DNA from: Terriglobia bacterium
GTDB lineage: Bacteria > Acidobacteriota > Terriglobia > JAIQFV01
NCBI GenBank assembly: GCA_020072965.1
Contig: JAIQFY010000049.1
Span: 1-39,113, forward strand
Direction of reading: 5' to 3'
DNA length: 39,113 bases
A model generated the notes under the pieces. It searched no databases and was not told where the DNA came from. It saw only the letters and a program-made list of their open reading frames with translations. The first letter of the stretch is position 1, and each line of letters begins with the position of its first letter. Shown one piece after another: positions 1 through 39,113 of this stretch. The position numbers and the translations under genes are program-made.

Positions 1-80
1 ATTGGGGGATCGACATTTTCGATTCCGATACCGATTCCGACCCCGAAGATCGTCGACCTTTGCCGTTGTTTTCGAAGCAG
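1..80 (-). repeat. Hexanucleotide hairpin element, copy 1 (cut by window edge)
   Basis: This is the right part of a palindromic intergenic element: loop, then an arm of CCGATN/CCGACN hexamers, then a conserved 3' flank ending TTTTCGAAGCAG. It matches 224-303 without gaps, with four differences by eye. Read on the minus strand, the arm and loop give the peptide GIGIENVDPP, the same pattern as the other copies in the window. The left arm lies outside the window. Confidence 0.75.
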
Positions 81-208
81 GCCATGCGGAGCAGGTGGGT
101 GGAGAACCGACAGGCGGGAATTAAGGGCCTGTTATTCTGTGACAGCCACTCAGGCGCCGGGACGCACCCAATGCGCATGAAAATGTAATTCTGGTTTTGT
201 TTTTATTC

Positions 209-303
209 CAGGTCGGGGTCGGCATTGGGGGATCGACATCTTCGATTGCGATACCGATTCCGACCCCGAAGATCGTCGACCATTGCCGTTATTTTCGAAG
301 CAG
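209..303 (-). repeat. Hexanucleotide hairpin element, copy 2
   Basis: The left arm (GGTCGGGGTCGG, from about 211) and the right arm (CCGATTCCGACCCC, about 253-266) are inverted around a loop GGGGGATCGACATCTTCGAT. The 3' flank ends TTTTCGAAGCAG and is directly followed by the ribosome binding site of the GH13 gene. The element therefore occupies the 5' leader of that operon. The stretch 81-208 between copies 1 and 2 shows no gene or structure that I recognise. Confidence 0.75.
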
Positions 304-319
304 ACCCTAAGGAGGGAAT

Positions 320-1801
320 ATGTCCGATCTTCGCTATCCTTCGCTGTACCAGATCAATACCCGTGTCTGGCTGACGGAACTATCCCGGAAGTTGGGCCGG
401 GCCGCGACGTTGGATGACGTTCCCGATACCGAATTGGATCGCCTGGCTGAGCTGGGCTTTGACTGGCTCTGGTTCTTAAGCGTGTGGCAGACCGGTCTGG
501 CAGGGCAACGAGTTTCGCGTGCCAACGCCGGGTGGCGCAAGGAATTTCAAGAGACGCTGCCGGACTTGCGGGAAGAGGACATCGCCGGTTCCGGGTTCGC
601 GATCACCGGTTATGCCGTCCCGGCCAGTCTGGGAGGCGATGCGGCGCTTGCTCGCCTGCGCCAACGGCTTGCGAAACGCGGTTTGAAGTTGCTGCTCGAT
701 TTTGTCCCGAATCACATGTCGCTGGATCACCCCTGGGTTAAAGATCACCCGGAGTATTTTGTCACGGGGACGGAGGAGATGTTAGGGCGGGAGCCGCAGA
801 ACTATATCCGGGTCAACCGGAAGAAGGGGGACCTGATTCTGGCTTATGGCCGGGATCCCTATTTCTCCGGCTGGCCCGATACCCTGCAGCTCGATTACAG
901 CAATCCCGCCACCCAGGAAGCGATGATCCGGGAACTCGAGAAAATCGCCGGCCAGTGCGACGGGGTGCGCTGCGATATGGCAATGCTGATTCTTCCAGAC
1001 GTATTTGAGCGAACGTGGGGCAGAAAGCCCACCTCCTTCTGGCCGCAGGCCATCCAACGTGTGCGCAAACGGGCTCCGGACTTTTGTTTTATGGCCGAGG
1101 TCTACTGGGACCTGGAATATACCCTCCAGCAGCAGGGGTTTGACTACACCTACGACAAGCGCCTCTACGACCGCCTGCGCGAGGGTCACGCCCGGCCGGT
1201 ACGCGAGCACCTCCACGCGGCACTGGATTATCAGACGAAGCTCGCGCGCTTTCTGGAGAATCACGACGAACCCCGCGCTTCCGCCTCATTTGATCCCTTC
1301 GTTCACCGGGCCGCCGCGGTGATCACGTATTTCGTACCCGGCCTGCGTTTCTTCCATCAGGGGCAGTTCGAAGGGCGGAAGAAACGCATTTCACCGCATC
1401 TCGTCCGGGCGCCTGAAGAATCTCCGGACCAGGAGATTGGGGAGTTCTATGACCATTTGCTGGCCATCCTTCGGAAGCCCGTCGTGAAAAGCGGGGAATG
1501 GCAGTGGCTGGAGGGTCAGCCGGCTTGGGACGGGAACGGATCCTGGGATTCATTTGTCGCCCATTCCTGGCAGGGATCCGGCGGCGAACGGATGCTGATC
1601 ACTGTGAATTACGCGCCCCATCCCAGCCAGTGCTATCTCAAACTGCCTTTCCCCGAAATTAAAGACCGTTCGGTCCGGCTCAAGGACTTGCTCAGCTCCG
1701 CCTGCTATATCCGCGGAGGGAATGGACTGCTTGAGCGCGGACTCTATCTCGACCTGCAACCCTGGTCTTACCATGTTTTTGACTTGGAGATTGACCGATA
1801 A
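320..1801 (+). CDS. GH13 alpha-amylase-family glycoside hydrolase
   Basis: A 493-residue enzyme of the alpha-amylase superfamily that should cleave or transfer alpha-glucosidic bonds. All four conserved GH13 regions are visible: DFVPNH (127-132), GVRCD with nucleophile D219, acid/base E260 in FMAEVYW, and ENHDEP (N314-H315-D316). A C-terminal beta domain follows from about residue 400. No signal peptide is seen, so it is probably cytoplasmic. The ATG is set by AAGGAGGG four bases upstream. The overall form recalls trehalose- or glucan-metabolising members with a shortened B domain, but substrate cannot be read from sequence. The glucose dehydrogenase-like gene starts 15 bp downstream with its own strong ribosome site, so the two are probably cotranscribed and glucose may be the released product. 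Confidence 0.9.
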   Translation: MSDLRYPSLYQINTRVWLTELSRKLGRAATLDDVPDTELDRLAELGFDWLWFLSVWQTGLAGQRVSRANAGWRKEFQETLPDLREEDIAGSGFAITGYAVPASLGGDAALARLRQRLAKRGLKLLLDFVPNHMSLDHPWVKDHPEYFVTGTEEMLGREPQNYIRVNRKKGDLILAYGRDPYFSGWPDTLQLDYSNPATQEAMIRELEKIAGQCDGVRCDMAMLILPDVFERTWGRKPTSFWPQAIQRVRKRAPDFCFMAEVYWDLEYTLQQQGFDYTYDKRLYDRLREGHARPVREHLHAALDYQTKLARFLENHDEPRASASFDPFVHRAAAVITYFVPGLRFFHQGQFEGRKKRISPHLVRAPEESPDQEIGEFYDHLLAILRKPVVKSGEWQWLEGQPAWDGNGSWDSFVAHSWQGSGGERMLITVNYAPHPSQCYLKLPFPEIKDRSVRLKDLLSSACYIRGGNGLLERGLYLDLQPWSYHVFDLEIDR

Positions 1802-1816
1802 AAAGGAGGTTACCCT

Positions 1817-2863
1817 GTGAAAGCGATTACGGTTGAACCCAAAAAGCCGGGGACAGCCCAGTACGAGGATTTCCCGGAGCCTGATGTGCATGAGGGTTCG
1901 GTCCTCGTGGAGGCTGTGGCCGTCGGGGTCTGTGGGACGGACGTCGAGATCGTAGAGGGCAAGTATGGCTGGGCCCCCCCTGGCAAGACTCGTCTCATAC
2001 TCGGCCATGAATCCCTCGGCCGCGTCATAGATCCGGGTCCGAGCAGTTCGCTGAAAAAGGGCGACCTGGTGGTCGGGATTGTCCGCCGTCCAGATCCGGT
2101 TCCCTGCCCCAATTGTGCGGTGGGGGAATGGGACATGTGCCGCAACGGCCAGTACAGCGAGCGGGGAATCAAAGAGATCCATGGCTTCATGTCCGAACGC
2201 TGGCGTATCGAACCTGAATACGCCATCAAAGTGGACTCTTCCTTGGGGATCCTCGGCGCGCTGCTCGAGCCGATGACGGTGATCACGAAGGCGTTGACAC
2301 AGGTCTTCGCGGCTGGTCAACGCGCCTTCTGGGAGCCTAAGACCGCGCTGGTGACCGGAGCAGGGCCGATCGGTCTCCTGGCGGCTCTCCGATTGAGCGC
2401 GAGAGAACTTCAGGTCCATGTCCTCGATCGCGCCGAAACCGGACCGAAGCCGGAACTCGTGCGCGCCCTCGGCGCGACGTATCACACCGGGAGCGTCCTG
2501 GACCTTGATTTCGATCCCGACATCATCGTCGAGTGTACGGGGGTCGGAGCGGTGATCGCGGACTCGATCCAGAAGGTCGCAGCGGGCGGGATCATCTGCC
2601 TCACGGGAGTCGGGGCGGGCGGTGTCGCCGGCCGGACCGTAGCCGACGTTGCGGCGGCAGCGGTCCTGAAAAACAATGTGATTGTCGGCAGCGTCAATGC
2701 GAATAAGCGTCACTGGTACAAAGGGAGTGAAAATCTCGCTCGCGCGGACCGGAAGTGGCTGAGCCGCCTCATCACGCGCCTTGAAAAGCCGGAGAATTTC
2801 AAACAGGCTCTGAAGAGAATGCCCGACGACATCAAAGTCGTCATCCAGTTCTCCGAAGTGTGA
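1817..2863 (+). CDS. Zinc-dependent glucose 1-dehydrogenase-like MDR enzyme
   Basis: A 348-residue medium-chain dehydrogenase/reductase. Catalytic zinc ligands are visible as C39 (GVCGTD) and H64-E65 (GHES). A structural-zinc lobe has C97, C100 and C108, one cysteine fewer than classical alcohol dehydrogenases, as in the archaeal-type glucose dehydrogenase branch. The nucleotide-binding motif GAGPIG is at 181-186. Family knowledge: glucose 1-dehydrogenases oxidise glucose to glucono-1,5-lactone with NAD(P)+. The start is GTG at 1817 behind AAAAGGAGGT. Its place between a glycosidase and a lactonase supports a sugar substrate, but other polyols or sugars (galactose, sorbitol) remain possible. 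Confidence 0.85.
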   Translation: MKAITVEPKKPGTAQYEDFPEPDVHEGSVLVEAVAVGVCGTDVEIVEGKYGWAPPGKTRLILGHESLGRVIDPGPSSSLKKGDLVVGIVRRPDPVPCPNCAVGEWDMCRNGQYSERGIKEIHGFMSERWRIEPEYAIKVDSSLGILGALLEPMTVITKALTQVFAAGQRAFWEPKTALVTGAGPIGLLAALRLSARELQVHVLDRAETGPKPELVRALGATYHTGSVLDLDFDPDIIVECTGVGAVIADSIQKVAAGGIICLTGVGAGGVAGRTVADVAAAAVLKNNVIVGSVNANKRHWYKGSENLARADRKWLSRLITRLEKPENFKQALKRMPDDIKVVIQFSEV

Positions 2864-2943
2864 TCGCGAGAGAGCAGGGCGCTGCGGGTCGCTCCCGATG
2901 CGCGCCCGCCGTGAAGGGAATGAGACAAACGGAGGACATCGGC

Positions 2944-4125
2944 ATGGTATTAACGAGCCCCTCTCCTGGGAGTAGGCGCTGGCTTCGAATTTTCATATTG
3001 ATCTGTCTGCAGACCGTTCTGCTCATTTCGGCGGCTGAAGCCCGTGCTCACGAATACCTGGTGTATGTCGGGACCTATACCGGCGCAGGAAGCGAGGGCA
3101 TTTACGCGTATCGGTTCGACCCGGCCACCGGTGAAACAAGTTCGGTCGGTCTCGTCGCCGCAACGGACAATCCGTCTTTTCTCGCGGTTGATCCGAACGG
3201 TCGCTTTCTGTATGCGGTGAATGAGCTTGATACGTTCCGTAACAAATCAACCGGCGCGGTCAGCGTGTTTGCAATCGATCGAGAGTCAGGCCAGTTGAAG
3301 CTACTGCAGCAGGTTTCCTCGCTCGGTGGAGGTCCGGCGTACGTGTCCCTGGACAAGTCGGCCCGGTACCTGATGGTGGCGAATTACAACGGGGGGAACG
3401 TGGCCGTATTCCCCATCGGAAAAGATGGGCGACTGGGCCGGCACTCGGCGTTCGTGCAGGATGTCGGGTCGAGCGTAAACCCGAAGCGTCAAGCGGGGCC
3501 GCATGCTCATTCCTTTCAGGTGACCAACGACAACCGGTTTGCCATAGCCGCAGATCTTGGACTCGACAAGTTACTCGTGTACCGGTTCAATGCCAACACG
3601 GGTTCCCTGACGCCAGGCACCCCCAAGTTTGTCGAGGTGGACCCTGGCGCGGGACCACGACATGTCGCCTTTGCTCCGTCAGGGAAGTTCGTTTATGTGG
3701 TGAATGAAATGGCGTCCACGGTCACGGTCTTCGCATACAAACCGGGCCCGGGAACGCTGCACAGGATACAGACGATCCCGGCCCTTCCAAAGAATTTCGC
3801 CGGCAAAAACATTGCGGCGGAGATCGTAGTGGATGCGAAAGGTCGATTTCTGTACGTCTCGAACCGGGGGAACGACAGCATCGCCGTGTTCAGCATTAAT
3901 CCGGACAATGGGAATTTGAAGTCGTTGGAGTGGGTCCCGAGTGGAGGTCGGACGCCCCGCAACTTCGTTATTGACCCGACGGGTCAATGGTTGTTTGCCG
4001 CCAACCAGGACTCAAACAATATTCTCCTCTTCCAGATCGATCAGAGGAGCGGCCGACTGATACCGACGGATCGGTCGTTACAGGTGGTCTCTCCCGTCTG
4101 CGTCCGCATCGTCTCTTTCAAATAG
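2944..4125 (+). CDS. Secreted seven-bladed beta-propeller lactonase (6-phosphogluconolactonase type)
   Basis: A 393-residue protein of the lactonase/YbhE propeller family (PF10282). Repeated blade motifs such as YVGTYTG, FLAVDPNGRFLYAVNE, HVAFAPSGKFVYVVNE and NFVIDPTGQWLFAANQ are clear. The chosen ATG lies 8 bases after GGAGG and gives a signal peptide: arginines, a hydrophobic stretch FILICLQTVLLISAAEA, and a cut near ARA-HE. A longer frame opening with a GTG that overlaps the stop of the upstream gene would bury this signal and is less likely. The predicted role is hydrolysis of gluconolactone, here in the periplasm, completing a glucose to gluconate route with the preceding gene. The family is broad and some propellers are not lactonases. 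Confidence 0.85.
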   Translation: MVLTSPSPGSRRWLRIFILICLQTVLLISAAEARAHEYLVYVGTYTGAGSEGIYAYRFDPATGETSSVGLVAATDNPSFLAVDPNGRFLYAVNELDTFRNKSTGAVSVFAIDRESGQLKLLQQVSSLGGGPAYVSLDKSARYLMVANYNGGNVAVFPIGKDGRLGRHSAFVQDVGSSVNPKRQAGPHAHSFQVTNDNRFAIAADLGLDKLLVYRFNANTGSLTPGTPKFVEVDPGAGPRHVAFAPSGKFVYVVNEMASTVTVFAYKPGPGTLHRIQTIPALPKNFAGKNIAAEIVVDAKGRFLYVSNRGNDSIAVFSINPDNGNLKSLEWVPSGGRTPRNFVIDPTGQWLFAANQDSNNILLFQIDQRSGRLIPTDRSLQVVSPVCVRIVSFK

Positions 4126-4134
4126 GTCAGCGAC

Positions 4135-4583
4135 ATGAGCACGGAGGAGAAGGAAACATATAAAAACCATGATGAGGATTCACGTGTGATGAATGATCAG
4201 AACGGTGGACATTTCCCCTGGCGGTTGTTTGCTTCCGAACTTGTCGGTACGGCGCTCTTGGTGCTGGTCGGCCTGTCGCTGGTCATTCTGATGTTCGGAG
4301 CAGGCAGCCCCATCGCACGGGTATTGCCGCATGAAGGATTGCGGCGGCTGGTCACGGGATTCCTTTTTGGCACAACGGGTGCGCTCATTGCACTCTCCCC
4401 TGTCGGAACTGGGTCGGGCCGGTGGCCGGAATGCTTTTGGCCGTCCTCGCCTGCAGTTTCCTTGCGAAGCGCATCGAAGTCGCCAAACTGTACTACTGCG
4501 ACAGCGACCGTGACCGCTTGTTTCGCCGCATGGCCAGGCCCAAGTTGAATTCGCTGTCACAAAACCCCTCTCGTCAGGGTTAG
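4135..4583 (+). pseudogene. Aquaporin/glycerol-facilitator family gene with internal deletion
   Basis: The first ~90 codons (4135 to about 4406) give a soluble leader and two MIP-like membrane segments, including FASELVGTALLVLVGL and GFLFGTTGALIALSPVG, where a normal aquaporin would continue into its first NPA loop. From 4410 a different frame reads WVGPVAGMLLAVLACSFLAKR, which matches the last helix of aquaporins, and runs to a TAG at 4581-4583. The central part with both NPA motifs is missing and the halves are out of frame. No functional channel is expected. It starts 9 bp after the lactonase stop, so it was probably the last gene of that operon. Assignment to MIP is by motif recognition only. 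Confidence 0.7.
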
Positions 4584-4882
4584 GTGGCGGCGTGGCTGTC
4601 GGTGTGGTTGGAGTTCAAGTACGACGACGGCTTGGCGAAAGGCGGCTGGGTCACGCTGTATGTGGGTCAAGCGCGTCGGTGCGTCCATGTTCCCGGTTGC
4701 CAATGAAGACTGGAGGGAACGGCGGTGCGGGGAGCGCCCGCTGTAAATCGGCGGAGCGATTGGAAGGACTTAGCGGCCGGCAGCTCAAACCGGGGTGCTG
4801 GTCATGGGTGATGAGTAAACGAGGAAGAAGAGCGACAACCACCGCAATAGAAACCGATCGCTCTTGCCACGCGGAGGTAAAG
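4584..4882. other. Intergenic region, no gene recognised
   Basis: An open frame continuous with the downstream radical-SAM gene crosses this stretch, but it has no recognisable protein sequence, and the real start is marked by a Shine-Dalgarno site at 4873-4877. A loose inverted repeat AAGAGCGA...TCGCTCTT spans about 4829-4867, just before that site. I see nothing else. Confidence 0.5.
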
Positions 4883-6289
4883 ATGAGCATGATGGACAAT
4901 ACCTTGCCGACCCACGCCCCGCCGGGCTTCCACTTGCTGGCGAAGCCGAGCGGGTCCACCTGCAATATCGATTGCACATATTGCTTCTTCTTGTCCAAGG
5001 AGGCGCTGTACCCGAACGAGAAGAACCGGATGTCGGAGGCCACACTGGAGGCCTACATCCGCCAGTTGCTGGAGTCGCACCGCACGCCCCAGGTCACCGT
5101 GGCGTGGCAGGGCGGCGAACCGACGCTCATGAAGCTCGAATTCTTCAGGCGCTCCGTCGAGCTAGTCGAAAAGTACCGCCGGCCCGGCCAGGTTGTGCAA
5201 CACACCTTCCAGACCAATGGCATCCTTGTCGATGATGACTGGTGCGTCTTCTTCAAGGAACACAATTTTCTGGTCGGCCTGAGCGTGGACGGCCCGCGCG
5301 AGATCCACGACGCCTATCGGCTCGACCGCCGCAAGCAGGGCACCTTTGACCGGGTGATGGAAGGGTGGCGGCACCTGCACCGGCACGGGGTCGAATTCAA
5401 CATCCTGTGCACGGTCAATGCCGCCAACGAGAAACACGGTCGCGCGGTCTATCGCTTCTTTCGTGACGAGATGGGTGCAAAGTGGGTGCAATTCATTCCA
5501 ATCGTCGAGCGCGCGACCGAGGAGACGCTCGACATCGCCAACGAGGGCTGGAGCGAGCAGCCCGGCCGTAAGCGGCTGCTCTACACGCAGACCGGCAACC
5601 TGGTCACGAAGCGCTCGGTCGGGGGCGAACAGTACGGCCGATTCCTCGTGGATATCTTCGAGGAGTGGGTGCGCCATGACGTGGGCGAGGTTTACGTCCA
5701 GCTCTTCGACGTGACGCTCGAGGCCTATTTCGGCCGCCATCTTCTGTGCATCCACGCCCCCACCTGTGGTTACGGCCCGGCGCTGGAACATAACGGTGAT
5801 GTCTACTCCTGCGATCATTTTGTGGAGCCTAAATACAAGCTGGGCAACATCCACCAGACGCACCTGCTAAACCTCGTGGCCTCGCCCGAGCAACGGAAGT
5901 TCGGAGATGACAAGCGCGATACGTTGACCCCCCAGTGCCTGCGCTGCGAGGTCCGGCCCCTGTGCAACGGGGGCTGTCCAAAAGACCGGTTCGCACTCTC
6001 GCGCGACGGCGATCCGGGCCAGAACTACCTGTGTGCGGGTCTGGAGCTGTTCTTCAAGCACACGAGCCCGGCGATGCAGGAGATGGCCCAGCTGTTGAAG
6101 CAGGGCCGCGCGCCCTCCGACGTGATGGCGCTCGTCGCTGCCGAGGACGCGAGGCGCGGGCCCTATCAGCCCTGTCCCTGCGGGAGCGGCGCGAAGTTCC
6201 GCTTCTGCCACGGCAGCCGCGCGCCGCGCTCTCCCTTCAGCGGGGTGAGCCCCGCGGGGGCCGCGCCGCAGCAAGGGCCGAGCGCATAG
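4883..6289 (+). CDS. Radical SAM anaerobic sulfatase-maturating enzyme with SEC-C tail
   Basis: A 468-residue radical-SAM protein. The 4Fe-4S/SAM motif is CNIDCTYC (C27, C31, C34), followed by GGEPTL and SVDGP. The C-terminal half has SPASM-type cysteines (CGYGPALEHNGDVYSC and CLRCEVRPLCNGGC) that bind two auxiliary clusters. This is the anSME architecture; the enzyme oxidises an active-site Cys or Ser of sulfatases to formylglycine. The last ~40 residues add PCPCGSGAKFRFCHG, a SEC-C zinc-binding motif not normally part of anSME. The start is set by GGAGG five bases upstream of the ATG. The Cys-type sulfatase about 680 bp downstream is its likely client. Confidence 0.9.
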   Translation: MSMMDNTLPTHAPPGFHLLAKPSGSTCNIDCTYCFFLSKEALYPNEKNRMSEATLEAYIRQLLESHRTPQVTVAWQGGEPTLMKLEFFRRSVELVEKYRRPGQVVQHTFQTNGILVDDDWCVFFKEHNFLVGLSVDGPREIHDAYRLDRRKQGTFDRVMEGWRHLHRHGVEFNILCTVNAANEKHGRAVYRFFRDEMGAKWVQFIPIVERATEETLDIANEGWSEQPGRKRLLYTQTGNLVTKRSVGGEQYGRFLVDIFEEWVRHDVGEVYVQLFDVTLEAYFGRHLLCIHAPTCGYGPALEHNGDVYSCDHFVEPKYKLGNIHQTHLLNLVASPEQRKFGDDKRDTLTPQCLRCEVRPLCNGGCPKDRFALSRDGDPGQNYLCAGLELFFKHTSPAMQEMAQLLKQGRAPSDVMALVAAEDARRGPYQPCPCGSGAKFRFCHGSRAPRSPFSGVSPAGAAPQQGPSA

Positions 6290-6295
6290 GAGGTC

Positions 6296-6373
6296 ATGAA
6301 TGAGATCGAAACGAAAGCAAAGGAGGTGAAGGAAAAGGCGATGTTGCCTCCGCTCATTTCCTTTCGGGATTGA
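6296..6373 (+). CDS. Possible 25-residue peptide ending in repeat element
   Basis: A tiny frame begins MNEIETKAKEVKEKA, highly charged and likely helical, and ends within the 5' flank of the repeat element. GGAGG lies only two bases from the ATG, overlapping the stop of the upstream gene, which is closer than usual. It could be a real small peptide, the start of a gene truncated by the repeat, or chance. Confidence 0.2.
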   Translation: MNEIETKAKEVKEKAMLPPLISFRD

Positions 6374-6480
6374 AGTCGGGGTCGGAGTCGGGATCGAAGA
6401 GGATAAACCGCAAAAGACGATCCCGATACCGATTCCGACGCCGATAAAGCAGAACCGGATCCGGCATGGATGCCCCATGA
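6346..6480 (+). repeat. Hexanucleotide hairpin element, copy 3
   Basis: The 5' flank contains TTTCGGGATTGA (also found in copy 5). It is followed by an arm of GTCGGN repeats, a loop GAGGATAAACCGCAAAAGAC, and an inverted arm CCGATACCGATTCCGACG. The plus-strand reading across arm and loop is VGIEEDKPQKTIPIP. It ends with a 33-base segment (6448-6480) that is repeated identically at 6579-6611. Confidence 0.75.
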
Positions 6481-6494
6481 CCCGGCGTCAGAAC

Positions 6495-6611
6495 TCGGGG
6501 TCGGGATCGGAATCGGTATCGAGGATGTCACTGCTCAAAACACGATCCTGATTGCGATTCCGATGCCGACGCCGGTAGAGCAGAACCGGATCCGGCATGG
6601 ATGCCCCATGA
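6495..6611 (+). repeat. Hexanucleotide hairpin element, copy 4
   Basis: A tandem neighbour of copy 3, offset by 131 bases. Arm GGGTCGGGATCGGAATCGG, loop GAGGATGTCACTGCTCAAAA, inverted arm GATTGCGATTCCGATGCCG. The plus-strand reading is GIGIEDVTAQNTILIAIP. The identical 33-base tail (6579-6611) contains the palindrome CCGGATCCGG. Confidence 0.75.
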
Positions 6612-6612
6612 T

Positions 6613-6791
6613 TCGGGGTCGGGGTCGCTATCGGAATCGGTATCGGCTTTCAAGGGATGGGGCCCCCGCTCATTCCTTTCGGGATTGAAATCGGAGTCGG
6701 GGTCGGTATCGGGATCGGAATCGGCTTTCTGAGGATCAACGCTTTCGACCCCGATGGGTGTCGGCTTCGGCAGTTTTTTTCGACGCAGTGA
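6613..6791 (-). repeat. Half element plus hexanucleotide hairpin element, copy 5
   Basis: 6613-6648 is a lone arm of GTCGGN/ATCGGN hexamers. It is followed by a full copy: 5' flank CATTCCTTTCGGGATTGA (6671-6688), hexamer arm to 6725, loop TTTCTGAGGATCAACGCTTT, a short inverted arm, and the 3' flank CGGCAGTTTTTTTCGACGC. The minus-strand reading of the loop is GVESVDPQKADS. The flanks match copies 3, 6 and 1-2, so the element is longer than the hairpin alone. Confidence 0.7.
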
Positions 6792-6852
6792 GCAGTATGC
6801 AGACAAAAGCGCAAGGAGAATCGGGAACCTTTACCAAGACAGGCGATATGGG

Positions 6853-6929
6853 GTCAGTGAAAAGTAATCCGCGATCATGTAATCAAAGGCAACCGTTGAT
6901 TGATCACTGAGAACTGATCACTGATTACC
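6853..6929. repeat. Short degenerate repeats before sulfatase
   Basis: Contains GTCAGTGAAAAGTAATC, and then GATCACTGA twice (6902-6910 and 6916-6924) with ATTAC. This resembles the 'ATCACTGATCACTGATTAC' type of low-complexity intergenic repeats. It lies between the hairpin elements and the sulfatase and could be part of its leader. No regulatory site can be assigned. Confidence 0.35.
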
Positions 6930-6970
6930 GGATTGCAGCCTTTAATCTAAAACCAAAAGGAGCAAGAATC

Positions 6971-8482
6971 ATGGCTGATAAAAAACCGAACATTCTTATT
7001 ATCTGGGGCGATGACATCGGGTGGTTCAACATCAGCGCCTACAACCACGGCATCATGGGGTATAAAACCCCCAACATCGACCGCATCGCCAAGGAAGGCG
7101 CGCTGTTTACCGACTGGTATGGCCAGCAAAGCTGCACCGCGGGCCGGGCCGCCTTCATCACGGGGCAGTCGCCGATCCGGACAGGACTGACCAAGGTCGG
7201 GCTCCCCGGAGCGAAACTCGGCCTCCAGCCGGAAGACCCGACCATCGCCGATATGCTCAAGCCGCTAGGCTACGTGTGCGGCCAGTTCGGCAAGAACCAC
7301 CTCGGCGACCGCGATGAGTTCCTGCCAACCGTGCACGGCTTCGACGAGTTCTTCGGGAATCTCTATCACCTGAACGCCGAGGAGGAGCCGGAGTGTCCCG
7401 ACTATCCCAAGGATCCCGAGTTCAAGAAGAAGTTCGGGCCGCGAGGCGTGTTGCACACTTGGGCGAATCCGGACGGCACGCAGAAGATTGAAGATACCGG
7501 CCCGATGACCAAGAAGCGCATGGAGACTATGGATGAGGAGATTACCGCCGGCGCGCTCGACTTCATCGACCGTCAGCACAAGGCTGACAAACCCTTCTTC
7601 TGCTGGTGGAACTCCACCAAGATGCACGTCTGGACGCATCTGAAGGATGGCGTTGAGGGCAAGACGGGGCTGGGCATTTACCCCGATGGCATGGTCGAGC
7701 ACGACCGTCAAGTGGGACAGCTTCTCACCAAGCTCGACGAACTGGGGATCGCCGACAACACAATCGTGATGTATTCGACCGACAACGGCGCCGAGTCGCT
7801 AAGCTGGCCGGACGGCGGAACGACGCCGTTCCGCGGCGAAAAGGACACGAACTGGGAAGGCGGCTGGAGAGTGCCGACCGCGATCCGCTGGCCGGGTGTG
7901 ATCAAGCCGGGAACGGTTTCCAACGACATCTTCTCGCACCAGGACATGTTCCCCACGCTCTTGGCTGCTGCCGGGGAACCGGACATTTCGGCAAAGCTCA
8001 AGAAGGGATACACTGTCGGCAAGAGGACCTATAAGGTCTACATCGACGGGTTCAACCTGCTCCCGTACTTGAAAGGCGAGGTGAAGGAGAACCCGCGTCC
8101 GGGCTTCTTGTACTGGGGCGACGAGGGCGATCTGATGGCGCTCCGCTACGGCAACTGGAAAGTCCATTTCGCCGAGCAACGCTCTGAAGGAGCCGACGCG
8201 TGGCAGGATCCACTCACGCCGCTGCGGTGCCCGAAGCTCGTCAACGTCCGGACCGATCCCTTCGAGGAAGCGGATAACTCGAGCATGTTCTATTGGAAGT
8301 GGCGTATGGACCGCGTCTTCGCACTCGCGCCGGCCGGTGCCCTCGTCGGCCAGTACATTCAGACCATGATGGAGTTCCCGCCGAGGCAGCGACCCGAGAG
8401 CTGGAGTGTCGGTGATGTCATGGAGAAGCTCCAGCGCCACAAGGAGGCGTTGGAATCCGGTAATGCCGCAGCAGTGAAGTAA
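6971..8482 (+). CDS. Arylsulfatase, Cys-type formylglycine motif
   Basis: A 503-residue sulfatase of the alkaline-phosphatase superfamily that hydrolyses sulfate esters. The calcium-binding WGDD is near residues 12-15, and the modification motif C55-T-A-G-R59 lies in QQSCTAGRAAF. The second metal site STDNGAE is in the middle. The motif has Ala where the textbook C-x-P-x-R has Pro, as in one known sulfatase clade. Conversion of C55 to formylglycine is required for activity and the upstream anSME could supply it. The N-terminus (MADKKPNILI) has no signal peptide, so the enzyme looks cytoplasmic. A ribosome site AAAAGGAG precedes the ATG. The specific substrate is unknown. Confidence 0.92.
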   Translation: MADKKPNILIIWGDDIGWFNISAYNHGIMGYKTPNIDRIAKEGALFTDWYGQQSCTAGRAAFITGQSPIRTGLTKVGLPGAKLGLQPEDPTIADMLKPLGYVCGQFGKNHLGDRDEFLPTVHGFDEFFGNLYHLNAEEEPECPDYPKDPEFKKKFGPRGVLHTWANPDGTQKIEDTGPMTKKRMETMDEEITAGALDFIDRQHKADKPFFCWWNSTKMHVWTHLKDGVEGKTGLGIYPDGMVEHDRQVGQLLTKLDELGIADNTIVMYSTDNGAESLSWPDGGTTPFRGEKDTNWEGGWRVPTAIRWPGVIKPGTVSNDIFSHQDMFPTLLAAAGEPDISAKLKKGYTVGKRTYKVYIDGFNLLPYLKGEVKENPRPGFLYWGDEGDLMALRYGNWKVHFAEQRSEGADAWQDPLTPLRCPKLVNVRTDPFEEADNSSMFYWKWRMDRVFALAPAGALVGQYIQTMMEFPPRQRPESWSVGDVMEKLQRHKEALESGNAAAVK

Positions 8483-8524
8483 AACCAGCGTGATTGCGAT
8501 GAAGTAAGTTCAACGATGAAGTTC

Positions 8525-8551
8525 CCCCGGCGGACGATGAGTTCGCCGGGG
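8525..8551 (+). terminator. Strong hairpin after the sulfatase gene
   Basis: CCCCGGCGGAC and GTTCGCCGGGG pair over 11 positions (one G-T pair) around a GATGA loop, 42 bases after the sulfatase stop. There is no clear T-tract, so it may act as a terminator or as an mRNA 3'-end stabiliser. Confidence 0.55.
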
Positions 8552-8581
8552 AGTTCTACTGTACAAATTGAAAGCGAATGC

Positions 8582-8702
8582 CAGTCGGGATCGCTATCGA
8601 TATCGGCCTTTGAGGATTGACGTTTTCGATTCCAGCTCCAATGCCGATAACGACCCCGACGGTTCCAGGCCTTTGTCGTTTATTTTCGGGGCAGTGATGC
8701 AG
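8582..8702 (-). repeat. Hexanucleotide hairpin element, copy 6
   Basis: A degenerate arm GTCGGGATCGCTATCGATA, loop CTTTGAGGATTGACGTTTTC, inverted arm to about 8662, then a 3' flank CTTTGTCGTTTATTTTCG and GCAGTGA, matching the flank of copies 1, 2 and 5. The minus-strand reading is GIENVNPQRPIS. Confidence 0.7.
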
Positions 8703-8707
8703 AAAAC

Positions 8708-8890
8708 GAGCAGGAGACCTCCACGATCCTAAACACCAAAATTTGGCACTTGGGCTTGATCGGCATGGGTCTATTCTCGGGTTACATCCCATTCACGCTC
8801 AACGATGACACGACCCAAGCGGGCACTGGGAGGACGCTGAGTAATCGTCGGGCCCGCTGAGTTCCGGGCGACCAAGATAAAGGTGGCTGA
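8708..8890 (+). pseudogene. Collapsed remnant of a third 5'-nucleotidase-family copy
   Basis: From 8708 to about 8840 the sequence aligns with the first codons of the intact gene at 9141, without gaps over at least 8716-8816 (constant offset of 433). It reads ETSTILNTKIWH then GYIPFTLNDDTTQ where the intact copy has KTFTILHTNDLH and DYTPFTLNDDSTR. The metal-binding Asp of TND is lost. At 8861-8890 it jumps to the last codons: TCCGGGCGACCAAGATAAAG and GGTGGCTGA correspond to the VRAIKVG-stop end of the intact copies. Similarity continues past the stop (about 8891-8960 against 10956-11020), so the duplicated unit included the downstream spacer. About 550 codons are deleted. The spacer 8961-9140 holds no gene that I can support. 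Confidence 0.8.
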
Positions 8891-9140
8891 TCGGGCTTGG
8901 GCGGGATGGAAAGCAATCCAGTGATCAATAGACACAAAAAGAGAAGGGAGCAATGAGGACCACACGCAAACATAACCTCATCGCCGCTGCCTGCGAGGTC
9001 ATCTCGCGCGGAGAACGGCTGCGTGACACCTTGACAATCTAGTAATTGGAAGTACGACCAGCATCTCAAAGCGGGCTGCCGGAAACCTCAATCATATGGA
9101 GACAAGACCATGGAATGAAAGAATTGGAGGCAGAAAGACG

Positions 9141-10955
9141 ATGAAGAAGACCTTTACCATCCTGCACACGAACGATCTTCACTCGGCTTTCATCGGCCTG
9201 GGTCCGGCCGCGGATTACACGCCGTTCACGCTCAACGACGACTCGACCCGCGGCGGTTACGCGCGTCAAGCCACGTTGATCGCGCAGAGGAGGCAGGTGC
9301 GCCAGTCTCAGGGTCCGGTGTTGGTGCTTTGCGGCGGTGACTACAGCATGGGGACTCCGTTCGGAGCCGCCACTCGCGAGACAGGTGGCGAGCTGCAAAT
9401 TATGTCCCTGATGGGTTACGACGCCACCACTTTCGGAAATCATGAATTCGATCTCGGGCCAGACGGACTGGGCCAGTCCATCAGCGTGGCCGCCAAAGCC
9501 GGCCGGGTTCCGGCGGTGCTCGCATCGAACGCCAGTTTCACGGCGAAGGATGAAACGCTGGCCGACCTCCAACGCTTGAGCCGCGAGGGCGTGATCCGCT
9601 GCCATATCGTGATCGAGCGCGGCGGCATACGCTTCGGCCTCTTCGGGGTGCTCGGCCTGGAGGCCAAGTCTGTCACTGTGGGCGCCGGTGCGGTGACGTT
9701 CGCCGATCCCATTGAGACCGCCCGGGAAATGGTGAGGCTCCTGCGCGAGACGGAGAAGGTGGATGTGGTCATCGCGCTCAGCCACGGCGGCGTGGTGAAA
9801 GGCAACGATAGTAGTTTCACCGACGGCGAAGACGTGCAACTCGCCAGGGACGTGCCGGGCATCGACGTGGTGGTCGGCGGCCACAGCCACACCCTACTTC
9901 GTGAGGCGATCATCGTCAACGGCCGTACCCCCGTGGTCCAGGCCGGGAAGAACGGAGAGGACCTCGGCGAACTGGTGGTCACGCTGGACGGTGACACTCT
10001 CACGGTCGAGTCGTACCAACTGCACCCGATCGACGCCACCATCATCGGCGACCGGGCCATCGCCGATGAGATCGAAAAGCTCAAAAAGAGCGTCACCGGG
10101 GCCGTGTTCGCGTCGCGGGGCTACAGCGTTGACCAGCCGCTCGCAATAGCGCCGCGCGACCTTCTAAACACATTCACCGACATCGCCGAGAGCACCGTCC
10201 TCGCCAACCTCTGCACCGACGCCTTCCGGAGCGGCACGAAAGCGGACATCGGCTTCACCGTCAACGGGCTGATGCGCGCCAGTCTGACCCGGGGGAAGTC
10301 GGGCATCCAAACGGTATACGATGTGTTCGCCGTGGCGCCGCTGGGCGCCGGCGTGGTGGATACCACGGCCGGCAGCGCGCTGGTGACCGGCTACTTCACT
10401 GGCGAGGAGTTGAAGCATCTGCTCGATTATTTTCTCGTCGACAACCCGACCCACCCCGGCGAGTGGTTCCCCCGCGCCTCCGGCATGAGGTTCCACTACG
10501 ACCTGTCGCGCACACGGTACGACGCCGTGACGGCCATCGAGATGGGTGACCTCGAGCGAGGTTACCGTGCCATCGACATCAGAGGGAACGACGAGAGCTT
10601 GTACAGCCTCACCTGTCCCTTGATGCTCGTCCCGCTCATCATGGCCCTGCCCCAGTTGACCAAGGGCAAACTGGCGGTTGTGCCCAAGAACAAGGAAGGT
10701 CAGCCGCTCAAATCAAGGGTCGAGGCGCTGGTGGACGTCCCACGCCGCAGCACGGCCCAACTGATGGCGCCGAAAGGCACCGTGGACAAGAGCAGCATCG
10801 CCACCGGGACGGGGAGCGGCGCGGTCCAGGAGATCAAGGAATGGCAGGCGATCATGGATCACCTGCGCAGTCTGCCGGTCAAGAGTAAGGGCGAACTTCC
10901 CGTGATCCCGGTCGATGAACGGGCCGCAGAGGTCCGGGCGATCAAAGTGGGCTGA
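9141..10955 (+). CDS. 5'-nucleotidase/UshA-family metallophosphoesterase, paralogue 1
   Basis: A 604-residue bimetal phosphoesterase. Metal ligands are visible in HTNDLH (D12, H14), GGDY, GNHEFD, LSHGG and GGHSH. The second half corresponds to the 5'-nucleotidase C-terminal substrate domain. The family hydrolyses nucleotides or related phosphate esters, normally in the periplasm. The ATG at 9141 follows GGAGG by 10 bases. An ATG at 9096 would add 15 residues but has no ribosome site. Neither start gives a signal peptide, unlike paralogue 2, so this copy may be cytoplasmic, or it lost its leader during duplication. It lies in tandem with paralogue 2 and the decayed copy upstream, all clearly from duplication. 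Confidence 0.88.
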   Translation: MKKTFTILHTNDLHSAFIGLGPAADYTPFTLNDDSTRGGYARQATLIAQRRQVRQSQGPVLVLCGGDYSMGTPFGAATRETGGELQIMSLMGYDATTFGNHEFDLGPDGLGQSISVAAKAGRVPAVLASNASFTAKDETLADLQRLSREGVIRCHIVIERGGIRFGLFGVLGLEAKSVTVGAGAVTFADPIETAREMVRLLRETEKVDVVIALSHGGVVKGNDSSFTDGEDVQLARDVPGIDVVVGGHSHTLLREAIIVNGRTPVVQAGKNGEDLGELVVTLDGDTLTVESYQLHPIDATIIGDRAIADEIEKLKKSVTGAVFASRGYSVDQPLAIAPRDLLNTFTDIAESTVLANLCTDAFRSGTKADIGFTVNGLMRASLTRGKSGIQTVYDVFAVAPLGAGVVDTTAGSALVTGYFTGEELKHLLDYFLVDNPTHPGEWFPRASGMRFHYDLSRTRYDAVTAIEMGDLERGYRAIDIRGNDESLYSLTCPLMLVPLIMALPQLTKGKLAVVPKNKEGQPLKSRVEALVDVPRRSTAQLMAPKGTVDKSSIATGTGSGAVQEIKEWQAIMDHLRSLPVKSKGELPVIPVDERAAEVRAIKVG

Positions 10956-11016
10956 TGGGGGTCTAGACGGATCAGAAAGCGATCCAGGTGCTAACAAACC
11001 CAAAAAGGAGGGGCCA

Positions 11017-12984
11017 TTGAAAACCAGAGACAATAAACCGACCGCAACAGCGGACGAGAGAGAGACCTTTCCCCTCATGTCACGCGATACGATCTCCCGG
11101 CGTGAATTCCTGGCTGTCTCAGCGGCAGTCGGCGTGACGACCATCCTGCCCGGAGCCCTGTTTGCGGCAGCGGACGGGAAGAAGACCTTCACCATCCTGC
11201 ACACCAACGACATGCACTCGGCCTTCATCGGGCTGGGCCCGGCCCAGGACTACACGCCGCTTACGCTCAACGACGACAAGACCCGGGGCGGGTATTCGCG
11301 CCTGGCGGGCCTGATGGCGAAGAGGAAAGAGGCGCGCAAGGGCCAGGGGCCGGTGTTGGTTCTTGACGCCGGCGACTACAGCATGGGAACCGCGTTCGGC
11401 GCTGCCACCCGCACGATCGGCGGTGAACTGCAGCTCATGGCGCGCATGGGTTACGACGCCACCACCTTCGGCAACCATGAATTCGACTACGGACCCGACG
11501 GTCTGGGCAAGTCCATCGGTGTGGCCAGCAAAGCCGGCCGCATTCCGGCGGTGCTCGCCTCAAATACCCGCTTCGCCGGCAGCGACCCAAGCCTGGCTGC
11601 TCTCCAGCGCCATGCCAAGGCTGGGGTTGTCCGCCGCTATATCGTGATCGAGCGCGGCGGCATGCGCTTTGGCCTCTTCGGGGTGATCGGCAAGGAGGCC
11701 ATCATCTACGCCAATGCCGGTGCGGTGACCTTCCTCACCGACATCGAGGCTGCCGGGGAAATGGTGAAGGTACTGCGCGAAACCGAGAAGGTGGATGTGG
11801 TCATCGCGCTCAGCCACGGTGGCCTGGTGAAAGGCAAGGACGGGCGCTACACCGAGGGCGACGACGTGCGCCTGGCCGAGGCCGTGCCGGGTATCGACGT
11901 GGTGATCAGCGGCCATAGCCACACCGAACTGCAGGAAGCGATCATCGTCAACAGCCGCACGCCCGTGGTCCAGACGGGGAAGGAAGGAAAGAACCTCGGC
12001 GAATTGGTGCTCACATTGGACGGCGGCAAACTTGCGGTCGAGTCGTACCGGCTCTACCCGATCGACGACACTATTGCCGGCGACCCCGCCATCAATGACG
12101 AGATCGAAAAGCTCAAGAAGGGGGTCACCGCGGCCGTATTCGCGTCGCGCGGCTACAGCGTTGACCAGCCGCTGGCCGTGATCCCGCGGGACCTGCCCAA
12201 CACGTACACCGACAATGCGGCCGGCACGCTCCTCGCCAACCTGTGCACCGACGCTTTCAGAAAGGCCACGAAAGCGGACATCGGATTCAGCGTCAACGGG
12301 CTGATGCGCACCGGCCTGACCCGGGGGAAGACAGGCGTGCAAACGGTCTACGACGTGTTCAATGTAGCGCCCCTCGGCTTCGGTGTTGTGGATACCACGG
12401 CCGGCAGCGCACTCGTGAGCGGCTACTTCACCGGCCAGGAACTGAAGAACCTGCTGGAGTTCTTTCTCGTGGACAACCCAACCCACCCCGGCGAATTTTT
12501 ACCCCGCGCTTCCGGCATGAGGTACCGGTACGACATGTCCCGCCCACAGTTCGACGCCGTGACGGCTGTCGAACTGGGCGACCTGGATCGCGGCTACAGC
12601 ACCATCGACATCACCGGCAAGGACCAACGCTTGTACAGCCTCACCTGCCCGCTGATGCTCGGCGTATTTGTCGTGACCATTCCCAAGGTCACCAAGGGCA
12701 AACTTGCTCTTGTTGCCAAGAACAAGGCGGGGCAGCCCCTCGCAACGAGGATCGAGGCACTCGATGTGCCTCGCGGAAACTCGGGCTACCTACTGGCGCC
12801 TCCGGCCAAGGTGGACAGGAGCAGTATCGACACGGGGACGGGAAAAGACGCTGTCAACGAGATCAAGGAATGGCAGGCGATCATGGATCACATCCGCAGT
12901 CTGCCGGTCAGGAGCAAGGGCGAATTGCCTGTGATTCCGGTCGACGAGCGCGCCGCCGAGGTCCGGGCGATCAAGGCGGGCTAG
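11017..12984 (+). CDS. Tat-exported 5'-nucleotidase-family metallophosphoesterase, paralogue 2
   Basis: Highly similar to paralogue 1 over its whole length, with the same metal motifs: HTNDMH, DAGDYS, GNHEFD, LSHGG, SGHSH. The N-terminus carries a twin-arginine signal, SRREFLAV followed by a hydrophobic stretch and a cut near LFAAA, so it should be folded with its metals before export to the periplasm. I chose the TTG at 11017 because AAGGAGGGG sits immediately upstream. The internal ATG at 11077 would still keep the Tat motif but has no clear ribosome site. Length is about 655 residues (635 from the ATG). Likely role: periplasmic nucleotide or phosphate-ester scavenging. Confidence 0.9.
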   Translation: MKTRDNKPTATADERETFPLMSRDTISRREFLAVSAAVGVTTILPGALFAAADGKKTFTILHTNDMHSAFIGLGPAQDYTPLTLNDDKTRGGYSRLAGLMAKRKEARKGQGPVLVLDAGDYSMGTAFGAATRTIGGELQLMARMGYDATTFGNHEFDYGPDGLGKSIGVASKAGRIPAVLASNTRFAGSDPSLAALQRHAKAGVVRRYIVIERGGMRFGLFGVIGKEAIIYANAGAVTFLTDIEAAGEMVKVLRETEKVDVVIALSHGGLVKGKDGRYTEGDDVRLAEAVPGIDVVISGHSHTELQEAIIVNSRTPVVQTGKEGKNLGELVLTLDGGKLAVESYRLYPIDDTIAGDPAINDEIEKLKKGVTAAVFASRGYSVDQPLAVIPRDLPNTYTDNAAGTLLANLCTDAFRKATKADIGFSVNGLMRTGLTRGKTGVQTVYDVFNVAPLGFGVVDTTAGSALVSGYFTGQELKNLLEFFLVDNPTHPGEFLPRASGMRYRYDMSRPQFDAVTAVELGDLDRGYSTIDITGKDQRLYSLTCPLMLGVFVVTIPKVTKGKLALVAKNKAGQPLATRIEALDVPRGNSGYLLAPPAKVDRSSIDTGTGKDAVNEIKEWQAIMDHIRSLPVRSKGELPVIPVDERAAEVRAIKAG

Positions 12985-13022
12985 AATGGGATCTTTCATT
13001 AGCAGGAAGGGGCTGGGATGTT

Positions 13023-13106
13023 GCATGACTCGGGGTCGGTGTCGGAATCGAAGGTATCAATCCTGAAAAGACAATACCGATTCCGACCCCGACGCCGACA
13101 AACTTA
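13023..13106 (+). repeat. Hexanucleotide hairpin element, copy 7
   Basis: Arm CTCGGGGTCGGTGTCGGAAT, loop GAAGGTATCAATCCTGAAAA, inverted arm CCGATTCCGACCCCGACGCC. The plus-strand reading is GVGIEGINPEKTIPIPTP. It fills most of the gap between the nucleotidase and the methyltransferase and lies about 40 bases upstream of the latter's start. Confidence 0.75.
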
Positions 13107-13147
13107 GAAGTGAGAATCGGACAGACAGAATTAATATCATTTTTCCT

Positions 13148-14449
13148 ATGAGCCAAGAAGAACCACACCACTCGACATTTCCTGGCGCGGCTGAGGAAGT
13201 CCGGGATTTCTACGACCGGTATCCTTATCCCCGGCCGATCGATAGTCTTGAAAAATATCGACGGCTCTGGCAGGAACGGCCGAGACGCCGCGCGGACTAT
13301 CATCTCTTTTGGCCTGCAAGATCTTATAGGGAAGACCACTCTATCCTTATTGCCGGCTGCGGGACATCGCAGGCGGCAAAGCATGCCTTGCGCTGGCCTG
13401 CGGCCCAGGTCACCGGCATCGACTTCAGCGCAACGAGTGTGCGCTGTACGGAGGAGCTCAAGCGAAAATATGACTTAAGCAATCTCAAGATTCACCAGCT
13501 TCCCATCGAGCGGGTCAGCGAACTCGGGACAACCTTCGATCAGATTGTCTGCACCGGGGTTCTCCATCATCTTGCGGATCCTGATGCGGGGCTCAAAGCT
13601 CTGCGCGGCGTGCTCAAACCGGACGGAGCGATGCATCTCATGGTGTATGCGCCTTACGGAAGGACCGGTATCTACATGCTGCAGGAATTCTGCCGGCGGC
13701 TTGGCATCCAGGCCACCGATGAGGGGATTCGCGATCTCATCGCTGCGCTCGGATCGTTGCCGCCCGGACATCCGCTGGAGCCCCTGCTGCGTGAGTCCCC
13801 GGACTTCGGCCACGAGGCGGCCCTCGCCGATGCTCTTCTGCACCCGCAGGACCGCGCGTATTCAGTGCCGCAATTATTCGATTTCATCAAGCGGGGAGGA
13901 CTGACATTCGGCCGGTGGGTAAAACAGGCCCCCTACACCCCTCATTGCGGTGTCATAGCAAAGATCCCGCAGGCTTCCCGGATGTCACAGCTTCCCTTGG
14001 AAGAGCAGTATGCCGCTGTCGAACTGTTTCGGGGCACAATGGTTCGCCACAGCGCTATTGTTTATCGAAATGATTTCCCCGGTGAGCCGCAGTGGGTCGG
14101 TTTTAGTGGGGACGCCTGGCTTGGCTATGTGCCCATTCGAATGTCAGACACGCTCTGGGTTCAAGAGCGGCTGCCTGGCGGGGCCGCGGCCGTTCTGATC
14201 AACCAGACTCACACCGACCGGGATCTGTTCATGCCAATAGATTCATCTGAAAAGTGTTTGTTTGACGCTATTGATGGGAACCGTAGTATTGGCGACATAG
14301 TGGAAAGACCGTTGCCATCCTCACAAAGAAAATCGCAGCTCGACCTGGCGCGCAGCTTCTTTGAACGGCTCTGGTGGTATGACCAGGTGGTGTTCCACGT
14401 CTCATTGCAACCCAGGGGTAATATCTCCCCTGCGGAAGGAGACAGATAA
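13148..14449 (+). CDS. Class I SAM-dependent methyltransferase with C-terminal extension
   Basis: A 433-residue protein. Motif I is ILIAGCGTSQAAKHAL, followed by TGIDFS (motif II) and VCTGVLHHLADP with GVLKPDG, the usual pattern of class I methyltransferases. The N-terminal segment VRDFYDRYPYPRP is common in a group of uncharacterised bacterial methyltransferases. The C-terminal ~170 residues are a separate region without a catalytic motif that I recognise. No Shine-Dalgarno site is clear; the ATG at 13148 is the first after the repeat. Its stop overlaps the start of the next gene (TAATG), so the two are translationally coupled. The methyl acceptor is unknown. Confidence 0.85.
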   Translation: MSQEEPHHSTFPGAAEEVRDFYDRYPYPRPIDSLEKYRRLWQERPRRRADYHLFWPARSYREDHSILIAGCGTSQAAKHALRWPAAQVTGIDFSATSVRCTEELKRKYDLSNLKIHQLPIERVSELGTTFDQIVCTGVLHHLADPDAGLKALRGVLKPDGAMHLMVYAPYGRTGIYMLQEFCRRLGIQATDEGIRDLIAALGSLPPGHPLEPLLRESPDFGHEAALADALLHPQDRAYSVPQLFDFIKRGGLTFGRWVKQAPYTPHCGVIAKIPQASRMSQLPLEEQYAAVELFRGTMVRHSAIVYRNDFPGEPQWVGFSGDAWLGYVPIRMSDTLWVQERLPGGAAAVLINQTHTDRDLFMPIDSSEKCLFDAIDGNRSIGDIVERPLPSSQRKSQLDLARSFFERLWWYDQVVFHVSLQPRGNISPAEGDR

Positions 14450-16173
14450 TGAAGAGAGTCGTTTTTGCGTTTTTAGCCGCACTTGGATTCCTATCTTTAG
14501 TTCAACAAGCTTTTGCCCAAGGCGACCCGCTGACTTCCTGGAACGACAGCGATGCTAAGAAATCAATCGAACTCGTCGCGGAAGACACGAATCACACACT
14601 AGAAAATCGGGAGGAAGCAATGCAAACCAGTGACGATAAGCTAATCGCCATCGACGTCCTGATCGAACCGGATCAGACGATGATAGGCAAGTCGAGGGCG
14701 ATCAACGCTCGGTTGCGGGAGAACTACCCTGCCGGGTATTCGCTCGACGCCACGCACGCGCCGCACGTCACGTTGTTGCAGCGCTTCGTCCGGGTGAGGG
14801 ACTTCGACGCGGTGACTGCCGCGGTCACGAAAGTCCTCGCCGCCGAACGGCCGACAGAGCTGCCATTGAAGGCGAAGGGTATCGATTATGTAATTTGGGG
14901 AGGCGTGGCCGTGACAATCCTCGTCGTCGAACGCACGCCTGAGCTGATGCGCCTGCATCAGAAGGTCATTGAGGCCCTCACGCCGTTCTCAGTTAGCGGC
15001 GGGGGGGAGGCAGCGTTCATTGATACGCCATCAAATGCCGAGATCATCGGCTATGTCGAGACGTTCGTGCCGAAGTCCAGCGGAGCGTACTATGTCCCTC
15101 ACGTGACGGCGGGTGTCGCTGCGGAACCGTTCGTCAAGAAACTGAAAGCTGAGCCATTCGAAACCTTCACGTTCAAGGCGAATGACGTCGCGATCTACCA
15201 ACTCGGGAATTTCGGCACCGCCTCGAAGAAGCTCTGGCAGAGTCCGGCCGGCGGCCCGCTGGCGTCATGGAACGACGGCAAGGCCAAACAATCGATCCTC
15301 GATTTCGTCCGGCGTGTGACGACCGCAGGGAGTCCGGACTTCGTGCCGGTGCCGGAGCGGATTGCCGTCTTCGACAACGATGGCACACTCTGGGCCGAAC
15401 AGCCGTTCTATTTCCAGGGACTTTTTGTTTTTGACCGTGTCCGTGCACTGGCGCCCCAGCATCTTCAGTGGAAAGATACACAGCCGTTCAAGGCCGTGCT
15501 CGAGAATGACATGGAAACCCTTGCTGCCACGGACCTGCATGGTCTCGCTGAACTTGTGATGGCAACCCACGCCGGTACAACGACGGAAGAGTTCGAACGT
15601 ATTGTCAAGGATTGGCTTGCCACGGCCCGACATCCGAAGTTCAAGCGAGCGTACACGGACCTCGTGTATCAACCGATGCTGGAGTTGCTGGCCTTACTTC
15701 GGGCGAATGATTTCAGGACCTACATTATTTCAGGTGGCGGCATCGAGTTTGTGCGCACGTTCAGTGAAAAGGTCTATGGCATTCCTCCCGAACAGGTCGT
15801 CGGTAGCAGCATCGTGACGAAGTACGAGGTTCGAGAGGGCAGACCTGTGCTGGTCCGGGAACCCAAGCTGGACTTTATCGACGATAATGAAGGCAAGCCG
15901 GTAGGAATTAATAAATTTATCGGCCGCCGACCTATCGCAGCTTTCGGCAACTCTGACGGTGATTTTCAGATGCTCGAGTGGGTCACCGCCGGCACGGGGC
16001 CACGCTTCGGGCTGATCATTCACCACGACGATGCCGTGCGTGAATTTGCCTACGACCGCGCATCACCCGTAGGGAAACTCGACCGCGGCCTCGACGAAGC
16101 GCCCAAACGCGGCTGGACGGTCGTCAGTATGAAGGATGACTGGAAGCGGATCTTCGCGTTCGAAAAGAAATGA
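14449..16173 (+). CDS. Secreted 2H-phosphoesterase/HAD-phosphatase fusion
   Basis: A 574-residue protein with a signal peptide (cut near AFA-QG, residue 24). Residues ~60-260 form a 2H phosphoesterase (LigT/2'-5' RNA ligase-like) domain with both H-x-T motifs, H106-V-T108 and H218-V-T220. Residues ~300-574 form a HAD hydrolase with nucleophile motif FDNDGT (D309, D311), motif II ISGGG and motif IV GNSDGD. A short segment is duplicated: DPLTSWNDSDAKKSI at 26-40 and GPLASWNDGKAKQSI at 268-282. This suggests that a free-standing 2H gene was inserted into the start of a HAD gene; an internal ATG at 14620 still has a GGGAGGA site in front of it. The domain pair may remove cyclic or linked phosphates in the periplasm; the substrate is unknown. 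Confidence 0.85.
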   Translation: MKRVVFAFLAALGFLSLVQQAFAQGDPLTSWNDSDAKKSIELVAEDTNHTLENREEAMQTSDDKLIAIDVLIEPDQTMIGKSRAINARLRENYPAGYSLDATHAPHVTLLQRFVRVRDFDAVTAAVTKVLAAERPTELPLKAKGIDYVIWGGVAVTILVVERTPELMRLHQKVIEALTPFSVSGGGEAAFIDTPSNAEIIGYVETFVPKSSGAYYVPHVTAGVAAEPFVKKLKAEPFETFTFKANDVAIYQLGNFGTASKKLWQSPAGGPLASWNDGKAKQSILDFVRRVTTAGSPDFVPVPERIAVFDNDGTLWAEQPFYFQGLFVFDRVRALAPQHLQWKDTQPFKAVLENDMETLAATDLHGLAELVMATHAGTTTEEFERIVKDWLATARHPKFKRAYTDLVYQPMLELLALLRANDFRTYIISGGGIEFVRTFSEKVYGIPPEQVVGSSIVTKYEVREGRPVLVREPKLDFIDDNEGKPVGINKFIGRRPIAAFGNSDGDFQMLEWVTAGTGPRFGLIIHHDDAVREFAYDRASPVGKLDRGLDEAPKRGWTVVSMKDDWKRIFAFEKK

Positions 16174-16337
16174 ACATGAAAACCGAAGTTCGCCTCATGA
16201 TTTCGTTGGGTGCCGCACATAGATCCGCGGCGGATGAGCGTGCGGATATTGAGGGGAGGTTCATCGCACACAGCGTCCGCCGAAGGCTGAATCATCTTGC
16301 AGGAATGCAAGGAGCTCACAGGGAGGGTTACTCAACC

Positions 16338-17078
16338 ATGATGCCCCAACAGTCTCCCCCATGGCTCATTCAGTGCAGGCGATTGGCGCACTCGTTGCGG
16401 GGGCTGGTATGGGTCGCGCTCTTGGTTGTATTGTTCGGGGCCCCCACCCGTGCGCAGACCAGGCAATTTTGGCCCGAGGTCGACGCATTCGTTAAGCTGA
16501 ATGACAGGATGCGCTTCCTTTTCCTGGCGACGACCGTTAAAGAAGAGCGCAGTGCCACGGAAGTCGAAATGGGCCCGAATTTTGATTTCTACCTCAAGCG
16601 GCTGAGGGACAAAAAGAGATCGGGCGGCCTCGGCCAGGATGAATCCAAGAACCGGCTTCTGATGGTGAGGGTTGGGTATCGTTACATCCATCCATTAACG
16701 GGCGGCGGTTCCAATGAGCAGCGCGGCGTACTGGAGCTAACGGGTCGCCATAATCTGGTGGGGCTGCTCGTCTCGGATCGCAACCGCATGGATTTCCGGT
16801 TCATTGGAGGACAGTATTCCTGGCGTTACCGCAACAGACTCACCATCGAAAGAGAATTTTCCATTGGCCGTTTCAAGTTTGCCCCCTATGCCCGCGTGGA
16901 AGTTTTCCATGACAGCAGATTCAACAAATGGAGCCGGACGGCGGTGACGGCCGGCTCAGTTTTTCCAATCACCAAGCATCTCGAACTTGAGGGGTACTTT
17001 GAGCACCAGAACGACACCGGCGGGAGCCCCAACCGGCAAGTGGATGCCGTGGGAACCGTAATCAACCTTTACTTCTAA
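16338..17078 (+). CDS. DUF2490-type outer-membrane beta-barrel protein
   Basis: A 246-residue exported protein. The chosen ATG follows GGGAGGG by 10 bases and opens a long signal peptide ending near APTRAQ. The frame also extends upstream to overlap the previous gene, but that part lacks any protein-like feature. The mature part is rich in alternating beta-strand sequence (FRFIGGQYSWRYRNRLTIER, APYARVEVFHDSRFNKWSRT) and ends in the aromatic VINLYF, typical of outer-membrane barrels. The pattern with WPEVDAFVKLND and the conserved Arg/Tyr strands fits DUF2490. Function unknown. Confidence 0.75.
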   Translation: MMPQQSPPWLIQCRRLAHSLRGLVWVALLVVLFGAPTRAQTRQFWPEVDAFVKLNDRMRFLFLATTVKEERSATEVEMGPNFDFYLKRLRDKKRSGGLGQDESKNRLLMVRVGYRYIHPLTGGGSNEQRGVLELTGRHNLVGLLVSDRNRMDFRFIGGQYSWRYRNRLTIEREFSIGRFKFAPYARVEVFHDSRFNKWSRTAVTAGSVFPITKHLELEGYFEHQNDTGGSPNRQVDAVGTVINLYF

Positions 17079-17084
17079 CCAGGA

Positions 17085-17232
17085 GACAGAAGTCAGAAGA
17101 CAGTAGTCAGTAGCCAGAAGTCAGGAGACAATATGAATGTGGACCTAAATGGCGCGTGGTTTCCAGACATTCCAGCTTCCGACTTCTGTATTCTGCCTTC
17201 TGACTTCTGACTTCTGCCTTCTGACTCCTGCT
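17085..17232. repeat. Inverted arrays of CAGAAGT/ACTTCTG heptamers
   Basis: About 45 bases of AGAAGTC-type heptamers (from 17086) are followed, after a ~50-base spacer, by about 60 bases of the complementary CTTCTGA-type heptamers. Together they can fold into a long imperfect hairpin between two barrel genes. This resembles the short tandemly repeated heptamers scattered in some bacterial genomes. No coding potential is likely. Confidence 0.7.
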
Positions 17233-17298
17233 TTCTCTACAGAGAGCGGACAATTTGTGACTTACGCTCATTTTCAACTAAGAAAAGGATCGACCCGC

Positions 17299-18243
17299 AT
17301 GTCCCTCCTCGAAATCAAAACGGCTATGCTTGCTTTTTGGCTTCTACTCGCGATGGACCCGCTCGGCGTGCTCCAGGCGCAGAGCCTCGCTCCCCGCGCC
17401 TACCTCATCACCCCGCTGCATTCCAACGCGGTCACTCTGACCAGCTCTTTCTTTAGCGGCGGCCTTGATTTCAACGGGGTAGTTCCCATTACAGGCGCCA
17501 CAGGGACCTACAGCGTACCGATCTTCAGCTATTACCATTCGTTCGGCTTTTTGGGCCGCTCGGCTAACATCCTCGTCGCATTGCCGTACGGGGTGGGCAC
17601 CTTCCAGGGATCGGTGGTGGGAACAGAGCAGCAGATCTACCGCTCCGGCCTCTTGGATGCCAACTTTCGATTGTCCGTGAACCTGAAGGGAGGGCCGGCG
17701 ATGCCGGTGCAAGGATTCGTGAAGTGGAAGCAGAAAACTCTGCTCGGAGTCAGTTTGACGGTCATTGCTCCGACCGGTCAATACGACCCTTCGCGGCTCA
17801 TCAATTGGGGCATCAACCGGTGGGCCTTCAAACCGGAGATTGGCTTTTCGCAGCGTCGTGGCAAGTGGGTGGTCGATGGATACGCGGGAGTGTGGTTGTT
17901 CACCACCAATGGCGCCTTCTTCTCTTCTCCCGCACCAGCGCCACAAACCCTAAGTCCCATCGGCTCCTTCGAAGGCCACTTAAGTCGCGACCTTGGGAGT
18001 CCACGGTTTTGGGCCTCGCTTGACGGCAACTTCTGGTTTGGCGGCACCGCCACCTTGAACGGTGTACCGAATCCCAAGACAAAGCAGACGAGCTCGCGTA
18101 TCGGAGCAACCCTGGCAGTGCCGATAAGCAAACATCAGGCAATCAAGATGAACTACAGCATTGGGACCTACGTCCGTTTCGGCGGCAACTATCATAACTT
18201 CTCTGTCGCGTGGCAGTATTCCTGGCTGGGGAGGCCAAAGTAA
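17299..18243 (+). CDS. Outer-membrane beta-barrel protein (phenol-degradation/MetA-pathway type)
   Basis: A 314-residue exported protein. The start at 17299 follows AAAAGGA and gives a signal peptide cut near LQAQ. The frame upstream of it reads through the heptamer array and is not credible. The sequence has regular amphipathic strands (NILVALPYGVGTFQGS, LLGVSLTVIAPTGQYDP, FKPEIGFSQRRGKWVVDGYA, WASLDGNFWFGG) and ends ...WQYSWLG. The motif APTGQYDPSRLINWG...W is characteristic of the family PF13557, putative outer-membrane channels for aromatics or other small molecules. The specificity cannot be inferred. Confidence 0.75.
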   Translation: MSLLEIKTAMLAFWLLLAMDPLGVLQAQSLAPRAYLITPLHSNAVTLTSSFFSGGLDFNGVVPITGATGTYSVPIFSYYHSFGFLGRSANILVALPYGVGTFQGSVVGTEQQIYRSGLLDANFRLSVNLKGGPAMPVQGFVKWKQKTLLGVSLTVIAPTGQYDPSRLINWGINRWAFKPEIGFSQRRGKWVVDGYAGVWLFTTNGAFFSSPAPAPQTLSPIGSFEGHLSRDLGSPRFWASLDGNFWFGGTATLNGVPNPKTKQTSSRIGATLAVPISKHQAIKMNYSIGTYVRFGGNYHNFSVAWQYSWLGRPK

Positions 18244-18324
18244 GAAAATGGCCGCCTGCCTCTTAAGGGTGTTCCTGTGAAGAAGAATCCGGTCGCGCCC
18301 CCCTTTGGCGCAACCCAAACACAA

Positions 18325-18349
18325 TGCCCGGATATCCTCCCTCCGGGCA
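18325..18349 (+). terminator. Possible hairpin upstream of carbonic anhydrase
   Basis: TGCCCGG and CCGGGCA can pair around an 11-base loop, about 80 bases after the barrel gene stop and just before the carbonic anhydrase start. There is no T-tract. It may be a weak terminator or a leader hairpin. Confidence 0.3.
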
Positions 18350-18371
18350 AGAAGAGAACGGGGTACATTTC

Positions 18372-19046
18372 ATGAACTCTCTCTCGAAATTCAGAGTCTT
18401 AATCCTTTTTGGGCTGCTCCTCGGAGCTGCCAGCCTCGCGATGGCGCCACAGCAGGCGCCGACCGCAGATAGCGTTTTGCAGGAATTAAAAGCCGGCAAC
18501 ATTCACCATGCGAATCATCGCTACACGCACCCGCACGAAACGCCGTCACGCCAGCGCGAATTGATCGCGGGGCAGAACCCCCACGCTGTGATTCTTGGCT
18601 GTGCGGATTCGCGAGTGCCGCCGGAAATCATTTTCGATCAAGGTCTCGGTGATTTGTTCACCGTGCGCGTGGCCGGCAACGTGGCGGGAGTCAACGAACT
18701 TGCCAGCATCGAATACGCTGTCGAACATCTGCACACTCCCTTGGTGGTCGTCATGGGACATCAGAAGTGTGGCGCCGTCTCGGCCGCGGTCGAGGGTGGT
18801 GAAGCTGTCGGCCATCTGCCTGATCTCATCAAGGCGATCCAACCCGCCGTAGACAAGGCCAAAGGCATGCCGGGCGATGTGATCGAAAACGCAGTACGGA
18901 ACAATGTTGATATAGTGGTCCAACTGCTTCGCACCTCACAGCCCGTGCTCGCGCCTCTTGTGAAGCAAGGGAAGCTGCGCATCGTCGGAGCCGTCTACTC
19001 GCTCGACACTGGAAAGGTCACCTGGCTGCCGGATGCGACGCAATAA
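18372..19046 (+). CDS. Exported beta-class carbonic anhydrase
   Basis: A 224-residue enzyme that interconverts CO2 and bicarbonate. Zinc ligands and the catalytic dyad are visible: C77-A-D79-S-R81 (CADSRVPPE) and H130-x2-C133 (GHQKCGAV). An N-terminal hydrophobic stretch (VLILFGLLLGAASLAMA) is a signal peptide, placing it in the periplasm, unlike the usual cytoplasmic beta enzyme. The ATG at 18372 gives the best signal; an upstream in-frame ATG at 18324 is possible. It opens the long co-directional run of membrane genes reaching to 28.9 kb, including a SulP transporter and a bestrophin-like protein, so a role in bicarbonate supply or pH balance is plausible. Confidence 0.92.
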   Translation: MNSLSKFRVLILFGLLLGAASLAMAPQQAPTADSVLQELKAGNIHHANHRYTHPHETPSRQRELIAGQNPHAVILGCADSRVPPEIIFDQGLGDLFTVRVAGNVAGVNELASIEYAVEHLHTPLVVVMGHQKCGAVSAAVEGGEAVGHLPDLIKAIQPAVDKAKGMPGDVIENAVRNNVDIVVQLLRTSQPVLAPLVKQGKLRIVGAVYSLDTGKVTWLPDATQ

Positions 19047-19144
19047 AACCGCTGAAGCAGTTGAGTGGACACGCCGGGCCGTGATCACTGAAGTGGGCCA
19101 GCTCTCTGCAGATTGGCGTCGATTCCTCAGGCAGGATAACTGAC

Positions 19145-20422
19145 ATGTCACTCAAGAAAAAGATGTTCCAATCGAGTCCATGGACCATTCCTCTGTTGTA
19201 CGCGCTCATCGCGGTCGCGGCGGGGCTGAGCTTTCCTCGGATTGAGGCCCGCATGTGGCCGGGACTCGCGGCCGGGGTGAGTATCCCCACGGCGACGGCG
19301 GTCTACTCGGCCATCGCCTCGGGCATGATTGCTCTCACGGGCATCGTGTTTTCGTTGACCTTCGTGATGGTACAGTTCAGTGCGACCGCCTACTCGCCAC
19401 GCCTCGTGTTCTGGATAGCCCGTGATCCGGTGATGTCGCATGCGCTGGGAATATTTACGGCCACCTTTCTCTATGCCATTGCGGCGCTCGCGGGCCTGGA
19501 TCGAAGCGGGTCGGGGAGAGCCCCCTTTATCAGTGCCTGGGTTGTGGTCGCCATGCTTTTCGCCAGTGTCGCCATGTTCATCAGCCTGATCCAGCGGATC
19601 GGAGTGCTGCAGATCAACCGCATGTTGATTTTCACGGGTGACCAGGGACGAGAGGTTATACGGACGATGTATCGATCAACGGATTCCACGGGGACTGGCG
19701 GATCGCGCGAATATCGCCAGCTCTCTCCCGTTCAGACTTTGGTTCACCACGGACGGCCTCGGGCGATACAGGCTGTCGACGTAGCCACCCTGGTGAAGCT
19801 GGCCAAGGCGTCCGGTGGAGTCATTGATCTCAGCGTGGCCGTGGGTGACACCGCCGGGGAGCTCCAGCCTCTGCTGCGCGTGTTCGGCGCCCGCCAAGCC
19901 ATTGACGAAAGGGAGCTGAGGCGTGGAATTGACGTCGGGGAAGAACGTACCTTCGAGCAGGATCCCAAGTACGCCATCCGGCTGCTGGTCGACATTGCAA
20001 TCAGGGCGCTGTCGCCGGCGGTCAACGACCCCACTACCGCGGTCCAGGCGCTTGACCAGATCGGAGATCTCCTGCTCTGGCTGGGCCTCAGTCGCCTGGA
20101 CATCGGAGAGTACCACGACGGAGACGGCAAGCTGAGACTTGTGGTCCCTTCTCCTGGCTGGGAGGACTTTCTCCGATTAGGTTTTGACGAGATCCGCTTT
20201 TACGGAGCCACCAGTGTGCAGGTCACACGCAGGATGACGGCGCTGCTGGCTGATCTGATCTCAGCTCTGCCGGACGGGCGCCGTGCGGCACTCCGTTACT
20301 GGCAGCAGCGGCTGCAAGATACGATCACGCGGTCTTTCGTGGATGCGGAAGAGAAAACGGAGGCATCGGTCGAGGACCGGCAAGGACTTGGCATCCCTCG
20401 CCGGCATTCTGAAGGCTTGTAG
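19145..20422 (+). CDS. DUF2254 integral membrane protein
   Basis: A 425-residue protein. Four hydrophobic segments occupy the first ~165 residues (PLLYALIAVAAGLSF; ASGMIALTGIVFSLTFVMV; HALGIFTATFLYAIAALAGL; AWVVVAMLFASVAMFISLI). The motif SFTLVMVQFSA-like (FVMVQFSATAYSPR) and the later RALSPAVNDPTTAVQALDQI are hallmarks of DUF2254 (PF10011). The C-terminal half is soluble. Function is unknown in the family. It lies about 100 bp after the carbonic anhydrase and 38 bp before the next membrane gene. Confidence 0.85.
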   Translation: MSLKKKMFQSSPWTIPLLYALIAVAAGLSFPRIEARMWPGLAAGVSIPTATAVYSAIASGMIALTGIVFSLTFVMVQFSATAYSPRLVFWIARDPVMSHALGIFTATFLYAIAALAGLDRSGSGRAPFISAWVVVAMLFASVAMFISLIQRIGVLQINRMLIFTGDQGREVIRTMYRSTDSTGTGGSREYRQLSPVQTLVHHGRPRAIQAVDVATLVKLAKASGGVIDLSVAVGDTAGELQPLLRVFGARQAIDERELRRGIDVGEERTFEQDPKYAIRLLVDIAIRALSPAVNDPTTAVQALDQIGDLLLWLGLSRLDIGEYHDGDGKLRLVVPSPGWEDFLRLGFDEIRFYGATSVQVTRRMTALLADLISALPDGRRAALRYWQQRLQDTITRSFVDAEEKTEASVEDRQGLGIPRRHSEGL

Positions 20423-20460
20423 TTGCGACTTCGCGTCGGCGAGGTACGGGAGAGTGCGAA

Positions 20461-21672
20461 ATGACGCATCAACCAGGTTCGGAGATGAAGGCAGCCCCAG
20501 GCCCGGAGCCGCCTGACTTTTCATTGGTGTTGGGCGGACCCCTGTTTCAACTTTACCGGCGAGCACATCTCTCCGGGGGTGCGTTGGAACTTCTGCTCCG
20601 CCGGGTTCTGGTGATCACGCTGTTCGCGTGGCTGCCGCTCCTGCTCTTGTCGGTGCTTGATGGTCACACCCTCGCCGGAGCGGTCAAGATCTCCTTTTTA
20701 CGCGACATTGAGGCCCACGTTCGATTCCTGGTCGCCCTGCCGGCGCTCATCATCGCCGAGCTGGTGGTTCATAGACGCATTAGCCCATTGGTCCGGCGGT
20801 TCGTGGAACGGCGCATTGTGGTGGCGGAAGACTTCCCTGCCTTCGACCGAGCGGTCAACTCAGCGGTGCGCGCGCGCAACTCAGTCGCCCTGGAACTGAT
20901 GCTGCTGGTTCTGGTCTATACGGTGGGGCTGTGGATGTGGCGGAGCCAGATCGCCCTGGGAGCAGCAACCTGGTATGCGAAGCCTGAGGCGACGCACTTG
21001 CATCTCACTTTAGCCGGATACTGGTATGCCTTTGTGAGTATTCCGATTTTTCAGTTCATTCTGCTGCGGTGGTATATGCGACTTGTGCTCTGGTTCCGGT
21101 TTCTGTGGCAGGTCTCGCGGCTGAACCTGCGCCTGACGGCCGCCCACCCCGATCGAGCCGGCGGGATCGGTTTCCTGGGCAAGAGCTCCTACGCCTTCGC
21201 GCCGATTCTCTTTGCCCAGGGGGCCTTGCTGGCCGGATTGATCGCCAACCGGGTCCTCTATGAAGGACGGGCCCTGCTGGCTTTCAAAATGGAGGCCGCC
21301 GGATTGGTGGGCCTCTTCGTCCTGCTCATCCTCGGTCCCCTGGTGATGTTTACCCCGCAACTTGCGAATGCCAAGCGGAGCGGCTCAGCCGAATACGGCC
21401 TGCTGGCCAATCGATATGTGTTCGGGTTTGAGGAGAAGTGGATACGGGGCGGCGCCCAGGAAACGAGCGAACTACTCGGCACCGCAGACATCCAGTCGCT
21501 GGCCGACCTGGCAAACAGCTATTCTGTCGTGAGCGAGATGCGTTTCGTTCCCTTTGGACTCGAAGATATCTTGCGACTGGCCGCCGCAACCGCCGCCCCT
21601 CTTCTACCGCTGACGCTGACGATCTTTTCACTCGAAGAATTGCTGACCCGTCTGGTCAAGATCCTTTTCTGA
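20461..21672 (+). CDS. Uncharacterised polytopic membrane protein, paralogue A
   Basis: A 403-residue protein with about seven hydrophobic segments, ending in a short amphipathic tail ...LVKILF. I do not recognise a named domain. It is a clear paralogue of the protein at 25558-26745. Both carry a W-x-RFLW-x-VSRL-[ND]-L-x-L-x-AAxPD-x-A-GG-[IL]-GFLG block after the fourth segment, YEG/EQ-EWIR near the end, and the same tail (RLVKILF / RIVKLVL). The conserved block between helices may form the functional core. It sits between DUF2254 and a small envelope protein. The start ATG has only a weak upstream GGGAGAG. Confidence 0.75.
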   Translation: MTHQPGSEMKAAPGPEPPDFSLVLGGPLFQLYRRAHLSGGALELLLRRVLVITLFAWLPLLLLSVLDGHTLAGAVKISFLRDIEAHVRFLVALPALIIAELVVHRRISPLVRRFVERRIVVAEDFPAFDRAVNSAVRARNSVALELMLLVLVYTVGLWMWRSQIALGAATWYAKPEATHLHLTLAGYWYAFVSIPIFQFILLRWYMRLVLWFRFLWQVSRLNLRLTAAHPDRAGGIGFLGKSSYAFAPILFAQGALLAGLIANRVLYEGRALLAFKMEAAGLVGLFVLLILGPLVMFTPQLANAKRSGSAEYGLLANRYVFGFEEKWIRGGAQETSELLGTADIQSLADLANSYSVVSEMRFVPFGLEDILRLAAATAAPLLPLTLTIFSLEELLTRLVKILF

Positions 21673-21713
21673 TGAATGGAAGAGTGGCTGATGAGAATCA
21701 CCAAGGAGGTCGC

Positions 21714-22343
21714 TTGAAAACAAAGATGCTGATGGTTGGGCTGCTGCTCGCCGGCTTGACGGTGGTTGGGGACTGTAAAACCACAAAGCTGTTAACAAGC
21801 TGGAAGAATCCCAACTATGCGGGCCAGCGGTTCCACAAAATACTTGTCATCGGTATGAGCAACAATCCCGCAACGCGCTCCGATTTTGAGGATGCGCTCT
21901 CGCTCAAGATTGCCCGCAACGGCATTGAGGCGATCCCGGGGAATTCAATTCTGCTGCGGCAGGAAACCGGCAAGATTGATCTCGACTATCTCAAGGCGCA
22001 GATCCGCGAAAACCAGATTGATGCGGTCGTGGTTTCCAGGTTGGTGAAAGTGGACAGGAATGTTACCTACATTCCGGGCCAGAGCTACGTCATTCCCTAC
22101 GGGTATTACCGATCCTTTTACGGCTATTACGGCGCCGTCTACCAGCAGGTTTACAGTCCGGACTACTTGAGAGAGGACACGACCGTGCGCATCGAAACCA
22201 ATCTGTACGCCGCCACACCCCCTGACGGAGAACTCATCTGGACAGGGACCAGCGACACCTTCAATCCCAAGTCAGCACACAAGGTGATCGACGCGCTCAT
22301 CAAGCTGGTGGTGAAAGAGCTGGAGAAGGAGGCCATTCTGTAG
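21714..22343 (+). CDS. Small envelope protein, lipoprotein-like
   Basis: A 209-residue protein. The TTG at 21714 is supported by AAGGAGG four bases upstream. An ATG four codons later is the alternative. The hydrophobic leader MLMVGLLLAGLTVVGDC ends at a cysteine, but Asp before it is not a good lipobox, so lipid attachment is uncertain. The mature part contains SWKNPNY...HKILVIGMSNNPATRSDFEDAL, a pattern I associate with a widespread family of uncharacterised bacterial lipoproteins that open with a SWKDP-like motif. A Tyr/Gly-rich stretch (IPYGYYRSFYGYYGAVYQ) follows. Function unknown. Confidence 0.65.
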   Translation: MKTKMLMVGLLLAGLTVVGDCKTTKLLTSWKNPNYAGQRFHKILVIGMSNNPATRSDFEDALSLKIARNGIEAIPGNSILLRQETGKIDLDYLKAQIRENQIDAVVVSRLVKVDRNVTYIPGQSYVIPYGYYRSFYGYYGAVYQQVYSPDYLREDTTVRIETNLYAATPPDGELIWTGTSDTFNPKSAHKVIDALIKLVVKELEKEAIL

Positions 22344-22364
22344 ACAAGCAAGGAGGCTCCAGGA

Positions 22365-22586
22365 GTGGAGGATAGTCGCCTGGAACGTTTGATCATGCAA
22401 TATGAACTCGCGGCCCTCCACAAAAGAACTCAAACCCGGCTATCAGGAACTATTGAAGTGACGAAACTACTCAATCACAGAAGGCGGGAACCGATAAAGA
22501 TCGCACGCCCACAAATCCTGGTAGAGGTTGCACCGGCTTGCCCGCTGGCCGCAACGTCCGCCCGGGCGGAGACTTGCCGAAGATGA
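22365..22586 (+). CDS. Possible 73-residue protein
   Basis: A GTG start eight bases after AGGAGG opens MEDSRLERLIMQYELAALHKR, which looks like a real helical N-terminus. The second half is rich in Arg, Ala and Pro and looks less protein-like. It may be a small gene or a remnant. The rest of the gap to the SulP gene (22587-22686) shows nothing that I can support. Confidence 0.3.
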   Translation: MEDSRLERLIMQYELAALHKRTQTRLSGTIEVTKLLNHRRREPIKIARPQILVEVAPACPLAATSARAETCRR

Positions 22587-22686
22587 AGATGACAACCGAT
22601 ATTCCGGCGACCGGCTTGATGTCCCTGTGTGCGATGGGCGGTTGTTTCCAGCCCGGCTACATGATTGTAAACGCGGCCCAAGCCCC

Positions 22687-24372
22687 ATGCGGCGAGGTCG
22701 CTATGAGAAGGGTGCGTTCGTGACCAACCCGCTGTCAGGATATCAAAAGGACTGGTTCCCTCACGACCTCCTGGCGGGCGTTTCGGTGGCCGCGGTGGCC
22801 GTGCCGATTGCGATTGCCTATTCGCAACTGGCGGGCGTTCCCCCGGTTCACGGGTTATACGCCAGCCTCCTGCCGCTGGTGGCGTACGCGTTGCTCGGCT
22901 CGTCGCGGCAGTTGATCGTTGCGCCCGATGCCGCCACCTGCGCCATCATTGTGGCCGTCGTGGCGCCGCTGGCTGGAAAGGATCCGGTGCGATACGTATC
23001 GCTGGCGTCGGCGCTGGCCCTGATCACCGGCGTCTTCTGCATTGCCGCCGGCCTGGCTCGTTTGGGCTTTCTTACCAATTTTCTGGCCCGGCCCATTCTG
23101 ACCGGCTATCTCAACGGCATCGCCATCTGCATCCTCACCAGTCAGCTGGGCACCCTGTTCGGATTCTCGCTGGCGCCGGCCGGATTCTTCCGTATGCTGT
23201 GGCGGTTTTTTTCGAAGCTGGGCGAGACCCACGGACCGACGCTGGCAGTGGGTGTGACGACCCTGGCCCTGCTGCTGTTGCTCGCGCGCCTGGTCCCCAA
23301 GGCGCCGGGGCCGTTGGTTGCCGTGGCGCTCGGCGCCGCCTGCTCGGCCGTCTTCGGCTTAGCCGAGCACGGCGTGAGGCTGGTGGGCACGATTCCGGCG
23401 GGACTCCCAGCCTTGAAGTTTCCGGCCATCGGCGGGGGCGATTGGCAGCCGCTGGCGCTGGGCGCGGTTGCATTGGCGCTGATCAGCTACAACAGCGCCA
23501 TGGTCACGGCCCGGGGATTTGCGGCGAAGAATCGCTACGACATCGATGCGAATCGGGAATTCATCGCCCTGGGTGTGGCCGACATCGGGGCCGGGATCTT
23601 GCAGGGCTTCGCCGTCAGTGGGGCCGACTCGCGCACGGCCGTCAACGACTCGATCGGCGGCAAGAGCCAGGTCACCGGGCTGGTGGCGGCCGCTGTGCTG
23701 GCGATGACGCTGCTGTTTCTCACCCGGCCGCTCGGTTGGCTGCCCATGGCCGTGCTGTCGGCCGTGCTGATCAAGGCGGCCCTGGGCCTGTTCGACCTGC
23801 ACAGCCTGGCAAAGCTGCGTCGCATCAGCCCCCAGGAGTTCCGGCTGTGCCTCGTCACGTTACTCGGCGTGATCACGGTCGGCGTGTTGCCCGGGGTGGT
23901 GGTCGCAGTCGGGGTGGCCATGACGCAGCTTTTGATCAGGACCTCCCGGCCCCACGACGCGGTGCTCGGGCGCATCCCGGGGACAAGTGCCTTTCGCGAC
24001 GTGGCCACCCATCCCGATGCGGAGTCGTTCCCGGGCCTGGTCATCTACCGCTTCGACGCCTCCCTGGTCTTCTTCAACGCCGACCATTTCAAGGGGCGCG
24101 TCAGAACCGTGACCCGGGAGGCGCCGGCACCGGTGCGGTACTTCCTGCTCGACGCCGGGACCATGCCGCTGCTGGACACGACGGGGGCCGCCAGCTTGGA
24201 CCAGGTGTGCGGCGAACTCGAGGAAAAAGGCATCGCCATGGCCGTCGCGGCGGCCAAGAGCCCGGTCCGCACGATGCTCGACCGGACCGGTCTCGCGGAG
24301 CGGATCGGAGTGGATCGAATGTTCCCGACGGTGGAATCAGCGGTCGAGGCGCTCGTGAGGGCCACACCATGA
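22687..24372 (+). CDS. SulP-family anion transporter with STAS domain
   Basis: About 561 residues from the ATG at 22687, or 550 from a GTG at 22720 that follows GAGAAGG; the sequence preceding FVTNPLSGYQKDWFPHDLLAG is not conserved-looking. The transmembrane part has the SulP signature (AVAVPIAIAYSQLAGVPPVHGLYASLLP), a long run of helices, and FAVSGADSRTAVND typical of helix 8-10. The C-terminal STAS domain (from ~residue 430) includes RYFLLDAGTMPLLDTTGAASL. SulP proteins move sulfate, bicarbonate or related anions across the inner membrane. The neighbouring carbonic anhydrase favours bicarbonate. The upstream sulfatase, 14 kb away, gives a weaker case for sulfate. Confidence 0.92.
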   Translation: MRRGRYEKGAFVTNPLSGYQKDWFPHDLLAGVSVAAVAVPIAIAYSQLAGVPPVHGLYASLLPLVAYALLGSSRQLIVAPDAATCAIIVAVVAPLAGKDPVRYVSLASALALITGVFCIAAGLARLGFLTNFLARPILTGYLNGIAICILTSQLGTLFGFSLAPAGFFRMLWRFFSKLGETHGPTLAVGVTTLALLLLLARLVPKAPGPLVAVALGAACSAVFGLAEHGVRLVGTIPAGLPALKFPAIGGGDWQPLALGAVALALISYNSAMVTARGFAAKNRYDIDANREFIALGVADIGAGILQGFAVSGADSRTAVNDSIGGKSQVTGLVAAAVLAMTLLFLTRPLGWLPMAVLSAVLIKAALGLFDLHSLAKLRRISPQEFRLCLVTLLGVITVGVLPGVVVAVGVAMTQLLIRTSRPHDAVLGRIPGTSAFRDVATHPDAESFPGLVIYRFDASLVFFNADHFKGRVRTVTREAPAPVRYFLLDAGTMPLLDTTGAASLDQVCGELEEKGIAMAVAAAKSPVRTMLDRTGLAERIGVDRMFPTVESAVEALVRATP

Positions 24373-24454
24373 CCGACGTCATGAGTTTGTGGTTGGCCGC
24401 TTCGGGCACCCCGGGGCACAAGAGCTTGGCGCCCCCTGAACGAGGAGGAGAACA

Positions 24455-25510
24455 ATGAAGCGCTTCTTGTTTGTAGTGCGAATTCTAATTATACCCCTGG
24501 TGATGGTGCTGTATGTTGGCATTCTGTTTCGCAACCTGAACGAAGGTGCGCGCCGCTCCCTGCAGCTTCAAAAGGATGTCGCCACAGCCGACAAAGTGCA
24601 CATCCTCATCAATATTGTGAAGGCCGACCTGAACAATGAGGAAGTCACCGCCCGCCTGAGGTTTCGGGTGGCGGGAAAAATTGCAGAGAATGAAATCACC
24701 CCATCCGTCAATCTGAGGTTTCTGGTCGGTTTCATCCGCGGTCAGCAGGAATTTGTATTCCGCCGGGGGCAGCGGATGACACCCATCGAGGGTGAGTTCT
24801 CCCTCGACGGAGTGTCAAACAGATATCCATTCGACGCGCACCAAACCACTCTTGCGTTCCTGGTCACCAAACCGGGACGTGCGGAGAGACCAGTGTCTGC
24901 TGCGGCCCCTGCCGCATCTGCGATTCCGTTGAAGAGCCTGGTGAAGTCAAAAAAACAGAAAGCCAACCCGGCAAAGCAGGCGGTCCCTGCACCGGCAGCA
25001 GCCAGTCCCGTTGTCGTGGGCACAACCCTGGCGGGCACAGCCGCCCTGGAGAGAAATGATCCGGTGCCTATCTCCTATAATCTAACAGCGTCCATCCCCG
25101 GCATCAAATTCCGTGGAGAGACTCTGAAGGGCGCTCACGAAGAAGTAACGGAAATTCAACTGCGCATGACACGCGCGGATAACGTGATCGTCGTCTCGAT
25201 GATCATCATGGTCATGATGATGTGCCTGGCGATGAGCTTGCTGGCCATGGTTCTATATTCAATGGTTGGTGGAAAAGAGTCCACACTCTTGCCTCTTTCG
25301 CTTTCGGTGAGTCTTATTTTTGGATTGCCCGCGCTTCGCAACGCGCAGCCGAACGTCCCGCCGCTCGGGGCGTTCAGCGACTACCTCTCTTTTCTGTGGG
25401 CGGAATTTATTGTGGCGGCGTCCACGGTCATTGTCGTGTGGAGGTGGATTCTGAGTTCGCGCCGGGAGAAAACAACGGAGAATTCCGAGGCCCCGAAAGA
25501 CAAATCCTAG
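24455..25510 (+). CDS. DUF4436 membrane protein
   Basis: A 351-residue protein. One N-terminal hydrophobic anchor (ILIIPLVMVLYVGILF) is followed by a ~200-residue beta-rich extracytoplasmic region with an Ala/Pro/Lys-rich insert (about 145-190). Three further helices follow. PALRNAQPNVPPLGAFSDYLSFLWAE near the end is the hallmark of DUF4436 (PF14494). GAGGAGG precedes the ATG by a few bases. Function is unknown. It lies 82 bp after SulP and 47 bp before the next membrane gene, so it is probably cotranscribed. Confidence 0.85.
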   Translation: MKRFLFVVRILIIPLVMVLYVGILFRNLNEGARRSLQLQKDVATADKVHILINIVKADLNNEEVTARLRFRVAGKIAENEITPSVNLRFLVGFIRGQQEFVFRRGQRMTPIEGEFSLDGVSNRYPFDAHQTTLAFLVTKPGRAERPVSAAAPAASAIPLKSLVKSKKQKANPAKQAVPAPAAASPVVVGTTLAGTAALERNDPVPISYNLTASIPGIKFRGETLKGAHEEVTEIQLRMTRADNVIVVSMIIMVMMMCLAMSLLAMVLYSMVGGKESTLLPLSLSVSLIFGLPALRNAQPNVPPLGAFSDYLSFLWAEFIVAASTVIVVWRWILSSRREKTTENSEAPKDKS

Positions 25511-25557
25511 TCCGGGGTTGGCGCCGGCTTCGGCCCTGACCGAATCGGAGTGAGCAT

Positions 25558-26745
25558 ATGAAGGTCCAGAATACCAACGCGAATGAAGAGGACTTTCGAC
25601 TGTTCGAGCGGGATTCATTCCTTGGACTGGAAAAAGTGGTGCATTGGTCCTGGTGCCGTAAGCCCACCGTCCGGAGTGCATTCCTGTTTGCAGTGCTGCT
25701 GGCGTGGGTTCCCTTGGCTTTGTTAGCGGCTTTCCAGGGAGGGGCCTGGGGGCCGACCCTGGCGCGGTCCCTGCTCCTGGACGTTGGAGTTTACGTTCGA
25801 TTCTTTATCGCGGTTCCTCTTCTGATTCTCGCGCCGGCCTATTGTTCTTCCGAGATTCGCGACATCGTGAAACATTTCCTGGAAGCGAAACTGGTGAAGG
25901 AATCAGAACAAGAGCGGTTCTCTGAGAATTTTGCGAAGCTTCAGCGGCGACGCGATTGGCGGTGGATGGATTGGATCCTCCTGGCTCTGGCGTACGCTTA
26001 CATCGCACTTGTAACCATTCAGGTTGTTCCTCATTTGCCCGATTCCTGGCGGACGATGGGTCCGGAAGGGCACCGGGGACCTACGGCAGCCGGGTGGTGG
26101 TTTGTGCTGGTGAGCTGGCCACTCTATTCGTTCGCCCTGTTCCGTTTCTTGCATCGGATGAGCCTGTGGTGGAGATTTCTTTGGGGCGTCTCCAGGCTCG
26201 ATTTGCAATTGAATGCCGCAATTCCGGATGGGGCCGGAGGATTGGGCTTCCTGGGATTGAGCCTCACCCCTTTCCTTTGGCCTGCTTTCGCCATTGCAGC
26301 TTCTGTCGCCGGGATGCTCGCCAATCTTGCTCTCCAGGCGGGTGCATCGGTCGTTGGCTATAGGGTTTCAGTGTTCGTGTTTGCAGGGTGCAACGTGGGG
26401 TTGTTTGTGGGGCCATTGCTGTTCTTCATCAACCGTCTTTGGGAAGCCAGGCGACAGGGAGAGCTGAACCACGCACTCCTCGCGGGACGTCAGATACGCC
26501 AGTACGAGCAAGAGTGGATCCGTAAGACTCCGGCCAGGGAAGATCTGCTTTCCGTGCAAGACTTTTCGGCTGTGATCGACCTGAACTCGACCGTTTATAA
26601 CGTCCGAAGGATCTTCATGGTCCCAGTTCAATGGAGGCAGATCGTTTCATTAATCGCATGCACGCTGTTGCCTTTCTTGCCAGTCGCAGCGCTGGAAATC
26701 CCGGTCGCAGAAATTTTCCAGCGGATCGTGAAATTGGTTCTCTGA
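25558..26745 (+). CDS. Uncharacterised polytopic membrane protein, paralogue B
   Basis: A 395-residue protein with about seven hydrophobic segments, homologous along its length to the protein at 20461-21672. Shared features are a leading soluble region, WVPLALL near the first helix, YVRFFIAVPLLI in the second, and the block RMSLWWRFLWGVSRLDLQLN followed by AAIPDGAGGLGFLG. The C-terminus is ...FQRIVKLVL. The N-terminus differs and is more acidic. The two copies flank the SulP and DUF4436 genes, which suggests two related subunits or two specialised versions. No known function. Confidence 0.75.
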   Translation: MKVQNTNANEEDFRLFERDSFLGLEKVVHWSWCRKPTVRSAFLFAVLLAWVPLALLAAFQGGAWGPTLARSLLLDVGVYVRFFIAVPLLILAPAYCSSEIRDIVKHFLEAKLVKESEQERFSENFAKLQRRRDWRWMDWILLALAYAYIALVTIQVVPHLPDSWRTMGPEGHRGPTAAGWWFVLVSWPLYSFALFRFLHRMSLWWRFLWGVSRLDLQLNAAIPDGAGGLGFLGLSLTPFLWPAFAIAASVAGMLANLALQAGASVVGYRVSVFVFAGCNVGLFVGPLLFFINRLWEARRQGELNHALLAGRQIRQYEQEWIRKTPAREDLLSVQDFSAVIDLNSTVYNVRRIFMVPVQWRQIVSLIACTLLPFLPVAALEIPVAEIFQRIVKLVL

Positions 26746-26874
26746 GTCTTTGTGTGTAATTCAGGGAATGTGTCGCCTGTGAAAGTGATCTCGTTCGATA
26801 ACCACCGAGAGTGGTATTCCGGTGTTGCCTGGAAATGAGTTTAAGGCGCCGAAACGCAAATTGGATTCGAAGTC

Positions 26875-27654
26875 ATGAGCCCTCAAATGGTAATTCCGGC
26901 ATTTGCCGGCAGCTTATTTATTGGCATGCTCCTGTGTATTGAAATCGGCCGCCGTATCGGACGTCCGCAAATGGGGGTGGAAGCAGGAGAGGAAAGAGCA
27001 GGCCTGGGTTTGATTGAGGCTGCAATTTTTACTTTACTGGGCTTGCTCCTGGCGTTCACGCTCACCGGGGCTGCCTCCAGGTTTGACGCCAGGCGAATGT
27101 TGATTGTGGACGAAGCCAATGCCATTGGGACCGCCTATCTGCGGGTTGACCTGCTCTCTGCAGGTTCCCAGCCTGCAATTCGTGAACTCTTCCGCGAGTA
27201 TTTGGACTCTCGAATGGAGGTCTATCGAAAACTGCCGGATATTCAAGCCGCTGAATCAGAGATCTCCAAGTCAGAGAGCCTGCAGGGTGAGATTTGGTCC
27301 CGGGCAGTGGCCCCCACGCAGTTGAAGGATTCCCACATCGACGCCGCAAGGCTGGTTCTTCCGGCGCTGAATGAGATGATTGACGTCACTTCCATCCGGA
27401 GGATGGCGGCGAGAGCACATCCTCCCTGGGTCGTTTTCTGGCTGCTGTTTGGACTGGGTTTGCTCTGTGCGCTCCTTGCCGGGTATGCCATGGCCGCGGG
27501 CCAGCGGCGCAGTTGGCTCCACACGATTGTATTTGTCTTGAGCATCGTGATCGCGGTTTACGTGATCCTTGAAATCGAATACCCGCGGGCCGGATTGATC
27601 CGGCTGTCTGGTTTCGATTCTGTGCTGGTTGATCTCCGGGCGAGTATGAAGTGA
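26875..27654 (+). CDS. Bestrophin-like DUF4239 membrane protein
   Basis: A 259-residue protein. Two N-terminal helices (AFAGSLFIGMLLCIEIG and IEAAIFTLLGLLLAFTLTGAA) are followed by a ~110-residue soluble region that begins RFDARRMLIVDEANAIGTAYLR, a strongly conserved block in this family. Two or three further helices (about 187-235) precede EIEYPRAGLIRLS, another hallmark. This fits DUF4239 (PF14023), described as bestrophin-like. Bestrophins are anion or bicarbonate channels in eukaryotes, but the bacterial DUF4239 proteins are not characterised. A function in anion flow alongside SulP is an inference. The 129-bp gap upstream holds only a small ACCAC/GTGGT hairpin. Confidence 0.85.
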   Translation: MSPQMVIPAFAGSLFIGMLLCIEIGRRIGRPQMGVEAGEERAGLGLIEAAIFTLLGLLLAFTLTGAASRFDARRMLIVDEANAIGTAYLRVDLLSAGSQPAIRELFREYLDSRMEVYRKLPDIQAAESEISKSESLQGEIWSRAVAPTQLKDSHIDAARLVLPALNEMIDVTSIRRMAARAHPPWVVFWLLFGLGLLCALLAGYAMAAGQRRSWLHTIVFVLSIVIAVYVILEIEYPRAGLIRLSGFDSVLVDLRASMK

Positions 27655-27798
27655 CAAGGGAACAGGGTTTTGAATGCTTCGTACAGCAAAATGGAGAGAG
27701 AAAAGCCGCAATCGCCTGCGAACCAAGGCGGTGATTGGAACCTGAAATTCGGCCTGGTCTGGTTCCGCTGTTAGACTTTTGACAAAAAGGAGGCACGC

Positions 27799-28860
27799 AT
27801 GCTGACCTCTCTCAGAACCCTACTCGTGCCAACCTGCTTCATCGCTTTTGGTTTGCTCCTATGGCCTTCACCGGCGGCAGCCCGTCGCAAAGATGATGTG
27901 ATCATCATGAAGAATGGCGATCGCCTGACCGGAGAAATTAAGAAGCTGGAGAATGGCCAGATTTACATCGATACGGGATACACCACTAGCCCTATCCCGA
28001 TCGATTGGTTACAGGTAGAGGAAGTGGGAAGCAAAGCCGTTTATCGAATCGAGCTCTCCAATGGCAATCGCCTGACCGGAGTCGTTACGAAAGTACCTGC
28101 CCAAGCGGCAGCGGAGAGGGATTTCCGAATCCAATCGGGGGGTGTTGAAGAGGACTTCCATGCTTTCGAAGTGGTTGGAATTCAGTCCCAAAAGCCCAAC
28201 TTTTGGCGCCAACTTCGAGGCTCGATTAATCTTGGGAGCAGTTTTGCGAGCGGTTCTCCAGCGCAGATGGATTTCAGCGCCACTGCAACCTATCTCTCAA
28301 CGAAATACCAGATGACGGGCAGCGTGAATTCTACTGTGAGTGGGAGCTCCAACGGGGAAAAAACAAACCGCCACGAACTGAACTTGAATCCCCAGCTCTA
28401 TCTTTCACGCAACGCATATCTCGGCAGCTACATTGATTTCCTCACCAGCAGCCAGCAAAGCCTGGACTTACGCACCACGCTGGGAGGCGGCTACGGGCGT
28501 TACATGATTCGCTCCAACACCAAAAACTTCGGATGGCTGGGTGGCCTTGTTTACACGGTGGAAAAATATGCTCCAAGCTCAGGGCTCACTCCGAGGCAGA
28601 ATAACGTGGAAGGCCTGTTGGCGCTCGGATTTGACTGGAACCGATTCAATTATTTCACTTGGACGACCTCTTTTCAGGTGTTTCCCAGCCTTACGCAAGC
28701 GGGGCGAATCCGCACAAACCTGAACCACACCTTTTCGCTCAAGCTGACTAATAATTTTTCCCTTAATTTCAATGTTTGGGATACATTCGACAGTCACCCA
28801 CCCCCCAACGCGCGCAAGAACGATTTGGGAATCGGTACATCGCTCGGCTGGACGTTCTGA
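27799..28860 (+). CDS. DUF481 outer-membrane beta-barrel protein
   Basis: A 353-residue exported protein with a signal peptide cut near AAA-RRKDD. Residues ~35-130 form a soluble segment with two related repeats, VIIMKNGDRLTGEIKKLENG and YRIELSNGNRLTGVVTKVP. The rest is a beta-barrel of alternating strands (GSINLGSSFASGS, YLGSYIDFLTSSQQSLDLRT, GLLALGFDWNRFNYFTW) ending GTSLGWTF with the C-terminal aromatic expected of outer-membrane proteins. This is the DUF481 family (YdiY-like). AAAAGGAGG precedes the ATG. It closes the co-directional run of envelope genes. Confidence 0.85.
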   Translation: MLTSLRTLLVPTCFIAFGLLLWPSPAAARRKDDVIIMKNGDRLTGEIKKLENGQIYIDTGYTTSPIPIDWLQVEEVGSKAVYRIELSNGNRLTGVVTKVPAQAAAERDFRIQSGGVEEDFHAFEVVGIQSQKPNFWRQLRGSINLGSSFASGSPAQMDFSATATYLSTKYQMTGSVNSTVSGSSNGEKTNRHELNLNPQLYLSRNAYLGSYIDFLTSSQQSLDLRTTLGGGYGRYMIRSNTKNFGWLGGLVYTVEKYAPSSGLTPRQNNVEGLLALGFDWNRFNYFTWTTSFQVFPSLTQAGRIRTNLNHTFSLKLTNNFSLNFNVWDTFDSHPPPNARKNDLGIGTSLGWTF

Positions 28861-28905
28861 GATGGGAACTCAAGGGGGCGCATCAAGAAGGGTAAACAAA
28901 TCCGG

Positions 28906-28926
28906 TTCCCGCCGGCGAGGCGGGAA
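28906..28926 (+). terminator. Hairpin after the DUF481 gene
   Basis: TTCCCGCC and GGCGGGAA form a perfect 8-bp stem with loop GGCGA, 45 bases past the stop. No T-tract follows. It is a probable transcription end for the envelope run. Confidence 0.5.
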
Positions 28927-28962
28927 ATTCGGGACTTCCCTGCCGTTCAGTTAAGGTAAGCC
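28927..28962 (-). repeat. Short dispersed repeat (GGACTGTCCCGAATTT family), copy 1
   Basis: On the minus strand it reads GGCTTACCTTAACTGAACG (28944-28962), then a degraded GGGA...TCCCGAATT core. The 19-base part is an exact inverted match of 31729-31747. Confidence 0.6.
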
Positions 28963-28975
28963 GAAGCTGAAATTC

Positions 28976-29152
28976 CCTGACAATGTGGCACTTGTTGAGA
29001 TGCAAATCCGACTTAACTCGGATTTCGAGGCTGATTCCTTATTAGATTAAAGCCACACAGCGGTGAAATATGGTAGTCTCGGTGGTGAGCCTCAGGAAGA
29101 GCACCTCCTTTCAACGAGGAAGCCCGCCCCGGCGGCCCTCATAACTCTTTTG
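28976..29152 (+). ncRNA. Candidate structured RNA in gene-free region
   Basis: The 438-base gap between the DUF481 and sortase genes has no coding frame. It contains a perfect hairpin AAATCCGA/TCGGATTT (about 29006-29027) and a second hairpin CCTC/GAGG around CTTTCAAC, then GAAGCCCGCCCCGGCGGCCC followed by a short T-run (CTCTTTTG). The central GGTGGTGAGC and the 3' GGCGGC recall the layout of 6S RNA, but the 5' half does not convince me. Treat this as an unverified candidate; it could also be untranslated leader or plain spacer. Confidence 0.25.
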
Positions 29153-29228
29153 TCCACGGTAAATTCGTTTCCGTTGCGCCGCATGCAAAGAATACAGCAA
29201 AAGGGTGGTTGTTAATTTCGGAATTCAG

Positions 29229-29271
29229 GCTTAAGGGAACCTTACTCAGGACTGTCCCGAATTTGGGGCAG
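29229..29271 (+). repeat. Short dispersed repeat, copy 2
   Basis: GGCTTA followed by a degraded arm and the exact 16-mer GGACTGTCCCGAATTT (29249-29264). It lies 28 bases upstream of the sortase start and is in the same orientation as the copy at 31729-31772. Confidence 0.6.
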
Positions 29272-29299
29272 ATTCCACCAAAAAGGTGAAGCCAGACTC

Positions 29300-30016
29300 A
29301 TGCGAACTCGCAGGATCGAGGGCGTATTGCTGGGGACAGGCCTGACGCTTCTGGCGGTGTGGGGCGGAGCATGGATTCATAGGACCGTCTCATCGCGCAC
29401 TGCGGTCAAGAGATTTGAGGCAGATCAAGCTCGGTCGTCGGGCGTGAATTCGGCGCCTGTGAATGACCCCGCTTTCGGTTCCCGAGTTGAATTCACCTTG
29501 TGGTCTGCGAAGCGAGTGGAAGCTTACAAGGACAGCTTGGTTCAGAAAGTGGATCGTCCCCTGGCTCTTCTTCGCATTCCCAAGATTCACCTCGAGGCAC
29601 CCATATTTAACGATACGGACGACCTGACCTTGAACCGCGGAGTCGGCCGTATTCTCGGAACCGCGCAAGTGGGGGAAGCAGGTAATCTTGGCATTGCGGG
29701 ACACCGGGATGGTTTTTTTCGCGGCCTCAAGGATCTCGCGCCGGGGGACAAGATTGAGCTCGTTCGCATTGGCCGGTCAGATACCTACGTCGTGGAGAAA
29801 ATTCAGATTGTGAATCCCGAAGATCTCTCTGTGCTGAATCCGACGCCCGTGCCCTCACTGACCCTGGTGACCTGTTTTCCGTTTTACTACGTCGGGAGCG
29901 CACCGCAACGTTATATTGTGCAGGCATCTATAGTGAACTTTGATCAGTCTCATCACGAAGTTAGGCCGTTCGAATCCGCAACCGCAAGAATAAACACAAA
30001 GGAGAATAAAAAATGA
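29300..30016 (+). CDS. Class D-like sortase (membrane transpeptidase)
   Basis: A 238-residue cysteine transpeptidase. An N-terminal membrane anchor (VLLGTGLTLLAVWGGAWI) precedes the sortase fold, with catalytic H135 (GIAGHRDGFF), C192 in TLVTC and R204 in APQRY. LRIPKIHLEAPIF is the usual first strand of the domain. Sortases cut LPxTG-type signals and attach the protein to an amine, in Gram-positives the peptidoglycan cross-bridge. Here the rest of the window is Gram-negative. The next gene encodes an LPKTG protein and overlaps by 4 bp (ATGA), so the two are coupled and form an apparent dedicated pair. AAAAAGGTGA lies upstream of the ATG. Class D is my best guess from motifs. Confidence 0.9.
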   Translation: MRTRRIEGVLLGTGLTLLAVWGGAWIHRTVSSRTAVKRFEADQARSSGVNSAPVNDPAFGSRVEFTLWSAKRVEAYKDSLVQKVDRPLALLRIPKIHLEAPIFNDTDDLTLNRGVGRILGTAQVGEAGNLGIAGHRDGFFRGLKDLAPGDKIELVRIGRSDTYVVEKIQIVNPEDLSVLNPTPVPSLTLVTCFPFYYVGSAPQRYIVQASIVNFDQSHHEVRPFESATARINTKENKK

Positions 30017-30810
30017 ATCTTAAACAGCTAACCATCGGTGTTTTGCACAAACTGGTGGTGGCGGGCGTCGTTTTACTCGCGCTTGCCTTCACCCTCAACG
30101 CGCAAGTGAAGTCCACAACAAAAGTAGAGCACGGCCCAGCGGCCCGTACTGTCACAATAGAGCGCGGGGAAGTGGTGCATGTATCCGGCAACAACGTTGT
30201 CATCAAAATGGAGAATGGGGAGATCCGGCATTTCGACAATGTCCCCGACAGCGCGACGGTCGACGTCGATGGCAAGCAACTCACGGTCCACGATCTTAAA
30301 CCCGGCATGAAAATCCAAAGGAGCACTGTTACGACGACGGTGCCGAAGACGATCACAACGGTGAGAACCGTGACGGGTACCGTATGGAACGTTGTTCCTC
30401 CCACTAGCGTGACGCTGACCCTGGCGGATGGCACCAACAAGTCGTTCAAAATTCCGAAAGGTCAGAAATTCATGGTCGACGGAAAGGAAACCGATGCCTT
30501 CGCTCTCAGGAAGGGTATGAAAGTTTCTGCGACCGCCGTCACCGAGGTTCCGGAAACTGAGGTTCGTCATGAGGTGGCGAGAACCGGGAAGATGCCACCG
30601 CCGCCCGCACCGATCCCGGCCGACGCCCCGATTCTCATCGAAGAGCCGGCTAAGGCGGCGCCTGTAGCCATGGCGGCTCCCGCTCAAGCAGAACCGGCCC
30701 CGAAGAAGCTGCCGAAGACCGGGAGTTATTTGCCGCTGATTGGCTTGCTCGGAGCGTTCTCGACAGCCCTGGGCCTGGGGTTGAAGGCGGTCCGGGCCTC
30801 TCGGTCCTAG
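30013..30810 (+). CDS. Secreted LPXTG-type protein, likely sortase substrate
   Basis: A 265-residue protein with a signal peptide (cut near LNA-Q, residue 30). Residues ~40-185 carry two similar beta-rich segments (VVHVSGNNVVIKMENGEIRH with KQLTVHDLKPGMKI; VTLTLADGTNKSFKIPKG with LRKGMKVSATAV), suggesting a repeated small beta domain. A Pro/Ala-rich linker (~195-230) leads to LPKTG at 233-237, a hydrophobic stretch and an Arg-rich end (KAVRASRS). This is a complete cell-wall sorting signal. It overlaps the sortase gene by 4 bp. The final anchor point in a Gram-negative envelope is unknown. Its function beyond being surface- or wall-anchored cannot be inferred. Confidence 0.88.
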   Translation: MNLKQLTIGVLHKLVVAGVVLLALAFTLNAQVKSTTKVEHGPAARTVTIERGEVVHVSGNNVVIKMENGEIRHFDNVPDSATVDVDGKQLTVHDLKPGMKIQRSTVTTTVPKTITTVRTVTGTVWNVVPPTSVTLTLADGTNKSFKIPKGQKFMVDGKETDAFALRKGMKVSATAVTEVPETEVRHEVARTGKMPPPPAPIPADAPILIEEPAKAAPVAMAAPAQAEPAPKKLPKTGSYLPLIGLLGAFSTALGLGLKAVRASRS

Positions 30811-30841
30811 TTCGCAGTCTGTGGAAAATTCGGTCGCGGGA

Positions 30842-31222
30842 GGGGTGCCCGTCGCCGGGCACCCCCCTCACAGATCCGTAAGGGCGCTACTAACGCCTAC
30901 GGCTCCTATCTTGGATGTAAGGCGTCAAAGCGAACCGGCGAGTAGGGAGGAAGGACACATGGGCGAGGGAACCAGCCATCAAACACCTTGCCCAGTCGAT
31001 CCCGGATGGGTCGATGCTTCTGGCCGGGCACCTTACGGTGTGTCGCCACAAACGCAGCAGTCGTTCCCGGAACTGCGCCAGCCTCGGCTGATTACCCGGC
31101 ACCGCGTGGTAGAGGTAATAGCCCCGGAGCACCGGCTCCAGCCACTTCCCGGTGTCCGCCATCGGGTCGTGTCCGCAGCGGCGGACTCTTGCATCCGCAA
31201 CTTCCTGCCGGTTTATCCCGGC
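30842..31222 (-). pseudogene. 3' remnant of a group II intron reverse transcriptase/maturase
   Basis: On the minus strand a frame reads VRRCGHDPMADTGKWLEPVL and then RGYYLYHAVPGNQPRLAQFR, which matches the conserved C-terminal maturase region (RRMHxPIxxxGxWLxxVVxGYxxYHAVPGN) of bacterial group II intron proteins. The following part is degraded (RLLRLWRHTVR, then HVSFLPTRRF). Beyond it lie bases typical of the intron 3' region: GGAGCCGTAGGCG, TACGGATCTGTGAGGGGGG, and the hairpin GGGGTGCCCG/CGGGCACCCC (30842-30865). The reverse-transcriptase catalytic domain and the 5' intron half are absent. The hairpin, 31 bases after the LPKTG gene stop, may now serve as its terminator. The start of homology coincides with a dispersed-repeat core at 31227-31242. 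Confidence 0.75.
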
Positions 31223-31226
31223 GCTC

Positions 31227-31242
31227 GGACTGTCCCGAATTT
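31227..31242 (+). repeat. Short dispersed repeat core, copy 3
   Basis: An exact GGACTGTCCCGAATTT, identical to 29249-29264, placed exactly where the group II maturase similarity ends. Confidence 0.6.
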
Positions 31243-31319
31243 ATGGTTCCGAGCTTATGTCTCCGGTTTGCATAACTGAACGGTTTTGAGTGGCGCTGGA
31301 ATTATCAAGCTTCGCAGGG

Positions 31320-31633
31320 GCGAAATAAAGTAGTCCCGCCTCGCGCATAGGCGTCAACCTAAAGAGGATTGATTTTAAAGGGGGAGGTGGACGGTTCTGT
31401 CGAATCCCCCCAGCGGAAGCTGGGGGAAAGTTCAAGTACAGCCCACAAACACAGGCTCCAAAAGTATACTACCCCCCCCTCATCCCGCTTCGCGGGATGA
31501 GGGGGGGGAGATAATGAAAATGGGATCGCTGCTGTAGGCTGTAGCTGAATCATCCCCCGGCTTCCTCCGGGGGGATTATGGACGCCGGTCTTAGGTTGAC
31601 GCCTATGCGCCTCGCGGGACTACTTTATTTCGC
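31320..31633 (+). mobile_element. MITE-like element, copy 1 (non-coding, 43-bp terminal inverted repeats)
   Basis: Terminal inverted repeats 31320-31362 and 31591-31633 match at 40 of 43 positions by eye (outer end GCGAAATAAAGTAGTCCCGC, inner end GGCGTCAACCTAA). Inside are three hairpins: CCCCCAGC/GCTGGGGG with GGAA loop (31407-31426), a 17-bp stem with TTC loop (31472-31508, C-run, TCATCCCGC and complement), and ATCCCCCGG/CCGGGGGGAT (31552-31576). No transposase is encoded. A second copy in opposite orientation lies at 36672-36957. No clear target-site duplication was found by eye. The region 31634-31728 and 31773-31869 next to it holds no gene. Confidence 0.8.
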
Positions 31634-31728
31634 TGCGGCGCGGCTTTATAAAGGCATCCACTTCAGAATCCGGGCTAAGCCGGGATTACAGCTCAAAAAG
31701 CGCCAACCTGTCAGGGAATCTCACCATG

Positions 31729-31772
31729 GGCTTACCTTAACTGAACGATATTGGGACTGTCTCGAACTTGCC
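31729..31772 (+). repeat. Short dispersed repeat, copy 4
   Basis: GGCTTACCTTAACTGAACG (exact inverse of 28944-28962) followed by a diverged core GGGACTGTCTCGAACTT. It lies in the leader of the transglycosylase gene. Confidence 0.6.
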
Positions 31773-31869
31773 CGGCGACAGTGCTCTGCCAGCTCCAATA
31801 AGTCACAGATCTGCCACGTTTCGAGCGACCTCAGTTCATCGGGGTCTGCAACTCCTTGGAGAGAATCCA

Positions 31870-33438
31870 ATGAAGAGTCTGATGACGATGATGAGACGCG
31901 GAGCCTTACCGGCTGCTCTCGGCATTTTTCTACTTCTGCCGGCCGGGGCCTGTAAGAAGGAGACTCCTGAACGGGCGGCCGCGCCGCAAAAGGCGGAGAA
32001 GTCGCCCGGTGCGGCCGCGATTGACACCGGCACCTCGAGCGCCTCCGGAGAAGCGCCCGCTGCGTCCCCTCGCCAAATGGCGCGCGACAAAATCCTTCGC
32101 AAGTGGACGGGCGACCTGGATGGAATGATCCAGCGGCGCGTCATCCGCGTCCTTACGACCTACTCAAAGACGAACTACTTTGTCGACCAGGGTACCCAGC
32201 GCGGTCTTGTTTACGACTCCTTCCGTATGTTCGAGGACGACTTGAACAAGAAACTCAAGAACACGAACATCCGGGTGCTTGTGATGATCCTGCCGGTGTC
32301 GCACGATGATCTCATCCCGGCATTGCTGGAAGGGCGGGGCGACATTGTGGCGGCCGGGACGATGGTCACCGACCCGCGCAGAGAGCAGGTCGACTTCACC
32401 AATCCGACCCAGACCGGCGTCTCGGCCATCGTTGTCACCGGGCCCGGCACATCCCCGGTCGCCCGAGTAGAAGACCTCGCAGGCAAGGAGGTTTACCTCC
32501 GGTCATCCATGACCACCTTGCAAGGGGTCGAACGTTTCAACGCCGAACTGGCGAAGAAAGGCTTGCCGCCCGTGAAGATCCGGCCTGCACCCGAAGTACT
32601 TGCCGATGAGGACATCCTCGAGATGGTCAATGCCGGCCTCGTCAAGACCACCATCGCTTTCGACTACATCGCCGAGTTCTGGCAACAGGTCTTCCCGAAG
32701 CTTGTCCTCAACAGGGGCGCGGCGGTAAAGACCGAGGGTCAGATTGCGATGATGATCCGCAAGAACAGCCCGCAACTCAAGGCCGAATTGAACGAGTTTC
32801 TCGCGCGTTATCCCGAAGGGTCTGTGCAGCGTAACGTGCTGCTGAACAAGTATCTGAAAAGCGTCAAGTACGCGAAGGCGGCGACATCCAAGGAAGAAAT
32901 GGCCAAGCTCGAGCAAACCCTCACTATTTTCCGCAAGTACGGCGAGAAGTACACGCTCGATTACCTGCTGATGATGGCGCAGGGTTACCAGGAATCGCAG
33001 CTCGACCAGAAGGCAAAGAGCCACGTGGGGGCGATCGGCGTGATGCAGGTGATGCCTGCCACCGGAAAGGACTTGAAAGTTGGGGACATCACGCAGGTTG
33101 ATCCCAACATCCACGCCGGGGTGAAATACTTCCGTTTCATGATGGACAAATATTACGCGAACGAGCCTATGGATAAGCTCAACAAGGGGCTGTTCACGTT
33201 TGCCTCCTACAATGCCGGCCCGGGGCGCATCAGCCAGATGCGCCAGCGTGCAGCCCAACGCGGCCTCGATCCCAACAAGTGGTTCAACAACGTCGAGGTC
33301 GTGGCGGCCGAATCCATTGGGCGGGAGACGGTCCAGTACGTCGCCAACATCTACAAGTACTATCTCGCCTACCAGATGTTAGTGGAACAGCGGGAGCAGC
33401 GTCAGAAGGCCAAACACGAGGCGGCCGGCAAGAAATAG
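31870..33438 (+). CDS. MltF-like lytic transglycosylase lipoprotein with solute-binding domain
   Basis: A 522-residue protein. The ATG at 31870, behind GGAGAGAA, gives a lipoprotein signal with Cys28 (LLLPAGACKK). A low-complexity Ala/Pro linker precedes a family-3 solute-binding-like domain (about 88-315; RVIRVLTTYSKTNYFVD, GDIVAAGTMVTDPRR). It is followed by an SLT lytic transglycosylase domain (about 350-505) with catalytic E375 in GYQESQLD, GVMQVMPATGKDL, and TFASYNAGPGRI. This is the MltF arrangement. The enzyme cleaves peptidoglycan glycan strands from the membrane inner face of the periplasm, probably regulated by muropeptide binding to the first domain. It lies between the two MITE copies. 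Confidence 0.92.
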   Translation: MKSLMTMMRRGALPAALGIFLLLPAGACKKETPERAAAPQKAEKSPGAAAIDTGTSSASGEAPAASPRQMARDKILRKWTGDLDGMIQRRVIRVLTTYSKTNYFVDQGTQRGLVYDSFRMFEDDLNKKLKNTNIRVLVMILPVSHDDLIPALLEGRGDIVAAGTMVTDPRREQVDFTNPTQTGVSAIVVTGPGTSPVARVEDLAGKEVYLRSSMTTLQGVERFNAELAKKGLPPVKIRPAPEVLADEDILEMVNAGLVKTTIAFDYIAEFWQQVFPKLVLNRGAAVKTEGQIAMMIRKNSPQLKAELNEFLARYPEGSVQRNVLLNKYLKSVKYAKAATSKEEMAKLEQTLTIFRKYGEKYTLDYLLMMAQGYQESQLDQKAKSHVGAIGVMQVMPATGKDLKVGDITQVDPNIHAGVKYFRFMMDKYYANEPMDKLNKGLFTFASYNAGPGRISQMRQRAAQRGLDPNKWFNNVEVVAAESIGRETVQYVANIYKYYLAYQMLVEQREQRQKAKHEAAGKK

Positions 33439-33894
33439 GCCTGCAGGTGCAGAATCATCATGCGGCCAAACGCCGGTCCACGGCTGCGGACGGGGTGGCG
33501 CGTACCCCGATTTATCGGGGTGTGCGATGAAGAGTCGATTTGCTCTCTAACCTTTTGGCGAGGTTCTTCTCAGAATAACTTCCGGGGTCACACATCTTTT
33601 CAATTTTCCGCTGTCGGCCCTGCAGGCCTCTCGGATGATTTCTGGGGGGCCAGTCCACCCCACCCTCGCTCTCCGCCTACGGCGGACGGAGCTCAGATGG
33701 GGCTACACTCTGGCTGCCCTCCGGGCCTAAGCGGACAGACACGTTGCTCGGAAATCTCTGCCTGACAGAATGAAGACAGATGTCTGTCCCTTTTAGGTCG
33801 GGGCCCTTCCATGGTGGAACAGAATTGTGGATCCTTCTTTCCATCATATCCAACTTGCGGAGAAGAACCTGCCGCCCCTTGGGCACCATTGCGG
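33439..33894. other. Convergent intergenic region with small palindromes
   Basis: No credible gene lies between the transglycosylase (plus) and the small secreted protein (minus). TCCGCC-TAC-GGCGGA (33672-33686) forms a small hairpin inside a longer CTCCG/CGGAG frame. The REP-like hairpin at 33733-33794 is listed separately. Nothing else was recognised. Confidence 0.5.
33733..33794. terminator. REP-like double palindrome, possible bidirectional terminator
   Basis: GGACAGACA (33733-33741) pairs with TGTCTGTCC (33781-33789). The right arm is also part of a tight palindrome GACAGATGTCTGTC (33775-33788). CTTTT follows on the plus strand. The GGACAGACA/TGTCTGTCC pattern is reminiscent of REP sequences linked to IS200-like REP transposases, but no transposase is present here. 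It sits between convergent genes. Confidence 0.45.
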
Positions 33895-34449
33895 CTACTT
33901 CTTCCCCCCCTCCACGTCGAATAACACTGCCGTAGTCCAGGTGATGTCCACGCGATCGCCCACTTTCACTTTCTCGAGGGCCTTCTTGTCAGTCACCCGA
34001 CGACTGTATTTCCAGCCGTTCGGCCCCACAAATGTTATCGAAGGAATGCTGCGATCTATTTCCTGGATGGTAGCTGTTATCACCCGCTGCTTGGCTATAG
34101 TCCCCGCGGGTTTTTCCCCTGCCGCAGGCGTGATGGCGGCCTTGTCGCTATCGACATCGGGCTCGCCGGCGGGCTTCAGGCGAACGATCACGTTGTCATA
34201 GTACCGTATCGAGATCGCGTCCCCGATCTTGATCTGCGGGAACCGCTTGGCCCCTTCAGGCACGTCGACTGTTGTGAACTCGCCCTTGCTGTCTTTGAGC
34301 GTCAGAACCCGTTTTTCATGATCGATCGCCTCGACGGTTCCCTTAACGACGGTCATGTCGCCCGTGAGCGTCTTGCTCTGCGCTCCGAGGACGGAGACCA
34401 ATGATAGCAACAACACTGCAGCCATCAAAAGACTGCTTACTCTTCTCAT
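33895..34449 (-). CDS. Small secreted protein of unknown function
   Basis: A 184-residue protein with a clear signal peptide (LLMAAVLLLSLVSVLGAQ) and AGGAGG five bases before the ATG. The mature chain has two related beta-rich segments: MTVVKGTVEAIDHEKRVLTL with GDAISIRYYDNVIVRL, and ITATIQEIDRSIPSITFVGP with VGDRVDITWTTAVLFDV. They look like tandem OB-like or small beta-barrel repeats, similar in style to the repeats of the LPKTG protein at 30013-30810. No catalytic motif is seen. Probably periplasmic. Confidence 0.8.
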   Translation of the reverse strand: MRRVSSLLMAAVLLLSLVSVLGAQSKTLTGDMTVVKGTVEAIDHEKRVLTLKDSKGEFTTVDVPEGAKRFPQIKIGDAISIRYYDNVIVRLKPAGEPDVDSDKAAITPAAGEKPAGTIAKQRVITATIQEIDRSIPSITFVGPNGWKYSRRVTDKKALEKVKVGDRVDITWTTAVLFDVEGGKK

Positions 34450-34777
34450 TCGTTCCTCCTAATTGGTTGGAAAATGAATTGCTGACCCTCAGCCTAACAC
34501 AATTCTCTCGCGTAAGTCCATACGTGTCGTCCGGTTAGGTCTATCGGGGCAGGAACAAGCTTCACGGATCACACACCCAAACCTCCGAGAACTTAAGGTG
34601 ACTGTAAAGTTAGCGGGGCCGTCCTCGAAGGGCCTCCGAAATAGCTCTTGTTGCACCCCGATTGATCGTTGTGTTGTTGAATTAATACACAACACTCCCG
34701 GACTGCGCTGATGACGACGAAACGCCACCGTGTCCGTTTATTCAAAGATGCAATCGCAGGCTGAATGTTCTCTGATC
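34450..34777. other. Intergenic region, no gene recognised
   Basis: Holds the leader of the small secreted protein. An inverted repeat TTGTGT/ACACAA (about 34670-34692) flanks an A/T-rich centre. Short frames here show no protein-like pattern. No transposase or RNA is recognisable. Confidence 0.45.
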
Positions 34778-36523
34778 TTACCGTCCAAGAGATCTCCTCG
34801 ACCCAGGAATAATCTTTACTCCCACCCAGGCCGGGAGTGGCGCCAGCCAGGCAACATATCCGACGATCACCAGTTGGAGGAGATCCAGATAAATACCGAA
34901 CCCCCAATGCAGGTTTGGGATATACCATCGGACAAAAAGCCCAAATCGCCAATATTCCACGCACACCTTGACCAGAATTGAAAATGCAATCATGGCCGCA
35001 GCGACGTAAGAGACACTCGACAAGGTCCCCCCTGCTGATAGCCCCGCTTCCTTGCGTACCTCAGTGGTTTGCCGACGCCTCATCAAACCGGCGGCCACTG
35101 CAACTGCGATGAACAGCGCCCCGATGGCAAAGAGCATATCCTTGCCGAAGAAGGCTTGGAGGTTTTCCTCGACATTGACTGCCGTGAAGGAGTAACCCAT
35201 GTGAGCGACTTCAAAGAGCACCCCATACACAATCCAATAAATTCCAATTGCGCCAAAACCCCAAGCGACCTCGCCCGGAATGATCCATCGACTGCGCAGG
35301 TAAAAAAGACCGCACACCAAAGGGAGAAGAACGATCGGCAGGACCCACTTTAGCCTCGCCGCCGGCTCACGGGAGATCCGTTCCTGCTTGGCGGCTTGCG
35401 CCTCCGCATCCAGTCCGTCGAGCGCCGCTTCGAGGGAGGTCACGGTCCTGAGTGAAGGTTCTTGAGTGAAGGCATGGGCGGGCGTTCCTTTCACGACCGA
35501 CAAATAGGCATCCGTGAAATTCTCCCTTTGTTGATAGAGACTGTCGAGCAATCGTACTTTGGCAGCATCATCAATCTGCAGTGCATCCGTGAGGATCATT
35601 CCCTGATTGGCGGCCGGGATCTGTGTGCCCAGAAGTGCGGCCACGGTGGGGGCAAGGTCGACCTGGCGGCCCAGCAGGGCCACGCTAGGTTGAATCCCCT
35701 TCCCTGCCATCACCCAGGGAACCGTCATCACGTCGGGTTCATCACCCCCATGCCCGCCGCGGTCCACGTGGCCGTGGTCCGAGGTCACGATCAGAACGGA
35801 ATTGGAGAAATCGATAAGGGTCGCGAGATTGCGGATTTCATTGTCCGCGAGATCCGCCGCGCTCTTGTATTGCGGGGAAACGGCCCCAAAGTCATGGGCC
35901 ACTTCGTCCGTCACCGTAAAATCAATCAGAAAAAGCTTCGGATCTTTCGTGCGGATCAGCTCGCGTGCGGAAGCCGCAGCCTGATGTAACTCCCGCTCCC
36001 CCTTGACCACATCCTTTTCCAGGTTGTGGCCATCGCCTGATGGGAGCGGGACTCTCTCGTCTATGTATGGTGCAAATAATTTCTGTGGGTTGTTTCCGGC
36101 TTCAAGCGCGGTCTTTAAACCTCTCTTTCTGGCAAGCTGAAAAATTGTATCAACCGGAAGAGGATGGGCATTGAAGTTGGTGAGCTGGCCGTGAATCTCC
36201 TGCCAGGCGCCGCTCATCATGACGGCTCGCCCCGGCAAACTGAGTGAAGGCAATCCCACACGGCAAATGACGTCGGCTCCGCGCCGGCGCAGCTCGTTGA
36301 GAAAATTCATTTCACGGGATTGGTCGTATCGCAACCCGTCGACAAGAACGATGAAGACATGCGAGGTGATAGGAGGCAGCGCAGCCGCTCCTGGATTTGA
36401 AAACGAATAGGGCGGATGATACCCAATAAAGCTAGTCCAGGCTCGAAGCGCCGTGAAGTGGGCCAAGAGCCCGAGGACGATCAAAAAAACAGGAATCAAG
36501 AGTACCGGTCGTTTCGATTTCAT
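34778..36523 (-). CDS. Membrane-anchored type I phosphodiesterase/phosphotransferase
   Basis: A 581-residue protein of the alkaline-phosphatase superfamily. The start is the ATG at 36523 (MKSKRPVLLIP), which gives an N-terminal anchor; a longer frame upstream reads into hairpin DNA. The catalytic ectodomain has the metal motif VLVDGLRYD (D62), a likely nucleophile S95 in PSLSLPG, DFTVTDEVAHDFG, and TSDHGHVDRGGHGG. About five further helices fill residues 375-570. This layout resembles GPI-ethanolamine-phosphate-transferase-like and nucleotide pyrophosphatase-like proteins. It may hydrolyse or transfer phosphodiesters on the outer face of the inner membrane. The nucleophile is Ser rather than the more common Thr. 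Confidence 0.82.
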   Translation of the reverse strand: MKSKRPVLLIPVFLIVLGLLAHFTALRAWTSFIGYHPPYSFSNPGAAALPPITSHVFIVLVDGLRYDQSREMNFLNELRRRGADVICRVGLPSLSLPGRAVMMSGAWQEIHGQLTNFNAHPLPVDTIFQLARKRGLKTALEAGNNPQKLFAPYIDERVPLPSGDGHNLEKDVVKGERELHQAAASARELIRTKDPKLFLIDFTVTDEVAHDFGAVSPQYKSAADLADNEIRNLATLIDFSNSVLIVTSDHGHVDRGGHGGDEPDVMTVPWVMAGKGIQPSVALLGRQVDLAPTVAALLGTQIPAANQGMILTDALQIDDAAKVRLLDSLYQQRENFTDAYLSVVKGTPAHAFTQEPSLRTVTSLEAALDGLDAEAQAAKQERISREPAARLKWVLPIVLLPLVCGLFYLRSRWIIPGEVAWGFGAIGIYWIVYGVLFEVAHMGYSFTAVNVEENLQAFFGKDMLFAIGALFIAVAVAAGLMRRRQTTEVRKEAGLSAGGTLSSVSYVAAAMIAFSILVKVCVEYWRFGLFVRWYIPNLHWGFGIYLDLLQLVIVGYVAWLAPLPAWVGVKIIPGSRRSLGR

Positions 36524-36604
36524 AAAGATGTTCTCACTACGGAGGATTTCAAAATATAGTGGCAATTGTTGCGGATGAATTTTGACCCGTTCGAGATTTG
36601 GTAG

Positions 36605-36637
36605 CCGGGATCCCGTTCTTGGGGATCCCGGGTTTTT
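36605..36637 (+). terminator. Intrinsic-terminator-like hairpin
   Basis: CCGGGATCCC and GGGATCCCGG pair perfectly over 10 bp with a 7-base loop and are followed by TTTTT. It points in the plus direction although no plus-strand gene lies just upstream, so it may stop antisense transcripts. It lies about 80 bases before the phosphodiesterase start and next to MITE copy 2. Confidence 0.5.
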
Positions 36638-36671
36638 CCCTGCCGGTCGCAAGAGCCCGGGATCCTGGTTG

Positions 36672-36957
36672 GCGCATATGCGTCAACCTAAGACCGGAGT
36701 AACGAGCATCCATAATCCCTCCGGCGGAAGCCGGGGGATGATTCAGCTACAACCTACAGCAGCGATCCCATTTTCATTATCTTATCTCACCCCCCCCATC
36801 CCGCTTCGCGGGATGGGGGGGCGTAGTTTATTTTTGGAGCCTGTGTTTGTGGGCTGTACTTGAACTTTCCCCCAGCTTCCGCTGGGGGGATTCGACAGAA
36901 CCGTCCCCCTCACCCTTTAAAATCAATCCTCTTTAGGTTGACGCATACCCGCGAGGT
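36672..36957 (-). mobile_element. MITE-like element, copy 2 (inverted)
   Basis: The reverse complement of copy 1 at 31320-31633, with the same three hairpins in reversed order and closely matching spacers (for example TTGAACTTTCCCCCAGC, TTTGTGGGCTGTAC and GCAGCGATCCCATTTTCATT). The inner terminal repeats ATGCGTCAACCTAA (36678-36691) and TTAGGTTGACGCAT (36933-36946) are perfect; the outer parts have diverged more than in copy 1. The gap 36958-37197 has no gene. Confidence 0.8.
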
Positions 36958-37007
36958 GGGACGGCGGGCCTTAGCAATGCATGGAATAAAGAAAAAGATA
37001 GCCCACC

Positions 37008-37030
37008 ACGGTAAGCCAAAGGCTTACCGT
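37008..37030 (-). terminator. Terminator hairpin of the MFS gene
   Basis: ACGGTAAGCC and GGCTTACCGT form a perfect 10-bp stem with an AAA/TTT loop. On the minus strand it lies about 165 bases after the MFS stop and is followed by a T-rich run (CTATCTTTTTCTTTATT). A second small hairpin CCGCCACGGCGG lies just upstream on that strand. Confidence 0.5.
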
Positions 37031-37197
37031 CCGCCACGGCGGAAGCGGCAGAGCCGCACATCAGCACCGATCTCCTCCAGCCGTGTCACCATTCTTGGTC
37101 GTCATCACTAGGTCGGCGAAGTCATTGTGTATGAGAAATCAATGCAGCAATAAAACTGGAGTCCGCACTTCAACGCTGTTCCTGTTCCCCATCCCGT

Positions 37198-38463
37198 TCA
37201 GGCCTTCCTGGCGTTCCACTGCCACGGTCTCAGACCCTTGGCTTTCCCGATCGCCAGCATCCCGCCAAGGAGTATGGCCACAACGACCCCTTGCAAGACC
37301 CGATAGCCCAGGTTGGGCGTGATGGCATTGAAATGATCCACGATAAGGCCGCCGGCAATGGTTGAAATCACCTGGGGAATGATCGTGGAGACAGTCCAGA
37401 TTCCCATGTCCTTGGCGTATGAATCGGCGCCGGGGAGCAAATCGTTTACCATTGCCCAGTCGACGGCCGTAAATGCGCCATAGCCAAACCCGAAGACCAC
37501 CGCAGCCCAGCGAATAGCGGTCTCGGACTGATTGTAGACAAACATAAGTGCCGCCAGCGTCATCAAGGCGCCCGTGAAATAGACGATGGCGCGGCGACCC
37601 AGCCGATCGGAGAGGAATCCCGCGATCACGGCGCTGGCTAAGGCCGCCCAACTGGCGATCTCCAGCAGGACGCCGGCGCTGCGTTCCGGATTGGCCACGC
37701 GCACAACGTCCCGCAGAAAATACTCAAGGAAAAACATCACGGTATAAAAGCAGAAGAGGATCGACATGCGGCTGAGGCAAAGCCATCCGAATCCCGGATG
37801 GGCCCGGAAATCAAATTTAAAGCTGGACACAATTTCCTTCAAATGAAAGGGCCGTGCCTCTGGGGCAGCCGGCTCACGAACCCCCAAAAAAGTGATCACA
37901 AAAAACACGACCACAACCAAGATGATGGTCCACATCATCTCCCGGGGTTGTCCTGCGCCCATGAAATGGCTCGAGGCACGTGCCGCGGCGATGGTTCCCA
38001 GGACCGTCATAAAGCCGATCCAGCTTGAGACGGCTCCGCGCTGCTCTTCATTCACGAGATCAGGCACCAGGGCAGTGTAAGCAGCTCCCATCGCGTTATT
38101 TGCCACAATAAGAACAAAATACCACAGCACATAGGCCACATACTGTCCATGGGCGGCGGCCACAAAAAGCTGATAAATGGCGAACAGGTTCACCACAATT
38201 CCGATCGCCATCTGGGGGCGCCGGCGGCCCAGCCGGGAATGGGAATGGTCGCTCAAGCCTCCAAAGAAGGGCTGCGCCAGCATTGAAAGCAGTGCCCCGC
38301 CGCCCAGCACCAGACCCAGCGCACGACCCTGCATCGTGTCAGGCACCAGGCTGTGGATTTGCGATTGGACCACCACCACCAGCAAGGCGCTCCAATGAAA
38401 GTTGTAAGCGAACCAAAAGTTGGTCAGGAAGAATTGCCCGGCGAGGGAGAGATTCTTTTTCAT
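37198..38463 (-). CDS. MFS transporter (sugar/cation symporter-like)
   Basis: A 421-residue protein with about 12 hydrophobic segments. The chosen start, ATG at 38463 (MKKNLSLAGQFFLTNFWFAY), gives a standard N-terminus; 27 more upstream codons are glycine/serine-rich and unlikely. MFS loop motifs are visible: GGLSDHSHSRLGRRRP after helix 2 and SDRLGRRAIVYF after helix 8, in the style of the SLC45/GPH-like sucrose or glycoside transporters. FxWxAYNFHWSAL in helix 1 fits that group. The substrate is unknown; sugars are likely. It is transcribed away from the right edge of the window. Confidence 0.85.
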   Translation of the reverse strand: MKKNLSLAGQFFLTNFWFAYNFHWSALLVVVVQSQIHSLVPDTMQGRALGLVLGGGALLSMLAQPFFGGLSDHSHSRLGRRRPQMAIGIVVNLFAIYQLFVAAAHGQYVAYVLWYFVLIVANNAMGAAYTALVPDLVNEEQRGAVSSWIGFMTVLGTIAAARASSHFMGAGQPREMMWTIILVVVVFFVITFLGVREPAAPEARPFHLKEIVSSFKFDFRAHPGFGWLCLSRMSILFCFYTVMFFLEYFLRDVVRVANPERSAGVLLEIASWAALASAVIAGFLSDRLGRRAIVYFTGALMTLAALMFVYNQSETAIRWAAVVFGFGYGAFTAVDWAMVNDLLPGADSYAKDMGIWTVSTIIPQVISTIAGGLIVDHFNAITPNLGYRVLQGVVVAILLGGMLAIGKAKGLRPWQWNARKA

Positions 38464-39113
38464 GAGGCCGGATCGGCCTCCGCCACCGAGAGGGGAATAA
38501 TTCCGAGAAGATAGCGAAGAAGCCTCCAGAAGCAAAGCATGCAAATCCGGATTTGAAGAACGTTCATCGGCCGTGAGCCTCGATCATGATTCTTTGAACC
38601 CCCACTTCATCTCCCTTTCACTTATTCACCGAGGGGAAATCACCTGCCTTCTTTCTCTCTCAAAATTGAATAGCGGGTGGATCGCACTTGTCGTTCGCAA
38701 GAGATGCAAGCCGTGCAACTTGAATTTTTTCAATCGTAACAAATCATGCTGCGGAAGACAAACGGATTCCCCGGTGAGGGCATAGGGCAAGGTGGCGCAC
38801 ACATCGCGTTCTGTGCGATGTGTGCGAGTTATCCGAATGAATGGGGTTCGAAAGAAAGCAGTAGATCGGAATGAGTCAGTTCTGGCATGAAGGGGTCATG
38901 CTATATGTCCACCAAAGAGGAAAAATCGCATACTCCGATGGATCGGAGCAGGCGCCACCCGTTCAATTGCCATATGCAGAGACCTTCTATGTGGTCGTTT
39001 TTGTCAAGCTCCTTGCGAACGGATCTTTTACTTGGCTGTGGTGGCTCTTTGTTCAGTTCGGGAGATTTTTAGAATGCTCCCGGAACGACCTTCTATCCGT
39101 GCCGATCGAAGAA
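38464..39113. other. Gene-free right end with a perfect hairpin
   Basis: No convincing gene is present; short frames lack ribosome sites and protein-like sequence. CGCACACATCGC (38796-38807) and GCGATGTGTGCG (38815-38826) form a perfect 12-bp stem with a 7-base loop GTTCTGT and no T-tract. It could be a regulator binding site, an RNA hairpin or a small repeat element. The MFS promoter should lie near 38470-38560 but I cannot place it. Confidence 0.5.

Follow-up and report, generated by a model that had tools for sequence, protein, structure and literature searches.

A recurrent pair of a class D-like sortase and its predicted LPKTG substrate in diderm Acidobacteriota

We describe a two-gene unit from a soil bacterium of the phylum Acidobacteriota that, judged from sequence, is a recurrent and dedicated pairing of a class D-like sortase with its predicted substrate in diderm bacteria and is distinct from the pairs formed by class GN sortases and VIT/VWA proteins. 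The window, i.e. the whole stretch of DNA that was analysed, is contig C82 of the host genome (JAIQFY010000049.1, positions 1-39,113, forward strand, 39,113 nucleotides). The genome spans 5.9 Mb in 108 contigs and is estimated to be 100% complete, and the closest named relatives of the window sortase belonged to Acidobacteriota subdivision 2 (gp2; 59–63% identity). LptD and Omp85-family proteins were encoded in this genome, which bears out the Gram-negative context that an earlier note had proposed for this DNA. The host MurE contains DNPR, a motif that we take to be typical of the diaminopimelate-adding enzyme, and LptD, Omp85 and this motif together were read as an outer membrane with lipopolysaccharide plus peptidoglycan of the diaminopimelate type.

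Sortase, substrate and sorting signal

The sortase gene (29300..30016, + strand) encodes 238 amino acids with an N-terminal hydrophobic anchor at residues ~8–28, and its product matched PF04203 (E 3e-28; 98.5 bits, cut-off 26.6), which places it in the sortase superfamily. The catalytic span occupies 29702..29911 (+), with His135 at 29702-29704, Cys192 at 29873-29875 and Arg204 at 29909-29911. All three residues were invariant in both sortase alignments (11 and 30 sequences), so that the complete His-Cys-Arg triad recognised earlier held in 30 relatives with its residue numbers, as did the coordinates given for the pair (29300-30810). Class D models were the top-scoring ones for this enzyme, and every class-specific model stayed under its cut-off, including the two for class D (NF058671, 127.9 of 140; NF033746, 113.4 of 165). 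The nearest solved sequence was 2LN7 (E 6.8e-22), known as Bacillus anthracis SrtC, and a plasmid collection returned only distant matches, mostly Gram-positive, the best of which was annotated as a class D sortase. On this evidence the window enzyme is best called a class D-like sortase.

Class GN sortases (TIGR03784) are dedicated enzymes of Gram-negatives with an LPXTG target in the next gene (PMC3237569), and class GN pairs with VIT/VWA substrates likewise occur in Acidobacteriota, where all three of the tested sortases lying beside VIT/VWA-type substrates exceeded the class cut-off. In contrast, the window sortase reached only 69.9 of 158.25, and neither a VIT nor a VWA domain was found in the window substrate. 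A class GN identity was rejected because the cut-off was missed by far.

The substrate gene (30013..30810, + strand; 265 aa) shares its first 4 bp (ATGA) with the stop of the sortase gene, and its own likely ribosome-binding site, AGGAG, lies inside the end of the latter (30000..30004, +); a promoter and terminator scan gave no match. A predicted signal peptide (residues 1–30, 30013..30102, +; sequence and alignment) is expected to be cleaved after Ala30, leaving Gln31 at the new N-terminus (codons Ala30-Gln31 at 30100-30105), a residue that was invariant in 40 homologues. An N-terminal glutamine rule has been described for Bacteroidetes and is said to be specific to them (PMC5837995). The mature part comprises a first beta-barrel repeat (residues ~45–112, 30145..30348, +), a second one (residues ~113–193, 30349..30591, +) and a flexible linker rich in Pro and Ala (residues 194–232, 30592..30708, +). 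An AlphaFold2 model built on 40 aligned homologues consisted of two small beta-barrels connected by long strands (pLDDT mostly >85 in either repeat and mostly 85–97 over the block), a disordered linker (~50–60 in much of its length) and a C-terminal helix. Alignment, composition and model thus agree with the earlier reading of two small beta repeats followed by a Pro/Ala linker.

Searching with this model, Foldseek found no match at E ≤ 0.001, and in a further fold comparison the best hit (Z 5.2 over 42 residues) was the molybdate-binding domain of ModE. The barrels may be small OB-like barrels, the size of that match allowing nothing more specific; weak matches of substrate relatives to CusF, DUF1344 and DUF5666 also pointed in the OB-like direction, with no function settled by them. 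A secreted protein of 184 aa encoded 3 kb downstream (33895-34449, − strand) showed weak similarity to CusF (E 2e-4, under the cut-off), and this two-repeat protein weakly resembled the first substrate repeat (hhalign probability 52, 53 columns), a likeness to which we gave no weight.

The LPKTG sorting motif (residues 233–237, 30709..30723, +) is followed by a membrane helix (residues ~240–257) and a basic tail (30724..30807, +; model and profile), and the C-terminus reads LPKTG-SYLPLIGLLGAFSTALGLGL-KAVRASRS. L233, P234 and T236 were invariant in 40 substrate homologues. The full sorting signal noticed earlier, with its hydrophobic helix and arginines, was confirmed by the sequence and by a profile of acidobacterial signals (E 2.5e-9). 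TIGR01167 gave it 14.1 bits, narrowly below the cut-off of 15.9, and scored similarly low on the 31-member substrate family described below and on other acidobacterial signals, while Pfam Gram_pos_anchor did not match the window substrate. A chance motif was rejected by comparing ORFs that carry [LIMVF]PxT[GASN], a hydrophobic stretch and K/R with those found using permuted motifs: 82 sortase loci provided 5605 ORFs, of which 62 matched cf. 0–2 with five permuted motifs, and a second set of 80 loci gave 65 matches cf. 1–10.

A substrate with repeats beside its own sortase might suggest polymerisation into a fibre in the manner of class C pilins. We regard this as very improbable, since no lysine was invariant among 40 substrates that could act as a pilin-type acceptor, the class C model gave the window sortase 76.9 bits where its cut-off is 160, and the single substrate has no minor pilin adjoining it. 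The window substrate also lacks cysteine.

Dedication and recurrence

The host genome contains exactly two sortases. Sorting signals were counted by searches with a profile built from 49 signals adjoining acidobacterial sortases, a profile therefore made partly from the signals that it recovers, and two were found (E 2.7e-12 and 2.5e-9), the next match being noise (E 3.35). Each signal adjoins one of the two sortases. The only TIGR01167 match over the cut-off in this genome, on contig C106, was rejected as a sorting signal, as the 517-aa ORF whose end it covered has no LPxTG motif and as the acidobacterial profile missed it too. The earlier note had proposed that a dedicated pair would be contradicted by many unlinked LPxTG proteins; the profile search rejected such a crowd of targets, and the dedication of enzyme to substrate therefore stood up to that test, with the refinement that the genome has two such pairs instead of one.

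The second unit, on contig C71 (L013:13322-16241), is arranged as substrate, VWA-domain gene and sortase, with MPQTA as an unusual motif. Its substrate (L013:13322-14017) lies upstream of the sortase and ends MPQTASSLPLAGLIGLLSLGAGLALVVISRRAA, and its sortase, unlike that of the window, exceeds the NF058671 cut-off. A similar spacing of 930–1540 bp from substrate to sortase occurred in about ten other acidobacterial loci.

A sortase was present in 60 of 297 sampled Acidobacteriota genomes. About 7 kb was fetched on each side of 80 sortase genes (less at contig ends), and with the window and the C71 unit these made up 82 loci. At 61 of them the three-part signal was present in an ORF; the fetched DNA of the other 21, some of them at contig ends, contained none. 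The profile matched (E ≤ 0.01) in 54 of the 60 sortase-bearing genomes compared to 5 of the 237 without a sortase, where the matches were weak (E 3.8e-4 or more) and in four cases covered the helix part alone. The signals in the profile came from these loci, and what the comparison contributes independently is that sortase-less genomes have almost none. Some genomes carried extra unlinked signals, with four in G188. Dedication is the rule and not universal, and in some hosts the enzyme may serve further targets.

At six loci without a nearby LPxT signal (L097, L109, L112, L116, L120 and L190), sortases had neighbours of ~660–740 aa with a C-terminus made up of a helix and a variant such as LPQGGT, LGQGGT, SPATGT or PTTGT, as well as one neighbour of 220 aa ending in LPVAGT; these variant C-termini are possibly altered sorting motifs.

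In a scan of species genomes, 80 loci were recovered from Acidobacteriota, including cultured strains of Edaphobacter, Granulicella and Acidobacterium, and from bins named Gammaproteobacteria (Lysobacterales, Chromatiales and others), Betaproteobacteria, Myxococcota and Gemmatimonadota, these being mostly metagenome-bin names taken as given. The signal test was positive at 63 of these 80 loci. Signals starting with LP or MP (n = 62) lay downstream on the same strand in 50 cases, within 200 bp in 49 of those, and a 4-bp overlap as in the window was seen in 14 of the 62. The pair of the window itself was found in more than 40 contigs, including those of cultured Edaphobacter (E. modestus and E. 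aggregans) and Granulicella. Across 44 window-type loci, the sortase and its substrate were the only families whose position on the sense strand is conserved. The link drawn earlier to a nearby MltF-type transglycosylase was lost in this comparison, as members of that family do not recur beside the pair in the 44 loci; with no conserved counterpart, the nearness of the MltF gene says nothing, and a functional link was rejected.

The pair is flanked by degenerate dispersed repeats with inverted arms (28925-29264 and 31227-31769), in which GGACTGTCCCGAATTT occurs three times against 0.05 expected, and the upstream repeat stretch has nine further partial copies in the genome. These repeats may be what is left of a small mobile element.

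The substrates form several families that have only the sorting signal in common. A 31-member family includes the C71 substrate, the window type has 10 members, an 8-member family carries the peptidoglycan-binding domain PF01471 in both members tested (E 3e-8 and 4e-8), and large substrates have VIT and VWA domains, again in both members tested. On a tree of 80 sortases, the window-type substrate label (10 rows) required one change compared to a mean of 9.6 after shuffling, and the label of the peptidoglycan-binding family (8 rows) likewise required one, compared to 7.7. Sortase lineage and substrate type thus go hand in hand. Support for the window-type sortase group was modest (66), and nine of its 10 rows formed a group with support 98. 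At a few Sulfotelmatobacter loci (L139, L145, L149, L161 and L163) a window-type sortase faces a C71-family substrate on the opposite strand, an arrangement which suggests that partners can be exchanged.

Proposed attachment of the substrate

The genes, their motifs, dedication, recurrence and co-occurrence are the observed part of our explanation. Building on them, we infer cleavage, acceptor, final location and function, and consider it likely that the pair is a self-contained unit in which the sortase would anchor its substrate to the diaminopimelate amine of periplasmic peptidoglycan. The substrate would be exported by the Sec route and lose its signal peptide, after which its C-terminal helix would hold it in the inner membrane, the barrels and the Pro/Ala linker projecting into the periplasm. 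From its own membrane anchor the sortase would then cut LPKTG between Thr236 and Gly237, the site expected from the chemistry of the sortase family, forming a thioester on Cys192, and would transfer the Thr to an amine, for which the side chain of meso-diaminopimelate (m-Dpm) in a peptidoglycan stem peptide or in the lipid II precursor is the most probable candidate. In this way the thin peptidoglycan of the diderm cell would come to carry a small, covalently bound barrel protein.

In B. anthracis, proteins with an LPNTA motif are joined by SrtC to peptidoglycan through the amine of m-Dpm, in the case of BasH within a compartment between two membranes (PMC3297441). This precedent, the diaminopimelate-type wall of the host and the sister substrates with PF01471 together make m-Dpm our best guess for the acceptor. 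The identity of the acceptor is not readable from sequence, and a cleaved substrate might instead be joined to an envelope glycan, an amino-lipid or a protein and be displayed on the surface. Type IX secretion substrates of Porphyromonas reportedly undergo a sortase-like processing that joins them to a surface glycan (PMC4560394), and some Gram-negative sortases accompany VIT/VWA proteins of unknown place. However, genes for envelope glycans or secretion were not conserved neighbours in the 44 window-type loci, one sister substrate family carries peptidoglycan-binding domains, and the nearest characterised relative uses m-Dpm (PMC3297441), so that we consider such an acceptor unlikely, though worth keeping in view.

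Sortases can hydrolyse their substrates when an acceptor is lacking. The window sequence gives no sign that an acceptor is used, and the sortase could act by hydrolysis only, freeing the barrels from the inner membrane as a soluble periplasmic protein. We think this improbable, as the nearest characterised relative is a transpeptidase (PMC3297441) and the flexible linker preceding the motif suits a tethered product better.

If anchoring to peptidoglycan does take place, the double barrel, joined through its linker of ~39 residues, might in addition bind an outer-membrane protein or the outer membrane itself, forming a tether like Braun's lipoprotein, an extension that we hold to be doubtful. 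Braun's lipoprotein is covalently joined to periplasmic peptidoglycan; it is a lipoprotein attached by L,D-transpeptidases via its C-terminal Lys, whereas the window substrate has no lipobox and its predicted attachment, by a sortase, is through Thr. Such a tether, if real, would mean that the job of the enterobacterial protein is done by a chemically different route.

Relation to known systems and significance

Among known systems, the class D enzyme B. anthracis SrtC with BasI/BasH resembles the window pair in the best-scoring class models, in the nearest solved sequence, in its motif (LPNTA, cf. acidobacterial LPxTA/G plus Ser) and in serving few substrates. Compared to that system, the window sortase falls under the class cut-offs and belongs to a diderm host that has an outer membrane; its substrate is built as a double beta-barrel, and the two genes overlap. 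Exosortase/PEP-CTERM and rhombosortase/GlyGly-CTERM systems likewise pair a C-terminal signal of three parts with an enzyme that processes it, and those of this type with a single target tend towards adjacent genes (PMC3237569). Exosortase and rhombosortase are unrelated multi-pass membrane proteins, whereas the window enzyme is a true sortase.

A literature search found no paper on acidobacterial sortases; subscription journals lay mostly outside its scope and an earlier description is possible. For annotators, the acidobacterial signal [LM]PxT[AG]SxxPL allows targets to be found that come out near or under the cut-offs of the current models. To our knowledge, sortases have been studied almost only in Gram-positive bacteria, and little is known of their role and attachment target in the periplasm. 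The compact two-gene unit occurs in cultured soil genera and can be moved or deleted whole, which makes the attachment question directly testable. Overall, its recurrence in Acidobacteriota and a few other Gram-negative groups makes periplasmic wall anchoring probable, and the wall-anchoring reaction best known from Gram-positives probably also works in the Gram-negative periplasm.
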